Source: a virus. Taken from it: DNA of 33,750 nucleotides. Location of the stretch: positions 1 to 33,750 of the IMG/VR virus record IMGVR_UViG_3300020021_000032. One strand, 5' to 3'. Shown piece by piece: positions 1 to 33,750 of this stretch; the stretch's first letter is position 1; each line of letters starts with the position of its first letter. Both the position numbers and the translations under genes were made by a program. Below the pieces are notes generated by a model. That model was not told where the DNA came from. It worked only from the letters and a program-made list of their open reading frames with translations, and did not search any database.

Positions 1-981
1 GTCGGTCAGCGCCATATTGTCCTTCAGATTGTCCAGCAGAGCGGAGAACTGCCCTTCAGCGCCGCCCGGCGAGCCGTGCATGGCAGCCCAGCGAATGATC
101 GCGCTGCCACTCATCTTAGGGATAAGCGCGAGTGCTTGGTCAATCGTGTCCGGCACCGCAGATGTGCGCGAGCGCGTCGTGGAGATCGCCTCCACCATCT
201 GCGCGCGCTTCTGCACAGGTGTGACGCCGTTGGCGTCTGGCTTCATAGACGCAGCTGAGCTGCCAGCGATAGCCGCCGACAGCTTCTCAATGGTCCCCTT
301 GGGGTCCTGCACGAACATATCGCGCAGCGGCTGGATGTGGTTCTGGTCCACACCCTCCATGCGCGCGATCTGCGGCGCCATTTGGTCGAACGCGGCGCCT
401 ACATCGCCGCCATTGTCCGCTGTGTCGCTGAGCGAGGAGAGCATACCATAGGCCGCGGCGCGGTCGCGCTCACCGATAACGCCAGCCGTACCGACGCGCG
501 TAGACTCAGCCTGCGCTCCGAGCGCGCCTGCTGACGCTTGCTGCTGCGCGATGCGCGCCTTGGCCTCCGGCCCGACGTACTTAGTCTCCTCCGCTGTCTT
601 GGCGGTCGTGGCGCCGGCTTCCTCTGCTTGCGCACCAGTAAGTCCGGTCCTAGCCTGTGTCTCCTCCAGCGACGCTTGCGCCTGCGGCCCGACATAAGGC
701 AGCTTCGCCTCTTCGCCTTGCGCCTGCGCCGTCGTATGGCGCGTCTCAGCGCCCAGATAATTGGTCTGCGCACCGGTCTGCGCTAGGTTCGCTGCGGCCT
801 GTGGGCCTTTGTATGGCAGCTGCGCCTCTTCGCCCGCAGCTTGCACTGTTTTGCCCCACGCCTCTGGGTCATTAGCGGCGGGACCGTAGGTGGAGGCGAG
901 CGCGTTGTAGGCCATGGCCTTGCGCTCAGCATCCTTGAGCGCGCCAGCGGATGCGATGCCTTGGGCGGTTTCGTCGGCCAT
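1..981 (-). CDS. Internal virion (ejection-type) protein, N-terminal part, runs off the left edge
   Basis: An ATG at 981 opens a frame with no stop for 327 codons down to base 1, so the gene continues outside the window. It begins MADETAQGIASAG and is rich in Ala, Gln, Glu and Thr. Residues about 48-150 hold an imperfect repeat of roughly 40 residues built around LPYxGPQAxA (near 56, 95 and a diverged copy YVGPEAKA near 135), likely helical. It starts one base after the stop of the upstream gene, so it is probably translationally coupled. Its place after a glycine-rich ejection-type protein and a gp14-like protein matches the internal protein block of P22-like phages. The function is inferred from position and composition; I recognise no catalytic domain. 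Confidence 0.72.
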   Translation of the reverse strand, partial: MADETAQGIASAGALKDAERKAMAYNALASTYGPAANDPEAWGKTVQAAGEEAQLPYKGPQAAANLAQTGAQTNYLGAETRHTTAQAQGEEAKLPYVGPQAQASLEETQARTGLTGAQAEEAGATTAKTAEETKYVGPEAKARIAQQQASAGALGAQAESTRVGTAGVIGERDRAAAYGMLSSLSDTADNGGDVGAAFDQMAPQIARMEGVDQNHIQPLRDMFVQDPKGTIEKLSAAIAGSSAASMKPDANGVTPVQKRAQMVEAISTTRSRTSAVPDTIDQALALIPKMSGSAIIRWAAMHGSPGGAEGQFSALLDNLKDNMALTD

Positions 982-982
982 C

Positions 983-1543
983 TTAGATGTTCCCGAACCA
1001 GTTGGTGAGCTGTGGGTTATTAGCGAACATGCCGCCGACTTGTCCAGCAGCTGACGTGATGCCGGACTGCGCCGCGCCGCCCGCAGCAGTGCCGCCTTGC
1101 GTACCTGCTTGACCGATCTGGCCGCCAGCCTGGAGGCCCTGCTGTGCCACGCCGCCAAGCTGACCGAGGTAGTTGTTGAACGATTGCCCGGCTAGGCCCT
1201 GACCGTACTGTGTCAGCGCCTTCGCAGTGCTGCCAGAGTTAAGGATGCCCTTAGCTGCGGCGCTGCCAGCGACCGCCTGCTGGCCTTGCTGCATCTGGAA
1301 ATTGTAGCCTGTAGAGCCGAGATAGTTCTGAAACGCGCCAGCGGCCTGCTGCTGCGCCTGGGGCGTGCCGCCGCCAAGGAGCGCAGACTCCTGCCCAATC
1401 GCCTGCGCTCCGGCAGGGAGGTAAGTCTTGCCAATGGGGCTGTTTGACAGGTAATTGAAGCCGGTCAGATCAGCTTTTTGCGCCTGAGCGCCACCGACTA
1501 GTGAACCGACACCGCCGATGATGCCGCCGAGAATTGCACCCAT
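983..1543 (-). CDS. Glycine-rich DNA transfer / internal virion protein
   Basis: 186 residues. The N-terminus (MGAILGGIIGGVGSLVGG) is a glycine-zipper-like hydrophobic stretch able to insert into membrane. The central part (FQNYLGSTGY, then AAKGILNSGSTAKAL and YGQGLAGQSFNNYL) is a pattern I recall from phage proteins annotated as DNA transfer or ejection proteins. The C-terminal half is Gly/Gln/Ala-rich. A GGAG ribosome-binding site lies 8 bases before the ATG and inside the end of the upstream gene, with which it overlaps by 46 bases. The likely role is release with the DNA and forming part of the channel across the host envelope. The family assignment is from memory of the motif, not a search. 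Confidence 0.75.
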   Translation of the reverse strand: MGAILGGIIGGVGSLVGGAQAQKADLTGFNYLSNSPIGKTYLPAGAQAIGQESALLGGGTPQAQQQAAGAFQNYLGSTGYNFQMQQGQQAVAGSAAAKGILNSGSTAKALTQYGQGLAGQSFNNYLGQLGGVAQQGLQAGGQIGQAGTQGGTAAGGAAQSGITSAAGQVGGMFANNPQLTNWFGNI

Positions 1544-1956
1544 TGTTCGCGCTCCAGCACGTATTTTATGCAGAGCCGGCCGAAAATGTCTGTCTGTTCT
1601 CCGACAGGCCGGGCACCGAGAGCGCGATTCATCGCGCGAGCTGCACGATTATCACGAGGAGTCAAACCACTAATAGCTGTAGCACCTTGCTTTGTAAACA
1701 TCAATTCCAGGCAGAAGCGCGTGAAATAGAGCGCATCCCGGCCGCGGATGTCGTTGGTGAGGAGATAGTGCATCTCGTAGACGGTGGAGTTGGCGGTGCT
1801 GGGCGCGAAGATCACGCAACCGCCCTCATCGCCCATGATGTAGTTGCCGGGTTTGGTGCAGAATGCTGTCAGATCAATATTGGCATAGCCCGGAGCTACG
1901 TGGCGCAGCACCTCAGGCTGATTAGCAACGTAATTGAGAAGAGCTATAAGATTCAT
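1498..1956 (-). CDS. GNAT-fold-like phage protein (P22 gp14-like head/internal protein)
   Basis: 152 residues. The segment from about 40 to 140 (GDEGGCVIFAP, YEMHYLLTNDIRGRDAL, FTRFCLELMFTK, ISGLTPRDNRAARAMNRALG) has the strand-helix pattern and the asparagine-rich loop before a final helix typical of GNAT-like phage proteins, including the DUF2824 group of P22 gp14. The full acetyl-CoA loop is not obvious, so enzymatic activity is doubtful. It overlaps the preceding gene by ATGA and the following one by 46 bases, which indicates coupled translation in the internal-protein block. An alternative reading is an acetyltransferase modifying a virion or host protein. Confidence 0.7.
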   Translation of the reverse strand: MNLIALLNYVANQPEVLRHVAPGYANIDLTAFCTKPGNYIMGDEGGCVIFAPSTANSTVYEMHYLLTNDIRGRDALYFTRFCLELMFTKQGATAISGLTPRDNRAARAMNRALGARPVGEQTDIFGRLCIKYVLEREQWVQFSAASSAVSVH

Positions 1957-2276
1957 TCAGGTTTTGAAGCTATTATTTGCGAGTGCAATTGGTCGTTTTG
2001 GGTTTGTAAGGCGTCAAGCTGAGCTTGTAAGGTGGTGGTCTGGGCCTGACTCGCAGTCAATTGGTCCATAATAGCCGTATTAATCGCTGCAAGGATCACC
2101 GGCAAGGGAAACCCGGCCGTCGCCGCCTGCGCTGGCGACATGGGGTCCGATATAGCAACAGCCTTGCCGCCGAAACCGTTGTCGGTTTCGTTTCCTAAAA
2201 TCACATGCCATGCCTCAGTGGCCCCTGAACTTGGGGCCTTCCCGCGATAGAGAAATTCTTCTATATAGATTGCCAT
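1953..2276 (-). CDS. Small tail-region protein with C-terminal coiled coil
   Basis: 107 residues from the chosen ATG at 2276 (MAIYIEEFLYRGKAP). This start has a GGAG six bases upstream; a longer open frame begins at 2327 but has no such site. The first part looks beta-rich. Residues about 75-102 (LTASQAQTTTLQAQLDALQ and onward) form a heptad-like coiled coil expected to oligomerise. It follows a tail fibre gene by one base and overlaps the next gene by ATGA. The product may be a fibre accessory, chaperone or trimerisation protein; I do not recognise a named family. Confidence 0.68.
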   Translation of the reverse strand: MAIYIEEFLYRGKAPSSGATEAWHVILGNETDNGFGGKAVAISDPMSPAQAATAGFPLPVILAAINTAIMDQLTASQAQTTTLQAQLDALQTQNDQLHSQIIASKPE

Positions 2277-2277
2277 T

Positions 2278-3144
2278 TTACGCTCCGACCCAATTAGTTC
2301 CGTTATAGAATACAGGCGCAACAACACTGCCGCCGCCCACGATTGTGGTAAGGAATGCTGGAGTTAAGGCGTCGGTAACAAACGCTTCATCGCCTTGAAT
2401 ACCGGAAGGGAGCGTGGCAACAGTGTAACCCTTAAGTCTTATCGTTGCTGACGATATGAGATGGGCCGCTGTAAGATCAGCGTCTGCGCTATCGTCGGCA
2501 AGTCTAATGCCTAGTGAGGTAGTAGAACGCTTAATGGCTGGAAATGACGATGTCGTCCCGCCGAATTGCAGGCGCGAAAAGTCGGTGTCGCCATTATTCC
2601 GAAGGCGCATTACGCCATCGGCAGACCAGACAAACCCGCCACGGGATGCAGTACCGAGAAAACCGGTATTATTCATGGTGACATTGGTTCCACCCTGAAC
2701 TGCGCCGGTCATATTCAGTTGAGTACACGCGGCCGTGCCCAATGTTGGAGCCACAAAAATAGGGCTCGTAGTGCCAGCGATACCTCCGGAACCAGATGAC
2801 GTGCCGCCTAATAGGGTAGCAACGCCCGTACCTAATCCAGATATGCCAGTCGAGACAGGCAGACCTGTAGCGTTCGTCAGCGTGGCTGCGGAAGGCACGC
2901 CTAAATTTGGTGTCGTCAGAACGGAATTTGTGCCGAAAACTAAGGCACCACTACCTGTCTCATCAGAGATTACGCTAGCTAATTCCGCCGAACTCGTAGC
3001 CGCGAACGCGCTAAGCTTCTGGAGCTTAGCGAGATTTACGATAGTCGAGCCCTGGACAAATTTGCTGCCTGTGACAGGGAACTTTTCAGTTCCGACCATT
3101 ACGGACAATTCGCCACTAGGAGCCGCACCAATCTTAGCTGCCAT
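2278..3144 (-). CDS. Tail fibre / receptor-binding-type protein
   Basis: 288 residues of low-complexity beta-type sequence. The stretch SAELASVISDETGSGALVFG and the following TTPNLGVPSAATLTNATGLP with GISGLGTGVATLL is a repeat pattern I know from many phage tail fibres and host-specificity proteins. The C-terminus (GDEAFVTDALTP, then APVFYNGTNWVGA) is the usual closing module of such fibres. No good ribosome-binding site precedes the ATG, but a 40-codon ORF stops two bases upstream, so coupled initiation is likely. The product probably sits at the distal tail and contacts the host surface. Confidence 0.82.
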   Translation of the reverse strand: MAAKIGAAPSGELSVMVGTEKFPVTGSKFVQGSTIVNLAKLQKLSAFAATSSAELASVISDETGSGALVFGTNSVLTTPNLGVPSAATLTNATGLPVSTGISGLGTGVATLLGGTSSGSGGIAGTTSPIFVAPTLGTAACTQLNMTGAVQGGTNVTMNNTGFLGTASRGGFVWSADGVMRLRNNGDTDFSRLQFGGTTSSFPAIKRSTTSLGIRLADDSADADLTAAHLISSATIRLKGYTVATLPSGIQGDEAFVTDALTPAFLTTIVGGGSVVAPVFYNGTNWVGA

Positions 3145-3146
3145 GA

Positions 3147-3269
3147 CTAGCTATCACATAGAATTTGTGAGCCGTCATCCCAGAGAATGTCGCTGCCGTC
3201 ATCCCAGAGAATCACATCGTCTGCACTGCCAACTAGGTTTTGCCATACCGCTAACGCGAGTATAAGCAT
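3147..3269 (-). CDS. 40-residue ORF with tandem LWDDGS repeats
   Basis: The frame from the ATG at 3269 to a TAG encodes 40 residues: a hydrophobic start MLILALAVWQNLVG, then three copies of a short repeat (DVILWDDGS, DILWDDGS, QILCDS). Two copies are identical at the DNA level over 18 bases. An AGGAGG lies 11 bases upstream, inside the end of the preceding gene, and the stop is two bases before the tail fibre start, so it fits the operon tightly. I recognise no family. The acidic WDD repeat suggests a small metal-binding or virion decoration peptide, but that is speculation. It could also be untranslated spacer. Confidence 0.5.
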   Translation of the reverse strand: MLILALAVWQNLVGSADDVILWDDGSDILWDDGSQILCDS

Positions 3270-3274
3270 GACAC

Positions 3275-3523
3275 TTATGCCCTCCTGTAATAGAGCGCTT
3301 TGATCCCCGTGGCGCCGCTGCTGGCGCCTACCTTAGTCGCTGCGAAGGGGTGGCAGATACCGGCCGCGACGTTGGAGAAAGTCTCCGTGTTGCCGTTAAC
3401 AGAGGTTAAAATCAGAGAGCCGGTCACATCGACGTAGATGCCGTTAGTCAGGGGAATGGGCACAGAGTCGCTAGGCGTCACCGCTTTCCAGTCATAGACC
3501 GCGCCGTCAACGTAGTTTGCCAC
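3275..3523 (-). CDS. Small beta-rich virion protein (tail spike/decoration type)
   Basis: 82 residues beginning at a GTG with AGAGG seven bases upstream. The pattern WKAVTPSDSVPIPLTNGIYV, then GSLILTSVNGNTETFSNVAAG and HPFAATKV followed by a short tail with LYYRR resembles a family of about 80-residue phage proteins found beside tail fibre genes and often annotated as spike or hypothetical virion protein. It lies between two fibre genes in the tail block. The exact function is unknown to me. Confidence 0.72.
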   Translation of the reverse strand: MANYVDGAVYDWKAVTPSDSVPIPLTNGIYVDVTGSLILTSVNGNTETFSNVAAGICHPFAATKVGASSGATGIKALYYRRA

Positions 3524-3586
3524 GAGTGCACCTCTGACTTAAGCATCGGACCATATCAGCCTTGATAGGGCGGCGTCAAGCTGCGG

Positions 3587-4525
3587 TCAAAGGCCTAGCA
3601 AAATGCGTATTGTCGTACTCGCCCCGTAGACCGGAGTAGGAAAAGGACTTGGAAGATTGCCCGCGCTATACGTCCAAGCTCCCGATAAATCAATCGCAAA
3701 TGCATTGGGGTCAGTGACACCCAGAAAGTTACCGGCTTCTGTGCCCACCACTACTTGGCACGCGACGCTAGCAGAACTAAATGCCACTGCGAGCCAGTAC
3801 CAGCCAACCGCTAGGGTAATAGTCTGCCCGGTTAGAGTATTGGCCACGAATGAGCTAGTGGTGACTACAGTTGAACCAAAGTCATGAAACAGAGTACCCG
3901 GTATGCCGTTGTTATTATTGTATATTCCTAGTTCAAAATTGCCCGCTCCACCTGATGTGCACCGAAAACCTATCTTTGTAAATGTTGTCGCGACCGCACA
4001 ATAAAATGGTGCGGCATACAAAATGTTGGCCGCCGTTGTTCTAGTGCCTCCAGATGAGGCATATGGGGTCCCATAAAATCGTCCCGCCTGATAACCTGGA
4101 TAGTATGGCGCTCCGCCGGGGGCAAATCCGCTAGGTGTAGTATAAGCTCCTGTTCCATCTAAGAATTTAGAAGCATCATTTGGCGCCTTGGGGGCGAAAC
4201 CGTGGCGCGCTGTCGTCACATTAAAAGTTGTCACGTCAGAAAGGTCTAGTTTACCTTCTTGGATTTTATTAGCCCCAACTGTTAGAGCCCCGCTGGCGAC
4301 AATCGTCGCGTCGCCGCTCATCGCCACGTCGGTAGCGACGTTAGAGCCGTTGCCGACGAAAATATGGTTATTCGTGAGCGCTGGCGTAGCGCTGATCGCG
4401 ACATTGGCCGCGAACGTTAGGCGGCCCTGCTGGTCCACCGTGAACTGGCCGACGTGCGTAGAATCGCCGTAGGTCGCAGGCGCAACCGCTGTGTTAGCCA
4501 GCGTGATCATGGGATTGCCCGCCAC
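3587..4525 (-). CDS. Tail fibre protein, main (C-terminal) part
   Basis: 312 residues if begun at a GTG at 4525, which has no ribosome-binding site. It opens with GNPMITLANTAVAPATYGD and HVGQFTVDQQGRLTFAANV, a common fibre repeat in which VDQQGRLT recurs across phages. The C-terminal half (LGIYNNNNGIPGTLF, VGWYWLAVAF) resembles a carbohydrate-binding-like beta sandwich seen in fibres. In the same frame upstream of the GTG the sequence reads AITVTNGSG, a natural N-terminal continuation, so this is most likely the downstream part of a frameshifted fibre whose first part is the 61-residue ORF at 4540-4725. The fibre assignment is firm; the start is not. Confidence 0.8.
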   Translation of the reverse strand: MAGNPMITLANTAVAPATYGDSTHVGQFTVDQQGRLTFAANVAISATPALTNNHIFVGNGSNVATDVAMSGDATIVASGALTVGANKIQEGKLDLSDVTTFNVTTARHGFAPKAPNDASKFLDGTGAYTTPSGFAPGGAPYYPGYQAGRFYGTPYASSGGTRTTAANILYAAPFYCAVATTFTKIGFRCTSGGAGNFELGIYNNNNGIPGTLFHDFGSTVVTTSSFVANTLTGQTITLAVGWYWLAVAFSSASVACQVVVGTEAGNFLGVTDPNAFAIDLSGAWTYSAGNLPSPFPTPVYGASTTIRILLGL

Positions 4526-4539
4526 GCCGCTGCCGTTGG

Positions 4540-4725
4540 TTACGGTGATCGCACCACCCAGGTAGAGGCGCTGGTCTGTACGAAGATGCCGGTGCCCGTG
4601 GCGAAGGGAATGGCGCTATTTATCGCCTTCTGGTTGTTCCACTTGACCAAAAACTCAGGTGTCGGCAGACCAGACTTGTCTACGATCTGGACATTCCACT
4701 GTAACGGGTTGGTAACGCCGACCAC
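4540..4725 (-). CDS. Tail fibre protein, N-terminal part (frame-shifted from the 3587-4525 gene)
   Basis: 61 residues from a GTG start directly after the hub gene. NPLQWNVQIVDKSGLPTPEF, then LVKWNNQKAIN is a frequent N-terminus of podovirus fibre proteins that attach to the tail. The end GTGIFVQTSASTWVVR normally leads into ITVTNG and GVAGNP in related fibres. Here it stops after VVRSP, while ITVTNGSGVAGNP lies in the neighbouring frame. A one-base change near the CGATCACC at about 4545-4552 would fuse the two into one protein of about 370 residues. It may be a natural break, a ribosomal shift or a sequence error. Confidence 0.7.
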   Translation of the reverse strand: MVGVTNPLQWNVQIVDKSGLPTPEFLVKWNNQKAINSAIPFATGTGIFVQTSASTWVVRSP

Positions 4726-4727
4726 GG

Positions 4728-6539
4728 CTAGCCGCCCTGCTGTCCAGAGGAGTCATCATCAAAGTCAGGCGTGAAACAATCCATCCCGTCAATTCTTACC
4801 ATCCCACCGCTATCGCTCACCTCGAATATGCGCCCTGGCAGCGCGAACGCGCCCAGCGAGCGCCACGCCACCTCTGTCACCACGCCCGCCGTCAGCGGCA
4901 CGCTGTAATAGGCGTTCCATGTCACGCCGTTGTCGTCGCTCCAGCGTAGCAGCATCGCAGAGCTAGTTGGGTTGCCGATCTTGTTAGAGGAACCAGTGAG
5001 CACCACGCTCTCAACGGAATTATAATTGCGCGAGCGCGTTTGCAGCGCGCCGGTGACGATATGCGCGATGTCCGCAGCGCCGTCATGGTCTTGCAGCGCA
5101 GAAGGCACCAGCTCCCACATGTCCGTCGTAGTGAGATCACCGCCCACGATGCGAATGCTGTTCCACTGCGTACCTGCCTGCACGTCCCATTGGCCGCTGC
5201 CCACAGTCTGGAACTGCGACCACTGCTTGGTCGTCAGATCGTAGACCCAGGTCCCCTCGGTCGAGAGGTCCAGCACGTAGAACGTGTGACCGTCCTGTGT
5301 GTAGGTCCACGCGCGCTTGCGGCTGAGCGTGAGGCCACCGCGATTGCCACCGTCACCGCCACCTCCGCCGCCTGCCGTAGCGAACCAGAGGCGCATCCAC
5401 GCCGTTAGGTTGTGATTGCCCCCAACACCCATGACGCTACCTACATAGTCTGGCGGCGACGCTCCCGCGGTGAAATGCCCGTAGAAAATGACGCTGTTCG
5501 TGGTGTCGTCTGATAATTGCACAGTGAGGCTGGTGCTGGATAGCCCTGTTACCGTCTCCGTCGTCTGCGAGCCATCAGCAGTGTTTATATGCCGCGCCAG
5601 CGAGGCGCCGTCCAGATAATGATATTTGCCGTTAACGCGGCTGAAGGTGAAGCTGTGCGGATACGGCGTCAGCAGCGTAATAGCGCGCGTCCACATGACC
5701 GCCGCAGTGGTCGCGTTGAGCTTCACGATGTATTGCTGATTGGAAACCGCGTCAGTGGTCTGTACACCGATCAGCAGATTACCGTCGCTCGCGTCGTAGG
5801 CGATACCGGCGACGCGGAAAAAGTGAGTCCACGTCGCGTCTATATTCGCAGGCGTGATACTGCCGATCTTGACAAGCGCGCCAGTCGTGAGGCGGTACAG
5901 AGACATAGAGCCGGTCGACGTGGTGGTGCCGTTGCGCCATGGTAGGCCAAGCAGGTATGCCTCATTAGCACCGCCCGGCCCGACAAGGACAGCGAAGATA
6001 GCCGGCGCTGTGTCCAGCACGCCGCAGTTCGTGTTAGCCGTGGGGCCAAACGACTCCGAAATTTCGTCAATCTCCTGCGTGCTAAGCTGCGTCGCGCACA
6101 CCAGTAGGTTAGAGCTAGGGCTGGAGACCATCTTGTCCATGGCGAGGATACGGCTGGACGTGCTAGGGGCTAGGCTTCCACTAGCCGCGCCAAATGTGCC
6201 TGTGAGCACCAAGTCTGAGGCGCGCACCTGCGCCACCTCCACGGAGTTTGAGAAATGTGAGATGAAATGGAGTTTGGTGCCGTCCGGCGTCACGCACGCC
6301 GCGCCGGGCGCTGAGCTAATACTGAACACACCAATGGAGGTGCTGGAACGCTGGAGCGTCTCATCTCCGCCGTCAATGTCGAATTGTCTCAGGCCTGGGT
6401 TAGCCCCCGCCGCCTGCAAGAAGAATACTTGGCCGCCAAGCCACACCGGCATACCTGTGGCGCTCGACACGCCTACAACGTCAGCATCCGCGCCGACGTA
6501 GGCCATCAATGTATTATTTACATAAGTTTTCGTGGTCAT
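4728..6539 (-). CDS. Tail hub protein, second part (P22 gp10-like C-terminus with large extra N-terminal domain)
   Basis: 603 residues. Residues 399-603 (RAWTYTQDGHTFYVLDL, TWVYDLTTKQWSQF, MLLRWSDDNGVTW, WRSLGAFALPGRIFEV) follow the order and motifs of the C-terminal half of packaged-DNA stabilisation proteins of the P22 gp10 type. Residues 1 to about 380 are a separate beta-rich domain with repeated strands resembling a propeller (GTKLHFISHF, DGNLLIGVQT, NGKYHYLDGA), joined by a glycine run near 385-400. The start overlaps the stop of the 6536-7810 gene by ATGA. That gene carries what looks like the N-terminal half of the same protein, so the two products probably assemble together at the tail hub. 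Confidence 0.78.
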   Translation of the reverse strand: MTTKTYVNNTLMAYVGADADVVGVSSATGMPVWLGGQVFFLQAAGANPGLRQFDIDGGDETLQRSSTSIGVFSISSAPGAACVTPDGTKLHFISHFSNSVEVAQVRASDLVLTGTFGAASGSLAPSTSSRILAMDKMVSSPSSNLLVCATQLSTQEIDEISESFGPTANTNCGVLDTAPAIFAVLVGPGGANEAYLLGLPWRNGTTTSTGSMSLYRLTTGALVKIGSITPANIDATWTHFFRVAGIAYDASDGNLLIGVQTTDAVSNQQYIVKLNATTAAVMWTRAITLLTPYPHSFTFSRVNGKYHYLDGASLARHINTADGSQTTETVTGLSSTSLTVQLSDDTTNSVIFYGHFTAGASPPDYVGSVMGVGGNHNLTAWMRLWFATAGGGGGGDGGNRGGLTLSRKRAWTYTQDGHTFYVLDLSTEGTWVYDLTTKQWSQFQTVGSGQWDVQAGTQWNSIRIVGGDLTTTDMWELVPSALQDHDGAADIAHIVTGALQTRSRNYNSVESVVLTGSSNKIGNPTSSAMLLRWSDDNGVTWNAYYSVPLTAGVVTEVAWRSLGAFALPGRIFEVSDSGGMVRIDGMDCFTPDFDDDSSGQQGG

Positions 6540-7810
6540 GCGAGACCTGCCTCACGCCGAAGCTGAGTTCTAACTCTTTCCTCGATTCCATGATCGGAAA
6601 TTCTGTGCACGCCCCACTCAGCAGTCGTACCAGCGGCGTAGCCCACCTGATAGACCACGCCGTCGTTACCAACAAGGATAACCCCGTCCTTGACCTTAAC
6701 AAGGGTGCCGTTAACCGTACCGCGAGCGTATACGCGCCCCTCAACGGGCGCGAAAGGAGCGCTGAAATTTCCGGTGGCGTACCAGTTCTCCGTGGACTCG
6801 CCGCCAGATAGCATCGTCTGATCGCCAACGGTGAGCATGTCTTCGATGTTATCGGGGTTGGACTCCTTCTCCGCGAAATTCAGCGGATCAATGACCACCT
6901 CACCCGGATTTATCCAGTAGAATTTCTGCGACTTGCCAATAGACACCAACACGTAGCCGCTGAGCGTAGCCAGGGCTTTAGGCTCCTCACCAGCTGGCAC
7001 CGGCACCTGCACGAGTGCGTGGACATTGCCGCCGGTGAGCGTGGCGCTGCCCCAGGCGAGGCTCGCGCCGCTGAAGACCGTGGTGGCGATGGCATTTCCG
7101 TCAGCATAGGGGCTGGTGGAGGTGATGTAGAGGTGTGTGGCGTCGGACGTGGCCGTGTAGTCGAGATTGGGACCATTGAGCGCCGTGCTGAAATCGGTGC
7201 CTGGGATGCCGAAGAACACGATCAGGTTGGCCATGTTGGTGAGCGCGTCCGCGCCGCCGGTGCCGACTTGAGCGAGCCATGGGTGTGCGCTGGTGCCATC
7301 CTGCGTCCCGGACGCTGGCGTGGCGCTCCAACTGTAATAAGCTGTGCCGATCTGGATCACTTGGTTGGTGATCGCGCCTGATTTAGTCAGCGTGCCGGTG
7401 GCGTGCGTGCCGCCACCGTAATACTGAAGCTGGAGACCATCAGAGATGAACAGGTATTCATAGCCGATACCTTTCATCCACGTCACATACGGGAACCCAG
7501 GATCGCCGGAATTTGGCACGTAGAGCGTACCAACGATCTGCGTCTTGGTGCCGTTCTGCGTGTAGCGCCAGAAATTAGGCCCCGCAGCGATGAAGAGATC
7601 GGAGTTCATGAAGCCAATGACGGTGTAGTAACCACGGCCTGGACCACCAGCGAACTGCGCCACGCTGTTGGTGCCCGGACGACCAATGAGAGAGATGTGC
7701 TCTCTCAAGTTTTGCGGCTCCTTCTCAAGATACCTGTTGACGAGCTTTATCTCAGGCGCATTTGTGAAATTGCGTCTATAGGAATTTGTTCCTAATGGTA
7801 CTGTAACCAT
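6536..7810 (-). CDS. Tail hub protein, first part (P22 gp10-like packaged DNA stabilisation protein)
   Basis: 424 residues. The N-terminus (NRYLEKEPQNLREHISLIGRPG), the middle (FYWINPGEVVIDPLNFAEKE) and the end (TMLSGGESTENWYATG, FAPVEGRVYARG, KDGVILVGNDGVVYQVG, HRISDHGIEERV) match the layout of P22 gp10-type proteins, which plug the portal after packaging and form the tail hub. Family members normally continue with a GHTFYVL-type segment; here that is found only in the next gene. The upstream neighbour is a gp4-like factor, as in P22. There is no strong Shine-Dalgarno, only a GAG about 11 bases before the ATG. Confidence 0.82.
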   Translation of the reverse strand: MVTVPLGTNSYRRNFTNAPEIKLVNRYLEKEPQNLREHISLIGRPGTNSVAQFAGGPGRGYYTVIGFMNSDLFIAAGPNFWRYTQNGTKTQIVGTLYVPNSGDPGFPYVTWMKGIGYEYLFISDGLQLQYYGGGTHATGTLTKSGAITNQVIQIGTAYYSWSATPASGTQDGTSAHPWLAQVGTGGADALTNMANLIVFFGIPGTDFSTALNGPNLDYTATSDATHLYITSTSPYADGNAIATTVFSGASLAWGSATLTGGNVHALVQVPVPAGEEPKALATLSGYVLVSIGKSQKFYWINPGEVVIDPLNFAEKESNPDNIEDMLTVGDQTMLSGGESTENWYATGNFSAPFAPVEGRVYARGTVNGTLVKVKDGVILVGNDGVVYQVGYAAGTTAEWGVHRISDHGIEERVRTQLRREAGLA

Positions 7811-7820
7811 TTGATTTTAC

Positions 7821-8615
7821 TCAGTAAAAGTAGCGTCCGCTGATAAAAGTTTGCAGCGAGCGCGGAATATCTCCGGAATTATAGACGGTAACGCCAGCTT
7901 GGCGATAGCGCGCCTTCAGCTTCGTCAGCATGGACTTGAACGTGTCCGCCGTAGCGACGTTGAGCACCTTGCCGTAGCGCGGCGAGATGCGGATGGCGAG
8001 CGCGCAAATCCACAGATCGTCAAAATCAGTGGGAAATGGTAGGTTATCGCTGAGCGCTAGGTCCTGGATCACCACCCAATCGCCCAGCTCCGCGCGGTAG
8101 AGCCACTGGCGCGTGGCGATGGGCTGCGTCAGCGTCTTGGTGTTGCTGCCCTCAATCGTCCGGCCGTTGCCGTCCAGCGTGAGCACAGAGAGCGGTACGC
8201 CGCCGTCGCCAGCGCCGCTACCCTGCACGACCATCATACGCGAGCCGTCGTCGGGTGCCTCTGGGAACCACGCGGTGTGCGAGACGCTGCCGAAGATGAG
8301 GCGGCTGTTCTTGGGCGGGAAAGTGTAGATCAGCAGCGACGGGTCAGCTTGGAATGGCGCCGTCGTCAACCCTCCCTGGGCATCCAGGGGATAGGGCAAC
8401 TGAGGGTAGTTTGCGCTAGTCGCCGCGGTGCGCTGTGGCGCAGGCACTGGCCAGTCCATCATCGGCTCGCCAAGCTCATGGCCGTACACGCCCATGATGT
8501 AGCGATTCAGCCGCTCCAGCGCCTCAGTCAGCTCCGCCGTCGTGGGATCGGACCCTGCCGGTATGATGTTATTTTCTCTGTAAGCGGCCTGTATAATCGT
8601 CTGTGCGGTCGTCAT
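7821..8615 (-). CDS. Tail accessory / head completion protein (P22 gp4-like)
   Basis: 264 residues. The start (TTAQTIIQAAYRENNIIPAG, then TTAELTEALERLNRYIMGVYG and ELGEPMMDWPVP) is the helical N-terminal pattern of the podovirus tail accessory factors that bind the portal and begin the tail. The end (FDDLWICALAIRISPRYGK, FKSMLTKLKARYRQ) is another conserved helical part. It overlaps the upstream small gene by ATGA and precedes the gp10-like hub, the expected order. It should act during head completion, sealing the portal and receiving the hub. Confidence 0.85.
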   Translation of the reverse strand: MTTAQTIIQAAYRENNIIPAGSDPTTAELTEALERLNRYIMGVYGHELGEPMMDWPVPAPQRTAATSANYPQLPYPLDAQGGLTTAPFQADPSLLIYTFPPKNSRLIFGSVSHTAWFPEAPDDGSRMMVVQGSGAGDGGVPLSVLTLDGNGRTIEGSNTKTLTQPIATRQWLYRAELGDWVVIQDLALSDNLPFPTDFDDLWICALAIRISPRYGKVLNVATADTFKSMLTKLKARYRQAGVTVYNSGDIPRSLQTFISGRYFY

Positions 8616-8890
8616 GCTGAGGGTGTCTTGCGGCGGAGTGTGATGGGTTTGCGTAGCGGGCTATCCGCAACAATGGAAGGGTTAAGCGCAACATCGGGCG
8701 CGGTATCCGCAACAATAGGACTTTCCCGTATCTCAGATACGTGAAAGGCGTTGTCAGGGCGCTCAGCCCAGCCCGGCGGCACGTCCTCCGGCTTGTCGAA
8801 CACTGCTGCTTGGCCGTTGGGGCCATAGCGCCACGACGGCCACTTAGGGAATGGACCTTTTGGGCGAAATGGTTCCCATGCAGATGTCAT
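8612..8890 (-). CDS. Small conserved phage structural-region protein
   Basis: 92 residues. The N-terminal half (FPKWPSWRYGPNGQAAVFDK and DVPPGWAERP) is a WRYGPNG...DVPPGW pattern that I recall from small phage proteins located between capsid and tail genes. The C-terminal half is rich in Pro, Ser and Val and looks disordered. It overlaps both neighbours by ATGA, so it is co-translated with the HNH gene before it and the gp4-like gene after it. The role is unknown; an adaptor or assembly factor is possible. Confidence 0.75.
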   Translation of the reverse strand: MTSAWEPFRPKGPFPKWPSWRYGPNGQAAVFDKPEDVPPGWAERPDNAFHVSEIRESPIVADTAPDVALNPSIVADSPLRKPITLRRKTPSA

Positions 8891-9501
8891 GGCGGGGTCT
8901 CCTTGGAACGGCTTTCAAGATCAGCTACGACCTTACGCAAGTCCGCGGCGTCCGTCAATTCGTGCTTGAGTCGGTTGGCGAGATTGCAAATGACTCTGAC
9001 GTTGCCTTTTACGTAGCCTAGCGCGGGGATGATGCGGTCCACGCTGGGACCGTGCGGATGGCGGTAGCCATCAGCGCCAAATACAAACGGCAAGCCTAGA
9101 ACGGGGCAGACAGGAGGAATAACAATGTCTGCCGCTTCCATGTTGAAAGGCAGATTCTTAGTCTTCGCGATATAACGCAGACGAGTGACGGCGCGGATAG
9201 GCCACGTAAGCGGGCTGCTCACAATCCGTTTTTGCGCAGCCTTGTTATATTTTAATGCGCACGCATTAGCTTTCGCGCGCTTCTCTGGGTCCTGCATACG
9301 TGCCGCCTGCGCAAGGCGGCGGCGCTCAAGATATGCTTCATACCGCGTCGGGTCGTCATATAGATTTTTGTAGTAAGTCTCTGACCGCTGAGCGCGGGTC
9401 TCAATGAGCTTCTTCAAACGCGCAGCGCGCTTTGCAGGATCAGCGTTTATACGTTCGCGGTAAGCTTTCTGATGCTCTCTGTTTTGTTCACGTGTCGTCA
9501 T
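8887..9501 (-). CDS. HNH endonuclease (homing or moron type)
   Basis: 204 residues. The N-terminal 90 residues are a basic helical region (YRERINADPAKRAARLKK, RRRLAQAARMQDPEKRAKAN), likely DNA binding. The nuclease core is CPVLGLPF at 132-139, then HPHGPSVDRIIPALGYVKGN (148-167) and VICNLANRLKHELTD, the SVDRI...GY..GN...ICNLAN..K pattern of phage HNH enzymes. A GGAGACAAC lies close upstream of the ATG. The gene is flanked by a terminator and its own promoter, and it separates the coat gene from the tail block, where P22-like phages have no such gene. It is therefore probably an inserted homing-type endonuclease; a role in packaging, as for HNH proteins of cos phages, is the alternative. Confidence 0.85.
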   Translation of the reverse strand: MTTREQNREHQKAYRERINADPAKRAARLKKLIETRAQRSETYYKNLYDDPTRYEAYLERRRLAQAARMQDPEKRAKANACALKYNKAAQKRIVSSPLTWPIRAVTRLRYIAKTKNLPFNMEAADIVIPPVCPVLGLPFVFGADGYRHPHGPSVDRIIPALGYVKGNVRVICNLANRLKHELTDAADLRKVVADLESRSKETPP

Positions 9502-9530
9502 TGTGTTGTCTCCGCTTTAAGTGAGATATC

Positions 9531-9558
9531 AGTATACATAGCGGCAGGCCATTGTCAA
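9531..9558 (-). promoter_or_regulatory. Sigma70-like promoter upstream of the HNH gene
   Basis: On the minus strand TTGACA (9558 to 9553) is followed by a 16-base spacer and TATACT (9536 to 9531). The -35 matches the consensus perfectly and the -10 in five of six positions. The predicted start falls about 25 bases before the HNH ATG. It sits just after the capsid terminator, so it would restart transcription for the HNH and tail genes using host RNA polymerase. Confidence 0.65.
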
Positions 9559-9600
9559 TAGCCACAGATATAACTACTGTAACGCACGTACCACCCCGCT

Positions 9601-9634
9601 CAAAAACAAACCCCCGGTACGTGAGTACCGGGGG
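9601..9634 (-). terminator. Rho-independent terminator after the coat gene
   Basis: A perfect 10-bp stem (CCCCCGGTAC at 9611-9620 pairing with GTACCGGGGG at 9625-9634) with a four-base loop. On the minus strand it is followed by TTTGTTTTTG. It begins about 25 bases past the coat-protein stop. No T-run follows in the plus direction, so it acts on leftward transcription and should end much of the packaging-capsid message. Confidence 0.85.
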
Positions 9635-9658
9635 TGATGTTGCTAAGAAAAATCCAGC

Positions 9659-10147
9659 TTAAGTGCCAGTAATTCTGGTTCCTAGGAAGCGGTCCATAAC
9701 CTCCGCCCCATATATCATGTCCCATCTGTGAACGTGCGCTCCTGTCGTGATATCCGAGCCTCGCCAGTAGCGGATAGCAATTCCAGTGTCAGGGTCAGTA
9801 GCATACGAAGCTACGCCGGTGAACGGCATCTGGAGCCGCGCGCTAACCAGCGAGATCGCCCGCTTATGGAACGCAGATCGGACGCGGCAGATAGACGAGG
9901 CCACACCAACCCACGTGATAGCGGCGCTATCGGCGGGAATGGTGCCCACAGTGCCAAAGGCGCTGTTGGCGTCAGTGCTCGTGCCGTCGCTGGTGCCCTG
10001 CACGATGATGGCCGGGCTGATGGAGACAGTCAGAAGCCCCGCACCATCAGCCACAGCATCAGCCAAAATGGTGAATTGCTGCAAGTATTCAAGCACTTGC
10101 TGATTGCGCCAGTCCCAAGCAAACACCTTGGCGATGGAGAACGGCGC
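9659..10147 (-). CDS. Major coat protein, C-terminal part (frame-shifted)
   Basis: This frame carries the C-terminal 162 or so residues of a P22-type coat protein: PFSIAKVFAWDW, then YLQQFTILADAVADGAG, SISPAIIVQGTSDG, RSAFHKRAISLVSARLQMPF, TDPDTGIAIRYWRGSD and HRWDMIYGAEVMDRFLGTRI. It is out of frame with the N-terminal part at 10089-10880. The frame stays open upstream to 10348, but that extra sequence is basic nonsense, so homology starts near 10147. Together the two parts give about 409 residues, some 20 fewer than P22 gp5 (430). A functional capsid needs both parts joined. Confidence 0.85.
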   Translation of the reverse strand, partial: APFSIAKVFAWDWRNQQVLEYLQQFTILADAVADGAGLLTVSISPAIIVQGTSDGTSTDANSAFGTVGTIPADSAAITWVGVASSICRVRSAFHKRAISLVSARLQMPFTGVASYATDPDTGIAIRYWRGSDITTGAHVHRWDMIYGAEVMDRFLGTRITGT

Positions 10148-10880
10148 GTGAGTTGACGTTCTGAGCACCGCCATTGACCTGCGAGGCGCCTGTGGCCGCG
10201 CGCGTTCCGACCGTAAGTGCCGGGCTTTGCTGCGTGGCGTACCAGTCAATTTCCGAGATGATCGGGATGCGTACACGCTCCAGCATGGAGACATTGATTT
10301 CCGGCGTGAAGCTGGACAGCAACGAGCCACGGATAGATTCGCCGTCATTGAAGGTCACTACACCGCGGAGGTCTACGTTAGGCACGCCCTGTGCCATGAG
10401 TCGCGTATGAGCGCCCATCGCCTGGGAAGGCGAAGCGATGATCTTCGTCGGGTCAGAGGTGTTGATGCCGCCTACGCCCGGCGCGCCGCCGGCAACCCAG
10501 GAGTGGAACTTGAGAGTCTGCCCGGCGATGAACTTATCTACGTCGTGCGCAAGCGTGCTCGCGACCGATTTCATGGTTTCGTTCTGCATTAGAGCGTTGA
10601 AGCTCTGCACATATTCGAGATCGCCGACGCTAATGTGGACGTTCTTGTACTGGTCCACGGTGACAGGCATAGTGCCGGTCACAAGGTCCTGCGCCTGGAG
10701 AGTGGCGCCGGTCTTAGCGACGAAGCGGGGCGGTCGCTTGACGTTGATGGTCAGGCCGTTTTCGTCGGTGACCTGATCCTTGAACTGGCCGTCTACCAAC
10801 CGGCCGTAGACCAGTTGGTTCTTGAGAAGCAAGAGCATGGAATTCGCGTACTCTTGCGCGTTGAGGAATTGGTTAGCCAC
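10089..10880 (-). CDS. Major coat protein, N-terminal part (P22 gp5-like, frame-shifted)
   Basis: It starts at GTG with GGAGG five bases upstream. Residues 1-247 are clearly coat protein: NQFLNAQEYANSMLLLLKNQ, VYGRLVDGQFKDQV, ENGLTINVKRPPRF, DLEYVQSFNALMQNETM, HTRLMAQGVPNVDLRGVV and GASQVNGGAQNVNSRAV. The last 16 or so residues (LHRQGVCLGLAQSASA) do not fit the family; the correct continuation is in the +1 frame. Related coat proteins have about 20 more residues between the NVN and FTIA segments, so a deletion of roughly 60 bases at about 10140-10150 is the simplest explanation. It lies directly downstream of the scaffold gene, as expected. Confidence 0.9.
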   Translation of the reverse strand: MANQFLNAQEYANSMLLLLKNQLVYGRLVDGQFKDQVTDENGLTINVKRPPRFVAKTGATLQAQDLVTGTMPVTVDQYKNVHISVGDLEYVQSFNALMQNETMKSVASTLAHDVDKFIAGQTLKFHSWVAGGAPGVGGINTSDPTKIIASPSQAMGAHTRLMAQGVPNVDLRGVVTFNDGESIRGSLLSSFTPEINVSMLERVRIPIISEIDWYATQQSPALTVGTRAATGASQVNGGAQNVNSRAVLHRQGVCLGLAQSASA

Positions 10881-10894
10881 AAGGGCCTCCTAGA

Positions 10895-12046
10895 TCAGTT
10901 TGGCCTCCGCTGACTGGAGTTTCGCCATCCGGCCTCTACCGCGGCAAAATCATTCGAGTCAGTCGGGACCGGGGTTGCGGTGCCGTTGCCACCACGACCC
11001 TTATATTTGGGAGGTGGTAGCGCCTTACTCGTCTTGATCTGGGGTTTATCTCCAGGGGCGCCCGACGCGGGCGGAGGAGCTAGTTCAAGCTCCTTGCGTG
11101 CAAACCATGCGCCTTGTGCCCCTTGGGACATGGCGAAAACTTTGCGCGCCTCATCTGGATGAGTCGCGAGGTGATAGAGAACTTTGTGACCTGCTTCCTT
11201 GGAAGCGAACGCAAGCTCACCTATCGTGTTGGAGAGCGGCCACGCCTCCGGCGCGTCTTGATTTTGGAGAGACCATTTCGCGCCTTCAATGACAACCTCA
11301 GAGAAATCGTCATATTCAGCAGAGCCTGCCTCTTCCAAGGCCGTCTTCTTCTGCGCGAATTCCCGTTGCTCACGGTTGGCAGCTTCGCGTTGCTGCTTGG
11401 CTTCATCTTCGCGCTTCACGACTAGAGACTCTTGGCGAGCCTCATAGCGCGCAAGCGCTCTGATGTATTGCGGGTCCATCTCCCCAAGATCAAACTTGTC
11501 AGGCTCTGGCGCACCGATGTCAGTCTCTGTAACAGCCTTAACTGGCGCTGTCAAGCGCGCTTCCAGGCGCTCCAGGCGGTCTGCCATGGTGTCCAGCGAG
11601 CGCTCCAAGGTGCGCTTGTCCTTCGTCAGCGCGGCGATGCGCTTGCCTGCCGCAGACGCGGCCATCTTCTTGGCTTCGGCGACCGTTACGGTTTTAGTGT
11701 CGTCTTCGCCTTCATCGTCTCCGTCAGAGTCGCCCCCAACATCATCAGAGCTGTCGTCGCTGCCCGCAGCTCCTTCGCCACCTGCGGTGCTTTTTGCGCC
11801 CTTTCCAGGCGTATCTCCTGCCTTAACTGCGCCATCGTTATCGTCTCCATCGGCTGCTTCCTTTGCTGCTTCCGCCACCGTCTTGGTGCCGGCCTTGCGT
11901 TCTTCCTCACTGATATTCTGCTTCGTCGGATTCAAGTTTTCGTCCTTGGGATCAAGGATTTCACCCTCGCGCGTGGTGTAGCCCTTGAACACCTTGACCT
12001 GATCTTCAAACGACGGCTGTTTTTGAACGCCATCACCAGTAGGCAT
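10895..12046 (-). CDS. Capsid scaffolding protein
   Basis: 383 residues between portal and coat genes, the normal scaffold position. Residues about 45-120 are very acidic and low in complexity (DGDDNDGAVKAGD, SDDSSDDVGGDSDGDDEGED). Then come helical coiled-coil segments (SAAGKRIAALTKDKRTLERS, TMADRLERLEARL and a second at about 190-240), and the C-terminus is Pro/Lys-rich and basic (TSKALPPPKYKGRGG). This acidic, helical, basic-end layout is typical of scaffolds that bind coat protein through the C-terminus and leave the procapsid before packaging. An AGGAG lies close upstream of the ATG. Exact family not identified. Confidence 0.82.
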   Translation of the reverse strand: MPTGDGVQKQPSFEDQVKVFKGYTTREGEILDPKDENLNPTKQNISEEERKAGTKTVAEAAKEAADGDDNDGAVKAGDTPGKGAKSTAGGEGAAGSDDSSDDVGGDSDGDDEGEDDTKTVTVAEAKKMAASAAGKRIAALTKDKRTLERSLDTMADRLERLEARLTAPVKAVTETDIGAPEPDKFDLGEMDPQYIRALARYEARQESLVVKREDEAKQQREAANREQREFAQKKTALEEAGSAEYDDFSEVVIEGAKWSLQNQDAPEAWPLSNTIGELAFASKEAGHKVLYHLATHPDEARKVFAMSQGAQGAWFARKELELAPPPASGAPGDKPQIKTSKALPPPKYKGRGGNGTATPVPTDSNDFAAVEAGWRNSSQRRPN

Positions 12047-12060
12047 GTCTCACTCTCCTG

Positions 12061-14151
12061 TTAATGGCCATCCGCGACGCGGACAGCCTCCAATCGACCA
12101 CGTAGTTCACGGTCCGCGGCCTGCGATGCCGCGCCCATAGCTTCAGTCTGCACCTTCGCCGGTGTGGCGTCGGCCTGAGCGCCAAACGAGCGCGCCCGCG
12201 CAGCGTTGAGCGCTGCCTCAGATTGCGTTTTCATGTACTTTGCTACTGCGGTCTGCATAGCGAGTTGCTCCTTCTGCCCAGCGGCCTGCTGCTGTTGCGC
12301 GGCTCCGGCCTGTTCCTCTGGCGTCATGTCCTTAGCATCCAACATACCAGGAGGCAGCGTCTTCCTCCAGCGCTTGGAGATTTCCTCCGCCATCGGCCAG
12401 TCCTGCGCCATGATGAGAAGATCAAGTATGAGCGGCGCGATCTGCGGCGCTGCGTTGATGAGCGTCATCATGTGCTCAGCAGCTTCGATGCGTTTGGTCG
12501 CGTAGCTCGCGCCGGTCGTAACTGTGACAGAGTATCGTCCCGTGCCGATGTCGATGGACGTGGGATTGTCGAAAGCGTTGATAACCTGGAGGTCCTGCTT
12601 CGCATCGACACCTAGCACCTTAATCACGCGCGGCGTGTCATAGGCGAAGGGGATAAGGTCGTTAATGACAGTACCGCACTGCTCAATCGCCTTGGTAAGG
12701 TTGTCATGATAAAGGATCGTGCCAAAATCGCTGACACGCTGACGAGCGACAATAGCTGCGCCGCTCACCTCGTTTGAGGGCATCCCAAGGTTAGCCTCGT
12801 GGATGTTGGACACGTCCTTCATGTCCTGCACGGTAAGCTGCGACTCACCCAGCAGCGAGTCCTCCATCTGCGCCGGCAAAATACGTTCTGGCTTCGCCGC
12901 TGAATCCGCGTTCCAAATCAGCAACGGATCGTCAGATAGATGTGAGTTGCGCCACGTGTTCTCGCGTCCGGCGACAGCGGTATCCGGCGCAACCCAGACC
13001 GCGCGCGGTGTCTGCATGATCTTCTCTGCGACCACGGAGCGCCAGTAGTTATGCAGGCGCTGCGGGTCCTTCAGGAAGCGGATGATGCCCCAGCGGTGCT
13101 TCCACTCGCCAACGTTGACCTCCCAGCCAGGAACTCTAAAAATGGGCACGCGCTTAATCGGCAATTCATAGGGCCCCTCCAGTATGTCGAGCCCGCTACA
13201 TAGGTACATTTGCGCGTAGCGTTCATCCACTTCGCGCATAATGGGCGTGCCGTCAGCGCGCTGGGCGATGCCGGATAAGATTCTTGCTTGCTCATTTCCA
13301 TCTGCCTCCTCCCAAGAATCAGTGATGTCAACTACGGAACCATCCAACATGAGCGCCTTGGTGCGCTTGCGTGTTCGCATCCGCCAGTATGAGACTACAC
13401 GCACGTCGTCCACGGCAATCCAGCCGTTCATGCGCAGATCGCCGCGCAGCGTCACATCCGTCACCACGTCGGAAGCAGTAGCCCACGGCCAAAGGCGGTA
13501 GAAATCGCGTTTGGTGAGTGTGTCGATGAGGAAGACATGTCTGGCATCTGCGCCGGTTGGATCGTTGAGCATCCGGTCCCACACAACAGCAAGGGCGTCG
13601 TTAATGGCCGTGATGCGAATCTCTTGGTCGAACACATCGTCCGACTCGTAGTCCAGCTCTACCTGGAAATTGCCGATGCCGCAGATAACTTGGTTCTCTA
13701 GCGCCTTGTCGAACGCCAGCTCCGCGCGGCTGATCTTCTGGATGGAGCGCATAAGCCCCTCGCGCACGCGAGCAACCTGCACCGTACCGCCATTGTCGGC
13801 TGCGACTTTGATGCTAGTTTCGTTCATGCGCCGCTGGCCCACGACCTGGGACACGAACGCCGGAAGGCGGTTAACGGTCAGAACAGGCTTGCGCGCGGCC
13901 TCGCGGCGCTGACGCACGATATCGTCCCACTGGTCAGCTACCATGAAGCGCATGTCTTCGAGCGCCGCTTCGCGGTTTAGCCGGTCGTACTGCACGTCGT
14001 CATAAAAATCTTTGCGCATCGTAGAGAGGAAAGACGCCTCATCCTCGAAATCCTCCGGAATCTCGAATTGCGGACGATTACTGTACGGCTGACGGTAATC
14101 GTCATTGCGCGCGGGCGACACGAGGACGTGTGAGGCAAGATTTCCTAGCAT
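12061..14151 (-). CDS. Portal protein (P22 gp1-like)
   Basis: 696 residues, close to P22 gp1 (725). The N-terminus (FEDEASFLSTMRKDFYDDVQ, then MVADQWDDIVRQRREAARKP, LTVNRLPAFVSQVVGQRRMN) is the characteristic portal opening. It continues with wing and stem segments (VICGIGNFQVELDY, VVWDRMLNDPTGADARHVFL, RVPIFRVPGWEV, FLKDPQRLHNYWRS, HEANLGMPSNEVSGAAIVAR). The C-terminus is a long Ala/Gln-rich helix like the portal barrel. TerL stops immediately before its ATG (TAGATG). It forms the dodecameric ring at the capsid vertex through which DNA enters and leaves. Confidence 0.93.
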   Translation of the reverse strand: MLGNLASHVLVSPARNDDYRQPYSNRPQFEIPEDFEDEASFLSTMRKDFYDDVQYDRLNREAALEDMRFMVADQWDDIVRQRREAARKPVLTVNRLPAFVSQVVGQRRMNETSIKVAADNGGTVQVARVREGLMRSIQKISRAELAFDKALENQVICGIGNFQVELDYESDDVFDQEIRITAINDALAVVWDRMLNDPTGADARHVFLIDTLTKRDFYRLWPWATASDVVTDVTLRGDLRMNGWIAVDDVRVVSYWRMRTRKRTKALMLDGSVVDITDSWEEADGNEQARILSGIAQRADGTPIMREVDERYAQMYLCSGLDILEGPYELPIKRVPIFRVPGWEVNVGEWKHRWGIIRFLKDPQRLHNYWRSVVAEKIMQTPRAVWVAPDTAVAGRENTWRNSHLSDDPLLIWNADSAAKPERILPAQMEDSLLGESQLTVQDMKDVSNIHEANLGMPSNEVSGAAIVARQRVSDFGTILYHDNLTKAIEQCGTVINDLIPFAYDTPRVIKVLGVDAKQDLQVINAFDNPTSIDIGTGRYSVTVTTGASYATKRIEAAEHMMTLINAAPQIAPLILDLLIMAQDWPMAEEISKRWRKTLPPGMLDAKDMTPEEQAGAAQQQQAAGQKEQLAMQTAVAKYMKTQSEAALNAARARSFGAQADATPAKVQTEAMGAASQAADRELRGRLEAVRVADGH

Positions 14152-15777
14152 CTAAGTTCCCATCCAGCCATATCCGCCGCCTCCAACCCACACAGGTGGC
14201 GCGTATTCCTGCGCTACTTGCCCAGGCATGTCAAGATTTCCGAACTGCCCCGCGGTTTTAGGCTCTGTATAATCCTGGAGAAACTCATTCGATGCAAACG
14301 TGAGAACCACGGAATCGGCGAGATCAGGCGATTTGACACCACGTTTACGCATTTCGTGCTTGGCTTCGAGCAAAACATCGTTATTTAGCTGCGGCTTCTG
14401 CCGCGGCGCCGTCAAATCTGTCTGGAGCGCATCGTCATCAGGCAGCTGCACGCCTTCTTCCAGCTCCAGCCAGTCCCGGCAGCGCATCCACATCTCCGCG
14501 CGGCGATTCTTCGGCCCTGCCACCTTCGGGCGCGCTATTTTGGCCTCCGATGGAGACCCAAAGTTCACGCCGCGGACAACTTTCGCATATCCAGGGCCAA
14601 TGCTCTTGAGATTGGTGACAATCGCAGAGCCTATATTTCCGGAATCTATGTTCACTCTTGCCGGATTCATCTCGTCTATGACTGCTCGCACCCACGTCGT
14701 GCCCTCCAATGTGTTAAGGTTGCTCCTGTGGCGCGTCCACAGCACGCGCAAACCACGGCGCGCGGAGATCGCAAAGCGGTCGCCCGTGCTCGCCGGGTCC
14801 ACGCCCAGGATGAGCGGCCCAGCGGCCGGCGCGATGCGCTTACGGGCGCGAATGACGTTGAGCGCGGAGATGAACGGCGTCATGCCCGGCGGCGCGGTCC
14901 ACGCCTCGCTGGGTTGCGCGGGAAATTCGCGTTGGAACAACACGGGATCGCGGATTTCGATGAGCTTGTAGCGCCGCCAGCACATGTTGGCGAGCGGCAC
15001 CCTGTAAACATCGGAATATTCCTGCTCGCTCATCTCGCCCTCAGATTCTTCTTGTGAGAGAACGAATCCGGGCGGCGGAGCGCGCGCGTACTCAGGCTTC
15101 AGCCACCACTGAAGGAAGATAGGGATGTAATCGCCCTTCCCGGCTTCTGCGTCCTGCCAGCGCTCGTAAAACTCACCCCCGGCGCCAGCGCTAGTACTCT
15201 CCAAGATAACCTCAGAACCAGGAGCGAGAGGGACGGCTTGGACAGAGGCAGCAAAGTGATCTGGCGCGTTGGTCCAAAAGGCGACTTCTGAACCGTGGAA
15301 GAGAAGAATTGATTTTGAGCGTCCAACAGCTTTAGCACCGGCCGTTGCCACAGCATACGAGGACTCCAAAAGGTCGAAAACCAGCTCTTTTGCATTGTCT
15401 TCTCCGACGTGGGGGCGAAGCGCGTTGTAGCGCTGGAAACGGTCTACCATGCCGAACAGCGTGTCAGACGCGCCCTGCTCATGCGCGAGGATGAACACAT
15501 TGATGCCGAAGCTCAGCGAGGCGCGGTGATAGTAGCGAGCAGCTGTGTAAGAGCTTGCGCCCTGCTGCCGGCCCTTCAAAATAATGGCGCGAACCCAGCC
15601 CTTTTCCTTGCGCTGTTTCTCAACTGCTTCGTGAATCAGTTTTTGAGAGGCGTTTAGTGAAAACGGCACGATTTCGCCAGTTTCAGCGCGAACCTTCAAA
15701 TATTCTTTAGCAAACAGCTCAAATTGCCCTTGCAGAGCCTCAAGCTCGTCAAGTTTCGCGGCTTCTTCATCCATCAT
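14152..15777 (-). CDS. Terminase large subunit
   Basis: 541 residues from ATG 15777 (MMDEEAAKLDELEAL), preceded by a GGAG 11 bases upstream. The frame is open back to a TTG at 15876, but those codons lack a ribosome site. ATPase: Walker A KGRQQGASS near 68-76, a Walker B region ILLFHGSEVAFW near 157-168, and coupling motif ILESTSAG near 191-198. Nuclease: LGVDPASTGD (Asp near 327), NIDSGNIGSA (Asp near 378) and SPDLADSVVLTF (Asp near 485 and 488). The product is the motor and headful or cos nuclease that fills the procapsid through the portal encoded next. Confidence 0.95.
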   Translation of the reverse strand: MMDEEAAKLDELEALQGQFELFAKEYLKVRAETGEIVPFSLNASQKLIHEAVEKQRKEKGWVRAIILKGRQQGASSYTAARYYHRASLSFGINVFILAHEQGASDTLFGMVDRFQRYNALRPHVGEDNAKELVFDLLESSYAVATAGAKAVGRSKSILLFHGSEVAFWTNAPDHFAASVQAVPLAPGSEVILESTSAGAGGEFYERWQDAEAGKGDYIPIFLQWWLKPEYARAPPPGFVLSQEESEGEMSEQEYSDVYRVPLANMCWRRYKLIEIRDPVLFQREFPAQPSEAWTAPPGMTPFISALNVIRARKRIAPAAGPLILGVDPASTGDRFAISARRGLRVLWTRHRSNLNTLEGTTWVRAVIDEMNPARVNIDSGNIGSAIVTNLKSIGPGYAKVVRGVNFGSPSEAKIARPKVAGPKNRRAEMWMRCRDWLELEEGVQLPDDDALQTDLTAPRQKPQLNNDVLLEAKHEMRKRGVKSPDLADSVVLTFASNEFLQDYTEPKTAGQFGNLDMPGQVAQEYAPPVWVGGGGYGWMGT

Positions 15778-15917
15778 GAAGAGATGGACTCCGCCGGGGC
15801 TATGTGCTTGGGGAAGCAGCTGAGCACTGCGCCTAGGGAGAAGCGGCGCGTCCGGCGGGTCCAAAGCGGGAGACAACCGCTGAGCATGACGCTACATCCC
15901 CTATAAAGCGCTGTCAA

Positions 15918-16628
15918 CTAGGCGCCGAACGTGCCCAAATCCAGCGCGATCAGGTCCACCGTGCCAGTAAACGACACGGACCCATCGCCACCGCCAGTAT
16001 TGCCGGTAGCTCCGATGTTTAGGCTGATAATGTTTGAGGCGCCAGCGGCGATGAAGCGCGAAGCCAGCGCTGCCGGGCCGTTCTTCTGTACAACAGCCGA
16101 CGCCGTAGCCGCCATGGTGACGATGCCAATCGTGTCGATCATGGTGGTAGCCAGCGTGGTATTCGAGGCCACCGCTGAGCCTACAGCCACTGTGGGCTGA
16201 TCTGCGGCCTGAATCTGGGCGCCGTCCTTGGTGCCGATGAGGTTCATGCGCGCGTTGAGAAGGAAGATGTTGCTGTTCGGCCATGTAATCAGAGTAAGGT
16301 GGCCATATTTCTGCGCATTGGTCGCAGCAACGAGCGCCGCCGTAAGGGTCAGACGCAGCCGCCAAAGCGACCAGGGATGATTCGCCTGCGTGGCGATGGA
16401 AACGCCGGTGCCGAGCGTGTAGTTCGCGCTATTAAACGCGTTCTGCATGTTCGACACAAGGTTGTCGTCAAGCTTCTGCAAAATCGCGTTGTAGTCCTGC
16501 GGCTCCAGCATCTCGCTGCCGGTAGCTAGCGACCCTGCCACGGCGGTCTGGCCAGCCGATGAGCCGATAATACCGTCTGCGATCTTCTGGAGCGCGAACC
16601 GCGTGGTCTGAAGCGATGCGTTAGGCAT
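15918..16628 (-). CDS. Structural-type protein, paralogue of the 16643-17203 product
   Basis: 236 residues with GGAG eight bases before the ATG. The N-terminus is helical (LQTTRFALQKIADGIIGSSA, then QDYNAILQKLDDNLVSNMQN). From about residue 85 the protein is beta-rich (LTLTAALVAATNAQKYGHLT, IFLLNARMNLIGTKDG) and ends in GSVSFTGTVDLIALDLGTFG. The last 150 residues align by eye with the next product: TLT...YG...N(I/L)..L...(M/V)NLI.TK.G, S.TTL..TM and V..TGT.D...LDLG. No family is recognised. The position in front of TerL and the beta-rich low-charge sequence suggest a head decoration or capsid-associated protein. Confidence 0.75.
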   Translation of the reverse strand: MPNASLQTTRFALQKIADGIIGSSAGQTAVAGSLATGSEMLEPQDYNAILQKLDDNLVSNMQNAFNSANYTLGTGVSIATQANHPWSLWRLRLTLTAALVAATNAQKYGHLTLITWPNSNIFLLNARMNLIGTKDGAQIQAADQPTVAVGSAVASNTTLATTMIDTIGIVTMAATASAVVQKNGPAALASRFIAAGASNIISLNIGATGNTGGGDGSVSFTGTVDLIALDLGTFGA

Positions 16629-16642
16629 AGTCGTTACTCCAC

Positions 16643-17203
16643 TTAGCCGGGGCTAGTCACGTTGCCCAGGTCGAGGATGAAAATGTCGATGGTGCCGTTA
16701 ACGGTCAGTACATCGTCAGCCGTAATGCCGGCCGCAGCCGCGACGTTGAGGAACAGCGCCGCCGTGGGTGCGCCGTCCAGGATGCCAAGCTCCGCCGGCG
16801 TAGTGGCGAGCGTGTGGACCTGGAGCGCGTTGGTGAGTAAGTCCGCCGTGATGGCCTGCGATGCCATGGCGTTGGCCATGGTGCTGTTGAGCGTGGTGCT
16901 GGAGGCCGTAACCGTGCCGATTGACATAGCAATGTCCGTCGCAGCCACGAGGCCGTTGGTGACGCCGCCCTTGGTCGTGATAAGGTTCACCTCAAGAGCG
17001 AACAGGAGCAAATTCGTAGGCGGGAGATCGCAAAGCTTGGTACCGCCGTAATCGTTCGCAGCCAGCACAGGCACCACGAAATTCGTAAGCGTCATGCGGA
17101 TTTGCTGCACGCCCTTGACGAAATGGAAGGTCTCAGCGACGCCGGTATTCGGTGTCAGAAATGAGTCAGCCACTACAGGGGCAAATTTGGTGTTGGCATC
17201 CAC
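16643..17203 (-). CDS. Structural-type protein, paralogue of the 15918-16628 product
   Basis: 186 residues from the GTG at 17203, which has GGAG eight bases upstream. A GTG at 17212 is in frame, but its start is too close to that site. It contains GVAETFHFVKGVQQIRMTLT, then LLLFALEVNLITTKGG and VTASSTTLNSTMANAMASQ, and closes with DVLTVNGTIDIFILDLGN. The alignment with its downstream neighbour covers most of its length, so the two come from a duplication; this copy lacks the 85-residue helical N-terminus. A perfect inverted repeat lies just upstream of its ribosome site. The role is unknown; a virion decoration protein is plausible. Confidence 0.75.
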   Translation of the reverse strand: MDANTKFAPVVADSFLTPNTGVAETFHFVKGVQQIRMTLTNFVVPVLAANDYGGTKLCDLPPTNLLLFALEVNLITTKGGVTNGLVAATDIAMSIGTVTASSTTLNSTMANAMASQAITADLLTNALQVHTLATTPAELGILDGAPTAALFLNVAAAAGITADDVLTVNGTIDIFILDLGNVTSPG

Positions 17204-17225
17204 GGGTGTCACTCCGGCAAATGGT

Positions 17226-17250
17226 GAGATCGATCTCGAAGATCGATCTT
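17226..17250. repeat. Perfect inverted repeat in the leader of the structural paralogue
   Basis: AGATCGATCT and its exact complement are separated by three bases (10-bp stem counting 17227-17236 with 17240-17249). It lies in the 61-base gap between the stop of the 50-residue gene and the start of the 16643-17203 gene, 24 bases before that start. No T-run follows on the minus strand, so it is not a normal terminator. It may be an RNA processing or stabilising hairpin, or a protein-binding palindrome. Confidence 0.55.
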
Positions 17251-17272
17251 ATAGCGGGGCGTATGGAGCGCG

Positions 17273-17425
17273 TCAACGCTTCTTCCGCTTCTGCGCCTTA
17301 CGCATCGCCTCGCGCTGCTTGCTATAGCCGATGGCTACGGCCTGCTTGGGGTCTTTGCCCGCGTGAATCTCAGCCAGGATGTTGAACTGCCTAGCTTCCT
17401 TCGTCGGGCTGTTCTTCAGCGGCAT
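17273..17425 (-). CDS. 50-residue basic protein (small phage DUF6496-like)
   Basis: The frame encodes MPLKNSPTKEARQFNILAEI, then HAGKDPKQAVAIGYSKQREA and a Lys/Arg-rich end. The pattern of a short N-terminus followed by M/H-AGK-QKQAVAI-S--REA resembles a family of about 50-60 residue phage proteins often located near terminase genes (DUF6496-type in my recollection). AAGGA lies eight bases before the ATG, and the gene overlaps the end of its upstream neighbour by 35 bases. It is basic and helical, so nucleic-acid binding is possible. Function unknown. Confidence 0.65.
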   Translation of the reverse strand: MPLKNSPTKEARQFNILAEIHAGKDPKQAVAIGYSKQREAMRKAQKRKKR

Positions 17426-17744
17426 GATACGAATCCTTAATCACAACGGGCTCCACGTCGATGATCTGTATCGCCCTCTCCTTCTTACGCTCCTCCACGC
17501 GCTTAAGCAATGCCTCCATGCCGGTGGATAGACTATGCTCCTGCGTCACCTCCTTGGGCATGGACTTGACGCGGAGGCGCTGGAACTCCCAATAGGCATC
17601 GGGGGAGCGGTTAGCCTCGTGGACCATGCGCTCCGTGCCGCCCAGCATGGCGTCCACGTCGTCGCACTGCTCGCGCAGCCGACTGCGGCTCATATGCGGT
17701 GTCAACGAGCCGTCGAAGGAGGAGGGGAGATTATGGCGGGTCAT
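17391..17744 (-). CDS. Hypothetical packaging-region protein (possible terminase small subunit)
   Basis: 117 residues, charged and mostly helical (SRSRLREQCDDVDAML, MVHEANRSPDAYWEFQRLRV, then GMEALLKRVEERKKERAIQI) with an acidic tail. The ATG overlaps the stop of the metalloprotease gene as TGATG. A helical protein of this size upstream of TerL could be the small terminase subunit, which I cannot otherwise find in the window, but I see no clear helix-turn-helix and two structural-type genes intervene. The call stays tentative. Confidence 0.6.
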   Translation of the reverse strand: MTRHNLPSSFDGSLTPHMSRSRLREQCDDVDAMLGGTERMVHEANRSPDAYWEFQRLRVKSMPKEVTQEHSLSTGMEALLKRVEERKKERAIQIIDVEPVVIKDSYHAAEEQPDEGS

Positions 17745-18091
17745 CAGAACGCCCAGCGGCTCCAGCCGTGCTTCTTACAAACCTGCTTAGCGCACTGCTG
17801 CCACTTAGGCCCATGCGGATCCTTCTCGCGTGGCGCGATCTTATCAGCTCTCATATGGCACATCTCATGTGCCATCGTCACAAGAAGATTGTCCAGAGTA
17901 GCGTGGCTGAATACGCACACGCGAATACGGTACGCGCCGCCCAAATTCTGACAGTCGGCAACGCGATCACGCGGAAGCGGGACGGCATGGAACTCTACGT
18001 CGTCGGCCGAGGGCAGATGCCAGTCGGAGAACGGCGGAGACGAGCGCAGAAGCTCGTAGGCAAGCTCCATCTGAGCGATGGAGATGTGCAT
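17744..18091 (-). CDS. SprT-like zinc metalloprotease
   Basis: 115 residues. The motif TMAHEMCHM gives HEMCH with His75, Glu76 and His79; the third zinc ligand is probably His93 in DPHGPKWQ. The closing CAKQVCKKHGW is typical of SprT and related minigluzincin domains, where a HGxxW follows the HExxH helix. The N-terminal half has the strand pattern around LGGAYRIRVCVFSHATLDNL. The likely activity is cleavage of a protein, perhaps a virion maturation target or a host protein bound to DNA, as in Spartan/SprT proteins. It sits in a run of small late-strand genes and overlaps the next gene. Confidence 0.82.
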   Translation of the reverse strand: MHISIAQMELAYELLRSSPPFSDWHLPSADDVEFHAVPLPRDRVADCQNLGGAYRIRVCVFSHATLDNLLVTMAHEMCHMRADKIAPREKDPHGPKWQQCAKQVCKKHGWSRWAF

Positions 18092-18101
18092 CTATCGCTC
18101 A

Positions 18102-18440
18102 CTACGGCAATTTGCCGGCGGGAGGCGTCGGCTCATACTGGTGCGGCGGAATGCCGCTGCCTGAGCTGTGCATCGCCTGGTTGTCGCGGTTCTCTTGCCG
18201 GCGGTTAGCCTCTTTGGCCTCGCCCTTAAGCTGCGGCTGCGCGCCGGGCGGGAACCGCCCATGCGGGTCGTTGCCGCCCTGGTTGGCGCCGTTGAGCGCA
18301 GACTGCATGTCAACGCGCGGACCTTGGCCGTAAGAGGGGTCTTCCGGGCTCTTAGCGCCGCGGGCGCGGGGCGCCGAAGCTTTGCGCGAACTCATGGGCG
18401 CCTTGCCGGCGCGGAATGGGTCATTGCGATCAGTAGCCAC
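18102..18440 (-). CDS. Hypothetical disordered protein
   Basis: 112 residues from the GTG at 18440, preceded by GGGAGG seven bases upstream and starting one base after the previous stop. A longer open frame exists but has no ribosome site. The sequence is rich in Pro, Gly, Ser, Asn, Gln and basic residues (PRARGAKSPEDPSYGQGPRV, ALNGANQGGNDPHGRFPPGA, KEANRRQENRDNQAM) with no predicted fold. Function is not recognised; such proteins are common in podovirus late regions. Confidence 0.62.
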   Translation of the reverse strand: MATDRNDPFRAGKAPMSSRKASAPRARGAKSPEDPSYGQGPRVDMQSALNGANQGGNDPHGRFPPGAQPQLKGEAKEANRRQENRDNQAMHSSGSGIPPHQYEPTPPAGKLP

Positions 18441-18441
18441 G

Positions 18442-18768
18442 TTATCGCCTCCCGCCAAGCAGATCGAGGCCCTGCTTGACCTGACTGCCGAAATCTACGG
18501 CGCCTTGTGCCTGCTTGCGCGCCTTAGTCCAGTCAGACTCAGGCTGGACCTTGGGGGCATCGTTGCCGCCGCGCCCCGCGGCAATACCGCGCTGTACCTC
18601 AGTGACCGGCGTCCTCATGCGGCTGGACTTAGGCAGCCCCTGCGACGCGTTGTAATCGTCCGGCGTCATGGGCGCGGGGGCATGAACGCCACCACCGGGA
18701 TGGTCATGCAGCGCCTGCTCCATGCCGCTCACGGAGTCGCCAGTCGGGGTGCTGGGTTTGTAGGGCAT
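18442..18768 (-). CDS. Hypothetical disordered protein
   Basis: 108 residues beginning MPYKPSTPTGDSVSGMEQAL. It contains GGGVHAPAPMTPDDYNASQG and SRMRTPVTEVQRGIAAGRGG, and a helical end (SDWTKARKQAQGAVDFGSQV). It is rich in Pro, Gly and Gln and resembles its downstream neighbour in composition. That neighbour begins one base past its stop and uses a ribosome site located within its last codons. No family recognised. Confidence 0.62.
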   Translation of the reverse strand: MPYKPSTPTGDSVSGMEQALHDHPGGGVHAPAPMTPDDYNASQGLPKSSRMRTPVTEVQRGIAAGRGGNDAPKVQPESDWTKARKQAQGAVDFGSQVKQGLDLLGGRR

Positions 18769-18789
18769 ACTAGCCTCCGGGGTTCACGA

Positions 18790-18969
18790 TTACACCGTGG
18801 GCGGGGTCTGTGCGGCCTTGGCCTTCGCCACGGCGGCGGCCACTGCCTGCTCGAAATGGATTTGGGCATCGCTCGCCTGCTTGGCGAACCAGCGATGGAA
18901 ATACGCACCAAGCCCAGCGCCAACGATCAGACCAGCTGCGGCGAACGCGAAATGGGTGAAATCGATCAT
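18790..18969 (-). CDS. 59-residue single-span membrane protein
   Basis: The frame encodes MIDFTHFAFAAAGLIVGAGL, then GAYFHRWFAKQASDAQIHFE and an Ala/Lys helix ending QTPPTV. Residues about 7-23 form a small-residue transmembrane helix, followed by a charged amphipathic helix. AGGAG lies six bases before the ATG. It is one of three short genes at the head of the leftward operon. The size and topology would fit a lysis accessory or a membrane anchor, but there is no sequence evidence for either. Confidence 0.62.
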   Translation of the reverse strand: MIDFTHFAFAAAGLIVGAGLGAYFHRWFAKQASDAQIHFEQAVAAAVAKAKAAQTPPTV

Positions 18970-18981
18970 GTTAAGCTCCTG

Positions 18982-19185
18982 TCACTCAGTCGGGTCAGGG
19001 TATACTCCGAAGCATGCCCACGATGTCGAACCACCGTGTACCGCAGCTGACCAAGAGCTGTCAAGCTCCGCGGCGGCGGCATCACACGCTTCGATGGTCT
19101 GGTAGTCCGTCGTCTGCGTTTTCACGCGGGAAGCGTCGGGAGCCCAGAACACGATGAGGAGAATCCAAACTAGGTGCGCGGGCAT
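18982..19185 (-). CDS. Small exported protein with signal peptide
   Basis: 67 residues. MPAHLVWILLIVFWAPDASR is a hydrophobic signal-like N-terminus. The mature part has two cysteines (IEACDAAAAELDSSW, STSWACFGVYPDPTE) that could form a disulfide in the periplasm. AGGAG lies about seven bases before the ATG. No lipobox is visible, so it is not clearly an Rz1-type lipoprotein. A periplasmic role such as superinfection exclusion or lysis is possible, unproven. Confidence 0.62.
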   Translation of the reverse strand: MPAHLVWILLIVFWAPDASRVKTQTTDYQTIEACDAAAAELDSSWSAAVHGGSTSWACFGVYPDPTE

Positions 19186-19194
19186 GGTTTGCTC

Positions 19195-19356
19195 CTATGC
19201 AGGTGGTGCTTCAGCGCGGAGGCGGGTGAGTTCTTGCCTGATCGCCGCGACGTTCGACTTGTAGCCTTTGCGAGGATTGCCTTCGCCATCAGTGCGCGCT
19301 TGCAGCATGGCTTCGAGTTGGGTGATGCGGGCGTCTATGGTTGCGGTGTTACTCAT
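19195..19356 (-). CDS. 53-residue helical protein, first gene of the leftward block
   Basis: It encodes MSNTATIDARITQLEAMLQA, then RTDGEGNPRKGYKSNVAAIR and QELTRLRAEAPPA. Two amphipathic helices flank a basic GNPRKGYKSN loop, a layout I recall from small phage proteins of unknown function near the terminase genes. No Shine-Dalgarno precedes the ATG. It is the first gene after the control region, about 110 bases from a TATAAT on the minus strand. Its stop lies 9 bases before the ATG of the signal-peptide protein. Confidence 0.6.
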   Translation of the reverse strand: MSNTATIDARITQLEAMLQARTDGEGNPRKGYKSNVAAIRQELTRLRAEAPPA

Positions 19357-19464
19357 GATCGGGAGACTGCGACGCGGAGCGGTGGCATGTCAAGCGGTTT
19401 TTGAAGGTGGTGATGTTATGAAACGGAGGTACTTGCAGCTAAGTAGGCGCGGCTCCTGAGTGCT

Positions 19465-19470
19465 ATTATA
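19465..19470 (-). promoter_or_regulatory. Candidate promoter -10 box for the leftward block
   Basis: The minus strand reads TATAAT, a perfect -10 hexamer, about 110 bases before the first leftward gene. No good -35 lies 16-18 bases upstream, so it may need an activator. The same context recurs near 19776-19782 as TATAGT followed by AGCACTCAG. Confidence 0.35.
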
Positions 19471-19763
19471 CTTGGTAATTATGATAGCGATAGTCGGGGA
19501 AATTTAGAATCATCGTTTTTGCGGGCATTACAGGCATCGCGCGCCATCGTATCGAAGCTACTCCCCCCCCTAGGTTGCATTCCTCTTTACCATCATTCCA
19601 CCTGCGGTTGACCAAGTAACGAAGTCTTATCGTTAATAGCCAGCTTTGTTGTTTAGTATCAATGACTTAGGTGAGTGGAGTGGATCGGCTAGACCGGTCA
19701 TGACGGCGCTTCGGAGTAACTTGGTAACTACGTTGGGGCGGTTGCTAATGTAATTGTGATACA

Positions 19764-19810
19764 TCGTAGCTGAGTGCTACTATATCTATGACGCGTCGTA
19801 GCTGAGTGCT
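19764..19810. repeat. Direct repeats TCGTAGCTGAGTGCT (iteron-like)
   Basis: Two perfect 15-base copies lie at 19764-19778 and 19796-19810, exactly 32 bases apart, about three helical turns. A 9-base partial copy (CTGAGTGCT) is at 19456-19464. The first full copy and the partial one are each followed by an AYTATA sequence. Such same-face spacing suggests binding of an initiator or transcription factor. Confidence 0.6.
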
Positions 19811-19922
19811 GGCGATTCGCGTAACCGGGGGCGCTCTACTGGCCTGAGTTACGAAACGGCTGAGTTTCCTAAATGCTATGATAACGTGGCGTTGTGATGC
19901 TTAGGACTAAATTCCTAATGCT

Positions 19923-19941
19923 ATGTAAATACTATTTACAT
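19923..19941. promoter_or_regulatory. 19-base perfect palindrome (candidate operator)
   Basis: ATGTAAATA and TATTTACAT flank a single central C, forming a perfect palindrome of 9 bp per half in the AT-rich part of the control region. An imperfect hairpin (TTAGGA/TCCTAA, 19901-19918) lies beside it. It could be an operator for a dimeric regulator such as the ribbon-helix-helix protein encoded at 20167, or part of an origin. Confidence 0.45.
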
Positions 19942-19998
19942 TAGCTACTATATTTCTCATTTATGTCCTTTTACGCCCTTATCTTCAGAAAGAAAGAA

Positions 19999-20007
19999 TG
20001 CTAATAT
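19999..20007 (+). promoter_or_regulatory. Candidate extended -10 promoter for the early block
   Basis: TGCTAATAT is an extended -10 (TG, one base, TAATAT) in an AT-rich stretch about 160 bases before the first rightward gene. A second candidate is TTGACA at 20104-20109 with a weak -10 (GTAACA) 17 bases further. Which is used cannot be told from sequence. Confidence 0.35.
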
Positions 20008-20166
20008 ATAAAGTAATAACAAATAATATACCAAAAGAGAGGGGGAAACCTGGCAGACCTAGCGCGGCGCGGTTATATCGGCCAAATCATTGAAAATAGC
20101 CTCTTGACAGCAAATTATTGTCCGTGGTAACAGAGCTTCACAGATCATTAAGGAGCATTGGAAAAT

Positions 20167-20364
20167 ATGCCTAAGAACACTATTCAAATAAGCGCGGAGC
20201 ATACAGAGCTGTTGCGCCATGACGCTGCCAAAAATCGCCGCAGTATGGCCGCGCAATTGGCTACGCTACTAGACGCGACGTATGCCCAAGTAGCGGCACC
20301 GGCACCCGAAGCGCCACCCGCCATGGTATTTGGCAGTCTCAGAGGATTACGGAAAGGTCTCTGA
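20167..20364 (+). CDS. Ribbon-helix-helix (Arc/Mnt-like) DNA-binding protein
   Basis: 65 residues from ATG 20167, with AAGGAG 11 bases upstream. The N-terminus KNTIQISAEHTELLRHDAAK, then NRRSMAAQLATLLD has the short beta strand (TIQIS), first helix, turn with NRRS and second helix of the MetJ/Arc fold; the strand residues would contact DNA as a dimer. The tail is Pro/Ala-rich and probably flexible. As the first rightward gene next to a control region with a palindrome, it is a good candidate for the local repressor, comparable to Arc and Mnt of P22, though no target is proven. Confidence 0.72.
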   Translation: MPKNTIQISAEHTELLRHDAAKNRRSMAAQLATLLDATYAQVAAPAPEAPPAMVFGSLRGLRKGL

Positions 20365-20368
20365 CACC

Positions 20369-20791
20369 ATGCTAACATGCTTAGACGACAAGCGCGGCCT
20401 AATGGCAGAACTACGTCAACACAACGATTGCTATTTCGATCATCCTGGCTACAAACACAGCGGTGTTGCGCGGGTGATTGCCTGCCAGCCGATGCTACAC
20501 AAGTATGATAACACGATATGGTTTGTTGTGCGGCGCTCGCATCGCGCCCAAGGCGATTCCCACGCCTATAGGCGCAGCCCGCGCGATATGTTGGAAGGCA
20601 AGCGCAAGATGTCGCTCCAATGGCAACGCTACAGCGTCATAAAGCAGCAAGACTATGTTGTGGCGTGCGCGGACCTAATCACAGGCATCCTGTCTGAGCA
20701 CGCTGTATTCTCAAGCCGCGATGACGCCATGCGCGACATGCGTTCGCATACCGGCGCGACAAAGCGCCACCACACACCAAAGGAGTCCTAG
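20369..20791 (+). CDS. Hypothetical early protein
   Basis: 140 residues from ATG 20369, four bases past the previous stop; GGAAAGG lies 11 bases upstream. The open frame extends further upstream to a TTG inside the previous gene, but that start has no ribosome site. The protein is basic, with His- and Arg-rich parts (HNDCYFDHPGYKHSGVARVI, HRAQGDSHAYRRSPRDMLEG) and strand-like YSVIKQQDYVVACADLITG. I recognise no domain. Early position suggests a host-takeover or regulatory role. Confidence 0.65.
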   Translation: MLTCLDDKRGLMAELRQHNDCYFDHPGYKHSGVARVIACQPMLHKYDNTIWFVVRRSHRAQGDSHAYRRSPRDMLEGKRKMSLQWQRYSVIKQQDYVVACADLITGILSEHAVFSSRDDAMRDMRSHTGATKRHHTPKES

Positions 20792-20793
20792 AC

Positions 20794-20988
20794 ATGCCTA
20801 GCAAAGCACAGATTGAGCGCGAGAATTGGTCTGACATGCGTGCCGTTGACATCTTGCAATCTATTAAGCGCATGTCGGAGCGCGGTGGATCGCTGGCTGA
20901 CGCACCCGCCAAACGCAAAGCTATCATCGCGTCTCTCATTCGCCTTGAGCAAAGTGAGACAGAAGCGGAGAATGCTAGAAACTATTGA
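20794..20988 (+). CDS. Hypothetical small helical early protein
   Basis: 64 residues (MPSKAQIERENWSDMRAVDI, LQSIKRMSERGGSLADAPAK, IIASLIRLEQSETEAENARN), predicted all-helical and charged. AAAGGAG lies nine bases upstream and overlaps the end of the previous gene, so the two are co-translated. No family recognised. Confidence 0.62.
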   Translation: MPSKAQIERENWSDMRAVDILQSIKRMSERGGSLADAPAKRKAIIASLIRLEQSETEAENARNY

Positions 20989-20996
20989 GTAACCAA

Positions 20997-21024
20997 GCTA
21001 TCATTGTCACCTTGCCATGATAGC
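20997..21024 (+). promoter_or_regulatory. Intergenic hairpin with overlapping weak promoter match
   Basis: GCTATCAT (20997-21004) pairs perfectly with ATGATAGC (21017-21024) around a 12-base loop in the 81-base gap between two early genes. There is no T-run, so termination is unlikely. Overlapping it, TTGCCA at 21012-21017 with TAGATT 17 bases later is a weak sigma70-like match that could serve the next genes. Confidence 0.35.
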
Positions 21025-21069
21025 ACTGCCACGTTAGATTTGCCGCGTTGAGACAGAGGAGACAGCCCA

Positions 21070-21267
21070 ATGCAGTTCCATGAGATGCCCGGTACGCGCG
21101 TTGAGATTGCACCTTTCTATGATCTGTGGATGCGCGGTGCGCGCTACGGCACCGTTGCCAAGGTCTACACAGACCCGCGCGGTGTTGAAATGGTAGCGGT
21201 CCGCATGGACCATCCGCAGGTTAAGAAACTTGCGCGGATGTCGGCGCATGACGTGAGGCCAGTATGA
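21070..21267 (+). CDS. Hypothetical small beta-rich early protein
   Basis: 65 residues (FHEMPGTRVEIAPFYDLWMR, YGTVAKVYTDPRGVEMVAVR, MDHPQVKKLARMSAHDVRPV). The strand-turn-strand pattern around GTVAKVYTD...MVAVRMDHP resembles small SH3- or KOW-like folds in which the first strands carry a G-x-V motif; this is only a visual impression. GGAGACAGC precedes the ATG, a variant of the recurrent early ribosome motif. It overlaps the next ORF by ATGA. Confidence 0.65.
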   Translation: MQFHEMPGTRVEIAPFYDLWMRGARYGTVAKVYTDPRGVEMVAVRMDHPQVKKLARMSAHDVRPV

Positions 21268-21374
21268 CCCCGCAAGAGCGCGACTACTTAGTCCGCATCC
21301 TCCTGCGCCAAGCGCGCGACGAGGCGGCCACCTTCGACTCACTGAGAGCGCGCCCGTTTCGGCCGGCCCTATGA
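21264..21374 (+). CDS. 36-residue ORF, translationally coupled
   Basis: MTPQERDYLVRILLRQARDE, then AATFDSLRARPFRPAL. It begins in an ATGA overlap with the preceding gene and ends in another ATGA that would start a 13-codon ORF (MNNIDAALAQMGI, to 21412). It is helical and basic. Coupling and codon usage make it plausible, but the size leaves doubt. Confidence 0.45.
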   Translation: MTPQERDYLVRILLRQARDEAATFDSLRARPFRPAL

Positions 21375-21480
21375 ACAACATTGACGCAGCACTTGCTCAA
21401 ATGGGAATCTAGCCCTCAGACCTGGGCGCCAGCATGAGACACGGGCGCCCTAGCCTGCGGACTCATAAAGGAGACAACAC

Positions 21481-22287
21481 GTGATTGAGATTAAGAACCG
21501 GTACACAGGCGCCGTCGTAATGACTGTAGATTGCGCCGACCTCAGCGGCGCCGACCTCAGCGGCGCCGACCTCAGCGGCGCCAACCTCAGGCACGCCTAC
21601 CTCAGCGGCGCCGACCTCAGCGGCGCCGACCTCAGCGGCGCCGACCTCAGCGGCGCCGACCTCAGCGGCGCCTACCTCAGCGGCGCCGACCTCAGCGGCG
21701 CCGACCTCAGCGGCGCCGACCTCAGCGGCGCCTACCTCAGCGGCGCCGACCTCAGCGGCGCCAACCTCAGGCACGCCTACCTCAGCGGCGCCGACCTCAG
21801 CGGCGCCAACCTCAGGCACGCCTACCTCAGCGGCGCCTACCTCAGCGGCGCCGACCTCAGCGGCGCCGACCTCAGCGGCGCCGACCTCAGCGGCGCCGAC
21901 CTCAGCGGCGCCGACCTCAGCGGCGCCTACCTCAGCGGCGCCAACCTCAGGCGCGCCTTGAATGCAGAGTTAGCTATCGCCATGACAGTTATCGTCCCGC
22001 AAGGTGCTCTCATCGTTTGGAAGAAAGCGCGCGGCGGAGTCATTGTGAAGCTTCGCATCCCCGAAACTGCGCGACGCTCTAGTGCCACTGGCCGCAAGTG
22101 TCGCGCAGAGTTTGCAGAGGTACTTGAGCTTTCAGAAGGCACGGAAACCATGTCGCAGCATATGTTAGGGTTCATATACCGCGTCGGAGAAACCGTGCGT
22201 TGCGACGCCTGGTGCGAAGATCGCTGGCAGGAATGTGCTGGCGGTATCCATTTTTACTTAACACGTGAAGAGGCTGAGGCACACTAA
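21481..22287 (+). CDS. Pentapeptide-repeat protein with DUF5758-like C-terminus
   Basis: 268 residues from a GTG preceded by AAAGGAGACAAC. Residues about 20-160 are 28 successive A(D/N/Y)LxG-type pentapeptides ([15 protein letters not shown]), which fold into a right-handed quadrilateral helix that can mimic DNA. The last 100 residues ([74 protein letters not shown]) match a domain I know as DUF5758, common after pentapeptides in phages. A role as gyrase or nuclease decoy is possible but not shown. It overlaps the next gene by one base (TAATG). Confidence 0.88.
21537..21956 (+). repeat. 28 tandem 15-base units (GACCTCAGCGGCGCC type)
   Basis: The pentapeptide region is built from nearly identical 15-base units; most copies are exact and variants change only one or a few bases (GAC to TAC or AAC, or AGCGGC to AGGCAC). 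Such identity is greater than needed for the protein and indicates recent expansion by slippage or recombination, so copy number may vary. Confidence 0.9.
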
Positions 22288-22679
22288 TGACTAAGCTCAT
22301 CATCTGCCAGCACTGTGGCCAGGAAACGCCGACGGACCCCGATGGCCGCGCGACTAACTGGCGTGTCCGTATTCGCCTATACGGGCCACAGAGCGCCACG
22401 GAGCCCGAAGCGGACACGGACCCAGACCTACCCCCCGACAAAGCCGGGACAGCCGTGGTGCATGGCCTGCCGGGCGTGGCTGAGTTCCTACGCGACGTAG
22501 CGACACCCGCTCATGCGCCTAGCCACCTATCGGGTCTTGAGCCGGACACGCTCAGGCATCGGCTTAAGTCCCTTCGGCCGACGCTTAGCCGTCGCGGCGG
22601 CAACGCAACGTGGCGCGTACCGTATCAGGTTGACTTTAAGGACTGGATGGCGCGCGTCGATGTGGAGAAAGTGACATAA
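22287..22679 (+). CDS. Small zinc-ribbon-like early protein (frame possibly disturbed)
   Basis: 130 residues. The N-terminus has CQHCGQETPTDPDGRATNWR. The C-terminal half (LEPDTLRHRLKSLRPTLSRR, then WRVPYQVDFKDWM) looks like a helical DNA-binding segment. Only one CxxC pair is present in this frame. The +1 frame after a run of six C at 22432-22437 reads KPGQPWCMACRAWLSSYAT and stops, which would complete a CxxC...CxxC zinc ribbon of about 70 residues. One base in the C-run could therefore separate two genes. No named family. Confidence 0.6.
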   Translation: MTKLIICQHCGQETPTDPDGRATNWRVRIRLYGPQSATEPEADTDPDLPPDKAGTAVVHGLPGVAEFLRDVATPAHAPSHLSGLEPDTLRHRLKSLRPTLSRRGGNATWRVPYQVDFKDWMARVDVEKVT

Positions 22680-22704
22680 TTGAGTTCCAACAGGAGACAA
22701 CTAA

Positions 22705-23013
22705 ATGAGAATCACCGCTAAAATTCTACACGCCAAACACGCCTGCGCCGATCAGGTCAAGCTTTTCCAAGAGCGATTCCCTGACGGCGTGGACGTGACA
22801 GAGGCTAACTGTATAGCTGTAGCCGACCTGTTTGACTGGTCATGGGCATCGGCTAGGCTCCTTAGCGTCCCTGCGTATGCTGAGTACGACCGCGTGTGCG
22901 CCCCTGCGTATGCTGAGTACGACCGCGTGTGCGCCCCTGCGTATGCTGCGTACGACCGCGTGTGCGCCCCTGCGCGGGCTGAGTACGACCGCGCGCGCCT
23001 CTGCGCGGGCTGA
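22705..23013 (+). CDS. 11-residue-repeat protein, interrupted frame
   Basis: 102 residues to the first stop. The N-terminal 55 residues are globular (MRITAKILHAKHACADQVKL, FQERFPDGVDVTEANCIAVA, DLFDWSWASARLL). Then an 11-residue unit PAYAEYDRVCA repeats, a helix-forming repeat known in several phage proteins. Two bases appear to be missing from a CG run at 22990-22999, which shifts the frame and gives a stop after ARLCAG. The remaining repeats follow in the other frame. GGAGACAAC lies four bases before the ATG region. Function unknown; a coiled or helical rod is likely. Confidence 0.62.
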   Translation: MRITAKILHAKHACADQVKLFQERFPDGVDVTEANCIAVADLFDWSWASARLLSVPAYAEYDRVCAPAYAEYDRVCAPAYAAYDRVCAPARAEYDRARLCAG

Positions 23014-23065
23014 GTTCGACCGCGTGCGCGCCCCTGCGTATGCTGAGTTCGACCGCGTGTGCGCC
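22870..23065 (+). repeat. Six tandem 33-base units coding PAYAEYDRVCA
   Basis: Units begin at 22870, 22903, 22936, 22969, 23000 and 23033. All are 33 bases except the fourth, which is 31 because of two bases missing in a CG dinucleotide tract. Units are 80-100 % alike, showing tandem duplication. Confidence 0.85.
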
Positions 23066-23104
23066 TCTGCATTTGGCCGATTGGCTTCTAAGGAGACAAA
23101 CTAA
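23000..23104 (+). pseudogene. C-terminal fragment of the 11-residue-repeat protein
   Basis: Continuing the repeat in the frame shifted by two bases gives SARAEFDRVRAPAYAEFDRV, then CASAFGRLASKETN and TAA. The two remaining repeat units keep perfect periodicity in this frame, so the full protein would have about 133 residues. The stop overlaps the next ATG (TAATG), as expected for a real gene end. Confidence 0.6.
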
Positions 23105-23280
23105 TGACGCTTCCTCTGAATCACTCTACTGAGCGTTCGCGCCTTGCCGCGCAACAGCTGTTCGCCGATGTCGTCGCGAAGCTCCAAGCGGCCAGCCCAG
23201 GTGCTAGTCCGGAGCTTGTACGGTGCGCCGCTATGGCAGACTTGCAAGCGCGTCACACGGAGCCGGAGCGCCATGGGTGA
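23104..23280 (+). CDS. 58-residue helical hypothetical protein
   Basis: MTLPLNHSTERSRLAAQQLF, ADVVAKLQAASPGASPELVR, CAAMADLQARHTEPERHG. It starts in a TAATG overlap with the repeat protein and has GGAGACAAAC just upstream. Mostly helical. No family recognised. Confidence 0.58.
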   Translation: MTLPLNHSTERSRLAAQQLFADVVAKLQAASPGASPELVRCAAMADLQARHTEPERHG

Positions 23281-23365
23281 CCTGTCTGCCGCTGCTGGTA
23301 TCTGCACCGCAACCTGGATAGGCACCATCATGTGGGTGCTTATCCTCGCCGCGCTGTTGAGTTGA
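23273..23365 (+). CDS. 30-residue single-span membrane peptide
   Basis: MGDLSAAAGICTATWIGTIM, then WVLILAALLS. Nearly all of the last 22 residues form a hydrophobic helix. It overlaps the previous gene by eight bases and lacks its own good ribosome site, so it would rely on coupling. Small membrane peptides occur in early regions of phages, but the function is unknown and the ORF could be spurious. Confidence 0.42.
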   Translation: MGDLSAAAGICTATWIGTIMWVLILAALLS

Positions 23366-23424
23366 CAAAGCGGGACCGCGCTGCTTAGGGTGCCGCCCGC
23401 AAGTGAGCTTGCCTTGGAGACACC

Positions 23425-25575
23425 TTGCTACACCCGCAGGCTATTGCCTATCTTGAGCAACGCGGTATCACGCCAGACGACGCAGCCCGCGCTGGGTTGT
23501 TCTCTGTAGACGACGCGAGCACGATCTACCCTGAGTTCAAGCCGGCGCTCGCGCTTGTGTGGCCGTATTTCCAACCTGGAGGCGACATTGCCGATTTCAC
23601 GCGCGAGGGCTTACGGCTTCCCTTCTGTCGGGTCCGCTATCTGGCGAATGCGCCTAGTACGCCGGCTGGATTTACAGGCCAGAGCAAAGCACAGCGCTTC
23701 ACGCAACCGCGTCAAAGCGGGACCAAAGTTTATTTCCCGCCCCTCGTGGACTGGCCGCGCATACTGGCGGACCCCTCAGAACCCTGCATTTGCACCGAAG
23801 GCGAAGCTAAATCGCTTGCTGCCGCAGCTGCCGGGTTCCCTGTCATGGCGCTTGGCGGCGTGTTCAATTTCATGGCTGGCCAAGGCTTGCTACCTGAACT
23901 ACTGCAAGTCGCAACGCAGAACCGCGACATATACATCTGCTTCGATTCGGATGCAGCGAGCAATCCGAACATACTTGCGGCTGAGGCTAGACTTGTGGAT
24001 GAGTTGCAGGTTAAACGCGGGGCGAAATGCTTTCTTGTTCGCCTCCCATCAAGCGGCGAAGGAAAAGTTGGGCTTGATGACTTTATCAAGCAACATGGGC
24101 CCGCTGCCTTCATGGCACTATTGCAAGCTGCACCAAGCCTCGGAGCACTTGACGCCAAGGTGGTTGCGCTCAACCAATCGGTTGCATGGATCAGCCGCGA
24201 GAACATGGTCTACGATTTGAAGACGCGACTCTTTATCCCCAAGGACTCTTTCGTGAACGGAGAACACTATGGCGCACTCAAGCATATTGGTGTTGGAGCA
24301 GGCCAACGAGGTGCACCGAAGGATATCAGCGTTGCTGCAACGTGGCTTAAGCATCCACATGCTAAACGATTCTCCGAGGTTTTATTCAGACCTAACGAAG
24401 GTCCTACTGTTACTGGAGATCACGGAAGACCAGCTCTTAACTTGTGGAGCGGCTGGCAAGCACAACAAGGCGATGTAACGCCGTTTCTGGAATTCAGCGA
24501 GTTCCTGTTCCGCAACCTATCGCCAGAGCTGCGTGAGCTTCCGCTGCGCCTCATCGCATACAAGGCGCAGAATCCGCAAGAGAAGGTCCCGCTCGCGCTT
24601 GTGCTGCTGGGCGAACAAGGCTGCGGTAAATCGCTGTGGTCCGAGTGTGTGGTGGAGGCGTTCGCACCCTATGGGACCGTGCTCACCTCGCGGTCCTTCT
24701 ACAGCGAGTTCCAAGGCTGGCTTGAGACGAGTCTCATGGCAGCCATCGTAGAGGCTAAGCGCGACGATTTGCTGCAAGGCGCAGACACGCTGAAGGCACT
24801 CATTTCCGATCTGGAGCGCCCGATGAATGAGAAATACCGCCCGGCGCGTGTGATAAAGTCCTACACCATGTACATTCTCACGAGTAATGAGAAAGCTGCT
24901 GGCGCGTTCTCGCACGACGATCGGCGCATGATCGTGGTGGATTGTCCAAAGGCACGAGACCAAGCGTTCTACGACCGCGTGAGCCGGTGGAAGAAGGCCG
25001 GCGGGCCGCGCGCGCTGATAGACTGGTTATTGACGGTGGACCTGCAAGGCTGGAGGCCGCCCCAGAGCGCCCCCATGACGGCTGAGAAGGACATGGCTAG
25101 GCAGGAGGCCCTGACTGTTTCGCAGCGGCTGGCAGAGGAAATGCGCGACGCTGTGGATCAGAACGCCGTAGTGGGCTGGCTAGGGCGCGCAACCGCGTGG
25201 GCCGACGCTGCGATTAATCGCAACGACTCCAAGCTAGTGGCTGTGGCGCAAGCGACGCTCGCGAGCGTGGCGACGTTTCCAATACGGCCTTGGTACACGC
25301 CGGAGGAGCTGCTTGCGCTGTTCCCCTACGTCTGCGAATCGCTGTTTAGCAGCAAATGGGATCGCTCTATGCCGGCGGGGCAGATATCGCGCGAGTTGCG
25401 GTCATGCGGCGTGCCATATTTGAAGAACAAGGACAATCCGAAGGGGTTTGTCTTTAAGGGAATCTTAAGGCAGTTTCTAGTTGTCTATGGCTTCGAGGAG
25501 TGGCGCGAGCCTATAACGCAGGCAGAATTTGACCAGCGGATGACTGCGTGGCCCGTGTATGGGAGACGGAAATGA
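23425..25575 (+). CDS. Primase-helicase (Toprim-like plus superfamily 3-type ATPase)
   Basis: 716 residues from a TTG preceded by GGAGACACC, a match to the early ribosome motif. The N-terminal part has a Toprim-like core: TEGEAKSLAAAAAGFPVMAL (Glu125), then YICFDSDAAS (Asp174, Asp176) and VGLDDFIKQHG. The ATPase part has Walker A GEQGCGKS (396-403), a Walker B region AAIVEAKRDD (Glu443) and sensor ILTSNE (near 488), the layout of VirE/DUF5906-type phage helicases. It should unwind and possibly prime DNA at the origin. The N-terminal zinc finger of classic primases is absent, so priming is less certain than helicase activity. Confidence 0.88.
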   Translation: MLHPQAIAYLEQRGITPDDAARAGLFSVDDASTIYPEFKPALALVWPYFQPGGDIADFTREGLRLPFCRVRYLANAPSTPAGFTGQSKAQRFTQPRQSGTKVYFPPLVDWPRILADPSEPCICTEGEAKSLAAAAAGFPVMALGGVFNFMAGQGLLPELLQVATQNRDIYICFDSDAASNPNILAAEARLVDELQVKRGAKCFLVRLPSSGEGKVGLDDFIKQHGPAAFMALLQAAPSLGALDAKVVALNQSVAWISRENMVYDLKTRLFIPKDSFVNGEHYGALKHIGVGAGQRGAPKDISVAATWLKHPHAKRFSEVLFRPNEGPTVTGDHGRPALNLWSGWQAQQGDVTPFLEFSEFLFRNLSPELRELPLRLIAYKAQNPQEKVPLALVLLGEQGCGKSLWSECVVEAFAPYGTVLTSRSFYSEFQGWLETSLMAAIVEAKRDDLLQGADTLKALISDLERPMNEKYRPARVIKSYTMYILTSNEKAAGAFSHDDRRMIVVDCPKARDQAFYDRVSRWKKAGGPRALIDWLLTVDLQGWRPPQSAPMTAEKDMARQEALTVSQRLAEEMRDAVDQNAVVGWLGRATAWADAAINRNDSKLVAVAQATLASVATFPIRPWYTPEELLALFPYVCESLFSSKWDRSMPAGQISRELRSCGVPYLKNKDNPKGFVFKGILRQFLVVYGFEEWREPITQAEFDQRMTAWPVYGRRK

Positions 25576-25886
25576 GACTGACCACAGAGCGCGCGCTGCA
25601 AGTGTTGGGCTTGCTCCCGGCTGAGGCGCTGAGCGCGCGCAGTATCCGCGCTGCGTTTGCGCGGCGCAGTAAAGAAATGCACCCCGACACGGCGATGCAA
25701 ATTGGCGGCGGTGAAGCAGCGTGGCGCGTACCGTTCGATGATCTTAAAGCTGCAAGAGATTATTTACTATCAGAAGCGAAAGCCGCTGACTGCGCTTGCA
25801 AAGCTTGTGGTGGTCGTGGGAAGATGCGTGCGAGCTTGGGGTGGCGCCAATGCGGCGCTTGTGCTGGAACTGGAGACAAACGATGA
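25572..25886 (+). CDS. J-domain protein with partial DnaJ-type zinc finger
   Basis: 104 residues from ATG 25572, overlapping the primase-helicase stop (ATGA), with GGGAG six bases upstream. Residues 1-70 look like a J domain: helix LTTERALQVLGLL, helix SIRAAFARRSKEM, the signature HPD at 37-39, and a final helix DDLKAARDYLL. Residues 74-100 hold C-x-CKACGGRGK and CGACAGTGD, two CxxCxGxG units as in the DnaJ zinc finger, which normally has four. It may recruit host DnaK to remodel replication complexes, similar to host DnaJ in lambda replication. Confidence 0.8.
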   Translation: MRLTTERALQVLGLLPAEALSARSIRAAFARRSKEMHPDTAMQIGGGEAAWRVPFDDLKAARDYLLSEAKAADCACKACGGRGKMRASLGWRQCGACAGTGDKR

Positions 25887-26041
25887 CTACTAAATACAAG
25901 ACAGCACTAGAAGCAGCTATATACGCGCTGCGAAATATTCGTGACGCTGAAGATAATGGAAATAAGCAAGACGCGAGCGATTTACTATATTATCTTGAGC
26001 GTGCTGGGTTTGAAATCACGTTGAAAGAGCACGCCAAATGA
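25883..26041 (+). CDS. 52-residue helical hypothetical protein
   Basis: MTTKYKTALEAAIYALRNIR, DAEDNGNKQDASDLLYYLER, AGFEITLKEHAK. It begins in an ATGA overlap and has GGAGACAAAC three bases before the ATG. The two helices and acidic loop are amphipathic. The stop overlaps the next ATG. No family recognised. Confidence 0.65.
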   Translation: MTTKYKTALEAAIYALRNIRDAEDNGNKQDASDLLYYLERAGFEITLKEHAK

Positions 26042-26436
26042 GCAACCTCGCTGTTGGCGCCCCGATGCCGCCTAGCGTCGGGTTATGCGCGGACGAATAC
26101 CACCGTGTTCGCGAGCTGCGTCTGGCGATGCAGAAAGAGGTGGAGGCTGTCAAGGCGCGCGAGGATGAGATTGAGACACACATTATCAACAATCTCTCCG
26201 CAGGGTCTGACACTGGCGCCGCTGGGCTGCTGTACCGCGCTCAGATCAAGCCGAAGACAGTCCCCAAGCTCAGCGATTGGGCGGAATTTACGTTCTACAT
26301 CTGGCAAACTAAGAGGTTTGACCTGATTCAGAAGCGCGTATCTGACACAGCGGTCAAGGAAATGTGGGAAGCGGGCGAGACCATTCCCGGCGTTGACAAG
26401 TTGAACATGAAGGCAGTGAGCATTACCAAGATATGA
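26038..26436 (+). CDS. Conserved phage hypothetical protein (replication block)
   Basis: 132 residues. A long helix (EYHRVRELRLAMQKEVEAVK, AREDEIETHIINNL) is followed by a compact alpha/beta part (GLLYRAQIKPKTVPKLSDWA, EFTFYIWQTKRFDLIQKRVS, DTAVKEMWEAGETIPGVDKL). I recall this WxxF...FDLLQKRxSDTAVxExWE...IPGV pattern from uncharacterised phage proteins beside replication genes. ATGA overlaps on both sides indicate coupled expression with the ssDNA-binding-like gene downstream. Confidence 0.72.
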   Translation: MSNLAVGAPMPPSVGLCADEYHRVRELRLAMQKEVEAVKAREDEIETHIINNLSAGSDTGAAGLLYRAQIKPKTVPKLSDWAEFTFYIWQTKRFDLIQKRVSDTAVKEMWEAGETIPGVDKLNMKAVSITKI

Positions 26437-26651
26437 GTATGACCGCTAAGCAAGCAGCTCTCGCAGAGCAAGTTGAATGGTTTCAGCGCATGTATGAGCC
26501 GCGCAATTCCCACGACGCTCGTGATTTTGTGCGCTCTCTTCATCAGCTTGTCTACATGGCGCAGGAGGTTGGCGCGGGGCCTTTCGTGAAAGAGCTAGAG
26601 CTGCGCCGAGAAACAGACATGTTAGCAATAAAAATAGGAGCCCTAAAATGA
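26433..26651 (+). CDS. 72-residue helical hypothetical protein
   Basis: MSMTAKQAALAEQVEWFQRM, YEPRNSHDARDFVRSLHQLV, YMAQEVGAGPFVKELELRRE. It is all-helical with an ATGA overlap at both ends, in the same coupled series. No family recognised. Confidence 0.65.
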   Translation: MSMTAKQAALAEQVEWFQRMYEPRNSHDARDFVRSLHQLVYMAQEVGAGPFVKELELRRETDMLAIKIGALK

Positions 26652-27469
26652 ACAAGGAAATTGTCAGTTACGACGCGGAGTACGCCAAGCGCGCGCAGCG
26701 CTTCGTAGAGCAGGAGCGGCTGACTACCGGCGCGTTCCTCTCCATAAAAGGCGGTACCATGATGCTGGGCGAGGAGACCATGCCCGGCAATCAGGTCTGT
26801 GTGATCGTGCTGGACGCCGTGGCTGAGAACACCTACTACGGCAGTGAGTACACAGAAGGCGCGCCGCTGCCGCCGACATGCTATGCCTACGGGCGTGGCG
26901 CAGAGGAAATCGACACTCTGGGGCCGCACACGTCTATGCAGGTTGACTTGAGCTATTTCCAGCCGCAGAACGCCACTTGCAGGGGCTGCCCCAAGAACGA
27001 ATACGGAAGCGCCGACAAGGGCAAGGGCAAGGCGTGTCAGAACCGCCGCCGCCTCGCGATGATCCCGGCCGGGTTCTTCAAACCTAAGGGCCGCGGCTCG
27101 CGGGATTTCGACTTGGAGCTGTTCACAGAGCCGCAGGCTTTCGCGAGCGCCGATATCGTGCTCCACAAGCTGCCGGTCATGAGCGTCAAGAACTGGTCGC
27201 GCTACGCCACGACGCTCTCAGCGCCGCCAACCAAGCGTCCGCCGGACGGCGTTATCACCCGTATGTGGGTAGAGCCTGACCCTAAGTCGCAGTACATGGT
27301 TCATTTCGAGATGGTAGACATGGTGCCGCCGGAGCTATTCGAGATAATTGAGCGGCGGCGAATTGAGGCGGAATCAGCCATCATGCGCGGCTACATGGCG
27401 CCGGACCCGGATAAGCAGAAGCCTTCGCCGTCAGCGGTGCAGGGCAGTATGCGGGGGTTCAGGCGCTAA
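26648..27469 (+). CDS. Phage DNA-binding protein, candidate single-stranded DNA-binding protein
   Basis: 273 residues. The N-terminal part (LTTGAFLSIKGGTMMLGEET, MPGNQVCVIVLDAVAENTYY) is beta-rich. A cysteine cluster follows (CRGCPKNEYGSADKGKGKAC), then a second beta region (DFDLELFTEPQAFASADIVL, SQYMVHFEMVDMVPPELFEI) and a disordered Pro/Ser C-terminus ending MRGFRR. It is conserved in my memory beside phage polymerase and exonuclease genes, where an ssDNA-binding protein is expected, and no other candidate is present. The C-terminus is basic rather than acidic as in typical SSBs, so the function stays inferred. Confidence 0.7.
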   Translation: MNKEIVSYDAEYAKRAQRFVEQERLTTGAFLSIKGGTMMLGEETMPGNQVCVIVLDAVAENTYYGSEYTEGAPLPPTCYAYGRGAEEIDTLGPHTSMQVDLSYFQPQNATCRGCPKNEYGSADKGKGKACQNRRRLAMIPAGFFKPKGRGSRDFDLELFTEPQAFASADIVLHKLPVMSVKNWSRYATTLSAPPTKRPPDGVITRMWVEPDPKSQYMVHFEMVDMVPPELFEIIERRRIEAESAIMRGYMAPDPDKQKPSPSAVQGSMRGFRR

Positions 27470-27643
27470 CAGTTATTAGAGTGGGACAGAGGGAAGCGCG
27501 GTGATAAAGCGCCAAACCCTCTCGGTCTAGGGCCTTGAGACGTTCCCACAACGGGCTTGGCCTTGAAGCGGTAGCCGACAATATGCGTCAGAGCCGGGAC
27601 GACATCAGACCGCGCCGGTACCTTTTACAGGAGACAAACGTTG
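27470..27643 (+). other. Gene-free leader with a two-tier hairpin
   Basis: This 174-base gap in an otherwise packed operon contains a hairpin: AGAGGG (27488-27493) pairs with CCCTCT (27517-27522), and inside it GCGC pairs with GCGC. Two copies of GGCCTTGA follow (near 27529 and 27560). No T-run, so a terminator is unlikely. A 27-codon frame from an ATG at 27582 has no ribosome site. It may hold an internal promoter or RNA control element. Confidence 0.4.
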
Positions 27644-27871
27644 ATGTGCAATATCCCAGATGGTGACTTTAAGCTGACACCGAAGCACGCAGCTATTCAG
27701 ATCGCGAGGATCATTCACAGCACGACAGGATTCGCCATGACAGGCGAAGATGTAGACAAAATGCTGTCGGCCGAATGGCGCGCGCTCACCTATTGGGCTC
27801 ACAGATGGCACGAAGCACCTCGCGCAGCTCCTCTCGTTTCTGTTTTGGTGGACTACGCGGTATCCGGCTAG
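27644..27871 (+). CDS. Hypothetical 75-residue early protein
   Basis: MCNIPDGDFKLTPKHAAIQI, ARIIHSTTGFAMTGEDVDKM, LSAEWRALTYWAHRWHEAPR. A TTG three bases earlier is in frame, but the ATG fits the GGAGACAAAC site equally well. It is helical with several aromatic and histidine residues. No family recognised. It is followed closely by the exonuclease gene. Confidence 0.62.
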   Translation: MCNIPDGDFKLTPKHAAIQIARIIHSTTGFAMTGEDVDKMLSAEWRALTYWAHRWHEAPRAAPLVSVLVDYAVSG

Positions 27872-27880
27872 GAGACAACA

Positions 27881-28720
27881 ATGGACGTGATGCTTGACTT
27901 AGAGACGCTCGGTAAGCGCGCTGGCTGCGTGGTGCTGTCCATTGGCGCCGTGCCGTTCAGCGCAGAGACGGGCGATGTGCATAACACCGGCTTCTACGCC
28001 GATCTGCAACTCACCTCACAGCTGGACCAAGGGCTGGCGATAGACGAGTCCACGCTGCTGTGGTGGCTGGAGCAGGCTGACAAGCCGCGCTTGGCGCAGG
28101 CCAAGGCCGCGCGCCAGCACCCCGGCATCGTGTTGGACAATTTCCGAGACTGGTACCGCGCGATGAAGGGCGTCGCGATCTGGGCCAACGGTGCTACGTT
28201 CGACATGCCGATCTTGGAGGCGCTCTATAAGGCCTACGGTATGGATGTACCATGGAAATACATCGCCGCGCGCGACGTGCGCACGCTTTTTGCATTGTCT
28301 GGCAACAAGCTTGGCGATTTTGGCACAGTCAACAGCGCCAAGCATGATGCGCTCGGAGACGCGCTCTTCCAAGCGCGTGAGGTTTGCAAGTGCATTCAAG
28401 CTCTCAAGAAGGTAGTGGGCTATGGAAAACAACGAATTGCAGAAATCGCTTCGGCCGACGCTAGACTGGCGGCAGAACGCGAAGATCATACTAACCGAGA
28501 TTTCTCAAGCAAAGTCCGCGACTTTGAAACTCTCCTCCGGCGAGACCCTGATGAAGCGCCAGCTCAAGCGCGCGATATCCCGCGAAATGGGCAAGTTGAT
28601 GCGGACGAAGGCGAAGCACGCCAAACGTTCATCCGCGAAATTGACGCGGAGCGTTCTGCGCCGGCGGAAGATCGAAGCAGCGCGGATCACGAGATTAGCC
28701 ACGGAGGGCACGGCGCATGA
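27881..28720 (+). CDS. DnaQ-like 3'-5' exonuclease (Rv2179c/DexA type)
   Basis: 279 residues with GGAGACAAC two bases before the ATG. The exonuclease fold covers residues 1-180: LDLETLG (Asp6, Glu8), SIGAVPF, STLLWWLEQ, WANGATFDMPIL (Asp108) and KHDALGDA (His155, Asp156, Asp160), the DEDDh set. It would degrade DNA or RNA 3' ends in replication or nucleotide recycling. Residues beyond about 185 are charged and low in complexity and overlap a 100-codon gene in another frame, so the true protein may end near 28420 if a stop has been lost. Its stop overlaps the next ATG. Confidence 0.85.
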   Translation: MDVMLDLETLGKRAGCVVLSIGAVPFSAETGDVHNTGFYADLQLTSQLDQGLAIDESTLLWWLEQADKPRLAQAKAARQHPGIVLDNFRDWYRAMKGVAIWANGATFDMPILEALYKAYGMDVPWKYIAARDVRTLFALSGNKLGDFGTVNSAKHDALGDALFQAREVCKCIQALKKVVGYGKQRIAEIASADARLAAEREDHTNRDFSSKVRDFETLLRRDPDEAPAQARDIPRNGQVDADEGEARQTFIREIDAERSAPAEDRSSADHEISHGGHGA

Positions 28721-28724
28721 GTAA
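28422..28724 (+). CDS. Basic 100-residue protein overlapping the exonuclease tail
   Basis: From ATG 28422 with AAGG nine to ten bases upstream: MENNELQKSLRPTLDWRQNA, KIILTEISQAKSATLKLSSG, ETLMKRQLKRAISREMGKLM and a Lys/Arg-rich end. Its third codon positions are clearly richer in G and C than those of the exonuclease frame over the same bases, which argues that this is the authentic frame here. It is basic and helical, likely nucleic-acid binding. An in-frame TAG lies seven bases before its ATG. No family recognised. Confidence 0.6.
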   Translation: MENNELQKSLRPTLDWRQNAKIILTEISQAKSATLKLSSGETLMKRQLKRAISREMGKLMRTKAKHAKRSSAKLTRSVLRRRKIEAARITRLATEGTAHE

Positions 28725-28974
28725 AGATCATGACAAACGCATCGCAGCGCTGTTCGCGGTTGGTAAGCTCATCGCGTCCAACGCTGTCGCTGAAATTGGA
28801 CTTTGTAACGCGAAAATTGCGCTGTGCGTCGCTGCTGGCTTGATTATCGGTATGCATGCGGGGCACCACGACGAGGAGCCGGAGGTAGATATCGCTAAAG
28901 CACTTGCGACAATCAAGGAAGCCGCCAAGGTGATGCTGGAGCAGCTGCCTTCAGATTTTAACGCAAAGCCATGA
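28717..28974 (+). CDS. Small protein with hydrophobic segment
   Basis: 85 residues (MSKDHDKRIAALFAVGKLIA, NAVAEIGLCNAKIALCVAAG, LIIGMHAGHHDEEPEVDIAK). A hydrophobic stretch near 30-48 could cross the membrane or be a core helix; it is followed by a HAGHHDEE segment able to bind metal. GGAGG lies nine bases before the ATG. It overlaps the upstream genes and the polymerase start (ATGA). Function unknown. Confidence 0.65.
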   Translation: MSKDHDKRIAALFAVGKLIASNAVAEIGLCNAKIALCVAAGLIIGMHAGHHDEEPEVDIAKALATIKEAAKVMLEQLPSDFNAKP

Positions 28975-30905
28975 TTCCGCAGTGCATTGTGATTGACTTT
29001 GAAACAAAACCAATCGCACCCAACCGGCCGGACTATCCTCCCGCGCCGGTTGGAGTCTCAATCGCGTGGCCTGGGCGCGCGCCGCAGTACTACGCTTGGG
29101 GTCACGCGAGCGGCAACAACTGCATGGGCATCGAAAGCGCCATGCTGCCGCTTGACTACGCTTGGCGTAGCAATCTACCGCTCCTGTTCCACCACTCCAA
29201 ATTCGACGTAGCCGTAGCGTGTGAGAAGCTGGGCTTGCCAGAGCCGCCGTGGGAGCGCGTTCACGACACGATGTTCTTAGCCTACCTAGAGCACCCGCAT
29301 GCGCGTTCGCTGGGGCTCAAGGAGCTGTGCGAAGACCTTCTAGGCTGGCCGCCGGAGGAGCAGGATGCACTCCACGGCTGGCTATGGGCACACCGCGCGC
29401 AGCTGGAGCAAACCTACGGCGGGACTGTGAAGAAATCGGAGCTTGGTGCATGGATATGGACCGCGCCCGGCGATCTTGCCGCCGCCTATGCCAACGGCGA
29501 CACGCGCCGCACGCTCGCCCTCTTCGAGCATCTGTGGCCGCGCGTCATGGCTGATGGTATGGAGCCAGCCTATGACCGCGAGCGCGAGCTACAGCCTATC
29601 CTGATGGAGAACGAACGCGACGGCATTTACGTAGACCAGCCTGGACTGGAGCGCGATGTGGAGCTATTCGGAACGCATCTCGCGACCGCTGAGCAGTGGA
29701 TTCGCTGCGAGCTGGCTGCGCCGGATTTGAACATTGACGCTGACGCAGACGTGGCGAAGCTCCTCTATGACCGCGGCATCGTCCCGCATGAGAATTGGAC
29801 ACTGACCAAGACGGGTAAGCTGAGCCTCAGCAAGGAGAATCTAAAGCCCGCGATGTACACTGGCCCAAATGGAGCCCAGATCGCGAGCGCGTTGGGCTAC
29901 CGCAACCGGCTGACGACCTGCCTCAAGATGTTCATGCAGCCGTGGCTGGCGCAGGCGCAGCGCCGCAACGGCATCATCAGCACGAGCTGGAACCAAGTGC
30001 GCAACGCGGAAGGGTTCGGGACGCGCACCGGCAGACCATCTACTAACAACCCAAACTTTCTCAACATCGCAAAGGAGCTGACCGATGGACGAAGCGACGG
30101 GTATCTCCACCCTGATTTCCTGGCTGTTTCTCGGCTTCCTCTTTGCCGCAAATATATTACTGCTGATCCAGGTGGTGTCTTCCTCCACCGCGACGTAGAC
30201 GGCCAGGAATTCCGCTGCTTCGCACACTACGAGCAGGGCGCGCTGTGGCAGGCGTATCATGACGATCCAACGCTGGACCCCCATGCGTGGGTGAAGCAGA
30301 TCATCCTGGAGCAGTCTGGTAATGACCTGGAGCGTACGCGCGTCAAAAACGTCTCCTTCGCGCGGCTCTATGGCGGCGGCATTCCATCAATCTATCGCCA
30401 AGCGCGCTGTGAGTCAGAGGCAGAGGCGAAGCAAATCGCCGCGCTCCACGACAAAGCGCTTCCAGGCCGCAAGATCGTGGTGGATGAGATCAAAAAACTA
30501 GTACGCCAGGGCATTCCTATCGTGACCTGGGGCGGGCGTTTGTACCATCCGGAGTCACCTGGGCCTGATGGCCGCAGCAAGGACTACAAGCTTATCAACT
30601 ATGTGTGCGGACAGGGCAGCGCCGCCGACGTGACGAAGCAGTTTATCATTGACTGGTACAAGGCGAAGCGTCACAAGTCCACCCGGTTCCTGGTGACCGT
30701 CTATGACGAACTGAATATCAACGCTGTGCAGGAGAACGCGGTGCAGGAGATGGGTGTGTTGCGCGAAATGATGGAGATGCCGCGCTTGTCTGTACCGCTG
30801 CGCACGACGCCGAAGCACGGACTCACTTGGGGTGCGGCGAAGACGTGCTGGCTTGACGAGAAAAAGAAGATTATTGATCCAGGATGCGCGATATGCAGCA
30901 GCTAA
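28971..30905 (+). CDS. Family A DNA polymerase with 3'-5' exonuclease domain
   Basis: 644 residues. Exonuclease: VIDFETKP (Asp9, Glu11), HHSKFDVAVA (Asp79) and AYANGDT (Asp177). Polymerase: motif A HRDVDGQEFRCFAHYEQG (Asp408), motif B RTRVKNVSFARLYGGG (about 455-470, with the Arg, Lys and Tyr of the O helix), and motif C VTVYDELNI (Asp579, Glu580). Motif C has Tyr where family A nearly always has His (HDE), an unusual change. It lacks a 5' nuclease domain, like T7 gp5. It starts in an ATGA overlap. It should be the replicative polymerase, working with the upstream primase-helicase. Confidence 0.93.
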   Translation: MIPQCIVIDFETKPIAPNRPDYPPAPVGVSIAWPGRAPQYYAWGHASGNNCMGIESAMLPLDYAWRSNLPLLFHHSKFDVAVACEKLGLPEPPWERVHDTMFLAYLEHPHARSLGLKELCEDLLGWPPEEQDALHGWLWAHRAQLEQTYGGTVKKSELGAWIWTAPGDLAAAYANGDTRRTLALFEHLWPRVMADGMEPAYDRERELQPILMENERDGIYVDQPGLERDVELFGTHLATAEQWIRCELAAPDLNIDADADVAKLLYDRGIVPHENWTLTKTGKLSLSKENLKPAMYTGPNGAQIASALGYRNRLTTCLKMFMQPWLAQAQRRNGIISTSWNQVRNAEGFGTRTGRPSTNNPNFLNIAKELTDGRSDGYLHPDFLAVSRLPLCRKYITADPGGVFLHRDVDGQEFRCFAHYEQGALWQAYHDDPTLDPHAWVKQIILEQSGNDLERTRVKNVSFARLYGGGIPSIYRQARCESEAEAKQIAALHDKALPGRKIVVDEIKKLVRQGIPIVTWGGRLYHPESPGPDGRSKDYKLINYVCGQGSAADVTKQFIIDWYKAKRHKSTRFLVTVYDELNINAVQENAVQEMGVLREMMEMPRLSVPLRTTPKHGLTWGAAKTCWLDEKKKIIDPGCAICSS

Positions 30906-31567
30906 CAGCATGGTCATTTTCGCGCTGGGAAGCGCACAGCGGCCCAGATGGCTGCCCGCTGTTCTTCAAACTCAAGTTCCTCGATAAAGTAGAGGAGCCA
31001 GGATCGCCGGCGATGGCGCGCGGCAATCGCGTGCATCAGGAGATAGCCGCTTACCTCACCAATCGCGGCGCCCCGCCTCCGGAGACTAAGAATTTCATGG
31101 TGCTGCTGGAGCAGGCGCGGCAATTCGAGGACAAAGTGGTGGAGCAGCAGTGGGGCTTCACGTCGAAATTCAAGCCGACAACGTGGTTCGGTAAGGAGAC
31201 ATGGTTCCGCGCGATCCTGGACCTTGCGCTGATGTATGAAGACTGGACGGGTGAGGCAATTGACCTGAAGACCGGCAAGCGCTACGGCGTGAGCAAAGAG
31301 CAGGTGCAGCTCTTCGGCGCTGCTTTCTTGTGGAAATACCCAACGGTGCAGAAGGTCACTACCAGACTCTGGTATCTTGACGAGTCAGCGCCCAACAACG
31401 AACTCATTGACGAGGTGAAGCGTGAAGAGTTACCAGCGATTGAAGCAGATTGGCAGCGCGCTGTGGCGCCTATGTTCTCCGATCAGACGTTCCTCCCGCG
31501 TCCTGGCCGTAAATGTGCTCGCTGCTTTTACAGCAAGTCACAAACAGGAAGGTGCAAGTTCGGATGA
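30893..31567 (+). CDS. PD-(D/E)XK nuclease, RecB/Cas4-like, with Fe-S type cysteines
   Basis: 224 residues from ATG 30893, with AGGA eight bases upstream; another ATG at 30884 is in frame. The gene overlaps the polymerase end. Motifs: MARGNRVHQEIAAYL (His), FRAILDLAL (Asp) and EAIDLKTGKR (Asp-x-Lys), then a helix with EQVQLFGAAF, in the order of RecB-family exonucleases. Cysteines are DGCPLFFK near the N-terminus and GRKCARCFYSKSQTGRC at the C-terminus, the arrangement that holds a 4Fe-4S cluster in Cas4 and AddB. It probably resects DNA ends in recombination or processes replication intermediates. Confidence 0.87.
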   Translation: MQQLTAWSFSRWEAHSGPDGCPLFFKLKFLDKVEEPGSPAMARGNRVHQEIAAYLTNRGAPPPETKNFMVLLEQARQFEDKVVEQQWGFTSKFKPTTWFGKETWFRAILDLALMYEDWTGEAIDLKTGKRYGVSKEQVQLFGAAFLWKYPTVQKVTTRLWYLDESAPNNELIDEVKREELPAIEADWQRAVAPMFSDQTFLPRPGRKCARCFYSKSQTGRCKFG

Positions 31568-32148
31568 CGCCAGAGGGGAAAATCCAGGCCGCGGCTATTC
31601 GCTTTGCATTGACCTTGGGGGTGAGCGCGATACGCTTGTCATTTCGTACTGGCGTGACAAGCGGCTGGCCGGATACCATGTTCTTACTCAGGGGCGGGTC
31701 GCCACTTTTCATAGAGTTCAAGCGCCAACGCAAAGAACCGACGCCGCTCCAAGCGGAGCGTCTTACGACGCTACGGGGGCTCGGCTATGATGCCCATTGG
31801 TGCGACAATGCAGACGCGGCGCGCGCCATCATCACACAGGCCGTGGAAGCCGCACGGCTATCAGCAGCGCGCAGTCCAGTTCCTTTTAGGGGCGAACGCG
31901 GCGGCGCTGTGGATGAGCCCAGGGATGGGCAAAACAAGCTGCGTCCTTGCAGCATTTGCGGAGCTGTTGTCGCGGAGCAGTGCACGACGCGCTCTCGTTA
32001 TTGCGCCGCTCCGCGTCTGCCAAACCGTGTGGCGTCAGGAAGCGGCAAAGTGGAGCGAGCTGCGCCACCTGCGATTCAGTCTCCTACACGGAGCAAAGAA
32101 GGTAGACCGCCTCAAAGACGACGCCGACATTTGGCTGATAAATCCTGA
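31564..32148 (+). CDS. VRR-NUC domain nuclease
   Basis: From ATG 31564 in an ATGA overlap with the previous gene. The VRR-NUC core spans residues 1 to about 97: MTPEGKIQAAAIRFALTLGV (Glu4), TSGWPDTMFLL (Asp37), LFIEFKRQRKEPTPLQAERL (Glu51, Lys53, Gln63) and LGYDAHWCDNADAARAII. This fold often acts as a structure-specific or Holliday-junction-type nuclease and in phages is typically about 100-120 residues. Here the frame runs on to 195 residues, but the extra part lies over the start of the helicase gene in another frame and looks random, so the authentic end is uncertain. Confidence 0.85.
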   Translation: MTPEGKIQAAAIRFALTLGVSAIRLSFRTGVTSGWPDTMFLLRGGSPLFIEFKRQRKEPTPLQAERLTTLRGLGYDAHWCDNADAARAIITQAVEAARLSAARSPVPFRGERGGAVDEPRDGQNKLRPCSICGAVVAEQCTTRSRYCAAPRLPNRVASGSGKVERAAPPAIQSPTRSKEGRPPQRRRRHLADKS

Positions 32149-33750
32149 AGGAGTGCAGTGGCTATGTGCGATGTATGCTGGCAGGAGTCTGCCGTTCGAC
32201 ACGCTGGTAGTGGACGAACTGACCAAGTTCAAGAACAGCCAAGCGGAGCGGCACAAGGCGATTCGGCCCCGTTTAAGAGGAATTCAGCGTCGTTTTGGGC
32301 TGACAGGCACGCCCGCGCCAAATGGCTACATGGACTTATTCGGGCAGTTCCTAATTCTTGACGATGGCGCGGCGCTTGGTAAGTACATCACGCACTATCG
32401 CGACAACTATTTCCAGGCCGACTACAACGGCTTCGACTATGTGCTCCAGCCCGGCGGCGCGAAGCGCATAGAGCGCCGCATTGAGCCCTACGTGCTCACG
32501 CTGCGCGACGAAGACTACCTCCAGATGCCGCCGCTCGTGCCACATGTGATCCCGTTGGAGATGAGCAAGGAGCAGCGCAAGCTCTATAATAAGATGAAGA
32601 ATGACATGCTGGTGGCGCTGCCCGGCGGCGTGGTGACAGGCGCGAACGCGGCGGCGGTGTACGTTAAGCTCAAGCAAATGGCAAATGGCGCTGTGTACAT
32701 GGGTGACGCCAAGAACACGGTCGCGCACCTCCACGACACCAAGCTCGAAGCGCTTGACGACCTACTGGAGGAGCTGGACGGCGAGCAGTTGCTTCTCGCT
32801 TACGAATTCAACCACGATAAGGACCGGCTGCGCCTGCATTACGGTGATAAGATCACCTTCTTCGAGGGCAATGAAGCGAAGACGCAGGCGCTTGTGGATC
32901 AGTGGAACCGCGGCGAGATTCGCTTCCTGGCCTGCCATCCCGCGAGCGCTGGCCACGGGCTCAACCTACAGGGCAGCTCGTGCGCGCACGTCGCGTGGTT
33001 CTGCCCGATCTGGGACTATGAATTGTTCGACCAGTTCATCCGCCGCATTCGCCGCCAGGGCAACGAAGCGCAACGAATTGTAAACCATATCCTCGTTATG
33101 ACTGACTCGATTGACGAAATCGCCTTGCAGGCACTCAGCGACAAAGATACAACGCAAGGGAGACTCGTCAAAGCATTGAACTCAGAATTTCTCCAAGATG
33201 GAGAGGCGCCAGCCAGCGGCGCGGAGCTGGAGAGACAGGAAAGGTTAAGTAATATGGTATTGAAATTGGGAAGACAGACTGACGCGGCACAGTCCGCTCC
33301 GGTTGAGAATCGCACCACAGCGGCATTCCAGCCGCAGCCTGCTGCGCAGCCGCAGATGGGCGCTTCGAAGCTCCCGGCCGGTTGGGGTGGCTCCGTGGCG
33401 CAACCTAATCCGGAGGAAGCCGCACAACGCGAGCGCGTGGCCGCTCAACTCCAAGGACAGTCCGCTGCGCAGCCCATGGACCCTGGCACCAACCCGGCGC
33501 AGGGCAGGGCGCTCAGCGCGTTCTCTGGGGCCGTGCAGACGGCGCACGCGGCTATCGCGACGGCGCAGCCTGTCGATGTCACGACCGCGCCAGAGGCCGA
33601 CACCGCGCCTGCCAAGCGCACTCGGACGCGCAAGACTGACCCGGCGCCTGAAGGCCCGTTCCGCGCCGGTCACGATGTCCGCTTGGGTGCGCTTCGCCTC
33701 GCTGTGGAGCAGTGTGACGGCGGATCGCTGGATGATGCGCTGGAGCTGGC
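31808..33750 (+). CDS. SNF2-type helicase, C-terminus cut by the window edge
   Basis: An open frame with no stop continues to the last base (647 codons from ATG 31808; ATGs at 31787 and 31790 are also in frame, none with a good ribosome site). Motifs: HGYQQRAVQFLL (Q-like), SPGMGKTSC (Walker A, Lys42), VVDELTKFKN (motif II, Asp136), FGLTGTPAPNGYMDLFG (III, near 166), AGHGLNLQ (V) and FIRRIRRQGN (VI, near 409). It resembles phage helicases such as those next to VRR-NUC. From about residue 483 the frame enters an Ala/Pro/Gln-rich region starting MVLKLGRQTDAAQSAP, ending in TKRTRTRKTDPAP-type sequence, which may be a separate gene or an unusual extension. Confidence 0.85.
   Translation, partial: MQTRRAPSSHRPWKPHGYQQRAVQFLLGANAAALWMSPGMGKTSCVLAAFAELLSRSSARRALVIAPLRVCQTVWRQEAAKWSELRHLRFSLLHGAKKVDRLKDDADIWLINPEGVQWLCAMYAGRSLPFDTLVVDELTKFKNSQAERHKAIRPRLRGIQRRFGLTGTPAPNGYMDLFGQFLILDDGAALGKYITHYRDNYFQADYNGFDYVLQPGGAKRIERRIEPYVLTLRDEDYLQMPPLVPHVIPLEMSKEQRKLYNKMKNDMLVALPGGVVTGANAAAVYVKLKQMANGAVYMGDAKNTVAHLHDTKLEALDDLLEELDGEQLLLAYEFNHDKDRLRLHYGDKITFFEGNEAKTQALVDQWNRGEIRFLACHPASAGHGLNLQGSSCAHVAWFCPIWDYELFDQFIRRIRRQGNEAQRIVNHILVMTDSIDEIALQALSDKDTTQGRLVKALNSEFLQDGEAPASGAELERQERLSNMVLKLGRQTDAAQSAPVENRTTAAFQPQPAAQPQMGASKLPAGWGGSVAQPNPEEAAQRERVAAQLQGQSAAQPMDPGTNPAQGRALSAFSGAVQTAHAAIATAQPVDVTTAPEADTAPAKRTRTRKTDPAPEGPFRAGHDVRLGALRLAVEQCDGGSLDDALEL

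Follow-up and report, generated by a model that had tools for sequence, protein, structure and literature searches.

In the 33,750-nucleotide viral DNA analysed here (the window), a tail hub, or nozzle, of the P22 gp10 type is encoded by two genes, A and B, and a break at the same place is found in all 65 loci of one clade of contigs from uncultured short-tailed phages, the window included. Judged by their sequences, the two products are complementary parts of one hub, with no portion missing or doubled. The whole explanation that we regard as the best, with a probability of about 0.72, is that the gene was split once in an ancestor of this lineage, that the products of A and B fold together, and that the site of the split serves as a socket for exchangeable modules. 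Gp10-type nozzles are among the most conserved proteins of podoviruses, and hold the gate that retains the DNA in the head. Queries of the cultured phages in INPHARED (five from the split clade and one single-chain) returned single-chain relatives only, and no split nozzle was found in the literature searched, the scope of which stopped short of subscription papers and preprints.

Gene A (6536..7810, minus strand, 424 aa) encodes the N-terminal part of the hub, with the predicted platform strands and blades 1-5, and gene B (4728..6539, minus strand, 603 aa) encodes a propeller module, a linker and the C-terminal part. The stop codon of A and the start codon of B share a 4-nt ATGA overlap (6536..6539, minus strand), and a weak Shine-Dalgarno-like stretch, GAGGCAGGT (6545..6553, minus strand), lies upstream of the start of B. 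The initial annotation of this DNA had described a gp10-like hub split over two genes of 424 and 603 residues, joined by an ATGA overlap, with a beta-rich domain and then a glycine linker at the beginning of the second; the open reading frames, their lengths and the overlap are as it described them, residues ~1-390 of B are beta-rich, and the linker (residues 391-404, GGGGGGDGGNRGG, 5328..5369, minus strand) is rich in glycine. PHROG_578, which is head closure Hc3, the P22 gp10 family (profile length 486), matches both products: A with E 1e-22, reaching profile position 279, and residues 405-574 of B with E 2e-18, at positions 286-452 of 486. On a 456-state HMM built from 18 single-chain gp10s, A occupies 1-263 and B 268-434, and the six frames of the window contain no match to it beyond A and B. 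P22 gp10 gives a single match to the same HMM as one chain of 472 aa (E 2e-32), in agreement with its earlier description as one polypeptide.

The hhalign comparison, with a 461-column profile of single-chain gp10s that has P22 gp10 among its sequences, bears on the two points on which the initial annotation had staked its reading. The C-terminus of B is indeed related to gp10 (residues ~410-595, columns 274-453 of 461, probability 99.8%, E 6.5e-30), and A is not a full-length gp10, being aligned with columns 6-270 only (probability 100%, E 9e-47); the two jointly cover the full profile and neither alone does so. Together with PHROG_578, this comparison assigns residues 405-603 of B (4731..5327, minus strand) to the C-terminal hub part, with the predicted blades 6-7 and C-terminal platform. 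In terms of P22 gp10 (PDB 8eap, 8u10), A and the C-part of B align with residues 6-283 and 289-471.

The two genes sit within a morphogenesis cluster of the P22 type. The large terminase (14152-15876) is followed in cluster order by the portal (12061-14151; Pfam P22_portal, E 1.7e-141), the scaffold (10895-12046), the coat gene (about 9659-10880, minus strand; PHROG_283), a predicted endonuclease gene (8887-9501, minus strand; endonuclease VII/HNH-type PHROGs) and a weakly gp4-like gene (7821-8615; the match is weak), which comes directly before A. Beyond B lie a gene in the needle/fibre position, with no assigned function (3587-4730, minus strand), and then an ejection protein (983-1543). The succession portal, scaffold, coat, gp4-like, gp10 is that of P22, and the split hub occupies the position after the gp4-like adaptor gene that the gp10 family has in this comparison. 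The hub is gp10 by sequence, fold and gene order, yet it lacks the single polypeptide of that family, with two open reading frames in the window and in all 65 loci of the clade. The gene after B, a single open reading frame in two relatives (L002 and L003), is here broken into two frames, possibly by an assembly indel, and the coat gene matches its profile in one frame at 1-240 and in a second frame at 270-383, which suggests another frameshift in the contig. Because of these probable frameshifts, the evidence from this single contig is weak, and the case for the split rests on the clade.

The relatives come from scans of IMG/VR viral contigs; B alone as query gave no match there, and an alignment of C-parts was needed as query to find the C-part relatives. 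A split shared by related phages, which the initial annotation had proposed to look for, was found in 65 loci that each have their own C-part protein, counting the window; removal of near-copies leaves 55. In every one of these loci that is readable in full for both, the A part and the C part are in different open reading frames, and in all 65 the break falls at about position 262-268 of the HMM (about residues 283-289 in P22 gp10 numbering), between the predicted blades 5 and 6 of a 7-bladed propeller. Two layouts exist. Seventeen of the 65 loci, among them the window, have A followed by a B gene with an N-terminal extension of about 228-420 residues; the other layout (48/65), a feature absent from the initial annotation, has A and a C gene of 243-426 aa set apart by 1.0-4.6 kb of DNA, in most cases a single long open reading frame. 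One locus (L138:4082-8539) has three open reading frames of 727, 439 and 314 aa between the hub halves, as against the usual one.

On a quick tree of the concatenated cores, all the split loci are on one side of one branch (SH-aLRT 100, length 0.6), and the two- or three-gene state changes about 6 times. An intact gp10 was not found in the 18 records of 33-50 kb that were searched whole with PHROG_578, each of which contains a single N part and a single C part; the idea of a hidden intact copy was rejected accordingly. Two viral scans seeded on single-chain relatives returned single chains, with no large insert at the split site in any of them, and again split loci solely from the known clade. 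No C-part relative was found in the GTDB genomes, hence no named host. The comparison across the clade establishes the split, its site and its single origin, the independence of the genes and the recurrent exchange of modules.

The model of A (AlphaFold, pLDDT 70.7, from an alignment of 12 sequences) allows a reading as five blades of four strands each, with residues 1-49 disordered. Its best structural match is the hub of the cyanophage Pan3 (Z 23.8), followed by P22 gp10 (8eap; Z 21.3, 2.2 A over 203 residues) and the Pam1 hub (Z 20.8), with the Sf6 hub also matched; unrelated propellers score well below these hubs (Z 14-16). The nozzle propeller fold is thus seen in A over the N-terminal blades, the C part being modelled at low confidence only. 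The gene also encodes an extra domain of its own, of ~130 residues, not noticed in the initial annotation (residues ~132-262, 7025..7417, minus strand), which appears as a gap in the hmm match of A and, by the order of strands in the model, lies between the predicted blades 2 and 3. In the alignment A2 this domain has been lost in L014 and L016 and is present in extra tandem copies in L007, L009 and L012. Gene A of L060 reaches 829 aa. A likeness between the A insert and the genes inserted between the halves was suspected by eye, and phmmer gave no support for it at E 1e-3.

The extension of B (residues ~9-390, 5370..6515, minus strand) is predicted to be a second 7-bladed beta-propeller, of the WD40/YVTN type, carried on the glycine linker. 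VIA-align superposes 292-310 of its residues on WD40 and YVTN-type propellers with Z ~20-21 and rmsd 3.4-4.5 A, and phmmer gives E 1.3e-6 for its match to 1l0q, a YVTN surface-layer protein from an archaeon. The model of B has an overall pLDDT of 58.6, which is moderate to low: moderate over the propeller, and low over the isolated C-part. No Pfam or PHROG family matches the extension at E 0.05 and, as the fold call rests on prediction, we speak of a propeller-like domain and not of a member of a named family. The low confidence of the isolated halves would be expected if each chain needs the other, and may also be due to the shallow alignments alone (12 sequences for A and 16 for B).

The same extension family as in the window is found in five other loci (L003, L005, L006, L014 and L041). 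The extensions of L007, L016, L084/L094, L093, L102 and L081 gave no hhalign alignment to this family or to each other, and some of these families could share the propeller fold beyond detection. Exchange is seen in a pair of loci, L093 and L103. They share 5.2 kb of DNA at 93% identity, a stretch that stops at nt 5801 of L093, six bases short of where A ends; beyond it come 1190 and 671 unrelated bases, respectively, and the likeness returns (86-89%) at the hub part of B. On the DNA sequences, this difference is a clean cassette swap. Compared with L093, L102 is 93% identical in the A part and 90% in the C part, and it shares its layout and lengths with L103. A further locus, L081, is a fusion, the extension of which matches the start and the end of a lectin-type insert gene and then runs into the C part, which illustrates one route connecting the three-gene and two-gene layouts.

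The intervening genes of the three-gene loci have a recurrent character of their own. A Laminin-G/ConA-like domain is usual in the 48 intervening genes, and the same LamG-type family recurs across the clade; Laminin_G_3 (a ConA-like lectin domain) is matched in the inserted genes of L002 (E 3.6e-10) and L008 (E 2.9e-12), and PHROG_2448 by these two genes and by the shorter insert of L113. Taken together, the swapping of unrelated modules between hubs that are otherwise almost the same, and the lectin domains at the same site, suggest a function in binding to the host surface. We infer that the adsorption role once tentatively proposed for the added domain of B is made more likely by this cassette swapping and by the lectin-type domains of the relatives. 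In three loci the first ~80 residues encoded by the C gene are made up of three or four short repeats of the TxQxxxLVxY type, ahead of the gp10 part (L002:9428-9676, L009:6065-6316 and L012:9876-10127); these repeats perhaps dock the product of the inserted gene.

Our explanation would run as follows. A single-chain gp10/nozzle gene would have been split once, in the ancestor of the lineage, in the loop between the predicted blades 5 and 6, so that A would give the N-terminal platform strands and blades 1-5, and B (or the third open reading frame in the relatives) would give blades 6-7 and the C-terminal platform. The two products would fold together in trans as an obligate heterodimer, six A:B pairs making an otherwise P22-like hub, and translational coupling, by ATGA or TAATG, would keep their amounts matched. 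The N-terminus freed by the split would be the socket: a foreign domain could be fused there without threading the chain through the propeller or, alternatively, a separate gene could be placed between the halves. In this phage the module would be the second beta-propeller on its glycine linker, and its most likely role would be host-surface attachment or the anchoring of a fibre. The co-folding, the stoichiometry, the outward position of the module and its part in adsorption are what we infer from the sequences and models. In the T7 nozzle the 45-residue N-terminus provides three strands of the platform barrel, the bulk of which is C-terminal, in the cited part of the structural report (PMC6702177). 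If this arrangement holds here, residues 1-49 of A would pair with B, and their disorder when A is modelled by itself would be accounted for. The cited section on SU10 places blades 4-6 along the channel (PMC9509320), so that an outward-facing connection between blades 5 and 6 cannot be taken for granted.

The reading most directly opposed to two chains is that A and B are really one, joined by a programmed frameshift or separated by a sequencing indel, the product being a single gp10 with an inserted propeller domain. The 4-nt overlap of the two frames fits this, as do the frameshifts that the coat gene and the gene after B probably contain. However, the junctions of A and B differ among the loci (overlaps of 4 nt, ATGA, of 1 nt, TAATG, or of 13 nt, a 1-nt gap, and a 24-nt gap with AGGAGG in L016 and L018), and Shine-Dalgarno-like matches of at least 4 nt precede 59% of the B starts and 38% of the C starts, as compared with 14% of internal ATG/GTG codons. 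The varied junctions, these sites and the genes between the halves argue against a programmed frameshift; the recurrence of the same break in independent contigs, and again the whole genes between the halves in 48 loci, led us to reject a sequencing error. We find the one-chain reading scarcely credible. It is improbable, if less extremely so, that B (or the C gene) has left the hub and become a separate adhesin reusing the C-terminal domain of gp10, with A alone forming the ring. B is far larger than the part that gp10 would be missing, and the A and C parts are encoded apart, as one would expect from this; yet A has no sequence for two propeller blades and the C-terminal platform, the latter contacts the adaptor in T7 in the cited part of the report (PMC6702177), and the C part retains the hub motifs across the clade, motifs that no other protein in the records supplies.

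Other doubts concern the modules. The split and the heterodimer may be real, and yet the N-terminal modules may be there for assembly, for stability or for gating of the channel instead of adsorption, since propellers are common protein-protein scaffolds, the present data do not fix the position of the module on the hub, and the adaptor and the needle also bind the nozzle. We consider this unlikely, though a serious competitor: the fast swapping of unrelated modules on a nearly identical hub, and the lectin-type domains of the inserted genes, fit parts that interact with the host better than conserved assembly parts. That the inserts and extensions are selfish or chance insertions, relics of homing elements for example, merely tolerated by the split, could be argued from the predicted endonuclease gene nearby (8887-9501). 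We think it very improbable, as the inserts retain long open frames in a coupled layout and genes of one LamG-type family are found repeatedly across the clade; an intein or homing insert at the split was rejected, since the inserts tested contain no endonuclease or intein domain. The split nozzle with exchangeable modules remains our preferred reading. In its strongest form, the nozzle would be six obligate heterodimers in which the cut is used as a plug-in socket, exchanging propellers, lectin-like domains or lectin genes to change what the tail binds. We hold this form only tentatively, at somewhat less than even odds. If it is true, phages would have a second means of varying host recognition, built into the DNA gate itself and not into fibres or spikes.

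Several known hubs help to situate this one. P22 gp10 is a single 472-aa chain that lacks these inserts, unlike the two genes, the A insert and the propeller module at the start of B described here. The Pan3 and Pam1 hubs (9vyg, 7eeq), which provide the best structural matches of A, are close relatives of our single-chain outgroup (Pan3 is 48% identical to L019), but they are single chains of about 445 aa. The nozzles of SU10 and T7 (7z4b; 6r21) are likewise 7-bladed propellers. SU10 has several Ig-like nozzle domains between blades 2 and 3 (PMC9509320), which is also where A has its repeated insert; the cited sections on both nozzles describe single chains, with no blade 5-6 insertion and no split. 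Among reported oddities, the dual tubeA of PhiGT1 comes nearest: it too is an altered hub of a short-tailed phage, has gained a gene and is passed on through an entire lineage (PMC10386132). The hub gene affected and the kind of change are not the same, however. In PhiGT1 it is the adaptor gene (tubeA), present in two copies diverged by recombination (PMC10386132), and in our clade it is the nozzle gene (tubeB, gp10), divided into two parts that complement each other. A lineage with a permanently two-chain nozzle would show the assembly of a propeller in trans in a virion and would be a natural split-protein system for the study of gate opening, and the split points to an interchangeable module on the hub. 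Both halves will be mislabelled by annotation pipelines that look for a single gp10, and the tail hubs of these uncultured phages may be overlooked.

Two minor observations concern other genes. In the relatives, the product of the gene after B shares a conserved N-terminus like 'NPLxWNVPIVDKxGLPTPEFxRKW'. The early region of the window encodes a pentapeptide-repeat protein of 268 aa with GADLS repeats (21481-22287, plus strand).
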